This document shows, in pieces, positions 1 to 42,317 of a DNA stretch of 42,317 nucleotides (within the stretch, counting starts at the first letter, position 1; the number at the start of each line of letters is the position of its first letter). The notes below the pieces were generated by a model that searched no databases, was not told the DNA's origin, and was given only the letters and a program-made list of their open reading frames with translations. The stretch covers positions 1 to 42,317 of the forward strand of contig QMZC01000007.1 in NCBI GenBank assembly GCA_003662995.1, read 5' to 3'. The translations under genes and the position numbers were made by a program. The stretch is from Archaeoglobales archaeon. Its GTDB lineage: Archaea > Halobacteriota > Archaeoglobi > Archaeoglobales > Archaeoglobaceae.

Positions 1-2
1 AT

Positions 3-116
3 TGTAAGAGAGAGTTTACCCAAGTCGATCTGCCTAAAAAACTGGCGGAGAAAGTAGCCATAGAGGAAGCTCAGAAATACATAGACGAACAAATTAAGAA
101 AATTTTCAGGAGTTGA
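3..116 (+). CDS. C-terminal end of a gene cut by the window edge
   Basis: An open frame enters from the left edge and ends at TGA 114-116, leaving 37 residues. They include the stretch VDLPKKLAEKV and then a lysine- and glutamate-rich helix. The first part resembles the start of ribbon-helix-helix or other small DNA-binding domains, but that is weak. I do not recognise the family. It converges on a small minus-strand ORF with an 11-base overlap. Confidence 0.5.
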   Translation, partial: CKREFTQVDLPKKLAEKVAIEEAQKYIDEQIKKIFRS

Positions 117-258
117 ACAGATCTATGTCCACATCGATCTTCTTCTCGATTCTCTCGAAGCCTTCAGGTTTTCCGATTGCTATCTCTACTTCTACTACCA
201 CCTGCTTAATCCTTGCGGATTTGATAAAACATGGAACTTCGATTGAACGAACTGGCAT
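106..258 (-). CDS. possible small protein, 50 aa
   Basis: The minus strand carries ATG at 258-256 and TGA at 108-106, giving 50 residues that begin MPVRSIEVPCFIKSAR and continue with alternating Val/Glu/Ile and a charged tail. The composition looks coding, and an in-frame stop lies four codons upstream of the ATG, so the ORF is complete. There is no clear Shine-Dalgarno sequence. Its last 11 bases overlap the end of the partial gene on the other strand. The family is unknown and it could be a chance ORF. Confidence 0.3.
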   Translation of the reverse strand: MPVRSIEVPCFIKSARIKQVVVEVEIAIGKPEGFERIEKKIDVDIDLFNS

Positions 259-309
259 ATTCGGTTTTCAAGAATTTGACTTTAAAAATGAAAGTCGGGA
301 GGTTTGAAA

Positions 310-390
310 ATGCTCACTTCCCTTGAGCTCGCCTCGATGATCACTCGTGATGTAGCTTATCTGATTAAATACTGCTGTTCAGTTGAGTAA
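310..390 (+). CDS. possible 26-aa micro-ORF with a strong RBS
   Basis: GGGAGGT at 298-304 lies five bases before ATG 310, an unusually good ribosome site for this window. The ORF it serves is only 26 residues (MLTSLELASMITRDVAYLIK and six more). It may be a true micropeptide, or the surviving start of a gene truncated when the neighbouring tRNA-derived junction formed. Nothing else is visible in 259-400. Confidence 0.25.
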   Translation: MLTSLELASMITRDVAYLIKYCCSVE

Positions 391-405
391 ACGAAGTAGT
401 TTTAA

Positions 406-430
406 AAGTTTATATAAATTATTTTGGTGA
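406..430 (+). promoter_or_regulatory. TATA box and RBS of the ribbon-helix-helix gene
   Basis: A run reading AAGTTTATATAAA at 406-418 is a good archaeal TATA element. GGTGAG at 425-430 lies just before ATG 436. The TATA box is close to the start, so the transcript would have a very short leader. Confidence 0.5.
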
Positions 431-435
431 GATAA

Positions 436-651
436 ATGAAGAAAAGAACGAGTGTGTATATTGATGCTGATTTGTTAGAGTATGCAAAGAATAAGAAGTT
501 GAATCTTTCCAAATTACTTGAAGAAGCTATTAGATTTTGCAAAAATAAAAAACAAGCGGATATCCTCGGGGGCTTCGGACCCCCGGACCCGGGTTCAACT
601 CCCGGCGAGTCCGCTTGTTTTATCTTTTTTGGAATTTGCATAAAAGATTAA
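436..651 (+). CDS. ribbon-helix-helix (CopG/CcdA-like) small protein running into a tRNA scar
   Basis: Residues 1-34 (MKKRTSVYIDADLLEYAKNK, then NLSKLLEEAI) have the ribbon-helix-helix pattern of antitoxin-type repressors: a basic beta strand followed by two helices. From about residue 41 the reading frame is simply the translation of a tRNA-Arg 3' fragment (PPDPGSTPGES) and A/T-rich flank, so the 71-residue protein is a fusion of a small DNA-binding domain with attachment-site sequence. No toxin partner is adjacent. The true length is uncertain: the domain may originally have continued differently. It is probably part of, or the edge of, an integrated element. Confidence 0.55.
   Translation: MKKRTSVYIDADLLEYAKNKKLNLSKLLEEAIRFCKNKKQADILGGFGPPDPGSTPGESACFIFFGICIKD
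549..621 (+). other. tRNA-Arg(TCG) 3' fragment inside a 12-bp stem, attachment-site-like
   Basis: The stretch 558-613 reads as a tRNA from the D-loop GG to the discriminator base. It has an anticodon arm (stem 567-572/580-585, loop CTTCGGA 573-579, anticodon TCG 575-577), a T arm (stem 589-593/601-605, loop TTCAACT) and a 3' acceptor strand CGAGTCC plus G613. The D arm and the 5' acceptor strand are missing, so it cannot be a normal tRNA. Fragments like this mark sites where elements integrate into tRNA genes. In addition, bases 549-560 are a perfect 12-bp complement of 610-621, and a T-rich run follows, so the RNA would fold as a three-way junction with the anticodon and T arms enclosed, and may terminate there. 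Confidence 0.65.
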
Positions 652-711
652 TACAATTCTCTTAACAAATCGCCAATAAACTTTTAATAAAACCATGCAG
701 AGAAAATAAAA

Positions 712-1272
712 ATGAAACTGGAAGTTCTTGAGAAACTTAGAAAAATTGCTAAAAGCAAAATTGGAGATGACTGGATAGGTATTGAAAAATACCACTACAA
801 TAGGGGATGGCATATTGTGTGCATCGTTTATGGAGAAACTTATGAGCCATGCAAGGTGGAGATAACAATTGAAGAGTATGGAGAAGATACGTTTATTAGA
901 AAGATAGAAAACATAAAAAGAGTTCCTATGCACGTAGTCTACATCGATTCTGCTCTTAAGGAGTTGGGGAATGCCGATGGTTTCATTAAACATGAAAAAT
1001 TTGATAGGGCTATTAAGGCACTCTGGGGCAGCATAGTTTACTCGTTGAAAGCATACGGTTTACTCTCCAAAGGTTGCAGGATCGTGGAGGTATCAATAAT
1101 GGATTTGGCTAAGGAATTTTCAGATTTAGCTGGAAGCGTTTTGTTCAACAAGATAAAAAGAGTTCAGTCTGCTGTGGATCAATTTGATTCAGTATCGGAA
1201 AGAACGGATGTGGAGTTGTTACGGGATGATGCCAGAGAAGTTGTTGAAAAGATAATTAAAAGGATATTGTGA
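712..1272 (+). CDS. unknown protein, 186 aa, possible HEPN-like helical half
   Basis: I do not recognise this protein. The first 90 residues look alpha/beta, with strands such as WHIVCIVYGE and HVVYIDSA. The second half is helical (DRAIKALWGSIVYSLKAYG and a final DDAREVVEKIIKRIL), reminiscent of the HEPN/PaREP1 helical bundles common in archaeal toxin-antitoxin loci, but no clear RX4-6H motif is visible. A TATA-like CTTTTAATAAA lies at about 679-689, so the transcript would be nearly leaderless. Its place beside the tRNA-derived junction and the ribbon-helix-helix gene suggests accessory DNA. Confidence 0.6.
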   Translation: MKLEVLEKLRKIAKSKIGDDWIGIEKYHYNRGWHIVCIVYGETYEPCKVEITIEEYGEDTFIRKIENIKRVPMHVVYIDSALKELGNADGFIKHEKFDRAIKALWGSIVYSLKAYGLLSKGCRIVEVSIMDLAKEFSDLAGSVLFNKIKRVQSAVDQFDSVSERTDVELLRDDAREVVEKIIKRIL

Positions 1273-1273
1273 G

Positions 1274-1552
1274 TTATTCAGGTAAATCCCACCTGCCACT
1301 CGGATCCTGCTCCATGTACTTCTCGATGAGTTTTCTCTCCAGATCTATGTTGAACAGATTGGCAAGACTCACAACCATAAACATGACATCAACCAATTCT
1401 TCTTGGATTGCTCCTAAATCCTCTTTTCTGACTGCCTCAGCCAACTCTCCAACCTCCTCAAACAGAACTGTCAATAAAAACAAACGCCCCGACCTAACAT
1501 CGTATTTGTAGTACTTTTCCCTAACTTTGGCTTGAATCTCTTTGAGTTCCAT
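1274..1552 (-). CDS. MazG-like nucleotide pyrophosphohydrolase
   Basis: This 92-residue protein has the all-alpha NTP-pyrophosphohydrolase signature: EEVGE at residues 32-36, then EELVD at 51-55, giving the ExxE and ExxD metal ligands. Such small MazG-type enzymes hydrolyse nucleoside triphosphates to the monophosphate and pyrophosphate, usually to remove damaged or unwanted nucleotides. The length fits the single-domain dimeric forms. It ends two bases from the end of the converging unknown gene and lies upstream of nothing obviously related. The substrate cannot be told from sequence. Confidence 0.8.
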   Translation of the reverse strand: MELKEIQAKVREKYYKYDVRSGRLFLLTVLFEEVGELAEAVRKEDLGAIQEELVDVMFMVVSLANLFNIDLERKLIEKYMEQDPSGRWDLPE

Positions 1553-1582
1553 GTAAAAGGTTTGTTGAATACTTATAATTTT

Positions 1583-2296
1583 TTAGACTCTTGATAAAGT
1601 TTTCAGCAACTCAATCACTCCATCAAAAGAGTACTCAGCGGGCATCAATGCATTTATTCCGCTTTTCTCCAAAACTGTTTTTGTTGGAGGCCCAATAGCT
1701 ATACAAACTTGATTTAGATTACAAGCATCAAAACCAAGTTTTTCTGACAATTCAATAAAACTCCTAGCAATCATGCTGCTTGAAAAAACAATGATGTAAC
1801 TATTGTCGTTCTTGAAAACCTCCCTTACAAACTTTTTTTGCTCATCTCCATGTTCAAATTTGATGCTGTATAACTTAATCTCTCTAAAATCACAAAAATC
1901 TTTCAGATTTAACAAAATTCTACTACCCCTATCACTTCTCAAAGCCAAGACTCTCAATCCCACTAGTTCATCCTTGAATTCTTTATACAACGTTTCTGAG
2001 TCGAACTTTGTTGGTATTTCAACTCTGATTCCGCACCTCTGCAAAACTTCAGCCGTTTTTTTGCCAATTGCAATGACTTTTTTACCCTTCAACAGATTTG
2101 GATTTGTATTAACCAAAATTCTTGCAGAAGTTTGGCTCGTTACAATCAGGGCATCAAAGTCCAATTCGATGTTTAACTTATCAGCATCGATTTCGAGCTT
2201 AACAAACGGTACGCCAATGACATCAAATCCTTCTTTTCTAAACCTCAAAATCGTCTCCTCCAAATATTCTCTCGGTCTAAGAATTGCCACTTTCAT
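1583..2296 (-). CDS. hemD: uroporphyrinogen-III synthase
   Basis: The 237-residue protein has the two-domain HemD pattern, with VIGVPFVKLEI near the start, TSQTSARIL in domain 1, VFSSSMIARSFIEL in domain 2 and the closing IAIGPPTKTVLEKSGI block. HemD turns hydroxymethylbilane into uroporphyrinogen III, the branch point for sirohaem, haem, F430 and cobamides. No other porphyrin gene is adjacent, but a precorrin-2 dehydrogenase and sirohaem decarboxylase lie at 22092-23745. The length is usual for the family. Confidence 0.85.
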   Translation of the reverse strand: MKVAILRPREYLEETILRFRKEGFDVIGVPFVKLEIDADKLNIELDFDALIVTSQTSARILVNTNPNLLKGKKVIAIGKKTAEVLQRCGIRVEIPTKFDSETLYKEFKDELVGLRVLALRSDRGSRILLNLKDFCDFREIKLYSIKFEHGDEQKKFVREVFKNDNSYIIVFSSSMIARSFIELSEKLGFDACNLNQVCIAIGPPTKTVLEKSGINALMPAEYSFDGVIELLKTLSRV

Positions 2297-2315
2297 TTAT
2301 TTCAATTGTTTTACA

Positions 2316-3074
2316 TTATTTTACGATTTCCTCTCTCAAATCATTCAAAAATGGAAACTTCCTCCTCACTTCCTCAACCATACCCAGATCAATGTCAGCC
2401 ATTATTACCTCCTGCAAATTACCAGCCTCAACAATTGTGTTGCCAAGCGGATCAACAAGCATGGATTTTCCCGGATACTTTAAATCTCCCTCGACACAAT
2501 TTACACCTATTACGTAAATCTGGTTCTCAATTGCCCTTGCCTTCAACAAAGCAGTCCAGTGTTCAATTCTCTGTGGTGGAAATTCTGCAATTGTTATCAA
2601 CATCTCCGCCCCCATCCTCACCAGCTTTCTGGCAATCTCAGGAAACCTTACTTCATAGCAAATCATTATTCCCAACTTGCCAACGGGCGTATCAAAAACT
2701 TTAAGCTCATTTCCGGGCGTAAAGTACTCTTTTTCGGATGTCAATGGAAAAAGATGGGTCTTTCTGTACTTCCCGATTATTTTTCCTTGGTAAATGACAA
2801 TAGCTGTGTTGTAGAGCTTATTTTCTTCCTTTTCAGCAACACCTCCAACAATAACTATGTCCTTTTGCTGAGATAGTTTTAAAATGAACTCCAATTCTTT
2901 ATCCAAATCATCAACCAATTCATAGTTATGCGGATAAAAGCCAGTGTTGAAAACCTCAGGCAAAACAACTAAATCAGCATTAACCTGTAAAGACCTCTTA
3001 ATCAGGCTTAAAGCTTTCATTATGTTCACGTCTTTGTCTGGAGAGATCCTAAGTTGAGCTAAAGCGACTCTCAT
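2316..3074 (-). CDS. carbon-nitrogen hydrolase (nitrilase superfamily)
   Basis: The Glu-Lys-Cys triad is visible: E40 in VVLPEVFNTGF, K105 in YRKTHLFP and C139 in MICYEVRFPE. The 252-residue length and overall pattern match omega-amidase-like or general carbon-nitrogen hydrolases, which act on amides or nitriles in the cytoplasm. The preceding winged-helix gene ends one base upstream, so the two are probably cotranscribed and the regulator may act on this locus. The exact substrate is not determinable. Confidence 0.85.
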   Translation of the reverse strand: MRVALAQLRISPDKDVNIMKALSLIKRSLQVNADLVVLPEVFNTGFYPHNYELVDDLDKELEFILKLSQQKDIVIVGGVAEKEENKLYNTAIVIYQGKIIGKYRKTHLFPLTSEKEYFTPGNELKVFDTPVGKLGIMICYEVRFPEIARKLVRMGAEMLITIAEFPPQRIEHWTALLKARAIENQIYVIGVNCVEGDLKYPGKSMLVDPLGNTIVEAGNLQEVIMADIDLGMVEEVRRKFPFLNDLREEIVK

Positions 3075-3356
3075 TCAATCACCCAAGTAATCGACGATCT
3101 CCCCCTCTTTTGTTAGTATAATTTTTTTCTTATCCTTCTTATCCCTCTCAATACAGAATCCCCATTCGAGTAACTTTAAATGGTATTCAAAGTTCTTTTC
3201 GTTGAGCTTTAGTGCATTCATCATCTCATCGTAATTTTTGCCCTCCTTTAACATCTTCAATATCTTCTTTCGGATGGGGTTGTTTACAGCTTTGTGGTAC
3301 CTTTCGTGGTATTCCCTATTTTTCTCTATTGTGTCACTAAATTCCAGCCATTTCAT
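3075..3356 (-). CDS. ArsR-type winged-helix regulator, 93 aa
   Basis: Residues 28-75 form a winged helix: NPIRKKILKMLKEGKNYDEM, NALKLNEKNFEYHLKLL as recognition helix, then a beta wing ERDKKDKKKIILTKEGE. This resembles the archaeal small ArsR-like family. It lies immediately upstream of the nitrilase gene on the same strand, and is divergent from another small winged-helix gene at 3548 across a 191-base spacer. It probably binds in that spacer. Confidence 0.75.
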   Translation of the reverse strand: MKWLEFSDTIEKNREYHERYHKAVNNPIRKKILKMLKEGKNYDEMMNALKLNEKNFEYHLKLLEWGFCIERDKKDKKKIILTKEGEIVDYLGD

Positions 3357-3518
3357 TTGTCAACATTTCTCTTGAATTACTTAAAACAGTTTTGTTTCTC
3401 AGGTTTTCTGCAGATAAGCTGTTGGTTAAAAAGTTGCAATTTTGAAGAATATACAGCTCAAACCCTAAAAGATTTTTTAAGTTATAAAAATCATAAAAGT
3501 ACATTCAATCACCTAAAC

Positions 3519-3530
3519 TACTTATATCAT
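3519..3530 (+). promoter_or_regulatory. TATA box for a leaderless regulator transcript
   Basis: TACTTATATCAT at 3519-3530 is centred about 24 bases ahead of ATG 3548, the normal TATA-to-start distance in archaea, and no Shine-Dalgarno sequence precedes the ATG. The transcript of the regulator at 3548 is therefore probably leaderless. Confidence 0.5.
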
Positions 3531-3547
3531 TCCGAATAAGATAAGAC

Positions 3548-3784
3548 ATGGAAAAACTGGTTGGACATCTAACGTCAAACCCGAACAAAATTAGGATTGT
3601 TGATTTGTTGAAATCGAAAGAAGTAAGTAAAGAATCAATAGCAAAATCGACAAGAATCCCCCTAAAAATGCTCGAAAGGTTACTGAATGAATTGAAAAAG
3701 GACGGAATTATTGAAGAGGAGGAGGGAATTTACAAGCTTACAGAGCTAGGATTTGATGTTATTAAAGATTTAAAGGGAGTATAA
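3548..3784 (+). CDS. small winged-helix DNA-binding protein, 78 aa
   Basis: The whole protein is a winged helix: SNPNKIRIVDLLKSKEVSKE, then the recognition helix region STRIPLKMLERLLNELKKDG, then the wing IIEEEEGIYKLTELGFDVIK. It matches short archaeal regulators of MarR/ArsR type. It lies 15 bases ahead of the radical-SAM gene on the same strand, so it may be cotranscribed with it. The ligand and target are unknown. Confidence 0.75.
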   Translation: MEKLVGHLTSNPNKIRIVDLLKSKEVSKESIAKSTRIPLKMLERLLNELKKDGIIEEEEGIYKLTELGFDVIKDLKGV

Positions 3785-3799
3785 TTGATAGTTAATTAA

Positions 3800-4945
3800 A
3801 TGCTCAAAGAGTACGAAACAAATAAAGAGAAGGTATTTCTGATACGAAATCTGATTGAGGTTAGAATACCGAAGAGATTTTATGAAAAACTTGCATCTAA
3901 ATATTCAAAGGAATATATAATCTCGTTTGGTGAGCCTAAAAAAGTTTTACATCATGTAACAAAGAGAGAATTAGTTTTTGTAACCAGAGAATCTGGAATT
4001 CCGCTATTGGGGCATGCAGCGTTTGGTTTGATTGATAGGGGTACGAATTTGATTCAGGTTCGCCCTATAACCGGTTGCAATCTGAACTGCATATTTTGCA
4101 GTGTTGATGAGGGAAGAAAGAGTAAAACAAGAGTTACGGATTACATGGTCGATCCAGATTACTTAGCTGATGAATTGAGAAAAATTGCAGAGTTTAAAGG
4201 CAGAGGTGTTGAAATGCTCATAGATGGACAGGGCGAACCTTTGTTGTATCCATACATGGATGTGTTGCTGGAGAGTGCTAGCAGAATAAAGGAAGTGGAA
4301 ATAATATCAATGCAGACAAACGGTGTGTTGCTGAATGAAAAGAAGATTGAGATGCTTGAGAAGTACGTTACAAGGATTAACTTGTCTCTGAGCACTCTGG
4401 ACGAGAAAAAAGCTGAGGTGCTGCATGGAGTTAGGTATCCTTTAAATAGAGTGATTGAAAATGCCAAGATGGTTGCTGAGAGTAAAATGGATTTGTTGAT
4501 AGCCCCTGTCTGGATTGTTGGGTATAACGATGATGAAATTAAGAAACTAATTGAATTTGCTCTAGAGATTGGAGCTGGCAAAAAATTTCCACCTTTAGGT
4601 ATACAGAAGTACATTCCTTACAAAACTGGAAGAAAATTAAAGAATGTAATGTCCTTCAAAGAGTTTTACAGAAAATTGGAAGATCTGGAGAGGGAATATG
4701 GAGTAAAGTTAATTTTGAAGCCTGAAGATTTCGGAATGGAGAAAAGAGAAAGAATTCCAAGTCCAATCAAAAAGGGAGATATGTTTAAGGCTAGGATAGT
4801 TGCTAATGGAAGGATGCATGGTGAGAGGTTGTGTGTTGTGAAAAACAGAGTAGTTACAGTTTTGACAGACAAAAAAGTTGGAGATTATGCTAAATTTGAG
4901 ATTGTGAGAACACATGATGGTATATTCTTGGGGAAAGAGATTTGA
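3800..4945 (+). CDS. radical-SAM protein with C-terminal TRAM domain
   Basis: Residues C93, C97 and C100 (TGCNLNCIFCS) form the CX3CX2C cluster site, followed by typical radical-SAM elements such as LIDGQGEPLLYP and ISMQTNGVLL. The last 60 residues (from about 320, GDMFKARIVANGRMHGERLC onward) form a TRAM beta-barrel, an RNA-binding fold. Radical SAM plus TRAM occurs in RNA-modifying methylthiotransferases, but those also carry an N-terminal UPF0004 domain that is absent here. This is the shorter archaeal Fe-S oxidoreductase type, of unknown reaction, with a possible RNA substrate. Confidence 0.8.
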   Translation: MLKEYETNKEKVFLIRNLIEVRIPKRFYEKLASKYSKEYIISFGEPKKVLHHVTKRELVFVTRESGIPLLGHAAFGLIDRGTNLIQVRPITGCNLNCIFCSVDEGRKSKTRVTDYMVDPDYLADELRKIAEFKGRGVEMLIDGQGEPLLYPYMDVLLESASRIKEVEIISMQTNGVLLNEKKIEMLEKYVTRINLSLSTLDEKKAEVLHGVRYPLNRVIENAKMVAESKMDLLIAPVWIVGYNDDEIKKLIEFALEIGAGKKFPPLGIQKYIPYKTGRKLKNVMSFKEFYRKLEDLEREYGVKLILKPEDFGMEKRERIPSPIKKGDMFKARIVANGRMHGERLCVVKNRVVTVLTDKKVGDYAKFEIVRTHDGIFLGKEI

Positions 4946-4949
4946 GTTT

Positions 4950-4967
4950 GTTCGAACATGTTTGAAC
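4950..4967. promoter_or_regulatory. 18-bp near-perfect palindrome over a start codon
   Basis: GTTCGAACATGTTTGAAC is symmetric about the centre with one mismatched pair. It sits between the radical-SAM and ASCH genes and contains the first ATG (4958) of the ASCH gene. A dimeric regulator or translational control at this site is possible. Confidence 0.4.
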
Positions 4968-5545
4968 ATAATAATATGAGCACGGGTTATAACAAAATTA
5001 AAAAGCATCTGGAATTTAAAAACAGATTCAAGAAAAAAATTCTCAATGGCGAAAAAACAGCAACTTTAAGGTTGTACACAAATCTTAAAGAAGGTGATTT
5101 AGTTTACATTCATTGTGGGGGCAGTATAATAGGGATTGCTGAGATTGAAGAAGTCGTGGAGAAATCGATAAATGAGCTTAGCGATGAGGATGCAAGACTT
5201 GATGGGTTTAAGGATAAAGAAGAGCTTTTAGAGGAGTTGAAAAAGTTTTATGGATTGAATGGTTTGCCTGACAGAATTTGCGTAGTTAAATTTAAATTGA
5301 GGTCAAAGCTAAATGAAAATCCCTACGTTATTTACTATGGAAATGTTAGTCTTATTGAGATTGCGGAAAAAGCCTTAAGATATTTAGAATTAGATGAATA
5401 TGATAAAAACATTCTAAGGCTTTTTCTGAGGTTGAAAAGCGTAAGGAAGGTAGCTTTTAGGTTGGGAGGATTGAAGAAGAGGGGTGTTGTGAGAAGAGTT
5501 TTAAGGGAATGTTACAGAAAATTGAAGGAAAAAGATCTAATGTGA
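4958..5545 (+). CDS. ASCH-domain protein with a C-terminal helical extension
   Basis: Residues 19-110 match the ASCH/PUA-like barrel: FKNRFKKKILNGEKTATLRL, GDLVYIHCGG, IGIAEIEEVV and DRICVVKFKL. ASCH domains are thought to bind RNA or modified nucleosides. Residues 115-195 are a basic helical region (ALRYLELDEY, LRLKSVRKVAFRLGGLKKRG) that looks like a helix-turn-helix. Two starts are possible: ATG 4958, 12 bases after the previous stop, or ATG 4976 (MSTGYNK). The second would place the palindrome at 4950 in the upstream region. The gene is probably in an operon with the radical-SAM/TRAM gene, which again hints at RNA. Confidence 0.7.
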   Translation: MFEHNNMSTGYNKIKKHLEFKNRFKKKILNGEKTATLRLYTNLKEGDLVYIHCGGSIIGIAEIEEVVEKSINELSDEDARLDGFKDKEELLEELKKFYGLNGLPDRICVVKFKLRSKLNENPYVIYYGNVSLIEIAEKALRYLELDEYDKNILRLFLRLKSVRKVAFRLGGLKKRGVVRRVLRECYRKLKEKDLM

Positions 5546-5598
5546 ACTTTCAAACTATCCATAACAATCATATTCAACAACGAGAAAATTTGGTGGCT

Positions 5599-6207
5599 AT
5601 GACAGATAGATTCAAAACGAAGCAGGATGTGAGGGAATACGTCTGGAAAGAGATGAGGAAAGTAGCAATTCCACCTTTTCCAGTTTCAGGAAGAATTCCT
5701 AACTTTAAAGACTCGGCAAAGGCATGTGAAAGGATTAGAGAATTGGAGAAATACAAAAGAAGTAAAATCGTTTTTTCTGCTCCAGATTCGCCATTAAGAA
5801 GGGCTAGAGAGATTGTCTTAGAAGACAACAAGATTTTGTTAGCTGTCAAACCAAGAATGACGGGCTTTTTAATTTTAGACAGTTCAAAAGATGTTACAAT
5901 CAGGGGGATGTTGAGGAATGGGAAAGAGATAAAAGAGAATGAACTACACAAGTTAAACAAAGTGGACTTGTTCGTTCAAGGATGTGTTGCCGTAGATGTT
6001 AATGGAAACAGAATCGGGAAGGGCAGTGGTTATGGAGACAAGGAGTATGCATTGCTCAAAGAACACGGTTTGCTTGATAATAGTCTTTACGTTGTTGTAG
6101 CCCATGACATTCAAGTTTTTGACGATTTGGGCTATCTTATGGGCGAACATGACGTTAAAGCTGATGTAATTTTAACACCAGGCAAAATTATCTGGTGCAG
6201 ACATTAA
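5599..6207 (+). CDS. 5-formyltetrahydrofolate cyclo-ligase-like (MTHFS) protein
   Basis: I chose ATG 5599 (MTDRFKTKQDVREYVWKEM) because GGTGG precedes it and the extra 30 residues of a longer frame are not family-like. The 202-residue protein has the MTHFS layout: KQDVREYVWKEM, RRAREIVLEDNKILLAVKPRM, the glycine-rich GNRIGKGSGYGDKEYALL loop, and VVVAHDIQV near the end. Bacterial MTHFS converts 5-formyl-THF to methenyl-THF with ATP. Archaea that use tetrahydromethanopterin have divergent relatives of unknown substrate, and this is probably one of them. Confidence 0.8.
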   Translation: MTDRFKTKQDVREYVWKEMRKVAIPPFPVSGRIPNFKDSAKACERIRELEKYKRSKIVFSAPDSPLRRAREIVLEDNKILLAVKPRMTGFLILDSSKDVTIRGMLRNGKEIKENELHKLNKVDLFVQGCVAVDVNGNRIGKGSGYGDKEYALLKEHGLLDNSLYVVVAHDIQVFDDLGYLMGEHDVKADVILTPGKIIWCRH

Positions 6208-6225
6208 GTCAAAACGGGTGATAAT

Positions 6226-7410
6226 CTGCGTAGAGAAAAATTAGATGAATTAAATAAAAACCAAGAATCAAACAAAAAAGCCTTCAACGTTCTATTCATC
6301 TCCATCTTTTCAGCGATGATTGGGCTTGGAATAGTCGTACCATTGCTTCCATTCTACGCTGAAAGTTTGGGAGCAAGCGGTATATGGATTGGGGCAATAT
6401 TCTCAGGCTTCTCTTTGGCAAGAGCCATCTTTATGCCAATAATTGGAAAGATGTCCGATAAGAGGGGTAGAAAAGCCTTCATAGTCTTTGGATTGCTAAT
6501 TTACACATTAATATCCCTCGCTTACGTTGCAGCAAATTCCGTTTATTCCCTAACTCTGGTAAGGATAGTTCACGGATTTGCCTCTGCAATGGTCATACCG
6601 ATTGCAATGGCTTACATAGCCGATTTATCGCCTGAGGGTGAAGAGGGAAGACACATGGGAACATTTACAGTCTCACTCTTCCTCGGAATGGGTTTCGGAC
6701 CTTTATTGGGCGGAATAATAAAAGATTTGGCTGGAATGGAGGCAGTCTTTCTATCAATGGCAGTCTTTTCGTCCATTTCACTCATAATTTGTCTGATGTT
6801 TTTGCCCGATTCGAAAGGGAGCATGGATAGAATGAACAGACCATCTTTGAAGGATGTTATAAAAAACAGAATGATGAAGGCTGTTTTATTTTTTAGGATA
6901 ATGAACTCTTTTTCTTACGGCACGTTCATGGTGTTTTTACCAGTAATCGCATCAATAATGCTCAAACCAAGCCAAATCGGTTTTTTAATTTCGATAAACA
7001 TACTTACAATGGCTTTATTACAAAGATACTTTGGTAAGATGGCAGATAAGCATAAAAAATCGTATCTGATTGTTTTTGGCTTAACAATTGTGGCTCTATC
7101 AATGCTCACAATTCCACTTTTGCATGGCTTTACGTCACTACTTGTAGCCTCAATTCTGATTGGAATAGGTGGTTCAATATCCATTCCCTCAGCAACCGCA
7201 ATTGTTGCCATTGCTGGTAGAGAAGTTGGGCAAGGGTCGGCAATGGGGGCATTCAATACGGCGATGAGTGTGGGTATGATTACGGCTCCAATGGTTTCTG
7301 GAATTGTGATGGATTTTATCGGAATAAGCTACGTTTTTATCTTTTCAGGAATTGTTTGTTTAATATCCGCATTGGTTTTCTGGATTATCGCTTTGAAGAC
7401 GGGTGTTTGA
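6226..7410 (+). CDS. major facilitator superfamily transporter, start codon unclear
   Basis: The protein has about 12 membrane helices and the MFS loop motif GKMSDKRGRKAFIV after helix 2, with a second copy RYFGKMADKHKKSYLI after helix 8. The first ATG (6316) falls inside helix 1 (FISIFSAMIGLGIVVPLLPF), so translation must start upstream. The frame is open back to 6208 but holds no ATG, GTG or TTG. CTG 6226-6228, three bases after GGGTGAT (6216-6222), is the best candidate, giving LRREKLDELNKNQESNKKAF before helix 1. The frame is continuous with the upstream MTHFS-like gene, separated only by TAA 6205-6207. The substrate is unknown; it resembles multidrug or sugar efflux carriers. Confidence 0.75.
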   Translation: MRREKLDELNKNQESNKKAFNVLFISIFSAMIGLGIVVPLLPFYAESLGASGIWIGAIFSGFSLARAIFMPIIGKMSDKRGRKAFIVFGLLIYTLISLAYVAANSVYSLTLVRIVHGFASAMVIPIAMAYIADLSPEGEEGRHMGTFTVSLFLGMGFGPLLGGIIKDLAGMEAVFLSMAVFSSISLIICLMFLPDSKGSMDRMNRPSLKDVIKNRMMKAVLFFRIMNSFSYGTFMVFLPVIASIMLKPSQIGFLISINILTMALLQRYFGKMADKHKKSYLIVFGLTIVALSMLTIPLLHGFTSLLVASILIGIGGSISIPSATAIVAIAGREVGQGSAMGAFNTAMSVGMITAPMVSGIVMDFIGISYVFIFSGIVCLISALVFWIIALKTGV

Positions 7411-7469
7411 GAGTGTTTGATTCTAATTGCTTTCTAATGCCTTAAATGATTTTTGATTCATTGATTGGC

Positions 7470-8036
7470 TCACCATCGATTCACGCTGACGATTTCATCC
7501 AATCCCTTTCGGGGCTCCTTTACTTTGTCCTCACCAGCATACCCAACGGGAATTAGAACTTCAAGCCTGTAATCTTCGGGGCAATTAAGCAATTTTGCCA
7601 CCTCACTCCTGTTTGGCGGCGTGTAAGTTAAGCTTGCCAATCCCTTTTCTTCAATTGCCAGAATCAGATATCCAACAGCAATCCACACAGATTCCCTTGA
7701 ATATGGGGATTTTTTGTGGGAAAATACGGCAATGATGTATGGGACATCTGTTAAGAATGGTTTTTGCCAGTTCAAACCCTTACTTTCAAGCCATTCAGCG
7801 AGTTTACCTTTAACGTGGGAGTAAAATTTCTTCTCACCTTTTTCACAAACCTCCCTTAGTTCCTTCTTCAACCCATCATCTTCAACAATTACAAAATGCC
7901 ATGGTTGTGCGTTACTTCCCGATGGTGCTTCTTTTGCCACATCGATGCACTCAAGAATTGCATTTACACCAAATTTGTCAGTTTTATATTTCCTAATACT
8001 TCTCCTTTTTCTCGCAATTTCTTTGATTTTAGCCAT
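7470..8036 (-). CDS. nitroreductase-family FMN oxidoreductase
   Basis: The 188-residue protein begins with the FMN-phosphate-binding arginines of the family (ARKRRSIRKYK), then APSGSNAQPWHFVIVED (flavin loop) and the late GLASLTYTPPNRSEVAKLL and LIPVGYAGED blocks. Members reduce nitro compounds, quinones or flavins as homodimers. It is a single gene, divergent from a dead transposase region and convergent with the MFS gene. The natural substrate cannot be assigned. Confidence 0.85.
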   Translation of the reverse strand: MAKIKEIARKRRSIRKYKTDKFGVNAILECIDVAKEAPSGSNAQPWHFVIVEDDGLKKELREVCEKGEKKFYSHVKGKLAEWLESKGLNWQKPFLTDVPYIIAVFSHKKSPYSRESVWIAVGYLILAIEEKGLASLTYTPPNRSEVAKLLNCPEDYRLEVLIPVGYAGEDKVKEPRKGLDEIVSVNRW

Positions 8037-8140
8037 TTTGATTGGTGCATAAGATGAGATAATAAAATTTTTTAAAAATTGTTAGCAACAAGACGTCACA
8101 AATCTATTAGAATTTACTATCGTAGGTTTAAAAGGCAATA

Positions 8141-8440
8141 AAACGACCAAGAAAGAAGTCAAGAAGACATACTGCAGATGAAGCAAAATTAAAGCTTGAG
8201 AAGGAACTAATCTTCATATAGGCTCTATAAACGTTGATACAAAGGAATGTCTAGCTATTTAGGCTTCTGAAGAAAAGAGCTCTATGCTTAATGTTTTCCT
8301 TAGGGAAGTCCTGAAATATTGCGAAAACAAGCTAGAAGTCGTTGTTAGATAGGATTAGGAATAGATTTTCTTTCAATATTTCTTTTGATTCTGTTCAAAC
8401 TGGTTGGAAAGTTCATTATGTTTTAAATTACCAGAGGTGT
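8141..8440 (+). pseudogene. decayed insertion-sequence transposase (DDE part)
   Basis: The 457-base gap 8037-8493 has no intact gene. Reading 8151-8360 with one frameshift near 8222 gives a recognisable transposase core: RKKSRRHTADEAKLKLEKE, then INVDTKECLAI, ASEEKSSMLNVFLREVL and CENKLEVVV. TAG codons at 8219-8221 and 8260-8262 both sit where tryptophan (TGG) would be expected. This is the DDE region of an IS6-like or related archaeal element, with the first Asp in TADE. No terminal repeats remain that I can see. The rest of the gap shows nothing I can name. Confidence 0.55.
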
Positions 8441-8493
8441 TAGTCCTGATACCCTTTCGACGGTAATATAGTACCCCTTTTACGATTTGCCCT

Positions 8494-8796
8494 TCAAATA
8501 AACCCTGTTCTCCCCGCTGCTATTGTGATTAGGTGATGAATCTTGATCCATAAAGGTAGATCCCAGAACGAAATCTTTACCTCATCTGGAGGGTCGTTCT
8601 TTACCTGTTTCATTAGCTCCTCATCACTTACATTCGCAGGGACAGCCTCAAAAGCTGAAACTTGGCTTGAATTGATTAATACAATTAATACAACTAAAAA
8701 CAAAAAAGTAAAAAGTGGAATTAAACGTTTTATATTACGGTAAATGAATAATACTGAACCCCTGTTACTTTTTCTCCATAAACCCTGAAATACCAT
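8494..8796 (-). pseudogene. truncated membrane protein, probably the start of a regulator
   Basis: The frame encodes a signal or membrane helix (LIPLFTFLFLVVLIVLINSS) followed by VPANVSDEELMKQVKNDPPD and FWDLPLWIKIHHLI, and then stops. This pattern looks like the external N-terminal part of larger archaeal membrane-anchored winged-helix regulators, of which the membrane and DNA-binding parts are missing. The only ATG (8796) lies 67 bases inside the upstream secreted-protein gene, and no standard start occurs near the membrane helix. The lost 3' part faces the dead transposase at 8141-8440, which suggests insertion followed by decay. A functional short protein cannot be excluded. Confidence 0.45.
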
Positions 8797-9098
8797 ATAT
8801 CTTGTTCCGCATTCTTTATAGTTAATATTATTTTTCCATCCACCTTTCCATCTGATGAATCCCAGAACGTTTGATGTTCGCCATTGGGTGAGTAAATCGT
8901 TAGTGTTAGGCTGTTAGATGGATTGTTCCATATTAAGTAGACGTTGAACGATGAAGAGGAGATGTATTGGTAGAACCAATCTGTTTCTCCTTGCCTTATG
9001 GAATCGTAGACTGTCTTTGGTTGTACTTTGGCTGCTGCAGTTGCAGTTGTTGTTGCCAATATTAGTGTTGCCACCATTACCAAAATCTTTAATCTCAT
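8730..9098 (-). CDS. small secreted PPC-like beta-domain protein
   Basis: I chose ATG 9098 (MRLKILVMVATLILATTTAT), which starts a clean signal peptide; the longer frame adds 26 residues that read through the promoter. The mature part of about 98 residues (RQGETDWFYQYI, NVYLIWNNPSNSLTLTIYSP, then EQDIWYFRVYG) has the beta-sandwich pattern of bacterial pre-peptidase C-terminal domains. It is presumably exported and may bind other surface proteins. It is divergent from the secreted protein at 9233, with which it shares a symmetrical promoter region, so the two are probably coregulated. Confidence 0.65.
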   Translation of the reverse strand: MRLKILVMVATLILATTTATAAAKVQPKTVYDSIRQGETDWFYQYISSSSFNVYLIWNNPSNSLTLTIYSPNGEHQTFWDSSDGKVDGKIILTIKNAEQDIWYFRVYGEKVTGVQYYSFTVI

Positions 9099-9119
9099 GC
9101 TAAAACAATGGTTAATCAA

Positions 9120-9218
9120 TATATAAATTTTCTGACCATAAGTTGATAATGATAAATATATTGTTATACTTCTCAAAGCATGGTCAGAAAATTTATATAG
9201 TTGTGAAGTATAACAATA
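9120..9218. promoter_or_regulatory. divergent promoter with two interleaved perfect inverted repeats
   Basis: Repeat A is 20 bp: 9120-9139 is the exact reverse complement of 9180-9199 (ATGGTCAGAAAATTTATATA). It contains the TATA box of each divergent gene plus an upstream ATGGTCAG element. Repeat B is 14 bp: 9159-9172 is the exact reverse complement of 9205-9218 (GAAGTATAACAATA). The order along the DNA is A-left, B-left, A-right, B-right. The genes on both sides encode secreted proteins, so a shared regulator is likely. In the plus direction B-right falls near the expected start of transcription. GAAGGTGG at 9221-9228 is the ribosome site of the plus gene. Confidence 0.7.
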
Positions 9219-9232
9219 ATGAAGGTGGTTGA

Positions 9233-10288
9233 ATGAAAGCCATTAAAATTGGAATAGTTTTGTTGTTGGTTTTGGTGACGGCGGGAAGTATAGTAGCACC
9301 AACGATAGCAGAAGATATAAAAACCAAGAAAATCACTCAAACTCCAACTGGAATTGAGATAAACGATATCAAACCAATTGACTTCTACCCTGGAATCTTA
9401 ATAGGCACTCCTAAAGATTACACGGTTGAGAAGGTTGATATTTTGTATAAAAAGGTTAACAAAGACACCGCAATTACATTAGCCAGCATAACAATAAAAT
9501 CGAATGGGAAACTAATTGATGGTTATGTTTTGGCTGCTTGGAGTAGAGATGTTAGCTTTGGAACCATAATTCTGCCAGAAGAGGAAGGGTGGAAGGTTGA
9601 AACGGATATTGCAATATTTGCAAATTCTGCTAAAAGAATCTTAGTCTCTCAGGATCTCAAACCAACGTTAAGCCAGCACTATAGCAGCTTGATTGATGTT
9701 GTGAGTGTTTTGGAGAAAGAGAACAATGCAAAATATGAGGAATTGAAAGAGTTGATTAAATACGTATCAGACGTTGTACAAGCAGATTTGAAGGAATTCG
9801 ATAAGGTTATTGAAGATTCGAAGGCTACAGTGACTGTTTATTCTATAAATCCTTATATTGCTAAAAGCTTAAGCTACTATCGTGTAGATTCAAAAACTCT
9901 TGATGCTGTAGCAAATGGCGATTATGGCGGAGCAAGCATACGCGGGACGTATGAGTCGTGGAGGGACCCTCCAAACGATTTCATTACATTTAGTGATGAG
10001 TTTACATTCTCGGTTTCAGGTTATGTCGAAATGGAAATGCATAGAGATTATACTATAATAAATGATATCAGTGGCCCATACAAAACGTGGGGTATTGGAA
10101 CCATACTTTACTCTACAGGTGGAGAAGGGCACAACTTTGTTGGATATGGTGGCGTTGGGTCTGTGGGGTATTACGTATCATTTGACACATCATGGTTTGA
10201 TCCCGAGGATTCTTATGTTGTGGTAGATGTTGAAGCTAGTGGCGGTGGTGCATTGGAAGTAGATAGCGACCGACTAATGCTTTATTAA
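9233..10288 (+). CDS. large secreted protein of unknown family, 351 aa
   Basis: The N-terminus is a signal peptide (KIGIVLLLVLVTAGSIVAPT, with a likely cut after TIA at about residue 26). Residues 40-200 are mixed alpha/beta with a helical stretch around 150-190. Residues 235-351 are rich in Gly, Ser, Tyr and beta strands (FITFSDEFTFSVSGYVEMEM, GYGGVGSVGYYVSFDTSWF), suggesting a beta-sandwich. There is no C-terminal membrane anchor or PGF-CTERM signal, so the protein is either freely secreted or held by partners. I do not recognise the family. Its promoter mirrors that of the small secreted protein at 8730. Confidence 0.7.
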   Translation: MKAIKIGIVLLLVLVTAGSIVAPTIAEDIKTKKITQTPTGIEINDIKPIDFYPGILIGTPKDYTVEKVDILYKKVNKDTAITLASITIKSNGKLIDGYVLAAWSRDVSFGTIILPEEEGWKVETDIAIFANSAKRILVSQDLKPTLSQHYSSLIDVVSVLEKENNAKYEELKELIKYVSDVVQADLKEFDKVIEDSKATVTVYSINPYIAKSLSYYRVDSKTLDAVANGDYGGASIRGTYESWRDPPNDFITFSDEFTFSVSGYVEMEMHRDYTIINDISGPYKTWGIGTILYSTGGEGHNFVGYGGVGSVGYYVSFDTSWFDPEDSYVVVDVEASGGGALEVDSDRLMLY

Positions 10289-10329
10289 TTATTGAAAAAT
10301 TTTTTAATTTTTAAAAGAAAGTATGGATA

Positions 10330-10773
10330 ATGATACGGGAGTATTTAGAAAAGGGTGAAAATGTGATTACAGATACCTTTGTCAATTTCCATAGCTATGA
10401 TTACCATTACTTTGTGACCAACAAGAGATTAATCTGTCTAAGAAGACCAGCTTATGTGTTTCATGAATTAAATCTCTCAAAAGTAAGATCAATTGTTCTT
10501 AGTGAGGAGAAAAAATTAAAAACTGAATTTTTTGTGGCTGGGTTAGTAACCATATTTGCAGCTTGGATTTTTCCATTTTCTGAAATGATAGCTGCATTTG
10601 GTGCAAGTCTTATCGTTATATCAGTGTTTTTTAAGAGAAAAGAGAAGTACTACCAAATTGATGGAGATCTAAATGAAGAAGAGAAAAAACTCTGGAGGAT
10701 TCCTGCCAATGCTGAAAACGTTGATGAATTTTTGAGGGTTATGAAGGAGATCGGGAAGGACGTGATAGTGTGA
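10330..10773 (+). CDS. membrane protein with a PH-like domain
   Basis: The pattern resembles bacterial PH-like (bPH) proteins: EYLEKGENVITDTFVNFHSY, YFVTNKRLICLRRP and ELNLSKVRSIVLSEEKK, then a hairpin of two membrane helices (FFVAGLVTIFAAWIFPF and MIAAFGASLIVISVFF), then the last strand and helix. The DNA end overlaps the next start (GTG 10770), so it is translationally coupled to the lipoprotein gene. It probably acts at the membrane with its secreted neighbours; the role is unknown. Confidence 0.6.
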   Translation: MIREYLEKGENVITDTFVNFHSYDYHYFVTNKRLICLRRPAYVFHELNLSKVRSIVLSEEKKLKTEFFVAGLVTIFAAWIFPFSEMIAAFGASLIVISVFFKRKEKYYQIDGDLNEEEKKLWRIPANAENVDEFLRVMKEIGKDVIV

Positions 10774-11765
10774 GAAAGCTAGTTATATTGATTTTGACTA
10801 TTTTGCTAACTGCATGCACCCAGCTAACAGCAGAGCAAATTGTGGAAAAAGCTAACGAGAAATGGAAGAAAATTGAAGATTTTAAGGCTGATATTACAAT
10901 GAAAACGGGCAATGAAACCCAAGAATTCAAGTTTATGCTCAAAAAGCCGAACAAGTTTAAAGCTATTGGTAAAAGTAGCTTAATCGTATTCAATGGAACA
11001 ACACAATGGTACTACAACAAAGAAAAGAATGAGGTGGTAAGGCAGGATTTGGAAGCATCAAAATCGGAAATGGACTTAGGAATAACTTTGGAAACTATAA
11101 GATGGTTTGACATCCAGTTTGTTGGCGAGGAAGAATTTGATGGTAAAGCCTGTTACACAATAAAAGCCATACCCAAGGATAAAACGATTGAACAAAAAAT
11201 GTGGATTGACAAGGAAACTTGGATTCCTTTAAAAATTGAAATCAAAGGAAAGGCTATTGATTATACAATTGAGTACAGAAATGTGTCAATTAATACTGGC
11301 ATAGCGGATGATGAGTTTGAATTTGTTGTTCCTGAGAATGCTAGTGTTAAAGTGATTAAGAAGGAATATAAAGAACAAGAACCAGAAATAAAGGTTGTTA
11401 AAAGCGTTGAAGAGGCTGAGAAGCTAGTCGGTTACAAGGTTTTAACTCCATCCTACACAGCAGGATTTGAGCTTGATGAGATTACAGTTTTTGAAAACAA
11501 AGTTAGGCTGAAATACGTCAACAAATCAGTAACTCCTTGGGAGAGCATTACAGTAAAAGAGAGATCAAAGATAAAAATTTTTCCTTTGCCGATAGAAGAG
11601 AAGGTGAGTATAAAAGGTTATGAAGGATACTATCAGGAAGTCAAGCACAAGCGTAAAACCCAAATCCTACGTTTCGTGACTGAAGAACATTATATTACAA
11701 TAATAGCTGACACACAAACACTTTCAAAGGAGGAGTTAATTAGGATTGCTGAGTCCATGGTTTGA
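10770..11765 (+). CDS. LolA-like lipoprotein
   Basis: The 331-residue protein starts with a lipoprotein signal (LVILILTILLTACTQLTAEQ, lipobox LTAC at 13-16). Residues 20-190 match the LolA/LppX-like half-barrel: AEQIVEKANEKWKKIEDFKA, KKPNKFKAI and TTQWYYNKEKNEV. These proteins carry lipids or lipoproteins in bacteria, and archaeal members are of unknown role. Residues 205-331 form a second domain (SVEEAEKLVGYKVLTPSYTA, EEHYITIIADTQTLSKEEL) like the DUF4367 domain found after LolA-like or anti-sigma regions. The start is GTG overlapping the preceding stop. Confidence 0.75.
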   Translation: MRKLVILILTILLTACTQLTAEQIVEKANEKWKKIEDFKADITMKTGNETQEFKFMLKKPNKFKAIGKSSLIVFNGTTQWYYNKEKNEVVRQDLEASKSEMDLGITLETIRWFDIQFVGEEEFDGKACYTIKAIPKDKTIEQKMWIDKETWIPLKIEIKGKAIDYTIEYRNVSINTGIADDEFEFVVPENASVKVIKKEYKEQEPEIKVVKSVEEAEKLVGYKVLTPSYTAGFELDEITVFENKVRLKYVNKSVTPWESITVKERSKIKIFPLPIEEKVSIKGYEGYYQEVKHKRKTQILRFVTEEHYITIIADTQTLSKEELIRIAESMV

Positions 11766-11799
11766 ATTATATTTATTAAAAAATAAATATTAAATTAGA

Positions 11800-12417
11800 C
11801 TAAAGCTCAGCCTCGAAGTCTTCAACTGTGTATGAAAAATCAGCTATTCCCTTAATCTTAACAATCTCCTTAGCCAGCAACCAATAAACCAACGCCAAAG
11901 CCTTTCTACCCTTGTTGTTTGTGGGAATAATTAAATCAATATTCGCTGCCGAGTTGTTTGAGTCGCAAAGAGCAACGACTGGAATTCCAACATCCGTTGC
12001 TTCCTGAACCGCTTGCGTATCAATTGCTGGATCGTTAACAAAAACCACATCAGGCTCCATGTACTCCTTGAGCATCGGATTTGTTAACGTTCCAGGCACG
12101 AACCTGCCAATGATGTAATTGCTTCCAACAACTTTTGAGAACATCATTACTGGCTTTTGCCCGTACTGTCTTGCTGCGACAAGTAGAATCTTTGACGGCT
12201 CAAATCTTGCCAGGAACTTTGCCGCAACTCTGATTCTTTCATCTAAATGCCTTATGTCCAAAACGTACAAACCATCAGGTCTAACCTTATAGATAAACCT
12301 CCTCATGTCTCCCGTTTTCACCTGCGTTCCTATGTGCACACCTGCTGCCAAGTATTCGTCTGGTGGCACAAGATAATCGTACTCCAAATCCCTTACCATC
12401 CTTTCTCTCTCGATCAT
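11800..12417 (-). CDS. rps2: 30S ribosomal protein S2
   Basis: The sequence has the archaeal uS2 core: [50 protein letters not shown] and [20 protein letters not shown]. The length of 205 residues is normal. It is the last gene of the operon, and its start overlaps the enolase stop by four bases, so translation is coupled. A T-rich, gene-free stretch of 34 bases follows before the converging lipoprotein gene. Confidence 0.97.
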
Positions 12418-13613
12418 ACTATCACCATTCTTGGATCGTCCATAAACTCCTCAATCCTGATTAGTTCGTTGAGCTTGACCAATCTCTCTCCCCCAACTAC
12501 ACCCGTCTTTATTAATGTTGCGTTGAAGGCGATGCTGAGGTGGGCAATGCTTTCATCTTCAGTCTCACCACTTCTATGACTAACAACAATTCTGCATCCA
12601 TTGTCTTTGCTTAACTTAACGGCATTAAACGTGTCTGTCAAAGTTCCAATCTGATTTGGTTTAATCAAAACAGTATTCATCGACCCGATTTCTAAAGCTT
12701 TCTCAATCCTTTTAACGTTTGTGACAACTAAATCATCAGCACAAACCATGCATTTAACCTGTTTTGTCAATTCAGCAAATCCTTCAAATTCGTTTTCATG
12801 CAACGGGTCTTCGATGTAGAGCAAGTCGTGCTCATCAGCCAACTCAGCCATATAAGCAATTTGCTCCTCTGTGTTCAACTTTTTGTCCTTGTAAACGTAG
12901 TGTTCACCATCCCACAACTCAGTAGCGGCAACATCAACACCAATTCTAACCTTAACGTTTGTTTCATCCTCAACCTTAGCTATTGCTGTTTCAATAATAT
13001 CAAAAGCAGTCTCATCATCAATTTGGGCAGCCCAAGCCCCCTCATCACCCTTTGCAGCAAAAATACCCCTCTTTTTAAACTCCTGCTTTATTGTCTTGTG
13101 AACCTTGGCATTCGTTGATTGTGCCTCGAAGAACGTTTTTGCTCCAACAGGGATGATTAAAAATTCCTGAATGTTTGTTGATCCTTCTGCGTGCGCCCCA
13201 CCTCCAATAACATTTCCCAATGGGTAAGGCAATTCCTTCGCAAACAAACCACCTACGTATTGATACAAGGGCAATCCTAACATCTCAGCAGCCACCTTTG
13301 CAACTGCTAAGCTTGCAGAGATTGCAAAGTTTCCACCGATGTTAGAGAAATTATCTGTTCCATCCAATTCTTTTAAAGCTTTATCAATGCTAATTTGTTC
13401 AAAAACGCTCATTCCAACCAAAGCTTTGGAGACTTTTTCTTCGATTTCTTCATAGTTGTAAGGATTAACAGCAACGGCCTCTTCGCTACCAGTAGATGCA
13501 CCGCTAGGAGCTATTGCCTTCCCAACAAAATCTTCACTGTAAACTTCACACTCAACAGTCTCGTTACCTCTGCTGTCAAAAACAATTCTATAATGTATAT
13601 CTTCAATTATCAA
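12414..13613 (-). CDS. eno: enolase (phosphopyruvate hydratase)
   Basis: Enolase motifs are clear: [23 protein letters not shown] (mobile loop serine), GDEGAWAAQ, the metal ligands [16 protein letters not shown] and CADDLVVTN, and the catalytic lysine in [14 protein letters not shown] with [11 protein letters not shown] following. It interconverts 2-phosphoglycerate and phosphoenolpyruvate. At 399 residues it is slightly short for the family but covers all domains. The position between rpoK and rps2 is the conserved archaeal arrangement. Confidence 0.97.
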
Positions 13614-13648
13614 TATACCACCTCATCCATGTTCATGAACCAACACCT

Positions 13649-13879
13649 TCAAAACAACTCATGTCTTTCAAGCCATACAAAGCTTTCCCTCCTCCTCTTT
13701 ACTGTTATGGGTATCACTCCCTTTTCAAACTCTTCCTTAGCAATATCAAGAGGATCAACTTTATCAGTCTCAATTAAGACTGGAGCGCCCATAGCTATTT
13801 GTAAAGCTCTCGCTCCAACTATTCTTGCCTTCTCAAACCTCGTATATTCAAAGGGAAACGCCTTTTTAATATCAATCAC
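13649..13879 (-). CDS. rpoK: RNA polymerase subunit RpoK (omega/Rpb6)
   Basis: [20 protein letters not shown] and the end [12 protein letters not shown] are diagnostic of archaeal RpoK, which stabilises the polymerase clamp. The start is GTG 13879-13877, only seven bases from the 3' end of tRNA-Pro, with GAGGTG overlapping the start itself. An ATG within the tRNA end is in another frame and runs into a stop at once. The arrangement implies that the message is cut at the tRNA 3' end just before rpoK. Confidence 0.95.
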
Positions 13880-13886
13880 CTCGTCA

Positions 13887-13960
13887 TGGGGCCGCCGAGA
13901 TTTGAACTCGGGTCACGGCGTCCCGAACGCCGGAGGATGACCAGGCTACCCTACGGCCCC
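13887..13960 (-). tRNA. tRNA-Pro (anticodon CGG)
   Basis: The minus strand folds as a 74-nt cloverleaf: acceptor GGGGCCG paired with CGGCCCC, anticodon loop TTCGGGA giving CGG, T loop TTCAAAT, discriminator A at 13887. CCA is not encoded. It sits inside the ribosomal-protein operon between rpoN and rpoK, and its first 15 bases overlap the last codons of rpoN, which uses TAG at 13948-13946 within the tRNA. Processing of the tRNA would therefore cut the rpoN message at its end. Confidence 0.95.
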
Positions 13961-14146
13961 CTGGAAACGGGAAAATTCCTTAATCACAGACTTATACGTC
14001 AAAAACATCCTTCTGCAGCAGTACCTTGTAATTCCAAGTTCATCTAAAGCATCTTTTGGTGTTTTGCCAGCCTTAATTTTATCCTGATACTCCTCCCACT
14101 TGTGGGCAATTACAGCGCCACAAGTAAAACACCTGATTGGAAACAT
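13946..14146 (-). CDS. rpoN: RNA polymerase subunit RpoN (Rpb10)
   Basis: The 66-residue protein has the zinc site CFTCG near the start and RYCCRRMFL, giving the CX2C and CC ligands of Rpb10. It assembles with RpoL, RpoD and RpoP. The final residues (FSRFQGAVG) are encoded partly by the tRNA-Pro gene, so the C-terminus is constrained by tRNA sequence. Confidence 0.95.
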   Translation of the reverse strand: MFPIRCFTCGAVIAHKWEEYQDKIKAGKTPKDALDELGITRYCCRRMFLTYKSVIKEFSRFQGAVG

Positions 14147-14150
14147 TTAA

Positions 14151-14549
14151 TCACCTGTATGAAGTCTGTCTTCTCTTTCTTGCCCCCCTTCCACCTTGCT
14201 TCTTTGGTTCTTTCCTTCTCACATCATTGACAAGTAAACTTCTGTCGTATTCAATGTAAACCCTCTTTAGTTCTTCATCTCCACTCCACTCTACCAATGC
14301 TCTTGCTATAGCTGTCCTAGCAGCCTCAGCCTGTCCCATCACTCCACCACCATCAACCTCAACGTTTATGTCAACCTTATTTGCCAGATCCTTAGCCATG
14401 ATCAAAGGCTCCATTAGCATCATTTTTGCCATTTCAGGCTGGAAAATCTCAACAGGAATCTTGTTTATTCTAACCCTGCCTTTTCCGGGCTTAATCGTTG
14501 CCCTTGCTATGGCAGTTTTCCTTTTACCGCTTGTAACAAGTATCTTCAT
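14151..14549 (-). CDS. rps9: 30S ribosomal protein S9
   Basis: The uS9 pattern is clear: [40 protein letters not shown] and the basic tail [17 protein letters not shown] that reaches the ribosomal P site. The length is 132 residues. It starts with a four-base overlap on the rpl13 stop and is followed four bases later by rpoN. Confidence 0.97.
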
Positions 14550-15022
14550 GCCTCAACACCCCTATAACCCAAATACTTGCTAATTTCAGCAATGGTTACG
14601 TATTTCTCAGATTTTGAGACTTTTTCATGCAACGCATTTTCAACAACTTCAAATTCTTTGCCTCGCAGTTCATCAGGCACACCAATAAACACCTTGAGCC
14701 TTCTGTAAGCATCCCTGCCCCTTCTGCTCTTCCAAGGCAACATTCCTCTAACGGTTCTTTTGAATATGCGTTCAGGATGTCTTGGGAAGTATGGGCCTTT
14801 TTCCTTGCTACCCCTATCGTACTTCTCCTTGTATCTGTCGAATACTACCTGCTTTTCCCCTGTAACTACTGCCTTTTCTGCATTAACAACCACTATCTTT
14901 TCTCCATTCAACAGCCTTTTGGCAATTATGCTCGATAACCTGCCCAAAATGTGGCCATTTGCATCTATTACGGTATAATCGTCACCCAAAATTTTCAAAA
15001 TTCTTTCAACGTTAACAGTCAT
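14546..15022 (-). CDS. rpl13: 50S ribosomal protein L13
   Basis: The uL13 pattern is visible as [55 protein letters not shown] and [10 protein letters not shown]. The 158-residue length is typical for archaea. It lies second in the operon, 22 bases after rpl18e, with an AGGTGATT ribosome site directly before its start. Confidence 0.97.
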
Positions 15023-15044
15023 TTAATCACCTCTAACAAAGTTT

Positions 15045-15428
15045 TCAAGCCATAATTCTTACACCACTACCCTTAGGATTTTCTTCCAACAACTGCATGA
15101 TCGTTAAACACTTCCCTCCAGCATCCTCAATTTTTCTTTTTGCAGATTCTGAAAAGCTTAAAGCTGCAACCGTAACTTTTTTGTTGATTTTACCATTTCC
15201 CAAAACCTTGCCTGGCACGATTATCGTTTCGTTATCCTTTGCGTATCTCTCAATTTTTGATACGTTGACCTCTGCATACAATCGCCTCGGCTTTGCGATC
15301 CTCTCTGCCAAATCTTTCCACACCTTAGCCTCATTTTTAGCTGAAGCTACCAAAAGCTCATCGATTAGCTTGACGAGATTAGGATTACTCTTCCTCTTCT
15401 GCATCTTTCTAAGCCTACTCATACTCAT
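15045..15428 (-). CDS. rpl18e: 50S ribosomal protein L18e
   Basis: This is the archaeal/eukaryotic eL18: SNPNLVKLIDELL, EVNVSKIERYAKDNETI, VPGKVLGNGKINKKVTVAAL and ENPKGSGVRIMA. It opens the operon. Two ATGs are possible (15428 and 15422); GGGGGATG lies best placed for the second. A TATA-like CTTTTAAATAAT lies on this strand about 20-30 bases upstream (15447-15458), so the operon promoter is here. Confidence 0.96.
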   Translation of the reverse strand: MSMSRLRKMQKRKSNPNLVKLIDELLVASAKNEAKVWKDLAERIAKPRRLYAEVNVSKIERYAKDNETIIVPGKVLGNGKINKKVTVAALSFSESAKRKIEDAGGKCLTIMQLLEENPKGSGVRIMA

Positions 15429-15558
15429 CCCCCAACATGCTATGATTATTTAAAAGTATCTCAATGCCAAGGCTACGAAATTTAAAAGTTGTGTTGTGGT
15501 TGTTCGGTTGGTTTTTGATTATTTGAATTAATCACACATAACAAACGTGATAATTTAC

Positions 15559-16191
15559 CTACAAGCGGTTTACTTTCTTTATGTACTCTGGCGGTATTTC
15601 CTTAACCAATGCGATGTAGTCGTTAGCCTTGACAATTCTGATTCCATCGTTTCTTGCCTTTTCCGCATCAATTTCGAGTATTATCGGATCATCTGTCCTC
15701 AATCTTGCCACTTCTTCGCTCTTTTCAATGGTTGTGGAGAGATGCACAAAAGTCTGGTTTACGGGCTTTATCCCAATTTCAAGCATTCTATCTGCCTCTT
15801 CCTCCCCAGTTCCATAATACAACGTCTTTTCTTCAGATTCTGGTAGGTCTGAAAGCTCAACATCAACGCTATGCCCATACCTTGCCCTAATTTTATCATC
15901 TTTCAACTCGTACCTCTTCTTTTCATCTGAGTAAATTAGAGCCTTTATTATCCACTTGTTGGCCCATTTATACTTTCTTGAAACAATCCTTGATAATGCA
16001 TTAAAACTAACCCAACCGTCTTTATCCATTTCAAGGTTGAATTTTTGTGGAAAGTGTCTCAACAACCCAGAGATAAATCTACCAAGCTTCTCAACCTTTT
16101 CCTTTTCCAAGATCAACTCTCCTTGATAACCACACTTGCACTTTTCACCCCTATAGTATCCGTGATTCGGACAAATTCTTATGTCTTCCAT
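15559..16191 (-). CDS. kptA: RNA 2'-phosphotransferase (Tpt1/KptA)
   Basis: The Tpt1 core is LGRFISGLLRHFPQKFNLEM, then DGWVSFNALSRIV, RARYGHSVDVEL, LYYGTGEEEADRMLE and FVHLSTTIEKSEEVA. The enzyme moves a 2'-phosphate from RNA to NAD+. Its classic role is in tRNA splicing, and the archaeal role is less clear. An N-terminal zinc-ribbon-like segment (CPNHGYYRGEKCKCG, residues 7-21) precedes the core, which is common in archaeal members. It follows the DUF531 gene by four bases, suggesting an RNA-modification operon. Confidence 0.92.
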   Translation of the reverse strand: MEDIRICPNHGYYRGEKCKCGYQGELILEKEKVEKLGRFISGLLRHFPQKFNLEMDKDGWVSFNALSRIVSRKYKWANKWIIKALIYSDEKKRYELKDDKIRARYGHSVDVELSDLPESEEKTLYYGTGEEEADRMLEIGIKPVNQTFVHLSTTIEKSEEVARLRTDDPIILEIDAEKARNDGIRIVKANDYIALVKEIPPEYIKKVNRL

Positions 16192-16195
16192 TTGA

Positions 16196-16708
16196 TCACC
16201 TTTTAGCGTTAATAAGCATGAACACCATTGTAGCTATGACACCTATAGCTGTGCAAGTTTCGAGACTTATATTTTTAGCTGTAACGTCGAAGTGATATTT
16301 TGCAGTTTTAAGCAGGTCTTTTGACAAACCCTTTCTACCCAACCCTATTAAAAAGGTTGTGGATTTAGTTTTTAAGATTGATTTCAAGTCATATAGGCTA
16401 ATTTCCTTAGATTTTTCTGGTTTCGATGTGGTTGCTATGATAATGCCAAACTGGGCTGGAATTTTGTTAATTAGGTGTAGTCTCCCCTTCTCAAGCAATT
16501 TCAATGCGTATCTGCCGTGTTCACCTATCGTCGTATAGTCCATTATCTGCTCAACCAATTCTCTCTCATTTTCCCAAAAATTGAAATCTAACAAGGCTAA
16601 ATGAAAATCAAATGCATAGCAGAGAGGTATGGCTCTGGCAATGCTTCTAAGATGGATTTCATGAAGCTTTAACTTGTCGTACGAGTTTACCAAACAAAGG
16701 CTGATCAT
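16196..16708 (-). CDS. DUF531 family protein, SPOUT-like
   Basis: From MISLCLVNSYDKLKLHEIHL the sequence matches the archaeal DUF531 family, with RSIARAIPLCYAFDFHLALL, TTIGEHGRYALKLL, PAQFGIIIATTSKP and the C-terminal LIGLGRKGLSKDLL with SLETCTAIGVI, which looks like the knot region of SPOUT RNA methyltransferases. I chose ATG 16708 because the family begins there; the frame is open to TTG 16786, and TTG 16750 overlaps the upstream stop. The neighbour Tpt1 supports an RNA-related role, but the reaction is unknown. Confidence 0.75.
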   Translation of the reverse strand: MISLCLVNSYDKLKLHEIHLRSIARAIPLCYAFDFHLALLDFNFWENERELVEQIMDYTTIGEHGRYALKLLEKGRLHLINKIPAQFGIIIATTSKPEKSKEISLYDLKSILKTKSTTFLIGLGRKGLSKDLLKTAKYHFDVTAKNISLETCTAIGVIATMVFMLINAKR

Positions 16709-16746
16709 CCTCGCTTTTTTGATTGAAATTGATCTGTTTACTGATT

Positions 16747-16935
16747 TCAATCCAATCTGGAGACTTGCTCCCCCATCATTCCCCAATTGTCCTTAGGGAC
16801 TTCATTTAATATTATGTGAATGTGCTCGGCAGAAACGTTTAGTGTTTCAGAAACAGCCTTCGTTACCGCTTGAATTAGCTTCCTCTTGGTTTCTCTATCT
16901 CTCCCCTCCCACATATCAATCTTTACGACTGGCAT
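16747..16935 (-). CDS. 4-oxalocrotonate tautomerase-like protein
   Basis: The 62-residue protein begins MPVVKIDMWEGRD, placing the catalytic proline at position 1 after methionine removal, and continues TKRKLIQAVTKAVSETLNVS and HIHIILNEVPKDNWG, as in 4-OT. Family members are hexamers that tautomerise unsaturated 2-oxo acids. A broken 2-oxopent-4-enoate hydratase gene of the same kind of pathway lies at 33447, but is not linked. The physiological substrate here is unknown. Confidence 0.88.
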   Translation of the reverse strand: MPVVKIDMWEGRDRETKRKLIQAVTKAVSETLNVSAEHIHIILNEVPKDNWGMMGEQVSRLD

Positions 16936-17043
16936 GGTTTTGGTATGAATGTGATCTAAATAAGTTTATGTTGTTTTTGTACTTACAAAGGTAACTACTA
17001 AACAACTAAAAGAGTTTAAATGCTCAAAACCCTTTAAAAATGC

Positions 17044-17583
17044 ATGGTTGAAAAATCTAAAAAATCTGATACGACTAAGAAAACTAAAAAAGTTAAAAGA
17101 GCTAGAAACAAGAAAACTTGGAGGGAAAAATTAGAAAAGAAAATGGAGCCAAAAGTTGTGGATGACAAGAAGGGAAGAGGAAGGATGTTCGTTCCTACAC
17201 CCCTCATCGTTGATGAATTGATTCGAAGCATACCAGAGGGTAAATTGGTCACGATAACTCAAATTAGGGAGAAACTTGCAAAAGAATACAATGCCGATTT
17301 CACTTGCCCCTTAGCAACAGGTTGGTTTATACGAATTGTAGGTGAGACAGCAGAGGAGGATTTGAGGGAGAGAAAACGAAATTTAGCAGAAATAACACCA
17401 TACTGGAGAGTAATAAAACCAGACGGAAGTTTGAACGAGAAGTTTCCTGAAAAAGCAAAGTTTCAGGCAGAACGATTGAAAAATGAGGGTTTCACGTTAA
17501 TCGAAGATAAGGGCAAATTGAAAGTTAAGGATTTTGAGAGGTATTTGGTAGATTTAAGTAAATTTAACTTAGATTTAACATAA
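17044..17583 (+). CDS. MGMT-like DNA-binding protein with a basic N-terminal tail
   Basis: Residues 48-150 resemble the DNA-binding domain of O6-methylguanine methyltransferases and alkyltransferase-like proteins: LIRSIPEGKLVTITQIREKL, then CPLATGWFIRIV in place of the PCHR active loop, and PYWRVIKPDGSLNEKFP. The reactive-cysteine motif is not conserved as PCHR, though a cysteine is present in CPLATG. Residues 1-40 are a lysine-rich disordered tail. It may bind DNA without repairing it. It is divergent from the 4-OT gene and lies 22 bases ahead of Pelota. Confidence 0.65.
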   Translation: MVEKSKKSDTTKKTKKVKRARNKKTWREKLEKKMEPKVVDDKKGRGRMFVPTPLIVDELIRSIPEGKLVTITQIREKLAKEYNADFTCPLATGWFIRIVGETAEEDLRERKRNLAEITPYWRVIKPDGSLNEKFPEKAKFQAERLKNEGFTLIEDKGKLKVKDFERYLVDLSKFNLDLT

Positions 17584-17605
17584 AATTAACCTAAACTGAT
17601 CATCT

Positions 17606-18637
17606 ATGATTATACTTGAAGAGAAACTTAAGGGAAATAAGGGAGAAATTAAACTAATTCCTGAAACTCTCGATGATTTGTGGCATCTGAAGTACATAAT
17701 CGAGCCAAACGACATAGTTTTCTCGTTAACCAAAAGAATAAGTGAAAGTAGCGACAAGTTGAGGAGCGATAAGGAGAAGATTACCGTGAGGTTAGGCATA
17801 CAGGTTGAGAAGGTTGAGTTTCACAAGTTTGCCAACAGACTTAGAATTACTGGCAGGATTGTGGCAGGAATTGAAGACTCAGGCTACCACACGCTAAACA
17901 TCTCAACGGGCAAGGAATTGAGCATAATCAAAGAATGGAAGGATGAACAGTTAAAAAGAATTAGAGAAGCTGAAGAGGCCTCAAAAAGACCTGAAGTTGT
18001 TATTTTAACGATTGAGGAGGGTGAGGCAATAATAGGCGTCGTCAGACACTGGGGTGTTGAAGAGTTCTCAAACGTCAAGGCAAGTTACGGCAAGGATTTG
18101 GCAAACTACAGAAACGAGTTTTTCAACGATGTTGCAAAGCAGTTGGAGAACATCAACTTCAAATACTTGGTTGTGGCTGGACCGGGCTTTGTTAAAGAAG
18201 ACTTTATGAATTTTTTGAAGGAGAAGTATCCCGAATTAGCCAAGAAGGCTTTGATTACAGACACTTCCTCAATTGGAATCAGGGGCTTTATCGAAGTCTT
18301 GAAGAGAGGGATTTTAAAGAGGATAGTTGGAGAGGTAAGGCTAATTGAAGAGGCAAACTACATGGATTTGTTGTTGGAAAGAATTGCTAAGGGGAAGATG
18401 GTTGCTTACGGAATTGATGAAGTAAAAAAAGCTTACGAGTATGGAGCTATTGAGGTTTTGCTAATCACTGACGAGTTTTTGAGGGAGCAGAGGGAGAAGT
18501 GGGACATAGATGAATTTATGCGTAACGTTGAGCTTGCCAAGGGAAAAGTGGTTATTATGAGCACCGAATTTGAACCAGGAAAGAGATTACATGCTTTGGG
18601 AGGTATAGCTGCTTTGCTGCGGTTTGATATTGGCTGA
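17606..18637 (+). CDS. pelA: Pelota, ribosome rescue factor
   Basis: The 343-residue protein has the three Pelota domains: the N-terminal Sm-like part (KGEIKLIPETLDDLWHLKYI), the central eRF1-like domain (AIIGVVRHWGVEEFS, VVAGPGFVKEDFMNFLKEKY) and the C-terminal L7Ae-like domain (GAIEVLLITDEFL, LHALGGIAALLRF). It has no GGQ loop, as expected. With aABCE1 and aEF1A it splits stalled ribosomes. Confidence 0.95.
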   Translation: MIILEEKLKGNKGEIKLIPETLDDLWHLKYIIEPNDIVFSLTKRISESSDKLRSDKEKITVRLGIQVEKVEFHKFANRLRITGRIVAGIEDSGYHTLNISTGKELSIIKEWKDEQLKRIREAEEASKRPEVVILTIEEGEAIIGVVRHWGVEEFSNVKASYGKDLANYRNEFFNDVAKQLENINFKYLVVAGPGFVKEDFMNFLKEKYPELAKKALITDTSSIGIRGFIEVLKRGILKRIVGEVRLIEEANYMDLLLERIAKGKMVAYGIDEVKKAYEYGAIEVLLITDEFLREQREKWDIDEFMRNVELAKGKVVIMSTEFEPGKRLHALGGIAALLRFDIG

Positions 18638-18690
18638 TTTATGTTATATTCACAATTAAGTTTAAATATTTAAAATGAGGTAATAAAGCG

Positions 18691-19398
18691 ATGAAGTTGT
18701 ACAAAACTGGTATTATTTCCTTAGATGCTCAACTGGGTGGTGGTATTCCTGGCGGTAGTGTTGTTGTAATCTTTGAAGACCCGGGAGCTGGAGGAGACGT
18801 TTTTACGTACCACTTCGCCGTAGAGGGGTTGAAAAATAAGGAAAAAGTTTTGTACGTATCAACGGATGATACCGAGGAAGAAGTTAGAGAATACATGAAA
18901 ACGTACTTTGATGTTGACGATGAAACGGTTGCGCACCTTTTTATTCTCGATCTAATATCACCCAGAATTGGCAGAATTGCAAAAGGATCAAGAGATTTTT
19001 TAAAGAAAGTTAGCTATGACCCCCTAAACAACATCAATGCAATCTTAAGCCACGAATCTTTTGATAGGGTTGTTGTAAACAATTTGACCTACTTTTTTAT
19101 GAACTATCGGCACGATGAGATATTCAAGCTCTTCGAGAATTTTTCGTTAAATGCAAAAAAGAATGAGTCCCTATTTCTTCTAACAATGACCAAAGGGATG
19201 TTTGATTCCAGATTGGAGACAACTGTGAAACACGTAGCAGATGGTGTTATAGAGTTGAGCTTGAGGGAGGTTGAGAATGAGATACAGAGGAGGATGAAAA
19301 TAATCAAGTTCAAGAAGATACTCGTCCCCAAAACAATTTTGAGATACGATTTGACTGAAAAAGGCATAAAAATGGAGTCAGTGATGAGGGTTCTTTGA
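18691..19398 (+). CDS. KaiC/RecA-like ATPase homologue with a degraded Walker A site
   Basis: The fold follows archaeal KaiC-like proteins: TGIISLDAQLGGGIPGGSVV, VLYVSTDDTEEEVREYM, FDRVVVNNLTYFF (Walker B region). The P-loop, normally GEPGAGKT, reads EDPGAGGDVF at residues 29-38, lacking the lysine and the Thr/Ser, so ATP hydrolysis is unlikely. The 235-residue length matches single-domain members. The TATA-like GTTTAAATATTTAAAA and GAGGTAAT precede the ATG. It overlaps the Cgi121 gene by one base (TGATG), so they are cotranscribed. Confidence 0.8.
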   Translation: MKLYKTGIISLDAQLGGGIPGGSVVVIFEDPGAGGDVFTYHFAVEGLKNKEKVLYVSTDDTEEEVREYMKTYFDVDDETVAHLFILDLISPRIGRIAKGSRDFLKKVSYDPLNNINAILSHESFDRVVVNNLTYFFMNYRHDEIFKLFENFSLNAKKNESLFLLTMTKGMFDSRLETTVKHVADGVIELSLREVENEIQRRMKIIKFKKILVPKTILRYDLTEKGIKMESVMRVL

Positions 19399-19868
19399 TG
19401 AATATAAGAGTAGTTTACGGCGAGATAGAGATAAACGATATAAACAACTTTTTTGATGAGTTGAAGGGATGTAACGCTGTTTTTATCGATGCAGATTACG
19501 TTTTGGATTTAGAAACATTAAAGTTTGCTGCTAGAAAGGCGTTAAAGTCGTGGAAGACTGGCAGAAATGTTGCAAAAACCCTTCCAATTGAAGTTCTATT
19601 ATACATCGCTGCAAGAAGGCAGATAAACGAGGCTTTAAAGATTGGAGTTAAAAAAGGCTTAAACAAAGTTGTGGTCGTTCTAATCAACGACTGCTTGGAA
19701 ATTTTGAAGAGATTGGGATTTGTTGAGAAGAAGTTTAATCCAACTCCTAACATCAAAAAGATTTTGGATTTTTACGAAATTGGTAAAAAAGAACTGGAGA
19801 TTGTTGGTATGGAAAAACTACCCCTGCTAATTCGGGAGAGAATAGTCTTATTTGATCTTTCCAAGTAG
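19398..19868 (+). CDS. cgi121: KEOPS complex subunit Cgi121
   Basis: The motif LPIEVLLYIAARRQINEALK is the hallmark of Cgi121, followed by VVVVLINDC and PNIKKILDFYEIGKKELEIV. It binds the tRNA CCA end and Bud32 within KEOPS, which makes t6A at position 37 of tRNAs reading ANN codons. I prefer ATG 19398; a TTG at 19395 would add one residue. The other KEOPS genes are not in this window. Confidence 0.85.
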   Translation: MNIRVVYGEIEINDINNFFDELKGCNAVFIDADYVLDLETLKFAARKALKSWKTGRNVAKTLPIEVLLYIAARRQINEALKIGVKKGLNKVVVVLINDCLEILKRLGFVEKKFNPTPNIKKILDFYEIGKKELEIVGMEKLPLLIRERIVLFDLSK

Positions 19869-19890
19869 TCCAAAAAAATCTAATGCAAAA

Positions 19891-20352
19891 TCAAAAACTA
19901 AGCATATAAAGCTTTATTACGCCTAAACTTGCCAAAATAACAATTATTCCGGCAATTGCTACACCCAAAGAAATGAATAGGATAGATTTGACCTTGTTCA
20001 TCCTCAGTAAAAAAGCTAATAACGCTCCAGTCCATGCTCCCGTTACTGGTAGGGGGATTGCCACAAACAGTGTCAATCCAAAGTAACCGTACTTTTCTAT
20101 TATTTTCTTCCTCCTTTCAACCCTACTGACAATCCTGTTGTAAAATCCGTCAACAATGCTAATTTTACAGGCTATAGCAACAAATTTATCCAAAAAAACA
20201 AGTAATAAAGGGATAGGAAGCAGATTCCCGAAAAATGCAAGCATGTACGATTCGACGGGTGTGAAGCCAAGATACAGGGCTAAAGGTATTCCACCCCTTA
20301 ACTCCGATACTGGCATTGCCGAAACGATCAAGACTTTAACAACCTCTAGCAA
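19891..20352 (-). CDS. small multidrug-export-type membrane protein (COG2426)
   Basis: The 153-residue protein has about four membrane helices and the family motif MPVSELRGGIPLALYLGFTP near the start, with KYGYFGLTLFVAIPLPVTGA and GALLAFLLRM in the middle. The family name comes from a distant link to small multidrug exporters, and transport has not been shown. It overlaps the panE stop by 17 bases. Confidence 0.85.
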   Translation of the reverse strand: MLEVVKVLIVSAMPVSELRGGIPLALYLGFTPVESYMLAFFGNLLPIPLLLVFLDKFVAIACKISIVDGFYNRIVSRVERRKKIIEKYGYFGLTLFVAIPLPVTGAWTGALLAFLLRMNKVKSILFISLGVAIAGIIVILASLGVIKLYMLSF

Positions 20353-21241
20353 CTTCCGCCCCCCTTATCAGTTTAAGCACAATTTCGTTAACGCTGACGT
20401 CAACATTCAATTTTCTTCCAGCCTTAACTATTGCTCCGTTGATAAATTCTATTTCTGTTCTCTTACCCTTCTCAAAATCCTGTAACATAGAAGACCTATT
20501 GTTTTTCGTTTTCATTGCCACATCTTTAACCGCATTCACAAGTTCATTGTTCTTAACATTAAATTCCAAGGCTTTCATGACTTCCTCACCCTCCCTCGCT
20601 ATTTTATAAGCCACATTCCATAGTTCCTCAACTTCAACAACTTTTCCATTCCTAACATTACATAAAGCGGTGATTGGATTAATTGCTGCATTTATGACCG
20701 CTTTAACCCATATTCTTCTCCGTATATCATCCACAACTTCCGTTTCAATTCCTGCATCGTTAAGTATTTTTGCAACAACGGATGCATTTGAATTTAAGTT
20801 TGAATTTGAAGTGGAATCTAAAAAATCGCCAACAAACGTTACACCTTTTCCTGCAAACTCAACAACGCCGTATTCAACCAAATTTGCTCCATAAGTTGTA
20901 ACTCCGCCAACCACTCTTTCAACGTACTTTGATAGTATCTCTTCATTTCCAACTCCATTCTGTAAGCTACAAACAATCCCGCAATTTGTTTTCGATAGCA
21001 ATTTTGCTGCATTCTCAGTGTCGTAAGCCTTGACAGTTACAAAAGTTACATCTGCATCAACAGGTTTGTTTTTTGCATTAACGTTAACCTCGTCCTCCAC
21101 TAGACCCTTAATGACCAGTTTTTTATTCAAAGCCTCCAACTGCTTGCCCCTAGCAACAAATACCACGTTATATCCAGCTTTTTGAATTAAATAACCGAAC
21201 AAACTCCCCAAAGCCCCAGCACCAAACACCTGAATTAGCAT
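20336..21241 (-). CDS. panE: 2-dehydropantoate 2-reductase
   Basis: The N-terminal NAD(P) site is FGAGALGSLFGYLIQKAGYN, followed by the family motifs FVTVKAYDTENAAKLL, LQNGVGNEE and VVGGVTTYGA. K188 and N192 of the WVKAVINAAINPITAL block are the catalytic lysine and its partner. The product is pantoate, for CoA synthesis. The length of 301 residues is normal. Archaea often use PanE with a separate pantoate kinase, not seen here. Confidence 0.92.
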   Translation of the reverse strand: MLIQVFGAGALGSLFGYLIQKAGYNVVFVARGKQLEALNKKLVIKGLVEDEVNVNAKNKPVDADVTFVTVKAYDTENAAKLLSKTNCGIVCSLQNGVGNEEILSKYVERVVGGVTTYGANLVEYGVVEFAGKGVTFVGDFLDSTSNSNLNSNASVVAKILNDAGIETEVVDDIRRRIWVKAVINAAINPITALCNVRNGKVVEVEELWNVAYKIAREGEEVMKALEFNVKNNELVNAVKDVAMKTKNNRSSMLQDFEKGKRTEIEFINGAIVKAGRKLNVDVSVNEIVLKLIRGAEVARGC

Positions 21242-21360
21242 TTGTTTTGTTTTTAATTGCGGTGTATTTCTAATTTTTCTTGAATTGTTAATTGTTATTG
21301 CAGAGATAACTTACAACAAGCTTCGAAAAAATGATAAGGTTTTTGTGACAATCAACATCC

Positions 21361-22077
21361 ATGTCGTTAAACAACATCTTAAAAGATATCATAAACGATA
21401 AGAGGAGCGGCTCATCTAAAATAATCAAAAACACGCTGGAGTTGCTTAAGAAAGTTGAAGAAGACGAGAGATACAAAGTCTGCGAAAGAATAGTGAAAGC
21501 ACACCCTTCAATGGCTGGATTAAGATTTATTGCAGAATTCGTCAAATCAAACCCACAAATTGAGGAGCTAAAGCTTGAAATTGAGAAAATGAATTCCAAG
21601 ACTGTAGAAAATTTGGCAAGTGTTGTGGATAACAAGGTTGTGACAACCTTAAGCAGGAGCCATATAGTTGAGAAGGGTTTGTTGAAGGCAAGAAAAATCA
21701 ATGTATTGGAATCTTTACCTGAGAAAGAGGGAATAGAAATGGCGAGGTGGTTGAAGGGCAGGGATAAGGAAGTTGAGATATTTCATGATGCATTTGTAAG
21801 CTATGCTGTAAAGAATTGCGATTTGGTTGTTGTTGGGGCAGACACGATACTCAAAAACGGGTTTATAAACAAGACTGGAACGTTACCCTTGGCTTTGGTT
21901 GCTAAGCATTTCAACAAAGAATTCTACGTTGCATCCCCCTCGTACAAACTTGTAAGGGCTGAATTAAATGTTGAATTCGATGAAACCTTTGAATTTGTTG
22001 ATGACAAATTGGTTACAGCCCTAATCTGGGAAGGTGGAATTGAAGAATGGAGAAAATTGAAAGAGGTTGAATGGTAG
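21361..22077 (+). CDS. eIF2B-alpha-like / ribose-1,5-bisphosphate isomerase-type protein
   Basis: The 238-residue protein has the IF-2B fold: VVTTLSRSHIVEKGLL, MARWLKGRDKEVEIFHDAFV, then the conserved CDLVVVGADTILKNGFINKT and GTLPLALVAKHFNKEFYVAS. Relatives include eukaryotic eIF2B regulatory subunits, methylthioribose-1-phosphate isomerase and archaeal ribose-1,5-bisphosphate isomerase. It is shorter than the latter two (about 320 residues), so the function is open. It converges on the sirohaem decarboxylase gene. Confidence 0.8.
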   Translation: MSLNNILKDIINDKRSGSSKIIKNTLELLKKVEEDERYKVCERIVKAHPSMAGLRFIAEFVKSNPQIEELKLEIEKMNSKTVENLASVVDNKVVTTLSRSHIVEKGLLKARKINVLESLPEKEGIEMARWLKGRDKEVEIFHDAFVSYAVKNCDLVVVGADTILKNGFINKTGTLPLALVAKHFNKEFYVASPSYKLVRAELNVEFDETFEFVDDKLVTALIWEGGIEEWRKLKEVEW

Positions 22078-22091
22078 TTAAATTGATAAAT

Positions 22092-23057
22092 TCAAAAAGA
22101 CTCCCTTAAATTTTTCTTGCTGTAGATTGTGATTGCATCCTCAATCTCCTCAAATTCCTTTACTTCTTCCCTAATCTTCTCTATAGGTTTTTTATCCCTT
22201 GCATGAACCATGAAGTAAATTGGGTAGTTCCATTTAGGATGTGGAATCCTCTCAACGAGATGGGTTATTTGCGGATAGTTTTTAATCAATTTGATTGCAA
22301 CCCTCCTCGATTTTGTTCTTAGCAAGGACATCCCATTTTCCCTAAATCCAATCTTTGACTCCCTCAACACGCCACTAAAGTCTCTCACCACACCCTTTTC
22401 AATCAACTCCCTCACAATTTCAACAATTTCTATTTCCTTATACCCATACCTCTCAAAAACCTTAAAAGGCCTTTCCGATGCGCTTAAACTCTCAAGTTCT
22501 CTTACCATCGTTGCATCTAGACCCAGTTCATCAACTGTCGGTATACTTTTTGGCTCAATCCACTTGTTACTCCATGAAACGCCTTTAATCAAATCATATT
22601 TCACGTCCATCTTCCAAACCCTCTTTGTTGGTAGTGTAACGTAATCTTTGACGTTACATTCAGAAGCAACATTGCTAACCAACTCTTTTATCCTTTCCAC
22701 ACTTTCAGCCTTAATTGTAAACCAGACGTTGTATTCCTCATGCTCCCTCAAAAAGTTGTGCTTTAAGCTTAATACATCAATTCTATTTATCTTTCCCGCA
22801 ACTTCCTTAACTCTTGCATCCTCCACCTTAAACCCAACCAAAGCGGCTTTTTTAACATCTTTGAACGCCTTATAATTCAGATTTGCCCCGTATCTCTTGA
22901 TTACACCTTTATTAATCAGTTCAGAAACTTCTTTTAAAACGTAGTCTTTATCGTAGCCCAAGTTTTCAGCCAAATCAACGAGTGGCGTTTCTGTTAAAGG
23001 CAATTCATACTGGATAGCCATCAAAAGCTTAACATCAAAATTTGATGTCATCTTCAA
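22092..23057 (-). CDS. sirohaem decarboxylase, AhbA and AhbB-like halves in one chain
   Basis: The 321-residue chain holds two Lrp/AsnC-like repeats. The first (1-170) has a winged helix (DLAENLGYDKDYVLKEVSEL) and the active-site-type stretch KHNFLREHEEYNVWFTIKAE. The second (180-321) has another helix-turn-helix region and ITHLVERIPHPKWNYPIYFM. In known organisms AhbA and AhbB are usually separate proteins of about 160 residues that together decarboxylate sirohaem to didecarboxysirohaem in the alternative haem pathway. Here they appear fused. It overlaps the precorrin-2 dehydrogenase gene by 23 bases. Confidence 0.8.
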   Translation of the reverse strand: MKMTSNFDVKLLMAIQYELPLTETPLVDLAENLGYDKDYVLKEVSELINKGVIKRYGANLNYKAFKDVKKAALVGFKVEDARVKEVAGKINRIDVLSLKHNFLREHEEYNVWFTIKAESVERIKELVSNVASECNVKDYVTLPTKRVWKMDVKYDLIKGVSWSNKWIEPKSIPTVDELGLDATMVRELESLSASERPFKVFERYGYKEIEIVEIVRELIEKGVVRDFSGVLRESKIGFRENGMSLLRTKSRRVAIKLIKNYPQITHLVERIPHPKWNYPIYFMVHARDKKPIEKIREEVKEFEEIEDAITIYSKKNLRESF

Positions 23058-23745
23058 TCTTCCTTTTACCGCTCACATATTCCTCAACCAATCTTTCAGC
23101 AAGTTTACGAGCCTCATCAACCTTCTCTTCCCTAATCAACCTTCTAAATTCTTCATCTGAGCTTATAACAAAGTACAACTTCATTCTCAAGTTTATAGGT
23201 ACATTGTTGGCTTTCATATATTGTTTAAGATGATCCATTGCTTTTAAAAAGAAAACCGTCTCCTCATCTTCCTCCAACAGCTTTTGAAAGGTATCTCTAA
23301 CTCTTCTTGCAACAACTCCGCTTTTACCTTCCGTTGTCACAGCAAACCTTATACCCTTGTAACCGCCTTCAAAAGGCACAACAACTTCTGTCTCCTTTGC
23401 GTTGTTTGCCAAATTGACTAAAACTCTGTGTCTTTTTGAAATGTCTTTGATAAAATCGTTTATACTTGTGTCGGCGATCGCAACAACAATCAAATCATAA
23501 TCAGGAATGATTTTTTCGAGCAAATCACGATTTAATGCATCTTCCTCAATTAATTTGATACGTCCATCTTTTGACAAACTTAAAAGCTCCTCGCTAAATT
23601 CTTTACTCAACACAAATACCTCAGCCCCGTACTCAAGAAACTTTTTAGCTCTCGAAGTCCCAACCATTCCTCCCCCGATTACTAAGACCTTTTTATCCCT
23701 GAAATCAATATAAAGGGGAATTCTCATCCAGTTAAGCTTGTGCAT
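23035..23745 (-). CDS. precorrin-2 dehydrogenase / sirohydrochlorin ferrochelatase (Met8/CysG-N type)
   Basis: The NAD site VLVIGGGMVGTSRAKKFLEY and the late VVVPFEGGYKGIRFAVTTEG and GKSGVVARRVRDTFQKLLEE blocks match Met8/CysG N-terminal enzymes. The enzyme oxidises precorrin-2 to sirohydrochlorin, and some members also insert iron. Together with the next gene it leads to sirohaem (for sulfite reductase) and haem. The start may be ATG 23745 or ATG 23727 (MRIPLYIDF), the latter being more family-like. Confidence 0.88.
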   Translation of the reverse strand: MHKLNWMRIPLYIDFRDKKVLVIGGGMVGTSRAKKFLEYGAEVFVLSKEFSEELLSLSKDGRIKLIEEDALNRDLLEKIIPDYDLIVVAIADTSINDFIKDISKRHRVLVNLANNAKETEVVVPFEGGYKGIRFAVTTEGKSGVVARRVRDTFQKLLEEDEETVFFLKAMDHLKQYMKANNVPINLRMKLYFVISSDEEFRRLIREEKVDEARKLAERLVEEYVSGKRKIEDDIKF

Positions 23746-23901
23746 ACTTTTAAAATATTTTGTGTTTTGAAATTGATGCTAAAACTGAGACAAACTTTTT
23801 ATTTCCTTCTGCTTGTCAAATTCAACTTGAATGGTTTCAGAGCAAATAACATAATCAAAAATGTTAAATAGTAATAGTGCATGATTAAATATGGTGGTTG
23901 C

Positions 23902-24327
23902 ATGCCTGAGAAGATGAGAGTGATATTGTGTGGCTACGACCCCATGCTTGTGAGGGGTTATGTGAAAACTGGTGAAGAGGCGTTGTGGTTTTATCTGCCC
24001 GAGGAGCTGGCGAATGACTACAATACCAAAGCGGGAGATGTTGTGAAGGGAACGCTTGAAAAGGTTTACGAGGGTAAGAATGGAACGATGACTGCTGAGC
24101 CAAACGAGAAGTTTGAATGGAAAATCTCGCAATTCAACAGAATGGCTGTTGTTGTGCCGGGTGATGTAATAACAAAGTATGAGCTGACAGCTTGGCACTT
24201 CTTGGAGTTGACTGTAGAGGCAATAAACGATCAGGAAGTTTATCCTGGAGAGACAAAAGCGAGGAAGATGTGGCCTGAAGACAGGCTTAAGCTGCACTTC
24301 ACATTGGACTACGTGCCACCAGCATGA
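23902..24327 (+). CDS. unknown protein, 141 aa, ahead of an MBL-TPR gene
   Basis: I chose ATG 23902 (MPEKMRVILCGYDPMLVRGY) because GGTGG precedes it; ATG 23881 would add seven residues. The protein looks like a beta-rich single domain, with strands such as EEALWFYLPEELA, RMAVVVPGDVITKYELTAWH and LKLHFTLDYVPPA. I do not recognise it. Base composition is more G+C-rich than the surroundings, like the CoA-transferase operon downstream. Its stop overlaps the next start (ATGA 24324-24327), so the two genes are coupled. Confidence 0.65.
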   Translation: MPEKMRVILCGYDPMLVRGYVKTGEEALWFYLPEELANDYNTKAGDVVKGTLEKVYEGKNGTMTAEPNEKFEWKISQFNRMAVVVPGDVITKYELTAWHFLELTVEAINDQEVYPGETKARKMWPEDRLKLHFTLDYVPPA

Positions 24328-25403
24328 ATTCTTGGAAAAGGCTGTCAGATAATCCAGATTCTTTTTTTTATAATATCTGGTATCTTGAAGGATATGAAAA
24401 TTCTTCGAACATCTACCTGATTGAAGGGGATTACCTAACGTTGGTAGATACTGGAAACGATTATACTGCCTTTTTTGAACTTTTTGAAATTTATAAACCA
24501 GAAAATATAAAAAAAGTGTTTTTGACTCACAGCCACAACGATCACACGTTGGGCTTGCTTGAGCTGGTTAGGAGCTATAAAACGTTTGATAACTTTGAAG
24601 TTATACTTCATAAGGCTTTTGCTGACAATTTAGGATATGTTATCAAAAAAATGAGTAAAACTTGCAAAATAACACCTGTTTTAGGAGGGGAAAAAGTAAA
24701 CCTTTCAGGAGTTGATTTTGAGGTCATCCACACACCTGGTCATACAATAGATAGCATTTGCTTGTATCATGAAGAATCCAAAACGCTGTTTTCAGGAGAT
24801 GTGGTCTCCTTCCATCCCATTGCTGATGAGATGATTGGGGGTAGTATGATCAATTTCATCTATTCCTTAAGAATTTTGCAAAAACGTGAAATCAAAAATA
24901 TACTTCCTGGACATACTTTACCTGCCTTTGCAGTCGGAAAAACAATTTTAAATAAGGCTTATAGAAATGCAATATATTTTTTCGATCCCGAGAAGATGGG
25001 GTTGGAGCTTGCAGTTGAACTAACAAAGGCTGGACTGCTTGATGAGGCGATTGTTGTAATCGACGATTACGTTAAGCAGGTAGATGAAGAGGAGAGAATC
25101 AACGCTTTAGGGCTGAAAGCTTCAATACTTGCAGACATGGGTAGGCATGAGGAATCGATAAAACTCTTTGACGAAATATCTGACAAAAATCCCAATGCAA
25201 TTTATTCTAAAGGCATGGTTTATTTGAGGATGGAAAAATATAAGGAAGCTTTGGATTGTTTCGATGAATTTCTAAAAATAAATCCAGATGATAAGAAGGC
25301 AAAACTTAGTAAGGGATTAGCGTTGTACAAACTCGGAAGGGTTGAAGACGCATTGAGTATCGAAGAATTCAACAAGTTTTACAAGGCTATTGAAAAGAGT
25401 TAA
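24324..25403 (+). CDS. metallo-beta-lactamase fold hydrolase with C-terminal TPR repeats
   Basis: Residues 25-210 are an MBL domain with the metal motif THSHNDHT (H69, H71, D73, H74), then VIHTPGHTIDS, LFSGDVVS and LPGHT supplying the other ligands. Residues 235-359 are tetratricopeptide repeats (INALGLKASILADMGRHEES, AIYSKGMVYLRMEKYKEALD, KAKLSKGLALYKLGRVEDAL). The pairing suggests a thioesterase-like or other hydrolase docked to a partner. It is coupled to the unknown gene at 23902 and lies 145 bases before the CoA-transferase operon on the same strand, so it may serve that pathway. Confidence 0.8.
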   Translation: MNSWKRLSDNPDSFFYNIWYLEGYENSSNIYLIEGDYLTLVDTGNDYTAFFELFEIYKPENIKKVFLTHSHNDHTLGLLELVRSYKTFDNFEVILHKAFADNLGYVIKKMSKTCKITPVLGGEKVNLSGVDFEVIHTPGHTIDSICLYHEESKTLFSGDVVSFHPIADEMIGGSMINFIYSLRILQKREIKNILPGHTLPAFAVGKTILNKAYRNAIYFFDPEKMGLELAVELTKAGLLDEAIVVIDDYVKQVDEEERINALGLKASILADMGRHEESIKLFDEISDKNPNAIYSKGMVYLRMEKYKEALDCFDEFLKINPDDKKAKLSKGLALYKLGRVEDALSIEEFNKFYKAIEKS

Positions 25404-25496
25404 ATGAAAGGTTATTTAATTAATTATTTAATTCTTAGAATTATATATGAAATCAGATAGCAATTGCTCCATTTTTCATAACAAAACATACCGATA

Positions 25497-25544
25497 AGTT
25501 TTTATAGGGTTTTCACATTATAATTAATGACATTCTGGAGGGAG
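25497..25544 (+). promoter_or_regulatory. promoter and RBS of the CoA-transferase operon
   Basis: A TATA element AGTTTTTATA lies at 25497-25506, and GGAGGGAG at 25537-25544 lies four bases before ATG 25549. The ribosome site is among the strongest in the window. The upstream 25404-25490 is A/T-rich with no gene. Confidence 0.55.
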
Positions 25545-25548
25545 TTGA

Positions 25549-27078
25549 ATGGCGGAGGAAGAAAAATATATTGAAATAGAAATTGAGGACATAAAGGATA
25601 CATTGATTCCAAGACCATGGCCAGTAACACCGCCGAGAAAGAAGGAAGAAATCTATGCACCTTGGGTTAAAGACCCTAGAGACCCAGAAGGAGCTTATGC
25701 AAGATTTACTGAAGGCGAAGAAGACGGATTGGGCATCACTTGGGAGAAGGCTGAAGGAAAACCATGGGCTCTGGATGGATTTGTAGTTATAGAGTGTAGC
25801 CTATGGGACTTCAATGCATCTTTCTGTGCATCGAATCTTGCAGAATTGGGTGCTAAGGTTATTAAGATTGAACCACCAGAGGGTGGAGACCCATTGAGAC
25901 ATCTCTACCCGTTTGGTAGAGAAGAGTATGCATTTGAAGACATCTACACTGGCGAAAAAGTAAGCCCTACGTTTTTGCATGAAAACAGAAACAAGTTCTC
26001 AGTTTGTATTGATTTGGAGAAGGAGAAGGGTAGGGAGTTGCTGAAGAGCTTAGTAACCAAGGCAGATGTTCTTATTGAAAACTACCCGCCTGGGCAATTC
26101 GATGAATGGGGGATTGGTTATAGGCAGCTCAGCAAGATAAACCCAAGACTTGTGTATTGCTGGATTGGACAACTTGGACAGTGGGGTCCAATGAAGGATA
26201 AAGTTTCAAAATTCGGGCAGCCGATGATTGACCCAATAGGTTTGAGCTGTTCAGAATACGTACATTCTACTGGCTTCCCACCTGATCAGTTGCCGAGAGA
26301 AAAGGGTGGTAACCCAACGAGATGTGGTGAATGGATGGGTAGTTACGCCTGTGGAATCCACGCGGCAGTCGCAATTTTGGTAGCTTTGTATTATAGAGAT
26401 ACCGTCAGTAATAGGGGGCAGTTCATTGAAATTACAAATGCTGAGGCTTACATGGAGGTTAACGACTTCAACATAAGCTGGTATGGGCTGAATGGTAGCA
26501 TAAAGGCAAGAACCGGTGGTTGGGATCCTTGCCTTAACCAGTATGCTTGGAACCCATGTAAGGATGGATACATGATGATTGGTGGTCAGACTGACAGGCT
26601 TTGGTACAGGATCATTCAGGTTATTGGTATGGATTTCCCTGAAGGTGCTAGGCTTATAGCAGAAGATCCATTCCTCAAGGAGATGGGTGCAAGAAATGCT
26701 CTTGAAGGTTTGGCTAAGACCTATACAATTACAGCACAATGGTTAGCTGATAACAACAGAGCTGAAGCTGAGAAGAAGTTGGTTGCAAGAGAAGTTGCTG
26801 CTGCCCCGGTGTTGTATCCCGATGAAGTTGCTGAATACGAGCAGTTCATCTATAGAAGACATGTAACAGAAGTTTACGATGAGCATTATGGAAGGGTGTT
26901 GGTGTCCAATTCACCATTGGCCCATCAACACAGAGCGCCTGCAAGAGTCAAGTGGTTGGGCAGGCCCTTAGGTTTGGACACTGCAGAAATTCTGAAGTAC
27001 TACTGCGGATTGGGACCAGAGGACCTCAAGCAGCTCGCTTTGGAGGGTGTGGTGAAGTGGTATCATGAGTATGAGTGA
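25549..27078 (+). CDS. class III (CaiB/BaiF) CoA-transferase, extended, subunit 1
   Basis: From residue 75 the sequence follows the family: LDGFVVIECSLWDFNASFCA, NLAELGAKVIKIEPPEGGDP, HENRNKFSVCIDLEKEKGRE and VLIENYPPGQFDEWGIGY. The catalytic aspartate is probably D228 (FGQPMIDPIG), in a local context unlike the usual YD motif. At 509 residues it is about 100 longer than typical members (about 400), with an extra charged and proline-rich N-terminus of 70 residues. Class III enzymes move CoA between carboxylic acids. With the next gene it probably forms a two-subunit enzyme, as BbsE and BbsF do for benzylsuccinate. The substrate is unknown. Confidence 0.85.
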   Translation: MAEEEKYIEIEIEDIKDTLIPRPWPVTPPRKKEEIYAPWVKDPRDPEGAYARFTEGEEDGLGITWEKAEGKPWALDGFVVIECSLWDFNASFCASNLAELGAKVIKIEPPEGGDPLRHLYPFGREEYAFEDIYTGEKVSPTFLHENRNKFSVCIDLEKEKGRELLKSLVTKADVLIENYPPGQFDEWGIGYRQLSKINPRLVYCWIGQLGQWGPMKDKVSKFGQPMIDPIGLSCSEYVHSTGFPPDQLPREKGGNPTRCGEWMGSYACGIHAAVAILVALYYRDTVSNRGQFIEITNAEAYMEVNDFNISWYGLNGSIKARTGGWDPCLNQYAWNPCKDGYMMIGGQTDRLWYRIIQVIGMDFPEGARLIAEDPFLKEMGARNALEGLAKTYTITAQWLADNNRAEAEKKLVAREVAAAPVLYPDEVAEYEQFIYRRHVTEVYDEHYGRVLVSNSPLAHQHRAPARVKWLGRPLGLDTAEILKYYCGLGPEDLKQLALEGVVKWYHEYE

Positions 27079-27087
27079 GGTGGTATT

Positions 27088-28539
27088 ATGAAGGAGGTAT
27101 TTTATCCCAACCCTAAGAAATCCTGGAATCCCGAACCCCCAGGAAGCTGGAGTTTTGAACCTAAGTATGACAGGAATCCTGATGATGGAGAGGACATGGA
27201 AAAAATACCATTCGAAGAATACTGCAGAAGGGTGTTTGATCCAAAGAAGATTTGGGAAAAGCCTGAGGCGTTGAAAGGTTGGAGGCATTTAAGCCAGACG
27301 ATGTATATTCTAAGCCCTCACGTTGGTGCAACTCTTGCAGAATATGGTGCTGAGGTTATCAAGTTTGAGATGCCCAGATTGGCAGATCCAATGAGACATA
27401 CAAGCCCATTCAATGAGGCTTATCTCTGGCCTGAGACTGATCATCGCCCAATGACTGGTACAGGCTGGGGTTACATGCATGCTAACAGCAACAAGTACTT
27501 CGTTACAATTGATTATCATGCAAAAGAGGCAAGGGAGATAATGGAGGACCTGTGGAAAATTGCAGATAGTTTAGCAGAGTGTTACAGGCCGGGGACGTTC
27601 TTCAGATGGGGAATTGGTTATCCACAAGTTAAGGAGGTAAATCCAAGGCTAATTTACACCTGGCTTGGAGGCTTTGGTAATTACGGACCGAGGAGGTATG
27701 GAGGTAGCTATGACATCCTTGGTCAGGCTGTTGGTGGATTAGCTGGTATAACCGGCTTCCACGAAGACTTTGGAGGACATCCAGCAAAACAAACAAACTG
27801 GGTTATCGACTGGTATTCCGGTTTAACTTCGCTAACCGGTGTATTGGCTGCAGCTCACCATAGAAGGAAGACTGGATTAGGTACGATGGTTGATCTATCG
27901 CAGATAAGCTGTTCAACAAGGGCAACTGGTTACACATTCCCATTATACGGCAGATTTGGTGTTGTTAGGCAGAGATGGGGCAACTGGGATACGCTGCTGT
28001 GTGTACATGGTATAATTTACTGTGGCAAGTCAATTGACCCTGAAAGCGATAACCCACAGATAAGGGATGAAATGAGATATGTTATGGTATCAGCATTCCA
28101 AGATGAGGACTTCCATGAGTTATGTAGAGTAATCGGAAGGTTGGATCTCTGGGAGAAGTACAAGTACTTCAAGGACAGAATGAATCCAAAAGCACAAATA
28201 GAAATCTACGCTGCCTTGGAGCAATGGGCTGCTGACAAGAACAGAAATCAGGTTGTTGAGATTCTGAATGAAGCTGGATTGCTAGCAGTCCCAGTCATGT
28301 CAGCCAAAGATTGTGCAGAATCTGAACACTTCTTGCAGAGAGGAAGCGTTTACTGGATTGATGACCCGATATATGGAGACATTCTCGTACATGGAGCAAA
28401 CTCAAAACTCTCAGAAACACCACCAAGGACAAAGTGGGTGTGGAGGCCGTTGGGTGCAGACAACATAAGAATCTACCATGAGTTGCTTGGATATCCATTG
28501 AGTAAGCTGAAAGCGTTGTATGAAAAGGGTGTAATCTGA
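27088..28539 (+). CDS. class III (CaiB/BaiF) CoA-transferase, extended, subunit 2
   Basis: The 483-residue protein has an N-terminal extension of about 65 residues rich in Pro and Trp, then the family blocks [80 protein letters not shown] with the canonical catalytic D209, and [14 protein letters not shown]. It starts nine bases after subunit 1, with GAGGTGGT as ribosome site. Subunit 2 has the normal active-site context and subunit 1 a derived one, as expected when only one subunit carries the main chemistry. The pair is conserved in layout but not in residue identity. Confidence 0.85.
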
Positions 28540-28550
28540 GGTGGTTAAAA

Positions 28551-29048
28551 ATGGCGTATGTATTAAAATGTGATTGCGGAGCTTACAACTACCTTGACCC
28601 ATACTACTTCTGGAACTGGGAGGGCAAAGTGAAGTGTGCTGGGTGCGACAAGGTTTACAAGATAAAACTAATCAATGGAAAGGTTGTTGATGGACCAACA
28701 GTTGTTGATGAGGACTACGATGTCATGCCATTACTTGCAGACTTCCCAGATAAAGGCTATTACTACGAATATCCGTCAAACAATCCTTACGTAAAACCTG
28801 GCACACCCGGCAGAACAAGACCGTATAATTGCCTGATGAGAAATCCTGAGACGTACACTGGAACTGCTACGATGTGCAAGCAGAGTCTGAGAGGCAAATT
28901 CGTCAGAGCGTGGGGGCCACAGCCAAAGAAGCATGGATTTGTTGACTCAAGAAGGTTTGTTTGGATCAGCAGAACAAAGAGTGAGGACGTTTGGATGAAA
29001 GACGAATATCCGGGAAAGCCAGTGTATGGTAAACTAAAGGAGGAGTGA
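28551..29048 (+). CDS. zinc-ribbon-type protein of the CoA-transferase operon
   Basis: The N-terminal 40 residues hold C7, C9, C29 and C32 (LKCDCGAYNYLDPYYFWNWE, KVKCAGCDKVYKI), a metal-binding ribbon. The remainder is rich in Tyr, Pro and Trp with no known domain I can name. It starts 11 bases after subunit 2 behind GAGGTGG. A small zinc-finger partner also occurs in the toluene pathway thiolase BbsAB, but I cannot show homology. It is probably a structural or regulatory subunit for an enzyme in this pathway. Confidence 0.7.
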   Translation: MAYVLKCDCGAYNYLDPYYFWNWEGKVKCAGCDKVYKIKLINGKVVDGPTVVDEDYDVMPLLADFPDKGYYYEYPSNNPYVKPGTPGRTRPYNCLMRNPETYTGTATMCKQSLRGKFVRAWGPQPKKHGFVDSRRFVWISRTKSEDVWMKDEYPGKPVYGKLKEE

Positions 29049-29052
29049 TAGA

Positions 29053-29337
29053 ATGACGGAACACATCCAATATAGTTTTCCCGGACCCGATGCAGGACCG
29101 AAACCACCAATAATGTTTCCTGAACAAGTAGAATACGTGAAGCAGTTCCCACATGTTTGTAAGGATTGCAAATGGTTAAAACCAATTGCTCCTGGCACAG
29201 TATTTCCACCAGCAGATTTGGTGGGCTACTGCAAGATAATTCATTGGCCCTTTTACTGGTGTGTTAGTAAGTACGTTATCGTTAAGAAGTGCAAGTGGTT
29301 TGAGCCGAGAAGTGATGATCAAATCTTAAAAGTTTAA
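29053..29337 (+). CDS. small five-cysteine protein, possible Fe-S or zinc subunit
   Basis: The 94-residue protein has C36, C39, C60, C70 and C80 in the pattern CKDCKWLKP, GYCKIIHWPFYWC and KKCKWFEP. This resembles the small HiPIP-like [4Fe-4S] subunits of glycyl-radical enzymes such as benzylsuccinate synthase beta and gamma, where CxxC-K-W/Y-F motifs recur. No glycyl-radical enzyme gene is in this window. It lies four bases after the zinc-ribbon gene's stop, in the same operon. Confidence 0.7.
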   Translation: MTEHIQYSFPGPDAGPKPPIMFPEQVEYVKQFPHVCKDCKWLKPIAPGTVFPPADLVGYCKIIHWPFYWCVSKYVIVKKCKWFEPRSDDQILKV

Positions 29338-29360
29338 TTTTTTATTTTTTTGTGAAAGTT

Positions 29361-29501
29361 ATGAAAAATCCCTGCATCTACGATACTGTTATTGAGTGTC
29401 CTGAAGATCAAAGTGCAGAGGATTTTGAGGAGAAGTGTAGAAAATGTCCGATAATGCAGGCTTTAAAAGAGATGAAAGAGTGTGGTAGTGTAGAATGGTG
29501 A
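29361..29501 (+). CDS. 46-aa cysteine-rich micro-protein
   Basis: An ORF from ATG 29361 to TGA 29499-29501 encodes 46 residues with C5, C13, C26, C29 and C41 (MKNPCIYDTVIECPEDQ, EEKCRKCPIMQ). The CX2C pair and the spacing suggest a metal-binding mini-domain. GTGAAAG precedes the start. It lies 23 bases after the five-cysteine protein gene and 17 bases before the next gene, so it is probably part of the same transcript. Confidence 0.6.
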   Translation: MKNPCIYDTVIECPEDQSAEDFEEKCRKCPIMQALKEMKECGSVEW

Positions 29502-29518
29502 TGTGATTAGGTGGTATC

Positions 29519-29833
29519 ATGAACGAGGAAGATGTTGAGATGGGAAATATGGAGAATATGGAGAAAAGGATTGAAGAACTTAGAGAGGAGCTTGAAGAAG
29601 TTAAAAAGATGGTGTTAAAGTGGTTTGAAGGCTACAAGGAATGGGCTGATGAGATGGCTGTGGAGATGTTTGTTGACGATTTGGATGTTGTGGATCCATA
29701 CGTAAGAAGACTCTATGACTTGGGTGCGATAAGCAGAGATGAATACTTTCAGTTTCTGGCTTTCTGTGACAATTTAGTTGATGAGTTGAAAAAACTGGCT
29801 GGAATTGAAACGATAGACTGGAGGTTTAGATAG
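29519..29833 (+). CDS. coiled-coil protein, 104 aa
   Basis: Residues 10-50 are a highly charged coiled coil (MEKRIEELREELEEVKKMVL) followed by a helical part (VVDPYVRRLYDLGAISRDEY, FLAFCDNLVDELKKLAG). I do not recognise a family. It follows the 46-residue protein by 17 bases with AGGTGG before the ATG, and is the last gene of the accessory operon. It could be a scaffold or assembly factor. Confidence 0.65.
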   Translation: MNEEDVEMGNMENMEKRIEELREELEEVKKMVLKWFEGYKEWADEMAVEMFVDDLDVVDPYVRRLYDLGAISRDEYFQFLAFCDNLVDELKKLAGIETIDWRFR

Positions 29834-29868
29834 TTTTGGCGATATTTCTTATCTCTAAATTTAGCAAA

Positions 29869-30285
29869 TCATTGATGTAATTCCTTTTCATCTGCTTTTA
29901 AAACAGCTAAAAATATGTTGGCTTTGAGTGTAGCCTCAAAATATCTTTTGTCAGGCTCTAAAACTGCAAATTTTTTTGGAATAGGGATACACAAAAATTC
30001 GTTGCACTGATATTTATACCTACCAACTTTATCCATAAGTATATCTACCTCATTCGGCTTGTCTCGTGAAGAAGTTATGTAAATCCTGCAATCCTTATTC
30101 TCTTTAATCAAATCAATGATATAATCAATTGGATATTTGTTTAACAACGCATAGCATATGTTTTCGGCAATCTTGATTTGAGGCAAATCAACATCAAGAC
30201 GTTCCATCTCATCATAAGTAAGAGTAATCAAAGATAAACTTTTCCAATTTTGGAAGTTTTTCGTCAACTGCAAAAGTATGTTCAA
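29869..30285 (-). CDS. unknown protein, 138 aa
   Basis: The sequence shows alternating strands and helices ([55 protein letters not shown]), compatible with a small alpha/beta domain, but no family is recognisable. The start is uncertain: ATG 30285 or ATG 30207 ([20 protein letters not shown]), with TGATGAG directly before the second. Starting at 30285 would overlap the 5' region of moaC, so the shorter form may be right. Confidence 0.5.
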
Positions 30286-30324
30286 AATTGCAAAGGTTTA
30301 TTTAAAATCAAACCTACTATATTC

Positions 30325-30786
30325 ATGCTCTCTCACATTGAAAATGATCGAGTAAGGATGGTTGATATTACCCAAAAGGAGGAGGTTTTGAGGATAGCTG
30401 AAGCGGAGGGGTTTATCAGGTTGAAAGAAGATACCATCAAAGCTGTTATTGAAAATAAAATTGCTAAGGGTAACGTGCTTGCAACATCAAACGTTGCAGC
30501 GGTTTTGGCTGTTAAGAAAACTCCTGAATTAATCCCAATGTGTCACCCCATCCCAATTACATCTGTGAATGTGTCATTTGATGTCGAAAACAATGGGATT
30601 AGGGCAAGATGTATTGTGAAAGCTGTAAGTAAAACCGGTGTGGAGATGGAGGCTTTGACTGGAGTAAGCACAGCATTGCTCACGATATGGGACATGGTCA
30701 AGTCGATGGAGAAGGAGAATGGAGGCTATCCAACAACAGCAATTGAATACATCAAGGTTGTAAGGAAAGAGAAAACCAAATGGTGA
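30325..30786 (+). CDS. moaC: cyclic pyranopterin monophosphate synthase MoaC
   Basis: The MoaC motifs are [50 protein letters not shown] and [16 protein letters not shown]. MoaC turns the MoaA product into cyclic pyranopterin monophosphate for molybdopterin or tungstopterin. I chose ATG 30325 because the family begins at about [16 protein letters not shown] and a TATA-like TTTATTTAAAA at 30297-30307 lies just upstream, giving a leaderless message. Confidence 0.92.
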
Positions 30787-30802
30787 TTAGTTGGTGATTA
30801 GT
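30781..30802 (+). repeat. 11-bp tandem duplication carrying stop and RBS
   Basis: TGGTGATTAGT occurs twice in a row (30781-30791 and 30792-30802). The first copy contains the moaC stop (TGA 30784-30786). The second supplies GGTGA, six bases before ATG 30804 of the PhoU-like gene. Confidence 0.8.
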
Positions 30803-30803
30803 T

Positions 30804-31442
30804 ATGTTTGGGAAGTTGAGAAAGCTCGTTCTTGGTGGTGAAAAAGAAAATCAGGTTATAGAAAAGATGAGAGAACACCTCAGTTACGTCAAAGAGGCTA
30901 ACGAATTGCTCAAGGTTATGATTGAGAAAGACGATAAGGAGTTGGCCAGAGAGATATGCGAACTTGAGAAACACGGTGACATTGTAAGGAGAGATATAGC
31001 TTTGTTCTTGTATGAGGGTGCCTTCATTCCCGGATTAAGGGCAAATTTGTACAGATTTGCGGAAATCGTTGATGAGATTATTGACGAGGTTGAAGATACA
31101 TCCATGGCTTACATCTTGATACCAAAGCTTGACGATGACATACGTAAGGATTGCTTAAGAGTGGCAGACATCAATGTCAAAATGAGTGACGATTTGATAG
31201 CCACATTTGAGTGTTTGCAAAACGCATGTGAATTGAAGGATAAAACACTTGTAATTAGAGTTAGGGAGGAAGAAGTGGACGGTATTAAGGGACAACTTTA
31301 CAAAAAGATGATAAAAAAGGACGTTAGGAGTTACTGGGAAGGTGAAACTCTTTCAAATTTCATACGCCACCTTGTAAACATAAGTGACTTGATAGAAGAT
31401 GCTGCCGATATAATCCAGATTTTGAATGTCAGTCTGAGTTAG
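30804..31442 (+). CDS. PhoU-like DUF47 protein
   Basis: The 212-residue all-helical protein matches the DUF47/TIGR00153 family: MREHLSYVKEANELLKVMIE, KDDKELAREICELEKHGDIV, EIVDEIIDEVEDTSMAYILI and the last NISDLIEDAADIIQIL. Members usually accompany a Pit-type phosphate transporter and may regulate it. No transporter gene is adjacent, and moaC lies directly upstream, so the partner must be elsewhere. Confidence 0.85.
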   Translation: MFGKLRKLVLGGEKENQVIEKMREHLSYVKEANELLKVMIEKDDKELAREICELEKHGDIVRRDIALFLYEGAFIPGLRANLYRFAEIVDEIIDEVEDTSMAYILIPKLDDDIRKDCLRVADINVKMSDDLIATFECLQNACELKDKTLVIRVREEEVDGIKGQLYKKMIKKDVRSYWEGETLSNFIRHLVNISDLIEDAADIIQILNVSLS

Positions 31443-31522
31443 GGTTGAAAGAGTTTGGCGTATCCACCAAATCGGAACAAATCAAAAGAAACCATTTTAT
31501 ACTGCATTTTTTACAATAAAAC

Positions 31523-32236
31523 ATGGAATTGGAGATAGCTGGCAAAAAATTCGATGCTGAAATAAGACATGCAAAAGATTTACTACCCGTTTTGGCTTAT
31601 CCGAATGAGCTGAAAAACGACTTTTCAGCTTACTACATGTTCAGAGACTCTTATTATTCAAGGGAGGACTGGGAGAAAATTAAGAAGTACAATTTGAGGT
31701 ATGACATAACGTTTATTCCTGCCAACAAAGTTGGCAAGGAGTTCATTAAAACTTATGGACATTATCATCCAGAAGCGGAAAACGGGTTCAGTTATGCTGA
31801 GATATATGAAGTGTTGGAGGGGGAGGCATTGTTTGTAGTGCAGAGAGAGAAAGATGGCAAAATAGAAGATGTTATTGTTGTAGAGGCTAAGAAGGGTGAT
31901 AAGATCATTGTTCCACCAAATTACGGGCATGTGACAATCAATCCTTCAGAAAAAGAATTAAAGACCGCAAACTGGGTTTGCAGGAATTTTACCTCAATTT
32001 ATGAGCCTTATACTGAAAGGAGGGGGGCTTGCTACTACTACACAACAGATGGGTGGGTTAGGAATGAGAATTACGCACACATTCCAGAAATCAGATTTGC
32101 CAAGCCAAAATACGACTTTTTAATTGACAGAGATACAGAAATGTATGAACTTGTGAAGGACATCGAGAAATTGGAGTTTCTTTGGAGACCTGCCAAGCAT
32201 AGGGATTTGTTTGATAGGGTTTTTGAGTTCGAGTAG
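31523..32236 (+). CDS. pgiA: cupin-type glucose-6-phosphate isomerase
   Basis: The metal site YGHYHPEAENGFSYAEIYEV supplies His-x-His and Glu ligands, and PPNYGHVTINPSEKEL supplies the last histidine, as in archaeal cupin PGI. The enzyme interconverts glucose-6-phosphate and fructose-6-phosphate and uses iron or manganese. At 237 residues it is slightly longer than the 190-residue Pyrococcus type, with a C-terminal extension (FLWRPAKHRDLFDRVFEF). A leaderless or short-leader start at 31523 is plausible. Confidence 0.9.
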   Translation: MELEIAGKKFDAEIRHAKDLLPVLAYPNELKNDFSAYYMFRDSYYSREDWEKIKKYNLRYDITFIPANKVGKEFIKTYGHYHPEAENGFSYAEIYEVLEGEALFVVQREKDGKIEDVIVVEAKKGDKIIVPPNYGHVTINPSEKELKTANWVCRNFTSIYEPYTERRGACYYYTTDGWVRNENYAHIPEIRFAKPKYDFLIDRDTEMYELVKDIEKLEFLWRPAKHRDLFDRVFEFE

Positions 32237-32274
32237 TCTTTATCGCTTAAATTCTATCTTTTTTAGATTCTGTT

Positions 32275-32535
32275 TTTAGTATTTGGATTTGTGTTATTCT
32301 GCATCAGTCGTATCCACTTTAACACAACTTGTCTACAATGAATTTCGGTTTGTTTTCAAACTTCTTTACTTTTCCATACTGCTGTTTTAGAGACTGGATG
32401 AGGCTTTTGAGGATTCTCGCAGTTCTTCTTACCGAGGATGTTTTATGGCAGTTGCTATACCTACTTTTATTTCAGTAGATATTTGTTTCTTTCGAAGATT
32501 TTTAGCTCTTCTGCAATTTCCTTTACTTTTAACAT
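32275..32535 (-). pseudogene. decayed N-terminal part of a transposase
   Basis: The 437-base gap 32237-32673 has no intact gene. The minus strand from ATG 32535 reads MLKVKEIAEELKIFERNKYL, then after a frameshift TEIKVGIATAIKHP and after another SSVRRTARILKSLIQSLKQQ and KKFENKPKFIVD before stops. This looks like the helix-turn-helix N-terminal half of an archaeal DDE transposase, possibly of the same kind as the DDE remnant at 8141. No terminal repeats are obvious. The rest of the gap is A/T-rich with a TATA-like run near 32555-32570 and nothing else I can name. Confidence 0.4.
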
Positions 32536-32673
32536 AATAGTACTTAATTTTAAATATTTATAGTTTTATGCTAATATAGACAGGCCCTTCTGCATCAACC
32601 ATTCAAAACAAAGTTTTTTTAAGCTTTACACCCTACACTCTTTGCCGATGATGACTGATGGGCGAACTGAGAG

Positions 32674-32922
32674 ATGATGAAAAGGGAGAGTCTGAGGTAT
32701 CATAACATTGAGGTATCCCAAATGGTTGACGATGAAATGGTAAAGGAGATGGGATATAGAATTTCCCTGTCTGCAATACTTGTAACAGTACTATTTTTAA
32801 GCTTCGCGGTTTTTTATTTAATCGGTTTTGGCTTTATTCAATCTCTGGCAATTTCCATTGTCGTAGCATCTATAACCTTTTTTACCTCTAGAAAGACTTT
32901 AGAAAATCTTCGGATGAGATAA
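32674..32922 (+). CDS. small membrane protein, 82 aa
   Basis: Residues 1-28 are soluble and charged, followed by two membrane helices (LSAILVTVLFLSFAVFYLIG and FIQSLAISIVVASITFF) and a short basic tail. Two adjacent ATGs (32674 and 32677) could start it. The family is unrecognised. Its end overlaps the nicotinamidase gene on the other strand by 35 bases. Confidence 0.55.
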   Translation: MMKRESLRYHNIEVSQMVDDEMVKEMGYRISLSAILVTVLFLSFAVFYLIGFGFIQSLAISIVVASITFFTSRKTLENLRMR

Positions 32923-33433
32923 TTTCAGCGTTAAAAACGTTTTTCATGTGATTGATTGCATATTCGTACTCATAATCGCTAATTGCAGTTGTACAATCCT
33001 TTAAAACGCAAGCCTCGTATCCCCTCAGCACAGCATCACCAACCGTATGCAAGACGCAGATGTTTGTAACCACACCACCAAAGTAAAGCTTTTTAATGCC
33101 CAACTCCCTCAAAGTCAAATCTAAATCCGTACCGAAAAAAGCTGAATACCTTCTCTTCCTTATATAATAATCGTTTTTATCAGCCTCAAGTTCGTCTATG
33201 ATCTCAGCCCCTTCGGTGTTCATTATGCAATGCGGTGTCCATATCTTAAATTCAACATCATCCTCCCTATGCCAGTCTTGGGTGAATATCACGGGCATTT
33301 TTTCCCTGCATCGCTTAATTACCTTTCTAAGTGGATCGAATATAGCTTCAACGTGCTCACCAACAAAGAGCTTTCCGTTCTTATAGCAAAAGTCCTTCTG
33401 CATGTCCACAATAACCAAAGCCTCCATAACCAA
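32888..33433 (-). CDS. pncA: nicotinamidase / isochorismatase-family hydrolase
   Basis: The catalytic aspartate lies in VDMQKDFCYKNGKL, metal ligands in FTQDWHREDDVEF and TPHCIMNTEGAEI, and the catalytic cysteine in GGVVTNICVLHTVGDAVLRG, with the cis-peptide VVTN before it. This is the nicotinamidase pattern, converting nicotinamide to nicotinate for NAD salvage. The 181-residue length fits. It lies just downstream of the broken hydratase on the same strand. Confidence 0.88.
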   Translation of the reverse strand: MVMEALVIVDMQKDFCYKNGKLFVGEHVEAIFDPLRKVIKRCREKMPVIFTQDWHREDDVEFKIWTPHCIMNTEGAEIIDELEADKNDYYIRKRRYSAFFGTDLDLTLRELGIKKLYFGGVVTNICVLHTVGDAVLRGYEACVLKDCTTAISDYEYEYAINHMKNVFNAEIISSEDFLKSF

Positions 33434-33446
33434 AGTAGGGTAAATA

Positions 33447-34202
33447 TTAGATAAATGTTACACTAACACTTCCCAACGTATGGAACTCTGCCTCAAAAAC
33501 ATCACTGCCACCAACAGCAACTGGCGAAATCAATGAGCCAGCCAAAACCATTTCTCCAGCTTTTAAGTATTCGCCTGATTGTGCAAACTTGTTTATCAAC
33601 CACTCCAAAGCCAGAATCGGATTTTCCATAACGTTTGCTCCAACACCTGTTGAGATTATTCTACCATTTTTCTTGAACACCATGCCAATCAATTGCAAAT
33701 CCAAATCCTTTATTGGAAGAAGTTTGTTACCCAAAACAACCCTTGCAATTGACGCATTGTCAGCAATCGTATCTTGAATTTTAACCCTTCAATCCCTAAT
33801 CCTGCTATCAACAATCTCCAAAGCCGGAATTGCGTAAATGGATTCTAGAATCTCTGCCCTGTTTATACTCTTTAGGTCATTCGTCAAAAAGAATGCGATT
33901 TCAGCTTCAATTCTCGGCTGTATTAGTTCATCTATCTTAACCTCTGATATCACCATTTTGTCGGTTATATATCCACTCATCGGCTCTTCAACACCAAAAG
34001 CTTGCTGAATTGCCCTATTTGTCAATCCGATCTTCTTACCCACTATCTTCTCTCCCCTCTTCTCCTTAATTCTAACAACTTCCCTCTGTATTTTGTATGC
34101 CTCGTCAACAGAAATCTCTATTCTGCCAGTTATCGGTTCAATCTGCTCTTTTTTATCTTCAGCCTCTACTATTTCCTCAGCAAGCTTCAAAATCTCAGTC
34201 AT
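33447..34202 (-). pseudogene. 2-oxopent-4-enoate hydratase-like gene broken by one TGA
   Basis: Two frames in perfect register make one 252-codon gene. The N-terminal part has the metal ligands PRIEAEIAFFL and ALEIVDSRIRD, and the C-terminal part VKIQDTIADNAS, GVGANVMENPILALEWLINK and SISPVAVGG-like SLISPVAVGGSDVFEAEF. They are separated only by TGA 33791-33789, exactly where the family has tryptophan (DSRIRDW). A single TGG to TGA change explains this. The intact enzyme hydrates 2-oxopent-4-enoate or decarboxylates oxalocrotonate in meta-cleavage-like pathways. A restart at 33734 could give a partial protein, which would lack the metal site. Confidence 0.85.
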
Positions 34203-34291
34203 CGTGACAACTTAAAATGATAACGTTTAAAATTTTGGTTTTGTTGATTGTAAACCAAAAAACTATTGTTTTGTTAAACTAAGTTACATTG

Positions 34292-35329
34292 ATGTCTTCA
34301 ATTTATTTGCCATTGCACTACGGAAAAGCCCCTTACTGGTTGCTTGAGAGAATGAAAAAGTTGGCAAAGCCAATAATACTTCTAATTATCCAAGAGTTTG
34401 GTGAAAAGGAGTTCTTTGAGAGGATGTCAAATCCAATCTTTTTCCAGTCGTTTTCAAACGTTTTGGGTTTTGATTGGAACTCTTCGGGTACTACGACTGT
34501 TTTAACGGGTGTATTAAAATCTGTTTTAAATACGGAGGAGTTTGAGGTAAAGATTGCAGGAGGAAAAGGAAAATCAGCTTTAAATACACCGGATCAAATA
34601 AGAGAATTATCTAATGACCTCGGATTAAGGGACAGCAATGTGAAGAGATTGATTGAGGCAAGTAAAATGGCTGCTAAAGTTGATAACGCTGTTTTGCAGG
34701 ATGGATACGACATATATCACCACGCAATTTTGTTTTCAAAGAAGTATTGGACTGTGATCCAGCAGGGGATGAATGCCAAGTGTCGAATGGCAAGGAGATA
34801 TCACTGGGAGGTTTACAGGACAATTCCACAAATTGAAGATGTCCATTCGGGAATCGTTGCTGAGAGGAGGGAGGGTGAAGTAATCAACTTGGTTTCAAAT
34901 GAAAGCAGAGAAGCAAGAAAAATTTTACTGGATTTGATAAAAGAGGGGAGATTTAAAAGAGATTATCAAAAGCTCATCTCAATAAAGAAGTTTAGAGGTA
35001 GTTTACACGTTCCTAGGAGAATAGATTGGAACTCTGTCGAAAGAGCGTACGAACTGCAACCTGAAAAATTTGAGGATCTGCTGTTTATCAGAGGCTTTGG
35101 GAAAGGAGTAATTAGAGCTTTGGCTTTAATTTCAGATTTGATATATAATGTTGAATACGACAAACAAGATCCAGCCAAGTACTGCTTTGCCGTTGGTGGT
35201 AAAGATGGCGTTCCGTTTCCAGTAGATAAAAAGACTTACGACGAGGTAATCGAGTTTATGAGAGATGTTATAAAACAGGCTGAAATTTCCGATTTCGAAA
35301 GGAGAAAGATGATACAAAAATTGGGATGA
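34292..35329 (+). CDS. DUF763 protein with helix-hairpin-helix-like region
   Basis: The family pattern is clear: LPLHYGKAPYWLLERMKKLA, NPIFFQSFSNVLGFDWNSSG, IAGGKGKSALNTP and YDIYHHAILFSKKYWTVIQQ and GMNAKCRMARRYHW. A late FEDLLFIRGFGKGVIRALAL resembles a helix-hairpin-helix, suggesting nucleic-acid binding. I chose ATG 34292 over TTG 34289. DUF763 has no established activity, though its genes occur in archaea and thermophilic bacteria. It is the first gene of a four-gene run with a JAMM protease and a ubiquitin-like protein, starting one base before the next gene's leader. Confidence 0.85.
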   Translation: MSSIYLPLHYGKAPYWLLERMKKLAKPIILLIIQEFGEKEFFERMSNPIFFQSFSNVLGFDWNSSGTTTVLTGVLKSVLNTEEFEVKIAGGKGKSALNTPDQIRELSNDLGLRDSNVKRLIEASKMAAKVDNAVLQDGYDIYHHAILFSKKYWTVIQQGMNAKCRMARRYHWEVYRTIPQIEDVHSGIVAERREGEVINLVSNESREARKILLDLIKEGRFKRDYQKLISIKKFRGSLHVPRRIDWNSVERAYELQPEKFEDLLFIRGFGKGVIRALALISDLIYNVEYDKQDPAKYCFAVGGKDGVPFPVDKKTYDEVIEFMRDVIKQAEISDFERRKMIQKLG

Positions 35330-35330
35330 G

Positions 35331-35774
35331 ATGATGGAGGTAGAGATTAAAAAAGAGATTGTTGAAGAAATTTTGAAACTTTGCAGGTTTGACCTGATCT
35401 TTTCGGGGGATGAAGATAAAATAGTCTCGGGTAGCGTGGAAGAGGTGTGTGGTGTACTGATTGGTGAGTTGAAAGAAAACAAAATTGTGGTTGAAAAAGT
35501 TAGAAAAGCTGAAAATATCGCCAAATCTCCGTTTCTTTTTGAGATATCTCCCCATGATCTCTACAATGCTTATATCGATGCTCAAAAGGAGGGTAAGGAA
35601 GTTGTTGGTGTTTTCCATTCCCACCCCCACGGGAGCCCAAATCCTTCACCGTTGGACATTAAAGGAATTAAGGGTACGGGCTTACTCTGGCTTATTGTCG
35701 GGAGAGAATTAAAAGCATTTTCATATGATAATAAATTGAATAAAATAATTGAACTAAAAATCAAAATTGAATAA
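35331..35774 (+). CDS. JAMM/MPN+ metalloprotease, desampylase-like
   Basis: The zinc site is complete: E38 in SVEEVCGVLIG, then H96, H98, S106 and D109 in FHSHPHGSPNPSPLD, which fits HxHx7Sx2D. The 147-residue single-domain form is like archaeal JAMM1, which removes ubiquitin-like SAMP proteins from targets and processes precursors. The start lies one base after the DUF763 stop, with ATGATG. The ubiquitin-like gene 46 bases downstream makes this assignment convincing. Confidence 0.88.
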   Translation: MMEVEIKKEIVEEILKLCRFDLIFSGDEDKIVSGSVEEVCGVLIGELKENKIVVEKVRKAENIAKSPFLFEISPHDLYNAYIDAQKEGKEVVGVFHSHPHGSPNPSPLDIKGIKGTGLLWLIVGRELKAFSYDNKLNKIIELKIKIE

Positions 35775-35820
35775 CATAATTAACCGTTAACTTTATAATT
35801 TATTTGCTTCAGTATATAGT

Positions 35821-36015
35821 ATGGTGTGGCTGAAAAAAATTGGTTCAGCTGGACATACGGAAGTTGAGTTGCCGCTTGATGTGGCGGTATTGGAGGTTGA
35901 GAAGCACTTAAAACTGGGAGGAATAGTGACGAAAGAGGATGGAACTAAAATTGATTTGAGTGAGATAGGAGAAGATGACAAGTTAATCTTGATTCCTAGA
36001 ATCGTAGGTGGTTGA
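35821..36015 (+). CDS. small ubiquitin-like (SAMP-type) protein ending in Gly-Gly
   Basis: The 64-residue protein ends RIVGG, the diglycine tail of ubiquitin-like modifiers and sulfur carriers. The strands and the single helix (VWLKKIGSAGHTEVELPLD, VAVLEVEKHLKLGG, KLILIPRIVGG) match the beta-grasp fold of SAMP, MoaD and Urm1 at about their minimum length. A TATA-like CTTTATAATTTATT lies about 25-35 bases ahead, so it may also have its own leaderless promoter. No E1-like gene is in the window. Modifier and sulfur-carrier roles cannot be separated by sequence. Confidence 0.8.
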   Translation: MVWLKKIGSAGHTEVELPLDVAVLEVEKHLKLGGIVTKEDGTKIDLSEIGEDDKLILIPRIVGG

Positions 36016-36493
36016 AATAGAGATCGAATGCATAAACATCAAAGGATTCCCAACAGAAGAAGTATACGTTTGTAAAATCCAAGCAGAGGGATACACAAGG
36101 ATTATCCCACTATATAGACTCATTGAGAGAGATAGGTTAATCAAACTTGATATTCTTTTTAGGGATTGTAGAGTTAGGGATGACTGGCTTAAGATAATTG
36201 GATTGAATGAACAGGAAATTTTGAAAAAGTACTTTGAATCGGAAGAAGGAAGGGCTGAGAAATTGTTTATCGACTTGGTTAATGCTGGTGTGATACCTAA
36301 GCCGGTTAACGGAAAAATAACGTTCGAATCGAGGGGTATAAGATATGAAATAGATGTGAACGAGGAGAAGCTTTTCGTCAATGGCAAGGAAAGGTGTTTT
36401 ACTTGCAAGGAGGATTTACCGAAGTTTGACAGAATAATCTCTCTCTACTTCACTTTAATCCATTCTCCTGAAAATTTGAGGATGAGGGAATAG
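36008..36493 (+). CDS. unknown protein overlapping the ubiquitin-like gene, 161 aa
   Basis: I do not recognise this protein. It starts at GTG 36008, inside the Gly-Gly codons of the ubiquitin-like gene, an eight-base overlap that implies coupled translation. It begins with strands (IEIECINIKGFPTEEVYVCK) and has a helical middle (DDWLKIIGLNEQEILKKYFE, RAEKLFIDLVNAGVIPKPV). Cysteines occur in FRDCRVRDD and ERCFTCKED, the latter a CxxC pair. It is a candidate ligase, target-binding or accessory component. Confidence 0.65.
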   Translation: MVEIEIECINIKGFPTEEVYVCKIQAEGYTRIIPLYRLIERDRLIKLDILFRDCRVRDDWLKIIGLNEQEILKKYFESEEGRAEKLFIDLVNAGVIPKPVNGKITFESRGIRYEIDVNEEKLFVNGKERCFTCKEDLPKFDRIISLYFTLIHSPENLRMRE

Positions 36494-36835
36494 TTAATCT
36501 TCCAACTCCATTAGAGGATACTTCAACTCCTCATTCCATTTTAATCTGCCAACAACCTCTGTATCTCCCACTCTAACTGTAACCCTAACAAACAGCATAT
36601 CCCCACTTAAAGATGTGTAATTGAACTTAGAGAGCTTTTCAGCAAGCTTAACCCTATCTATGTTGACGTATGAATTAACAACGTATGGTTGCAACCTTAA
36701 ACAGCTCTCCATTGTTCTCTCGATCATTTTCGCATTTTCAAAGCTCACAGGCATTCCAACGAATTGATGGAACACTGCCCCTAACTTTATTCCCGCTTCG
36801 AAAGCAGCCTTTCTAACTTCTTCTTCTCCCACCAT
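36494..36835 (-). CDS. mptD: dihydroneopterin aldolase, archaeal MptD type
   Basis: The 113-residue protein matches the archaeal family: RKAAFEAGIKLGAVFHQFVG, MPVSFENAKMIERTMESCLR, LQPYVVNSYVNIDR and SLSGDMLFVRVTVRVGD. MptD cleaves dihydroneopterin to 6-hydroxymethyl-dihydropterin for methanopterin cofactors. Its start overlaps the pssA gene by 49 bases. It converges with the unknown gene at 36008 with no gap. Confidence 0.85.
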   Translation of the reverse strand: MVGEEEVRKAAFEAGIKLGAVFHQFVGMPVSFENAKMIERTMESCLRLQPYVVNSYVNIDRVKLAEKLSKFNYTSLSGDMLFVRVTVRVGDTEVVGRLKWNEELKYPLMELED

Positions 36836-37449
36836 CTCATCACCTCCAGCGGAAATGGACTAATTAGGTATATTACCGCCAAACACAGTAAGGCGTAAAC
36901 TGCTTCGCTAACAAAAAAGCATGAGAGTATAACAGTTCCCAAAACAAACAAAGACAGCCTATCCCTAATCTTCAGATATTCAAAATCGGAAATCATTAGA
37001 CAAGCCAATAAAATCGTAATCACAAATATTACTGCAACATCAAAGTTTAATCTGATTAGTGATGTGACGAGTAGGGCTGATGCGATGGTTGGGTAGCCGA
37101 TGAAATTCTTAGCCTCGACAACATTAAACCTTGCAAGCCTCAAAATACTGGTAACAACAAATATGATGGCTGGAATAATCAATGTCGAATTGTAATATGC
37201 TAAAATCAATGCTGGAAATACTCCAAACGAGATTGAATCTGCTAAAGAATCTAAGTCCTTTCCAAAAGGACTTTTCCCAAATTTGTTTGCTGCTATACCA
37301 TCGGCCCCATCCATAAAAGATGAGAGATATAAAAAGTAGAAAACATGGGAATTTAAACCTGATGTGAATAGATAAACCATACCACCAAAACCAAAAGCGG
37401 CGTTGAAGATTGAAAAAAGATCAGCGATTTTTAGCTCTTTAAGCATCAT
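36787..37449 (-). CDS. pssA: CDP-archaeol serine transferase (archaetidylserine synthase)
   Basis: The CDP-alcohol phosphotransferase motif is D47xxD50GxxA54, then G63, D67 and D71 (FMDGADGIAANKFGKSPFGK and DLDSLAD). N55 stands where the motif usually has Arg. About six membrane helices follow. The enzyme transfers serine to CDP-archaeol. The start overlaps the decarboxylase gene by 11 bases, and the two steps are consecutive. Confidence 0.88.
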   Translation of the reverse strand: MMLKELKIADLFSIFNAAFGFGGMVYLFTSGLNSHVFYFLYLSSFMDGADGIAANKFGKSPFGKDLDSLADSISFGVFPALILAYYNSTLIIPAIIFVVTSILRLARFNVVEAKNFIGYPTIASALLVTSLIRLNFDVAVIFVITILLACLMISDFEYLKIRDRLSLFVLGTVILSCFFVSEAVYALLCLAVIYLISPFPLEVMRWWEKKKLERLLSKRE

Positions 37450-38017
37450 GCTTTATTGCTATGGTTTCCCCAGCTTTAACCTTTTCGCCGATTGATTTTG
37501 TAAATGCGTAGCCTTCAGGCACCTCCAACACAACTCTCGATCCAAACTTTACAATCCCGATTTTTTGCCCCTTCTCAACCACATCTCCTTCACTGACATA
37601 ACAAACGATTTGCCTTGCAAAAATTCCAGCGATTTGCACAACTTTGTACAAACCATCTCCTCCCTCAATCAGGATTTCGTTGCTCTTAGCATTTTCAACC
37701 CTCTTAAAGGCTGGAGGCGTTTTTCCAGATTTAAAGGAAACGTGTTTTACCACTCCTCCGACTGGCGCCCTAACAACATGACAATCAAAAGCGGACATGA
37801 ATATTTCGAGGCGGTTGTTTTTGATATAATCAATTTTACCATCTGCTGGTGATACAACGTGTTCTTCAATTTTCCTCGGCAAATCTCTGAAAAACATTAG
37901 GGTAAAGGCTAAAGCGATTAGAACAATTAATATCAAAACTTTCAGGTTTAAATACAAGAATAGGATTAGTGAAATTACTTCGATGAATATGATCTTAAAC
38001 CCACTTTTCTCTATCAT
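37439..38017 (-). CDS. asd: archaetidylserine decarboxylase (pyruvoyl enzyme)
   Basis: The sequence has a hydrophobic N-terminus (residues 8-44), SPADGKIDYI (D59), AFDCHVVRAPVGG (H80), and the self-cleaving site KFGSRV, where the bond between G159 and S160 gives the pyruvoyl group. The 192-residue length is that of the short type II decarboxylases. It makes archaetidylethanolamine. The start is 13 bases downstream of the archaeosortase gene. Confidence 0.9.
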   Translation of the reverse strand: MIEKSGFKIIFIEVISLILFLYLNLKVLILIVLIALAFTLMFFRDLPRKIEEHVVSPADGKIDYIKNNRLEIFMSAFDCHVVRAPVGGVVKHVSFKSGKTPPAFKRVENAKSNEILIEGGDGLYKVVQIAGIFARQIVCYVSEGDVVEKGQKIGIVKFGSRVVLEVPEGYAFTKSIGEKVKAGETIAIKHDA

Positions 38018-38029
38018 CCACTCACCCTT

Positions 38030-38806
38030 TTATCTAGCAATCTTAACTTCCACATTTCTTTTACTCCAACTCTCAACCATAACATCTTTGAGGTCGTAAA
38101 TCAAGTCAGCCAATTCGGGAATTATTCTAAATACTGCTAGAGATATTAAAATTAATGCCAGAGTTGCCAAAAATTTTGAAATTACATGGTGAGCTATGTA
38201 GAAACTATTTTCTCCAAACCATGAGTATCCGTAGCTTACCATAACAAACACGTTTCTAAACAAATTTAACACATAAATTGTTGGAACTGAGGCTAAAAAA
38301 GCTTTAAGGTTTCTTTTGAAGTCAGCTTTTATTGCAAGGGTAACACCACCGAATAGTGCCATACTCTCTATGCCTGTGCAAGCTAGTATTATCTTTACAA
38401 CCTTGTCATTTAACATAATCTTGGTGTCGTGATAGGTTAAAGGAAAACCCAACAAGTTTCCCAACCAAACGGTGTGGTTTATAACCACCCCAATCAGCAT
38501 CTCCTTTAAGCCCTCATCTAAAGCAAACGGGAAGTATATTAGAGCTGCTAAAGCAGAAAACGCCGTGACTTTGACAAACACATCAAATTCTCTCTCTTTT
38601 GCTATGGTTAATCCGAGCAGGTTGAAAAAGGCGAATGCGAGAAAAACAATGATGGCGTTGAAGTAATCCCCTATGCCAAGATAGTAGGGCAGGTTGAAAA
38701 TCCAAGCAAAACCGAAAGTAATCCAAGCAAAAACTCCAAACACCTTCTTCTTTAAAAAGACAAACAGTAGCATGAGTAAGACTGAAATTACTATTAATCC
38801 ATCCAT
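38030..38806 (-). CDS. artA: archaeosortase A
   Basis: The 258-residue multispanning protein has the exosortase/archaeosortase triad: C143 in ILACTGIESMALFGG, R184 in LNLFRNVFVM, and H206 or H207 in YIAHHVISKFLATL. ArtA removes the C-terminal PGF-CTERM tail of surface proteins and attaches a lipid, which in haloarchaea was linked to PssA and PssD. Its linkage to those two genes here matches that model. No substrate with a PGF-CTERM is in this window. Confidence 0.88.
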   Translation of the reverse strand: MDGLIVISVLLMLLFVFLKKKVFGVFAWITFGFAWIFNLPYYLGIGDYFNAIIVFLAFAFFNLLGLTIAKEREFDVFVKVTAFSALAALIYFPFALDEGLKEMLIGVVINHTVWLGNLLGFPLTYHDTKIMLNDKVVKIILACTGIESMALFGGVTLAIKADFKRNLKAFLASVPTIYVLNLFRNVFVMVSYGYSWFGENSFYIAHHVISKFLATLALILISLAVFRIIPELADLIYDLKDVMVESWSKRNVEVKIAR

Positions 38807-38855
38807 GATGCCAAAGTAAAGTTTGGATACTTAAGCAATTCGTTTTCGCTAAAAC

Positions 38856-39521
38856 TCAATATCTGACCAAAATCTGCAAAGCCTTATCAAACAAAGCCGA
38901 AATTCCTTTTTTACCTTCAACAATTCTACCATGCCCCGGCATAACATACCTTGGTTCGTAACTCTTCACTTTCTCAATTGATTTTATCATATCCTTCTTG
39001 TTTCCTCCATAAATGTCTGTTCTCCCCGGCAAACCATTTTCAAAAATTAAATCACCACAAATTATCGTTTCGTAGTCTGGCAAGTGTACAGCAATGCTAC
39101 CGGGAGTGTGACCAGGGGTGTGTATTATCTCAATATCTATGCTACCAGTGTTAAAGTTGTTCAATTTTAAATCTGCCTTGTAGTTGTAGGCGGTGAAATC
39201 TCTTTCAAGCTCGTGGAATGTGAGTAGGGCACCTCTCCTCATAAACATTGGATTGCTTTCGCAATGGTCTTTGTGGAGGTGAGTGTTAATAATAATATCA
39301 ACATCTTGAACGTCGATTTTATCGTTCTTCATTAGACCAAACAGGTTTGTGAAACTCTTATAACAGCCCGGATCGATGATTACGGTTGTGTCATCCTTGA
39401 TTATATAAGTGTTGGAGGTATCTCTAAAAGCATACCCCCAGACGTATCCGTAGAGTTTGCCAAATATATGCATAAAATTGTTATTGTAGTCTGATTTAAA
39501 AACTTTTAATGTATTATTCAA
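38856..39521 (-). CDS. metallo-beta-lactamase fold hydrolase
   Basis: The 221-residue single-domain enzyme has NTHLHKDHCES (HxHxDH-type, with K before D), IIHTPGHTPGSIAVH, CGDLIFENGLPG and MPGHGRIVEGKK, as in glyoxalase II-like and related hydrolases. The class is clear and the substrate is not. It is a single gene facing the plus-strand transglutaminase-like gene across a 100-base spacer. Confidence 0.85.
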   Translation of the reverse strand: MNNTLKVFKSDYNNNFMHIFGKLYGYVWGYAFRDTSNTYIIKDDTTVIIDPGCYKSFTNLFGLMKNDKIDVQDVDIIINTHLHKDHCESNPMFMRRGALLTFHELERDFTAYNYKADLKLNNFNTGSIDIEIIHTPGHTPGSIAVHLPDYETIICGDLIFENGLPGRTDIYGGNKKDMIKSIEKVKSYEPRYVMPGHGRIVEGKKGISALFDKALQILVRY

Positions 39522-39570
39522 AACTGCTGCAACTTATGTCAAACTTTCAGTAAAGTACACAACAATACAG

Positions 39571-39592
39571 CTTTTACAAAACTTAGTAAAAG
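39571..39592. promoter_or_regulatory. inverted repeat in a divergent spacer
   Basis: CTTTTAC (39571-39577) and GTAAAAG (39586-39592) form a 7-bp perfect inverted repeat with an 8-base gap, about 30 bases ahead of ATG 39622. It could be an operator for the secreted transglutaminase-like gene. Confidence 0.3.
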
Positions 39593-39621
39593 TTAAGAGC
39601 CGAAATATATTCCAAATTTAC

Positions 39622-40203
39622 ATGTCGCTTGTGTTTAGATTAATAAAATACCTTGCAATTACAATCAGCATACTTTTTGTTATTCAGATAGTTAGATGCA
39701 CTTTGAGTGGTGAGGCTTATCTTCCAGAGGGATATTACAGTGCAGCCAAAGACTACGCACCAAAGGTCAATAAGCATGACAGGGAAACCCTAGAAAAGCT
39801 TTTAATGGAAATTAAATTACCACCTTACAAACGTAACGTGTTTGATTGCACCGAAGCATCATCATTCGTAGAATGGTACCTTGAGGGTGCGGGTTTTCAT
39901 ACGTTTATAGCTTGCTCACTGTCCATTCACCATGCTTGGGTAATAGTCGAACTTGATAACCATGAACGGGTAGCAATTGAAGCAACAATGCTGACTGAAA
40001 ACAACTATAATCCACCGGGAATAATAGATAACTCTAATACTTACTATTACTTCCCTCCAAAGCTTTATGAGAATCCAGGACAAATGATTAGCTTTGTCAA
40101 CAGCGTAAAATACCCAGGTAATGTAAAGTACAGCAAAAGTGAGATAGATTGGTGGAATTCCGAGCCGTTTGCAAGCATGGAACCCTTCAAAAATTGGGAT
40201 TAG
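39622..40203 (+). CDS. exported transglutaminase-like protein, 193 aa
   Basis: Residues 8-26 are a hydrophobic segment (IKYLAITISILFVIQIVRCT) serving as signal or anchor. The body has a likely Cys-His-Glu/Asp triad: C76 in NVFDCTEASSFVEWYLEGAG, H103/H104 in SIHHAWVIVEL and E120 in VAIEATMLTE, which is the transglutaminase-like order. Archaeal members of this kind may act as cell-surface peptidases. The neighbours (adenylate kinase, MBL protein) give no hint. Confidence 0.65.
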   Translation: MSLVFRLIKYLAITISILFVIQIVRCTLSGEAYLPEGYYSAAKDYAPKVNKHDRETLEKLLMEIKLPPYKRNVFDCTEASSFVEWYLEGAGFHTFIACSLSIHHAWVIVELDNHERVAIEATMLTENNYNPPGIIDNSNTYYYFPPKLYENPGQMISFVNSVKYPGNVKYSKSEIDWWNSEPFASMEPFKNWD

Positions 40204-40275
40204 ATTACTCAAAACTTGGTAGGTATTTCGATGAAAAATGAAAAAGCTTAAAACTGAACTTCTCGATTTCAATTC

Positions 40276-40926
40276 ATGAACCTAATTTTGCTCGGTGGTC
40301 CGGGTGCTGGTAAGGGAACGCAAGCAAAACTTATTGTTGAAGAATACAAAATTCCACAAATTTCAACGGGAGATATGCTGAGGGATGCAGTCAAACAAGG
40401 AACAGAGCTGGGTAAGAAGGCTAAAGAGTACATGGATAAAGGTGAACTGGTGCCTGACGAAATTGTTATTGGAATTGTGAGGGACAGGTTAAAACAGCCC
40501 GATTGTGAGAAGGGATTTATTTTAGACGGCTTTCCAAGGACAATCGCTCAGGCAGAGGCTTTGGATAAGATGTTGGATGAAATTGGCAAGAAGATAGATG
40601 CTGTGATTAACATATACGTTCCTGAAGAGGAGATTGTTAAGAGAATTGTAAACAGAAGAACTTGCAAGAAGTGTGGTGCAATCTACCACCTGATTTACAG
40701 CCCACCGAAAGAGCCAGACAAATGTGACAAATGTGGTGGGGAGTTGTATCAGAGGGATGATGACAAAGAAGAGACTGTTAGGGAAAGGTTGAGAGTTTAT
40801 AAGGAGCAAACGGAGCCGTTGATTGAGTATTACAAGAAAAAGGGAATACTCTACAATGTTGATGGAACCAAAGACATAAATGGAGTGTTTGAGGAAATAA
40901 AAGGTGTTTTGAGCAAATTGAGCTGA
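40276..40926 (+). CDS. adk: adenylate kinase with zinc lid
   Basis: The P-loop [10 protein letters not shown] (7-16), [10 protein letters not shown], the LILDGFPRT-like [16 protein letters not shown] and [14 protein letters not shown] with C130, C133, C150 and C153 (zinc lid) mark the bacterial-type long adenylate kinase, 216 residues. It balances ATP, ADP and AMP. The zinc lid is usual in thermophiles. A TATA-like AGCTTAAAAC lies about 25 bases upstream. Confidence 0.95.
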
Positions 40927-41667
40927 CTACAGTTCTTCAATTGAACCATAATTTTTTTTATTAATGCTTAACGTGTTAATGCCAATAAGCCAGTCAATTA
41001 TCCTATCAATCACCCTCCTCTCACGTCTGAGGAAGTGGCTACCATTCTTGACTTTCAGCAACTTTTTTGGCTCATTAGCCGCTTTGAACAAAATTTCTGC
41101 ATTCTCGTAACTTACAATTTCATCCGCTGTGCCGTGTACGATTAAAACTGGAACGTTTACATTACCAATCCACTTGATTGGCTCAAATTCCTCCATATCT
41201 GCTTTGAATTTACCAATGAATTCATCATAACCTTCTATTCCTCTCAACACGCCTTTTGTTCTAGCATTCGAGTAAATCATCTCTAAAACTCTGTCGTTGA
41301 AAATTTTACTGCAGCATGGAGATGAAATCGTAGCTAACGATTTGACGTTTTTTGAATTTGCCGCTACGTAGGTAGCTATGACACCACCCATGCTAAAACC
41401 GATTAGATTTACTTCGTTAAATCTATCCACAATATACATTAAATCCTCAACCCAGTTAGAAATTCTAAATTCACCCTTGCTTAACCCAGTCCCGGAAAAA
41501 TCGAATATGACCGAGTCTATTCCTCTTTTAGCAAAATATTTCGCCAAATCATCATAACTCTTTTCCACAACGGAGCCGGGGTCGTACGGTAAGCCATGGC
41601 AAATTACCGCAACATTTTCAACGTGTAATCTTACAAATGCTCTACCGATGGTGGTGTCAAGATGCAT
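40927..41667 (-). CDS. alpha/beta hydrolase
   Basis: The 246-residue protein has the nucleophile elbow GFSMGG (S92), the oxyanion region CHGLPYDPGS, an acid in VLIVHGTADEIVS and a histidine in KNGSHFLRRERR. This is the serine hydrolase fold of the dienelactone-hydrolase or S9-like type; the substrate is unknown. It converges with adk with no gap and lies 25 bases after the regulator at 41693. Confidence 0.85.
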   Translation of the reverse strand: MHLDTTIGRAFVRLHVENVAVICHGLPYDPGSVVEKSYDDLAKYFAKRGIDSVIFDFSGTGLSKGEFRISNWVEDLMYIVDRFNEVNLIGFSMGGVIATYVAANSKNVKSLATISSPCCSKIFNDRVLEMIYSNARTKGVLRGIEGYDEFIGKFKADMEEFEPIKWIGNVNVPVLIVHGTADEIVSYENAEILFKAANEPKKLLKVKNGSHFLRRERRVIDRIIDWLIGINTLSINKKNYGSIEEL

Positions 41668-41692
41668 AAAAATTGTAGTAGCAAATAAAAAT

Positions 41693-42061
41693 TTACTTTA
41701 TCCCAACGAGTTTTTCCAGTTCAATCAAATCTTTTTCAACTCTTTTTATCTCCTCTCTCTTCTTATTAACAAGCTCAGAAACTATCTCTTTTAGATCTAG
41801 GGTGAGCTTGTAACTCTTTAGAGGTCTTCCTTTACCTTTTTTCTTAAGCTCTCTCTCTTTAACCCATCCCCAGTCTTTCAACTCTTTCATAGCCAAGCTC
41901 ACTTCAGGTTGCCTCAGATTTGCAGCCCTTTCAATATCTCTAGAGATAGCCTCACCAACTTTTGAGAGAAAAACCACAACTTTAGCGATATTTCTATTTA
42001 ATCCAGTCTCTGACAATAATTTTACGATTTTTTCCTCCTTATCGCTTAATTCTTCCACCAT
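41693..42061 (-). CDS. winged-helix transcription regulator, 122 aa
   Basis: The N-terminal half is a winged helix: DKEEKIVKLLSETGLNRNIA, ISRDIERAANLRQPEVSLAM and the wing KKGKGRPLKSYKLTLDL. The C-terminal 35 residues are a coiled coil for dimerisation (KKREEIKRVEKDLIELEKLV). It resembles the archaeal TrmB/ArsR-like predicted regulators. It is upstream of the hydrolase on the same strand and may regulate it. The 176 bases to tRNA-Met hold no gene. Confidence 0.8.
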   Translation of the reverse strand: MVEELSDKEEKIVKLLSETGLNRNIAKVVVFLSKVGEAISRDIERAANLRQPEVSLAMKELKDWGWVKERELKKKGKGRPLKSYKLTLDLKEIVSELVNKKREEIKRVEKDLIELEKLVGIK

Positions 42062-42237
42062 AAGCTACACCTCTAATAGCTTTCTTGGTTATACTAAGAA
42101 CTATATAAATTTTTTTCCATTCAGTTATTTATCTAATACACGTAGATTTAGATAATGTTATATTAGATGCCTTAACAAAATCCCCAAAAGTTTTTAATAC
42201 ATTTGAAATAAAAAGGTGTAGAAACCCAATCAAAAAA

Positions 42238-42311
42238 GCCGAGGTAGCCTAGCTGGTTGGGGCGCCTGACTCATAATCAGGAGGTCGGGGGTTCGAATCC
42301 CCCCCTCGGCA
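42238..42311 (+). tRNA. tRNA-Met (anticodon CAT, elongator type)
   Basis: A 74-nt cloverleaf has acceptor GCCGAGG (42238-42244) paired with CCTCGGC (42304-42310), anticodon loop CTCATAA giving CAT, T loop TTCGAAT and discriminator A 42311. CCA is not encoded. The anticodon stem lacks the three G-C pairs of initiator tRNA, and the acceptor does not match the Ile2 type, so elongator Met is preferred. A TATA-like TTTTTAATA lies at 42190-42198. Confidence 0.93.
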
Positions 42312-42317
42312 GCTCTG

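Follow-up and report, generated by a model that had tools for sequence, protein, structure and literature searches.

A JAMM protease gene and a constant gene pair for a Gly-Gly beta-grasp protein and a partner of no known family in Archaeoglobaceae

The window, that is, the whole stretch of 42,317 nucleotides that was analysed, belongs to contig C7 of the Archaeoglobaceae genome G000, which shares its genus (g1) with G001 (MAG AUK153) and its family with G013 (Archaeoglobus sp. JdFR-37). It carries a run of genes (Table 1) for a DUF763 protein, a metalloprotease (JAMM), a small beta-grasp protein (Ubl) and a protein denoted X. When the open reading frames, motifs and coordinates were re-examined, all four genes were found as a first-pass annotation had described them, including the complete JAMM, the minimal beta-grasp protein with a free Gly-Gly end (VGG), its uncharacterised CxxC partner, for which no family match was obtained, and the eight-base overlap between the stop of Ubl and the GTG start of X, which spans exactly the positions 36008-36015. 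This overlap is specific to the genus, and a gap of about nine bases takes its place at the loci L011 and L022. The coding can be regarded as real, because full-length homologues of the frames exist in other genomes and the dN/dS of Ubl is about 0.10 (window versus G001).

Table 1. Genes and upstream element of the locus, in positions of the window
Feature	Position	Strand	Remarks
DUF763 protein	34289/34292-35329	+	PF05559, E 8.6e-117; 1 base upstream of JAMM
JAMM/MPN+ metalloprotease, 147 aa	35331..35774	+	Prok-JAB PF14464, E 1.3e-15
ATTAACCGTTA plus TATA-like TTTATAA, pre-Ubl element	35779..35798	+	kept across genomes with Ubl
Ubl, 64-aa beta-grasp protein, free C-terminal Gly-Gly	35821..36015	+	diverged ThiS/MoaD/SAMP type
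X, 161 aa, no known family	36008..36493	+	CFTC; overlaps Ubl

Elsewhere in the window, a pair of minus-strand frames (33447-34202) appears by eye to be a single 2-keto-4-pentenoate-hydratase-like gene, split by a frameshift or a sequencing error; its larger piece had no significant Pfam match. An exosortase/archaeosortase-like membrane protein (PF09721, E 5.5e-6; 38030-38806) adjoins the phospholipid genes psd and pssA, both assigned by eye.

Ubl belongs, in diverged form, to the beta-grasp proteins of the ThiS/MoaD/SAMP type. Comparison with the local ThiS/MoaD/SAMP proteins by hhalign gave 89% (E 2e-6), and the Pfam ThiS model matched two of the four Ubl members (best E 7.9e-4), the window member not being one of them, with whole-genome matches below the cut-off. 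Against the PDB, the Ubl profile had a ribosomal protein as its top match overall (E 0.019), and its best beta-grasp match, end-to-end up to the Gly-Gly and with a weak E of 0.38, was SAMP2 (5lda_B), the partner chain of Pyrococcus furiosus JAMM1 (PfJAMM1) in the same crystal complex. The AlphaFold model of Ubl has a pLDDT of 85, and its Foldseek list is filled with ubiquitin-fold proteins (E about 5e-3, TM about 0.5), Caldiarchaeum ubiquitin being among the top matches. Clustering with the MoaD/ThiS sulfur carriers had been named by the first-pass annotation as a point that would speak against its reading; Ubl is indeed homologous to that family, but it forms a clade of its own (100/99). It should be noted that this homology cannot tell sulfur transfer and conjugation apart, because the family includes the conjugating SAMPs.

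The Gly-Gly is found at the same position of Ubl in five of five genomes. In G001 (L010:6428-6643, G001:C117) the stop of the window is absent and Ubl continues beyond the Gly-Gly as GGYNRDRMY, which is either a precursor for JAMM to trim or a difference between strains or assemblies; such trimming would be necessary for the extended protein if its sequence is correct. A MoaD-like protein of G000 (L122:596-856, G000:C67) ends in VSGGFN, two residues past the Gly-Gly, and the counterpart in G001 (L126) has GG as its end; this protein is possibly another candidate substrate for trimming by JAMM.

The JAMM motif is intact (HSHPHGSPNPSPLD, corresponding to HxHx7Sx2D) and is accompanied by the upstream Glu, and the residues E38, H96, H98, S106 and D109 are invariant among three aligned JAMM members. 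The best PDB match is PfJAMM1 (5lda_A/5ld9, E 2.1e-19). With 63.3 bits against the NCBIfam model of haloarchaeal desampylases (NF041370), below the equivalog cut-off of 130, the protein belongs to the same superfamily as these desampylases and not to that equivalog; the Cap3 model gave 26 bits, the cut-off being 200.

Further JAMM genes were observed in other settings. In genus g7, a SAMP2-like Ubl with the ending ISGG has a different JAMM immediately after it (L061:1050-1755 of G007, also L060 and L063), and this is an independent pair. In genus g4, other JAMMs (L062, L065, L066, L067) lie near a cytidylyltransferase-like gene, an association that has been reported before (PMC2948915). At L068:4441-5396 (G317:C210), the beginning of the JAMM gene overlaps with an isochorismatase-like gene, with AOR, a ferredoxin-like protein, a MoaD-methyltransferase fusion and a phenylacetate-CoA-ligase-like gene upstream (by eye); an isochorismatase (PF00857) is also encoded at 32888-33433 of the window, and the SAMP targets of Haloferax include an isochorismatase-family hydrolase (PMC4443979).

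X has no significant match in Pfam, NCBIfam, PHROGs, PADLOC, the PDB (sequence and profile) or Foldseek (PDB and viral), and PADLOC had no match for Ubl either. Five of its cysteines are invariant (Cys 8, 22, 54, 130 and 133, the last two within CFxC). Its structure model is of low confidence (pLDDT 67), and therefore the Foldseek result is weak evidence. A replacement of MoaE by X was ruled out, as X has no Pfam MoaE match and all 13 genomes tested encode MoaE at another locus.

Searches for Ubl and X covered 60 relatives and 394 genomes of the phylum. X is carried by five of these 394 (G000, G001, G013, G249 and G317), and in each of the five the end of Ubl directly precedes it; in G249, the contig stops 41 bases upstream of X, and these bases encode LVPAIKGG-stop, the end of Ubl. 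Across the Archaeoglobaceae carriers, which are kin to the heat-loving Archaeoglobus, Ubl has 64-67 and X 161-166 amino acids, and neither had a convincing match in the remaining approximately 389 genomes sampled. A pattern scan for X in 84,980 GTDB genomes, which used short patterns and was non-exhaustive, returned only two carriers, both already known, and X was found neither on plasmids nor on viral contigs. The chance that all four genomes with a full Ubl would fall among the five with X is about 5e-9 on the assumption of independent genomes, which these are not. The better argument is the adjacency of Ubl and X across differing chromosomal settings: downstream of the module lies dihydroneopterin aldolase in the window, and, by eye, G013 has an isoaspartate methyltransferase and cob genes beside the pair, and G249 and G317 both have an aminotransferase there. 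The conserved unit in Archaeoglobaceae is the Ubl-X pair and not the run of four genes to which attention had originally been drawn.

Four of the five X-bearing genomes (G000, G001, G013 and G317) have JAMM upstream of Ubl, and the G249 sequence ends at the contig edge. The gap between the two genes is 46-80 bases (G000, G013). In G001, DUF763-JAMM-Ubl is found on one contig and Ubl-X on another, and G317 has one contig that ends in JAMM-Ubl and a separate Ubl-X contig, the shared part being identical. The Ubl-linked JAMMs, together with one from G003, make up one side of the JAMM tree of the family (support 80/91); no Ubl follows this JAMM in G003.

The first-pass annotation had also included DUF763 in the system and had suggested a tie to DNA through it. 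In both g1 genomes DUF763 directly abuts or overlaps JAMM, and a helix-hairpin-helix-like stretch is conserved in it (23 of 30 loci by pattern), which would agree with a functional part that links the module to DNA. Its neighbourhoods do not bear this out: DUF763 is present in 53 of 55 Archaeoglobaceae genomes and the module in five; JAMM, Ubl and X are absent within about 1.5 kb of 29 other DUF763 loci inspected (30 including that of the window); the sole further linked case is G001, of the same genus; and in G013 and G317 DUF763 lies on another contig. The linkage of JAMM, Ubl and X exceeds chance and that of DUF763 does not. On this distribution DUF763 was rejected as a functional partner, and a connection of the module to DNA by this route appears highly improbable. 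Since DUF763 is nearly universal in the family and linked to the module only in g1, it is probably a bystander outside the conserved module that, in a single genus, most likely came to be transcribed together with JAMM.

The element upstream of Ubl, ATTAACCGTTA together with the TATA-like sequence, is found in G000, G001 (two contigs), G013 (with two mismatches) and G317 (two contigs). Because these conserved sequences lie in the gap between JAMM and Ubl, the Ubl-X pair probably has its own promoter or operator there. In both G001 and G317, Ubl occurs with two upstream contexts, and the breakpoints lie at the same spot. The second context of G001 is the end of an identical repeat of 116-127 bases that is present in five copies at contig ends (C3, C35, C117, C122 and C177), one of them just upstream of Ubl-X, and that probably marks where an insertion sequence terminates; an insertion sequence or a strain mixture explains the double context. 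In G317, which is 9% contaminated, the second context is formed by a stretch that has copies of 76-98% similarity at other places, and a strain mixture is the simplest explanation here too. A programmed DNA rearrangement at ATTAACCGTTA, suspected from the shared breakpoints, was rejected on these grounds.

The search for an E1-like ThiF/UbaA that had been proposed as a check was successful outside the cluster: G000 encodes two ThiF-type E1s (PF00899, E 9e-73 and 1e-71, on C15 and C25), and therefore an activating enzyme is at hand. Within the cluster there is neither an E1 nor a recognised E2. The genome also encodes the MoaD-like protein ending in GGFN, an AOR-linked MoaD and MoaE, so that standard MoCo parts are present apart from the module. 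A gene assigned by eye as moaC is found close to JAMM both in the window, at 30250-30786, and in G003.

What is established is the gene set, the family membership of JAMM and of Ubl, and the fixed pairing of Ubl with X. The explanation that we favour, with moderate confidence, is a SAMP/JAMM-like ubiquitin-fold module in which Ubl serves X as its dedicated partner, be it as the recipient of sulfur or as the protein conjugated, and in which JAMM sets Ubl free. The C-terminal glycine of Ubl would be adenylated by a ThiF/UbaA-type E1 from another part of the genome, and the activated protein, thiocarboxylated or adenylated, would be handed to X. MoaD serves MoaE, ThiS serves ThiG and CysO serves CysM, and the proposed delivery is modelled on these pairs. 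X would most likely take up sulfur on an invariant cysteine and relay it onward, or otherwise would itself be the conjugated protein, and JAMM would cut the amide or isopeptide adduct after the Gly-Gly, or trim tailed precursors, to yield free Ubl; DUF763 would stand outside the mechanism. Against this reading stand the G003 JAMM, which is of the same subclade and has no Ubl after it, the apparent promoter of Ubl-X, and the fact that the Ubl-X contigs of G001 and G317 carry no JAMM; the five cysteines of X could also be structural or metal-binding. With respect to gene order, the proposal of a dedicated Ubl/JAMM module with a partner of no known family is supported by the adjacency of Ubl and X in all five genomes and by the JAMM subclade upstream.

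Were Ubl a true lysine modifier, X could be an E2/E3-like transfer factor and JAMM the reversing enzyme. A JAMM alongside a Ubl with a free Gly-Gly fits this scheme, conjugation of SAMPs is known from Haloferax (PMC4443979, PMC4895103), and the invariant cysteines of X could carry a thioester. Nevertheless, protein conjugation of this kind seems unlikely: the predicted order of secondary-structure elements in X is unlike that of the E2 (UBC) fold and Foldseek returned no E2 or E3, although from a model with a pLDDT of only 67, and SAMP systems function without E2/E3. X is more likely a recipient of sulfur than a ligase. An ordinary SAMP/MoCo accessory, in which Ubl would simply add to the sulfur carriers that serve molybdopterin or the thiolation of tRNA and X would be an unrelated protein or minor helper, would be in line with the homology of Ubl to ThiS/MoaD, with the location of JAMM-Ubl downstream of an AOR/MoaD-fusion gene set in G317 and with the nearby moaC. 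We consider it quite improbable, as two other ThiS/MoaD proteins and MoaE are already available in the genome and Ubl belongs to a separate clade and is always accompanied by X. In the favoured SAMP/JAMM-like module, X, whose putative role is suggested by gene order, is the new component; tentatively, it might even be the founder of a new family that specifically accepts or ligates a Ubl of its own, so that some Archaeoglobaceae would have a private pathway of sulfur transfer or conjugation apart from SAMP/MoCo, with a JAMM dedicated to reversing it.

The module bears on the question whether archaeal Ubls are sulfur carriers, modifiers or both, and its gene order names a likely client: with one Ubl tied to one uncharacterised protein, and usually to a JAMM, it offers a small, testable system. 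The mycobacterial CysO-CysM-Mec+ gene set comprises a Ubl sulfur carrier, a dedicated recipient enzyme and a JAMM hydrolase. The locus resembles it in this composition, but X has no Pfam match and thus no resemblance to the PLP cysteine synthase. CysO has been discussed before (PMC3227635). In Haloferax, HvJAMM1 frees SAMP1 from MoaE (PMC4443979), and both systems have a ThiS/MoaD-type Gly-Gly Ubl, a JAMM (there a desampylase), a single main partner and an E1 encoded elsewhere; here, however, the partner is X and not MoaE, the genes are clustered, Ubl has a shorter chain and a clade to itself, and JAMM falls below the desampylase cut-off. P. furiosus JAMM1-SAMP2 (PDB 5lda) provides the best solved relative of JAMM and the best beta-grasp match of Ubl, whereas the similarity of Ubl is weak and the PDB showed no homologue of X. 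The bacterial Ubl/E1/E2/JAB operons, including CBASS Cap2/Cap3 and Bil (PMC1779556, PMC10097602), share the theme of JAMM with Ubl or of conjugation, but the present cluster lacks an E1 and a recognised E2, its JAMM is far below the Cap3 cut-off and PADLOC found no match for Ubl or X. In Caldiarchaeum, an archaeal ubiquitin-fold protein is likewise encoded with a JAMM, CsRpn11, that also trims precursors (PMC6043591); unlike that operon, the locus has no recognised E2 or RING, and its Ubl is of the ThiS/SAMP type by sequence. The statement that no described system has this composition thus holds for X, but JAMM and SAMP pairs are already known (PMC4443979), and the module appears to be a SAMP/JAMM system on a small, private scale with one new component, X.
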